NCBI GenBank assembly: GCA_937950065.1
Contig: CALFEN010000037.1
Location: forward strand, 1-7,230
Source: an uncultured bacterium
GTDB taxonomy: Bacteria; Patescibacteria; JAEDAM01; Absconditabacterales; Absconditicoccaceae
Length of the DNA: 7,230 bases
Direction of reading: 5' to 3'
The translations under genes and the position numbers were made by a program. Of this stretch, positions 1 through 7,230 are shown piece after piece. The stretch's first letter is position 1. The number at the start of each line of letters is the position of its first letter. The notes under the pieces were generated by a model that had not been told where the DNA came from, made no database searches, and was given only the letters and a program-made list of their open reading frames with translations.

Positions 1-69
1 AAACTAGGTTTTAAACCTTCTATATTCCTTGTCTCTTCTTATTCTTATATCAATTTAGGCTCTTTCTAT

Positions 70-142
70 TGGGGTGTCGCCAAGCTGGTAAGGCATCGGA
101 CTTTGAATCCGACATTCCTAGGTTCGAGTCCTAGCACCCCAG
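70..142 (+). tRNA. tRNA-Gln (anticodon UUG)
   Basis: The cloverleaf closes fully. The acceptor stem pairs 70-76 with 135-141 and starts with a U-A pair, as in the E. coli tRNA-Gln I recall. The D stem is GCC/GGC (79-81 with 92-94). The anticodon stem is 96-100 with 108-112 around the loop CTTTGAA, with anticodon TTG at 103-105. The T arm is CTAGG-TTCGAGT-CCTAG. The discriminator is G142. The 3' CCA is not encoded, because TTT follows, so it must be added after transcription. The 69 bases upstream hold no convincing promoter or gene; a short dyad (AGGTT/AACCT, 6-18) is all I see there. Confidence 0.97.
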
Positions 143-181
143 TTTAAATCTGTTCGCTAGTAAAATTATTTAAAAATAAAT

Positions 182-210
182 AAAAATTCAAGACAATGTC
201 TTGAGTTTTT
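182..210 (+). terminator. Rho-independent terminator after tRNA-Gln
   Basis: A perfect 7-bp stem TCAAGAC/GTCTTGA (188-194 with 198-204) with an AAT loop is flanked by an A run on the left and TTTTTATTT on the right. The A/T flanks extend the stem, so it could work in both directions. It lies 40 bases after the tRNA and separates it from the Nudix gene promoter. Confidence 0.8.
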
Positions 211-255
211 ATTTCTATAAAAAATAATTATAATATATATGATTCTATAAAAGTC

Positions 256-283
256 TTGTAATTATTTATCAATACTATATAAT
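256..283 (+). promoter_or_regulatory. Sigma70-type promoter of the Nudix gene
   Basis: TTGTAA (256-261) and TATAAT (278-283) are separated by 16 bp. The predicted transcription start near 290 leaves a leader of about 40 nt before the ATG at 330. The rest of the 143-329 interval holds only the tRNA terminator and A/T-rich sequence. Confidence 0.65.
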
Positions 284-329
284 ACGAGTGTATAAAAAAA
301 TAATTTTTACTATTTATATTTTAAAATAA

Positions 330-839
330 ATGGAAATTGAAGATTATAAAAAGCAGGTAGGTCTTGTAGGGAAAAGGACATTATGCTTTTTATTTGATGG
401 TGATAATATTTTGTTATGACTAAAGAAATCTTGATTTTGAAAGGGTAATTTTTTATGAATATGATGAAAAGTAGAAAAATTCGAAACAGTAGAGCAGGCA
501 ACAGTTAGAGAATTTATCGAAGAAACTGCAGCAAAACCGATTAATTTAAAGAAAGTATGAGTACTTAATTTTTATTTCCCTTATGTTGATACACCGGATA
601 AATGGAATCAACAGGTTCATGTTTATACAACAATGGAATGGGAAAATGGAATAAGTGAAAGTGAAGAAATAAGACCTCAATGGTTTAGGAAAAATGAAAT
701 ACCTTTTGATTTAATGTGGGACGATAATAAATATTGGTTTCCGTTTTTACTTAATGGTGAAAAATTTTCAGGGGATTTCATTTTCAATAAAGATTTAAAA
801 GTTGAGAAATACAATATTAAAGTGGAAACACATATTTAA
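330..839 (+). CDS. MTH1-like Nudix hydrolase (8-oxo-dGTP diphosphatase type)
   Basis: 169 aa read with TGA as Gly (seven TGA codons). The Nudix box is G46-x5-E52-x7-R60-E61-F-x-E64-E65; the usual Gly near its end is Ala67. The surrounding sequence matches MTH1/NUDT1 as I recall it: an LLGLKKSGFGKG segment (28-39) before the box, GIGGKV (43-48), then ESEEIRPQWF (110-119) and MWDDNKYWFP (129-138), which covers the Trp/Asp base-recognition region. Human MTH1 is about 156 aa, so this is full length. The expected role is hydrolysis of oxidised purine nucleoside triphosphates to monophosphates in the cytoplasm, keeping 8-oxo-G out of DNA; exact substrate preference is inferred. ATG 330 is the only start that gives the complete N-terminal strand. 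No Shine-Dalgarno is present, only AAAATAA directly before ATG. It converges on the glycosylase gene with a 20-base gap. Confidence 0.9.
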
Positions 840-859
840 TGCTGAAAAGAATGTGAAAT

Positions 860-1510
860 TTAATCAAGATTATCTTTTATCCAATTTATGTCTTCTTGCG
901 CTATTTTCATATTTCTCATTCCTTGTCATACTGGATAGTAGACAGGAAATGTTTTATAAAAAATTTTATTGATTTCAGTAATTTCAAATTTTTTTCTGTA
1001 TAGTCAAACTTGAATATTCTTATTTAAAAAAATGGAACTAACTTGATTTCAGAATGTTATTATTGTTTTAGGTTTTATTTCATCAATTTCCTGCTTCAGT
1101 AATTCTAAATAATCTTTGAATACATTATTATTCAATGGTCTAGCGTCTACTTGAGTCGCTTTTGATAAATTTGTTATGTATATTCAGTTCTTTTTTATTT
1201 CCTGATATAGTGTTTCTGCAAAATTATAATCTCGTTCAGTAGATTTTTTTGACTGACTTTTCTCAAAAATGTTTTTATCCAGGAATCATAGTTGATAAAA
1301 CATTTTCCAAATATTTTTTGTTCAAATCCATTGTGCTTTTAATCATTTCCATTCTTTGTTTGAAGCTACGTTTTTTCATGTAGGATTCATAAATACAAAG
1401 AAAAATTTTGGATTAATAATTTCTCCTCATCCATAAATAGCATCTAGATTTTTATCTCAATGTTTCAATTGTAATCTATCGAATTCTCAAAATAAGGATT
1501 TAATCTGCAT
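860..1510 (-). CDS. Uracil-DNA glycosylase superfamily protein
   Basis: 216 aa with 11 TGA-Gly codons. The order of motifs fits the UDG fold: a first active-site loop FMNPTGKN (40-47) after a hydrophobic strand, YITNLSKAT (111-119), an ITFGNQVS strand/turn (151-158), and YYPVGQGMRN (191-200) where the family usually has a His-Pro-Ser-type DNA-intercalating loop. It would remove uracil or a similar damaged base from DNA as the first step of base-excision repair. No Cys4 iron-sulfur ligands like those of family 4 are visible, and the second motif lacks the usual His, so substrate and activity are uncertain; Asn42 or Asn47 might serve catalysis. The start at 1510 lies about 31 nt after its predicted transcription start. 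The gene ends 20 bases from the Nudix stop, in convergent orientation. Superfamily placement is fairly secure; the subfamily is not. Confidence 0.7.
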
Positions 1511-1547
1511 AAATTTTAAATTTATTATTTCTTAAAATAATTTAATT

Positions 1548-1575
1548 ATTTTACACTTCTTTTGTTTAATTTCAA
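1548..1575 (-). promoter_or_regulatory. Promoter of the glycosylase gene
   Basis: On the minus strand, TTGAAA (1575-1570) and TAAAAT (1553-1548) have a 16-bp spacer. The predicted start near 1541 leaves about 31 nt of leader to the ATG at 1510. Its -35 box directly abuts the -35 box of the divergent zinc-ribbon gene promoter. Confidence 0.5.
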
Positions 1576-1603
1576 TTGATTTTAAGAAATATTTTTATAT
1601 AAT
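1576..1603 (+). promoter_or_regulatory. Promoter of the zinc-ribbon repeat gene
   Basis: TTGATT (1576-1581) and TATAAT (1598-1603) are separated by 16 bp. The predicted start near 1610 leaves about 25 nt of leader to the ATG at 1635. It is back to back with the minus-strand promoter, so one protein bound at 1570-1581 could affect both genes. Confidence 0.6.
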
Positions 1604-1634
1604 AATTTCAATATTTTATTTTACAATAAAATCA

Positions 1635-3374
1635 ATGGAAAGACAAGTTTACGAATTCATAGCTGCCCAAACAGGGGAAAAGATAGTTGAACGAAGAAAG
1701 TGCCCAGTCTGTGGGCAGGAGTTTACGATAACAGACAAGGATTTGGAATTTTATTCCAAAATTTCGCCCGTGTTCAAAGGCAGTAAATACGAAATCCCTG
1801 CACCAACATTATGTCCGGATTGCAGACAGCAGAGGAGACTTGCACGAAGAAGTAGAGTGAAACTCTATAAACGCAAATGCGATGCTACAGGCAAAACTAT
1901 AATTTCCATGTTTTCACCTGACGGCTGATATAAAGTATATCATACCAAAATATGGGAAAGCGATTCATGGAATCCCAAGGATTATTGAATGGATTTTGAT
2001 TTTACCCGTTCATTTTTCGAACAGTTTGATGAACTTTTAAAAAATACTCCTCTTCCTCATTTGGCTATTATAGAAGCTACTTTGGAAAATTCCGATTACG
2101 TAAATTGAGCTAATTCTGTTAAAAATTCTTATCTTTCAAGTAATCTAGTAAACAGTGAAAATGTCTATTATTCTGAAGATGTTTATAATTCCGATAATTG
2201 TGTAGATTGCTTATCTTTGACAAAATCTGCGAACTGTTTTGAGTGTGTGAGCAGTATAAATTTATATAACTGTGAATATCTCTATGAATGTGAAGACTGC
2301 AGAGATTCTATTTATCTGGAATTTTGCAAATGATGTAATAACTGTATAGGCTGTGTATGACTTATCAATAAACAATATTGTATTTTTAATAATCAATATA
2401 CAGAGCAGGAATACAAAGATTTGGCAGAGAAATTGATAATACAGGAAATAACCCAGCATATAGAAAAATTGAGATTAGATTTTCCTTATGCTTATGCCAA
2501 AATTATAAATTCAGAAAATGCTTTTGGAAATAATATAATAAATTCTAAAAATATAACTAATTCTTTTGATATAAGTAATAGTGAAAATATAAAAGATTCT
2601 ATATTTGTAGTAGATAATTCCAAAGACTGTCATGATATATCTTTTTGGGGACAAAATATATCTCTTTGCTATGAATGAGCTGCTATATGACTCAGTTCCA
2701 ATAAAGTTTTATTTTCAGCAGAAACCTATGACAATATAAAAAATGCCTATTATTGTTATTTTTGTTATCCCAACTGTTCAAATATATTTGGTTGTGTATG
2801 ACTCAGGAACGCAGAATTCTGTATATTAAATAAACAATATACTAAAGAGGAATATGAAAATTTAGTTCCAAAAATAATTGAATATATGCAAAAAACTTTA
2901 GAACGATGAGAATTTTTCCCTGGTAGTATATCACCGTTTGGCTACAATGAAACAGCTGATAATGAATATTTCCCATTATCCAGAGATGAAGCTATTGCCA
3001 AATGATTTAAATGGCAGGATAAAGAATATCCAATAAATGTGCCTGACTGAATAGAATTAGTAAAATGACAAGATTTGCCTGAAAATATAAACGATGTAGA
3101 TGATGAAATTTTGAAGAAAGCTGTAATCTGTGAAGTAAGTTGAAAACCGTTTAGAATAGTCAAACCTGAACTGGAGTTTTACCGCAAACATTGATTGTCA
3201 TTGCCACGTAAGCATCCAGATATTAGATATCTACGCAGGATTCAAAAGAAACCACAGAAATCATTATATTTGAGAGCTTGCTCAAACTGCAGTAAGCAGG
3301 TAATCAGTGTTTATCCTGCTGACAGTGAATTTAGAATTTACTGTCAAGATTGTTATAATAAAGAGAATTATTAA
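1635..3374 (+). CDS. Zinc-ribbon protein with duplicated Asn/Ser/Cys-rich repeats
   Basis: 579 aa with 14 TGA-Gly codons. The N-terminal zinc-binding region has CPVC (23-26), CPDC (60-63) and Cys82, then a conserved-looking block IISMFSPDGGYKVYH (89-103) and DYGMDFDF (116-123). Residues 151-271 and 290-418 form two related units. Each starts with short N-S-x-N/D repeats suggestive of a beta-solenoid and ends with GCVGL-x-N-x2-(Y/F)-C-I, QYT and EEY/QEY before a helix. A Cys-rich stretch lies at 189-240. The C-terminal part has FRIVKPELEFYRK (506-518) followed by a final Cys4 ribbon (C549, C552, C570, C573). I recall this architecture from CPR genomes, sometimes under an uninformative 'caib/baif family' label; no CoA-transferase signature is visible. 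No signal peptide or membrane helix, so probably cytoplasmic. Function unknown; zinc or nucleic-acid binding is inference. The first 97 codons are GC-richer and contain no TGA. Confidence 0.85.
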
Positions 3375-3399
3375 TAATAAATTTATCTTTCATATCTTT

Positions 3400-3445
3400 T
3401 TCAGTATTTTAAAAACTGAAGTTAATCAAAATAACTATTTTGATT
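3400..3445. terminator. Possible bidirectional terminator between convergent genes
   Basis: Two dyads lie between the zinc-ribbon stop (3374) and the minus-strand operon stop (3471). TTCAGT/ACTGAA (3400-3405 with 3415-3420) has a 9-nt loop. AATCAAAATA/TATTTTGATT (3424-3433 with 3436-3445) is perfect but AT-rich and is followed by TTAG. Neither has a long U tail in the right place, so terminator function is tentative; their position between converging genes is the main argument. Confidence 0.4.
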
Positions 3446-3470
3446 TTAGTAGAATGCCTTATAATTTTTT

Positions 3471-4478
3471 TTAAGATAATCCTTTTTTCTTTTTTTGATC
3501 TTCACTTAATAACAATTGTTTTATTCTTTCTTGTTTAACAAAAAGAGCACCTCAAGCTATAAAGTCAGTTATATCAAGATATTGGTTTTTTATATATTTA
3601 TCATTTAGTCTATACGTCAAAAGGTTGTAAGTGTGACGGGGTATTATTACTTGAAACATCTCGGAATCTGGGAAATATTTTATTCATAATTCTTTGTACA
3701 GTATGTACATTATGGCCGCAAAATGCTTGCAGTCTCATACGCCCAAGTTGAAATAATCGTCTATTGTTTTTTTGTTGGAATATTGTCCATAGGCTACTTC
3801 AACGCGTCCCTCAATTAAGATGTTTTGTAGAAAGACTATGGTGATAGGGTCTTCTAAACTTTCTATCAATGAATATTTAAATTTTTCTTTTGTTTTTCAA
3901 TCTATAAATTTATTTTTCCCCCATAAAAATAACATTTTTTGAGAAGCATCATTTGTTGTTTTTATTATTCTATCAACGAATTTAATTAAATTTTCATAAC
4001 TTTCATTTGTTATCCTACTTTGTTTTAAACTTCTTTTTAAAGATAGAATGTTGTTTTTTCATTTTTCTCAAAATAATATTTCAGAATCCAGTATTTCTGT
4101 CATGAAATCGTACTTCATATGTTTTTTTATTACAGTTCATATGGCATAAGCCATTGCTTCCGGTCAAGTGTATATATTTAAAGAGTTTATATATACAAAT
4201 TCATCTTTAACCTCCTTTAATATCCGGTTGTCATCTGGTCATATTTCGATTTCAGGAACTGATCATACTAATAAAACTTTATTTAGATATTGAGGATTTT
4301 TTTTGATAAGGGATATAAAATCTTTTCTAGTAAACCAATTGTCTCCATAGAACTCTTTAACAGTTTTCATTAATTTCTGTTTTTTTTGAGGAGATAATTT
4401 ATCGTTCAAAAGATCTTCTAAAGCTGGAAGAGAGTTGATATTTAGTTCTCTGGCATATTCTCAAAAATTTTTTTCCAT
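3471..4478 (-). CDS. Transglutaminase-like protein with intact Cys-His-Asp triad
   Basis: 335 aa with 11 TGA-Gly codons. The C-terminal part carries a transglutaminase/papain-like signature: GVGDCKHFAAIMYILYKEL (246-264) with nucleophile candidate Cys250 at a helix start, RHTYNLLTY (281-289) with His282, and YLDITDF (300-306) with Asp302 or Asp305. The Gly just before Asp-Cys (248) is encoded by TGA. The N-terminal part holds FYGDNWFTRKDFISLIKKNP (43-62), shared with the upstream paralogue; the middle is helical and diverged. No signal peptide or membrane segment, so probably cytoplasmic. Known activities of the fold include protein crosslinking, deamidation and proteolysis; which applies here cannot be read from sequence. 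It is the second gene of an operon, starting 7 bases after the paralogue stop with AATAAA one base before ATG. The superfamily call rests on the motif triad only. Confidence 0.6.
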
Positions 4479-4485
4479 ATTTATT

Positions 4486-5502
4486 TTAAGAAATATTTAA
4501 ATTGCTTGTATCTCAATTTTTACTTAATAAAACTTGTTTTTCTATTTTTTTATCCACAAAGAGCTTCCCTCATAACATAAAATCTGCAATATCTATGTAT
4601 TGATTTATTATTGCTCAATTTTTGCTATATGTCAGTAAATTGTAAGAATCCTTTGGACTCAATACTTGAGACATTTGAGTGTTTGGGAAATGTTTTGGTC
4701 AGATTTTTTTGTATAGAGTGTACATTATTGATACAAAATGTTTCTGCTCTCAAACCCCTAGACTGAAATAATCATTTACTGTTTGTTTTCATTCATATTG
4801 TTTGTAAACTATATCTTTGTATCCAAGTCAGGAGATATAAGCAAGAGCTCCACTATTTATGATACTGTCTAAATTCCCTAGGATATATTCTTTAAATTCT
4901 TCTTTGTTCTTGGTTCATATCATAAATTTAAATATACTTAATAATCATTTTCCGATTGCTGTATCTTTTGTATCAATAGTTTTTTGTAAGTAATCTTTAA
5001 AGGTTTTGTAGCTCTCTTCACTTATTTCATTATTTCTTAAAATATTTATAAACTCTGGACTTATCTCGGCATTAAAATTTAATACAGAAATTCAAAAGGT
5101 TAATAGAGAAGTTATAAAATCAAATTTCATATGATTTTTTATGGTTTCAGCTATTGCAAGAACCAAATCTTTTGGAGATTGTTCTCATCACTCTTTTTCC
5201 TTTTTTTCAAAACGGGTTTCTACTTCAGCAATAATTTTTTTGACATTTTCATCGTTTTCAGATCACATTTCAATTTCAGGAGTTACTCATTCCAAAATAC
5301 GCTGATTGAAATATTTCGGATTTTTTTTAACTAAAGCAATGAAATTATCTCTCGTAAAAGATTTATCCTTATAAAAACTTTTAATTTTTCCTATAAGTTT
5401 TTGCCTTTCTTCTTCTGGAATGTCTTTGTCAAAAAGAAAATCAATGTTATCTACGCTGTCAATATTTTGTTTTTTCAAAAAATCATCAAAATTTTCTCAC
5501 AT
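4486..5502 (-). CDS. Catalytically degenerate paralogue of the transglutaminase-like protein
   Basis: 338 aa with 15 TGA-Gly codons, including codon 2. It aligns along most of its length with the next gene: FYKDKSFTRDNFIALVKKNP (43-62), PEIEMG (75-80), a shared His in IKNHMKFDF (121-129), and a C-terminal domain GVGEQKHFVSIMYTLYKK (249-266), KDSYNLLTY (284-292), QYIDIADF (301-308). The triad is lost: the Cys position is Gln253 and the His position is Asp285, while Asp304 remains. The frame is intact and the fold-defining residues are kept, so this looks like a selected pseudoenzyme, not a decaying gene. It is the first gene behind a consensus promoter. A regulatory or scaffolding partner of the active paralogue is an inference from the pairing. 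No signal peptide or membrane helix. Helical insertions at about 90-245 differ from the partner. Confidence 0.65.
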
Positions 5503-5532
5503 TTTTATTTTTTTGTAAATAAAATATATATA

Positions 5533-5560
5533 ATTATACCTATAAAAAAAGTTTTGTCAA
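5533..5560 (-). promoter_or_regulatory. Consensus sigma70 promoter of the transglutaminase-like operon
   Basis: On the minus strand, a perfect TTGACA (5560-5555) and perfect TATAAT (5538-5533) have a 16-bp spacer. The predicted start near 5526 leaves about 24 nt before the ATG at 5502. This is the strongest promoter match in the window and suggests robust basal expression of both paralogues. Confidence 0.75.
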
Positions 5561-5591
5561 AAAACAATCTGTAAAAAATATATTGAAAAAA

Positions 5592-5619
5592 TTGATTAAA
5601 TTATTAAACTATATATAAA
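5592..5619 (+). promoter_or_regulatory. Promoter of the AMMECR1-like gene
   Basis: TTGATT (5592-5597) and TATAAA (5614-5619) are separated by 16 bp. The predicted start near 5626 leaves about 20 nt of leader. An overlapping TATATA makes the exact -10 uncertain. It diverges from the transglutaminase-like operon promoter within the 143-base gap 5503-5645. Confidence 0.45.
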
Positions 5620-5645
5620 AGTTTTTTACTATAGAAATAAAATTT

Positions 5646-6101
5646 ATGCTGGAACAAATAAAAAAAGCAATACTTGAAAAATACTGACCAGAAGAAAAAA
5701 AATGATTTTTTTTGTCCTGATACAATGCAAATTGATTTTTGCTTTTTTCAAAATGAATATTACATACTGATACCTGAATCAAAAAACTTATAGAAACATT
5801 ATTTTTTAAATATGTGGAGCAAAATAAAACTGTAAAAAATAATATATCTTTTTTTATCTGCGATATAGTATCTCAAGTTATAGAGATTACAAATCCGAAC
5901 GACGTATTCAAAGCTTCTATGCAAGAATATGGCGTTGTCCTTGTCAGTACAGATTCCAATAAATCTTGAGTTATTTTGCCAAATACCGAATGAGTAGTAG
6001 ATGCCAAACACGCTATTTTCCTCATAAAACAAAAAGAAAATTTGGACGGCAGGGTAAATATTTATGCATTTAGGACAGATAGGATACAAGTAAATTTATA
6101 A
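5646..6101 (+). CDS. AMMECR1-like domain protein
   Basis: 151 aa with eight TGA-Gly codons. The C-terminal half resembles the AMMECR1 fold: a strand FFICDIVSQVIEITNPNDV (69-87), then EYGVVLVSTDSNKSGVILPN (94-113), matching the family pattern of a Gly-rich strand pair ending in Leu-Pro, then FLIKQKENL (125-133) and VNIYAFRTDR (137-146). The RGCIGT motif of full-length AMMECR1 proteins is not seen, and the protein is shorter than the roughly 180-200 aa typical of them, so it may be a minimal or diverged member. No radical-SAM or MEMO partner is next to it. The usual AmmeMemoRadiSam association therefore cannot be claimed, and the biochemical role is unknown. It has AATAAA four bases before ATG and probably shares a transcript with the small gene 13 bases downstream. 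Cytoplasmic. Confidence 0.5.
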
Positions 6102-6114
6102 TTAAAAATAAAGA

Positions 6115-6327
6115 ATGAGTGATTTGGAGAATTTGGAAAAGGAGTTAAAATGAAATCATTATAAAAAGAATTTGATGTCCATAATCAAGGATACTTTTGG
6201 ACTTGGAATGGGCGAGATGTCCAAGACTATTTCCAAGATGTTTTCTGCACCGGCAGAAGGGGAAAACCAGATAACAAAAGAACTTGAACTATTTGAGGAA
6301 AGTCTTATAAACCAAAAGAAAAGTTAG
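6115..6327 (+). CDS. Small helical protein of unknown function
   Basis: 70 aa, ending in TAG, with a single TGA-Gly codon at position 13 that hides it from a standard-code reading. It starts 13 bases after the AMMECR1-like stop, with AATAAA two bases before ATG, so it is probably co-transcribed. It is charged and predicted helical: an acidic/lysine-rich start, a central Gly/Met stretch FGLGMGEMSKTISKMF (28-43), and an acidic C-terminal helix ITKELELFEESLINQ (53-67). No Cys, no signal peptide. Its other four glycines use GGN codons, unlike the neighbouring genes. I do not recognise a family. The pairing suggests a link to the AMMECR1-like protein but does not prove one. Confidence 0.6.
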
Positions 6328-6379
6328 AATCAATGTTACTTAAAATATTTTGTACATTATAGCAAAAGTTAAATAAAAA

Positions 6380-6479
6380 GAGCCAATTGCTCCACGGACA
6401 CTGCCTGTACACATTGTGTTTTTATCTTACTAAATATTATTTAGTAAGCGATCGAAATATTAAAACAGGCGTTGCCACC
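6380..6479. other. GC-enriched intergenic segment with nested dyads (possible structured RNA)
   Basis: The 172-base gap 6328-6499 is unusually wide for two same-strand genes here, and two parts of it (6380-6415 and 6465-6479) are clearly GC-richer than the flanks. It contains GAGC/GCTC (6380-6383 with 6389-6392), ACAC/GTGT (6409-6412 with 6416-6419), a perfect 10-bp hairpin CTTACTAAAT/ATTTAGTAAG (6426-6435 with 6439-6448, ATT loop), and GCCTGT/ACAGGC (6403-6408 with 6465-6470) enclosing it. GGC-GTT-GCC (6468-6476) would compete with the last pairing. On the minus strand the GAGC dyad is followed by TTTTTATTT, a weak terminator. Strand and identity are unresolved; a leader of the downstream membrane gene or a separate small RNA are both possible. 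Confidence 0.4.
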
Positions 6480-6499
6480 TTTTATAAAATAATAGAGAG

Positions 6500-7230
6500 A
6501 TGAAAAATAATGCTTGGTTAACCGTAAGGAAAACAATATTTATCCTACTGACAGTGTTTAGTTATATAGCTTTTATATATTATTTGTTTTTTGATATCCA
6601 TTATATAATTTCTGTATATATTTTGTTGGGATTCTTATTATGTATACGTTTTTTTCTAATAGAACTAAAAAATTACGGCGTCAGATATCTGGGCAGTATA
6701 TTATTAGTTTCAGCGTTCATAGAAATGTTTTTACTGTGATTTGAAAATCTTTTCCTTGTATTTGCTCTGTATATAGTAAATATCGGTATGATTTGACTTG
6801 TATTTAAGATAAATGGAGAGATAAATAATAGAAAAAATATTTCAAGTATGCAGATGTTTTGAGCATGAAATTTAGGATTTGCCATAGTTTGTGCAATCAC
6901 ATATGCTTTGGTATTAGCATGAACTTATAATCAAAATAAGTTTATGTGTCAAAAGAATAAAAACAGTAATTATGTTTTTATTCAGAATTCATTGGATCAG
7001 ACAGCATTGGATTTTCAAACGAAATCTGAAATAAATAATAAATTGAATACATTGTTGGATACCAAATTAAAAGACATGCTGGGAGTAGATTCTCAAATTT
7101 TTGACTGTACTGGAGTGCAAAAAACTTTGGATAAACATCTAAATCAGGGAATAGCATCTACAGGAGATCTAACTACCTGAACAAATAATTTGGAACAGGG
7201 AACTGGTGATGCAGTAATTTGAAGTGGAGA
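6500..7230 (+). CDS. Multi-pass membrane protein, C-terminus beyond the window
   Basis: At least 243 codons with seven TGA-Gly codons, still open at the window end. Five hydrophobic segments are visible at about 11-30, 34-55, 64-80, 82-102 and 121-143. The short loops carry Arg/Lys (R10-K11, K57, R62, K103, R111-K112). After the fifth helix comes a long hydrophilic region with single cysteines at 150 and 203, a heptad-like stretch at about 165-195, and a Gly/Thr/Asn-rich stretch from 216. By the positive-inside rule this tail probably faces outward, and the two cysteines could form a disulfide; both are inferences. I recognise no family. ATG 6500 is preceded by AGAGAG rather than the AATAAA seen elsewhere, and no clear promoter was found, so expression may depend on the structured segment upstream. 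Confidence 0.8.

Follow-up and report, generated by a model that had tools for sequence, protein, structure and literature searches.

The locus examined here raises the question of why a bacterium would keep, directly ahead of a gene for an active-looking cysteine hydrolase, an intact copy of that gene without the catalytic residues. The window, i.e., the whole stretch of DNA analyzed, comprises 7,230 nucleotides. Its first-pass annotation had described two adjacent genes as an operon pairing a transglutaminase-like protein with its inactive paralogue, and this core observation of a live-looking enzyme beside an intact dead copy is confirmed by the reading frames, the residues and the promoter.

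Genetic code, gene layout and promoter

Translation with table 25, in which TGA encodes Gly as in genomes of the SR1/Absconditabacteria type, gives long frames across the entire window. Under table 11 neither frame of the pair exists (15 TGA codons in the proximal gene, 11 in the distal gene). The Gly reading is supported by the flanking protein P0006, which has 14 TGA columns: among the 909 residues that relatives align there, Gly occurs 411 times, Asn 84 times and Trp once, in 96 matched stretches from 29 loci picked from 80 as presumed standard-code lineages. Gly is the commonest residue in eight of these columns (with one tie with Asn) and not in the other six. Once TGA is read as Gly, the coordinates, intact frames and 7-base gap reported at first pass are correct (Table 1).

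A sigma-70-type promoter (TTGACA-16-TATAAT, 5560-5533, minus strand) lies upstream of the pair. The promoter had been called near-perfect, which understates a match at 12/12 positions; the chance expectation for such sites is 0.025 per window (400 Markov randomizations). From 3300 to 5750, the minus strand yielded no terminator-like site. As both genes lie behind this one consensus promoter, P0001 and P0002 are probably co-produced. They are also probably cytoplasmic, since hydrophobic starts and strong membrane stretches are missing from both (maximum hydropathy over 19 residues of 1.34 and 1.27, compared with 2.61 for the neighboring P0005).

Table 1. Features of the gene pair, with positions in the window
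Feature	Position	Strand	Description
-35 hexamer	5555..5560	-	TTGACA; promoter of the pair
-10 hexamer	5533..5538	-	TATAAT; 16-base spacing from -35
P0001, proximal gene	4486..5502	-	338 aa, putative pseudoenzyme; Gln253, Asp285, Asp304; zero cysteines
Gln253 codon	4744..4746	-	CAG; proximal gene, Cys column
Asp285 codon	4648..4650	-	GAT; proximal gene, His column
Asp304 codon	4591..4593	-	GAT; proximal gene, third triad position kept
Spacer between the genes	4479..4485	-	7 bases
P0002, distal gene	3471..4478	-	335 aa, predicted transglutaminase/papain-fold cysteine hydrolase; Cys250, His282, Asp302
Cys250 codon	3729..3731	-	TGC; distal gene
His282 codon	3633..3635	-	CAC; distal gene
Asp302 codon	3573..3575	-	GAT; distal gene

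Elsewhere in the window, the 151-aa protein encoded at 5646-6101 (plus strand) has relatives in 44 of the 49 genomes of the order to which genome G011 belongs, while a separate search of 15 genomes matched one, G011 itself. Four of 14 tested members of this family match AMMECR1 (PF01871; best E 7.3e-06) and the window copy does not; it is possibly an order-wide, divergent AMMECR1-like protein. A 579-aa zinc-ribbon-type protein is encoded at 1635-3374 (plus strand), with a zf_Tbcl score (22.7 bits) just below the cut-off of 24. Relatives of a 115-aa piece of it occur in 215 of 255 matching genome-contig stretches, of which the best 80 were kept; many of these 80 are labeled Gracilibacteria, Peregrinibacteria or Peribacteria, and some genomes carry several per contig. 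At 860-1510 (minus strand), the 216-aa P0007 matches the uracil-DNA glycosylase superfamily (PF03167, 36.5 bits), with no counterpart at E 0.001 among 15 genomes searched. Family 4 uracil-DNA glycosylases carry an Fe-S cluster, and such a cluster is unlikely in this protein because it contains no cysteine.

Divergence of the two copies and their relatives

P0001 and P0002 share 38% identity over 334 columns (210 bits). The first-pass annotation had noted a common N-terminal motif and C-terminal domain; both are indeed shared, but the similarity is not restricted to them, as the proteins align over their full length. Identity is highest within the transglutaminase core (49/85, 58%) and amounts to 78/248 in the remainder. 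The proposed correspondence of triad positions is borne out by the alignment, in which Cys250, His282 and Asp302 of the distal protein share columns with Gln253, Asp285 and Asp304 of the proximal one. The Gln253 and Cys250 codons differ at all three bases. Cys250 is the sole cysteine of P0002, and P0001 contains none. The lack of cysteine in P0001 has little meaning alone, since several proteins of the window are cysteine-poor (e.g., 0 of 216 residues in P0007 and one of 151 in P0004).

The relatives found are single genes. The tandem pair was not seen in any of the 353 class genomes searched, which are drafts of unstated completeness in which genes may be missed, whereas single-copy relatives occur in two of them (G081 and G011). 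A two-row alignment of the pair matched two of the 353 at E 0.001, one of them real: P0010 of G081, a single 359-aa protein whose gene is flanked by a GGDEF-domain gene and by another that we take, from its sequence, to encode elongation factor G. The other match, in G099, falls on frames of other kinds and was rejected. The three-row profile added P0012 of G011 (479 aa; E 5.5e-4), located in the region 3278-5797 of locus L136, where it follows several consecutive type IV secretion pilin-like genes (PF18895 in the two that were checked), a neighborhood that possibly hints that it acts at the cell surface or in secretion in G011. With the four-row profile, seven of the 353 class genomes passed E 0.01, including G011 and G081, with no further convincing member, and among 379 genomes drawn from the phylum only G011, already in the profile, was recovered. 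Secure alignment with P0010 and P0012 is limited to the core: P0002 is 42% identical to P0010 over 81 residues and 24% identical to P0012 over 103 residues, and P0001 is 37% identical to P0010 over 82 residues.

Weak matches in G013, G010, G099, G342, G146, G291, G284, G242 and G310 were judged to be chance, from the frames for loci L084 and L095 and from the match row alone for the others; L095 (G310) holds a 62-aa frame, part of which is similar to the Cys motif, that is too short for the remaining core. Searching the protein database with each pair protein singly (1723 and 1714 candidates) recovered nothing but P0008 and P0009, which are proteins of this window translated with Trp at TGA. 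For the three-row profile, scoring covered the 7988 candidates with the most words in common, and the sole addition was P0011, a Trp-at-TGA version of P0010. No relative of the pair was found among viral contigs, phages and plasmids, nor among genome contigs searched with the pair alignment.

The window falls within or close to the order of G011, which we take to be Absconditabacterales. Other transglutaminase-core proteins are present in this order: nine of 49 genomes match at E 0.1, six of them above the Pfam cut-off, and the G039 and G026 matches look fortuitous. Most of the frames concerned (L126-L132 and L135) are about 600 to 1100 residues long, some exceeding the locus, with a layout unlike that of the pair. 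On reading these frames (about 2.3-3.4 kb per locus), no close tandem twin was seen.

P0010 and P0012 keep the Cys, His and Asp, the Cys266 of P0010 being its sole cysteine. As the triad is thus kept in three of the four members, the simplest placement for the loss of Cys and His is the branch leading to P0001. P0001 departs from a residue shared by P0002, P0010 and P0012 in eight columns, those of Cys and His among them; P0002 departs from a residue shared by the other three in 11 columns. Across all columns of 15 alignments, P0001 is never significantly faster than P0002 (strongest case 38 vs 24, p 0.098). Within the core, P0001 has changed slightly more in 15/15 alignments (from 7 vs 4 to 10 vs 4, p at least 0.18). 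An apparently slower evolution of P0001 (43 vs 20 columns, p 0.005) was dropped as aligner-dependent, p ranging from 0.005 to 0.9 over the 15 alignments.

The paralogues are old, with a dS of 1.63 (NG86), near saturation, and a dN of 0.58. In neutral simulations of a frame as long as that of P0001 (2000 runs per rate), six runs kept the frame open at 0.1 substitutions per site and none did so at 0.2, 0.4 or 0.8. The open frame despite this age, the dN well below dS and the core as the best conserved part argue that P0001 is a pseudoenzyme rather than a pseudogene. The first-pass annotation had tied its reading to a pair maintained in related genomes and a proximal copy that is not decaying; the pair was not seen in the 353 class genomes, but the proximal copy shows no decay. 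Duplication, derived loss, a constrained open frame and one upstream promoter are thus established at the level of sequence, and the proximal gene appears to encode a paralogue without catalytic residues that selection has retained, as expected of an enzyme/pseudoenzyme pair.

Predicted fold and family membership

The distal protein matches Transglut_core (PF01841) with 18.3 bits, under the 23-bit gathering cut-off, and no match was obtained for the proximal protein, P0010 or P0012. The Cys-His-Asp triad of the PF01841 type is present in the distal protein and absent from the proximal one. AlphaFold2 models are moderate overall and weak in the strands that carry His and Asp; the order of their secondary-structure elements is that of a transglutaminase. 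Transglutaminase and LapG-type structures lead the fold lists of both proteins with modest Z (LapG, PDB ID: 4fgp, and TGase, PDB ID: 4xz7, in both; TgpA, PDB ID: 6g49, in one). A Foldseek search against the PDB gave nothing at E <=0.001, its best row being the TGase 4xz7_B (E 0.17), and a search of BFVD by fold likewise gave no relative and nothing at this threshold. The PDB searched by sequence yielded no relative, with a single irrelevant row per search (E 0.75 and 0.12). Several profile matches to helical stretches were judged to be chance: P0002 to Prefoldin (E 0.01) and NLRC4_HD2 (E 0.31), P0001 to DUF1539 (E 0.33) and NF049989 (E 0.0085), P0010 to Sey1_3HB (E 0.0042), together with still weaker matches for P0010 and P0012.

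The first-pass annotation had made its reading depend on a clustering of Cys250, His282 and Asp302. The element order and the matched folds agree with such clustering in a model that is weak at this place, and the predicted structures support the fold as well as the triad order. Transglut_core proteins and LapG-type C93 peptidases (PF06035) resemble the pair in the predicted order of a Cys helix followed by His and Asp strands. The pair differs from both in its sub-cut-off Pfam score and in the roughly 125 mostly helical residues that separate a conserved MKYD motif from the Cys. PF01841 and PF06035 are both placed within a papain-like classification in the portion of PMC10318531 consulted.

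Interpretation and comparison with known systems

The pair may descend from a cytoplasmic cysteine hydrolase whose papain-like, transglutaminase-core fold carried a long insert, helical in nature, ahead of the catalytic Cys. An ancient tandem duplication would have given a distal enzyme and a proximal pseudoenzyme, the latter having lost Cys and His and retained the fold. Placed behind one consensus promoter, the two would probably be made together and most likely assemble into a heteromer, the dead copy serving to scaffold, activate or restrain its live twin in the manner of trypanosomatid prozymes. We infer catalysis by the distal protein, contact between the twins and the direction of regulation. 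As for the chemistry, cleavage of peptide or isopeptide bonds is presumably likelier than cross-linking, in view of what is generally known about transglutaminase-like proteins of bacteria. This reading, a tandem duplication that gave an enzyme and a pseudoenzyme kept by selection and probably joined in a heteromer, has in our estimate an even chance of being the correct explanation. The first-pass interpretation is partly supported: the evidence favors a transglutaminase-like fold for both proteins, a triad confined to the distal one, derived loss in the proximal one, selection on its frame and a common promoter, and the complex, allosteric control or protective partnership suggested there is a proposal. 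A two-subunit cysteine hydrolase specific to this SR1/Absconditabacteria-type lineage, in which the acidic dead pocket (Glu252, Gln253, Asp285, Asp304) would sense a ligand or metal and switch the twin, is a speculative idea with a small chance of being right; if true, it would represent prozyme-type regulation within a transglutaminase fold, encoded by a single bacterial operon.

Among the alternatives, the proximal protein could be a retained paralogue uncoupled from the distal one, with a substrate or partner of its own to bind and the operon as a relic of duplication. The relatives are single genes and identity outside the core is low, both of which fit such independence; yet adjacency behind one promoter has been kept despite a divergence old enough to bring dS near saturation, and the core is the very part that is best conserved. 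We consider this reading unlikely, though a serious contender.

An inhibitor/enzyme or antidote/toxin pair, with an inactive decoy from the first gene blocking or titrating a harmful cysteine hydrolase encoded by the second, would suit the inactive-first gene order, joint transcription and the large share of the core that the dead copy retains. However, relatives with the full triad lack a paired inactive copy, phage, plasmid and viral collections hold no relative, and the PADLOC and PHROGs matches are weak only, with none for P0002 (P0010 to a TIR effector model of PADLOC, 15.2 bits, E 0.0017; P0001 to phrog_9146, of unknown function, 17.8 bits, E 0.0049; P0010 to phrog_33605, E 0.03; P0012 to phrog_22319, E 0.077), which makes such a role improbable. 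Almost equally improbable is that the likeness to transglutaminases is false and Cys250 a non-catalytic residue of a separate family: the strands bearing His and Asp are weakly modeled, but Pfam, element order, fold lists and the triad conserved in two distant relatives concur against it. A new activity or ligand of the proximal protein, by which the acidic former triad site (Glu252, Asp285 and Asp304 with Gln253 and His255) would serve metal binding or other chemistry, is suggested by the residues in the triad columns and by the similar fold predicted, but no homologue has these residues conserved, and the idea deserves very little credence.

Under the preferred reading of an enzyme with a selected pseudoenzyme, the pair belongs to a kind already known, from which fold, operon and host group distinguish it. 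The closest likeness is to the trypanosome systems, in which a live enzyme is accompanied by a catalytically dead paralogue; excerpts of the respective studies describe how such paralogues activate AdoMetDC (PMC5201418) and deoxyhypusine synthase (PMC3663545). These systems are eukaryotic and of unrelated folds, with heteromer and activation proven, whereas the present pair is known from its sequence. Bacterial pseudo-orthocaspases have both catalytic residues replaced and are thought to retain their fold, and the consulted part of their description contains no operon pairing of such a protein with a live copy (PMC6426788). Like the proximal protein, they represent a bacterial cysteine-protease fold without catalytic residues, in their case the caspase fold. 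Inactive papain-like proteins are spread across the superfamily (e.g., OTULINL, EPB42 and the Rad4 family), and some of them scaffold or bind, according to excerpts of PMC10318531. These examples differ from the pair in being eukaryotic. To our knowledge, none of them is encoded beside a live paralogue in one operon. The open-licence literature searched yielded no transglutaminase-fold enzyme paired with a dead paralogue in a bacterial operon.

Regulatory dead paralogues have been proven in a few eukaryotic cases, and a bacterial example behind a single promoter, with a loss that can be followed residue by residue, would offer a convenient model. Since the live copy has one cysteine and the dead copy none, catalysis, labeling and partner effects could be cleanly separated. 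The proposed explanation would also assign a role to an orphan gene pair from a bacterial group where functions are missing for many genes.
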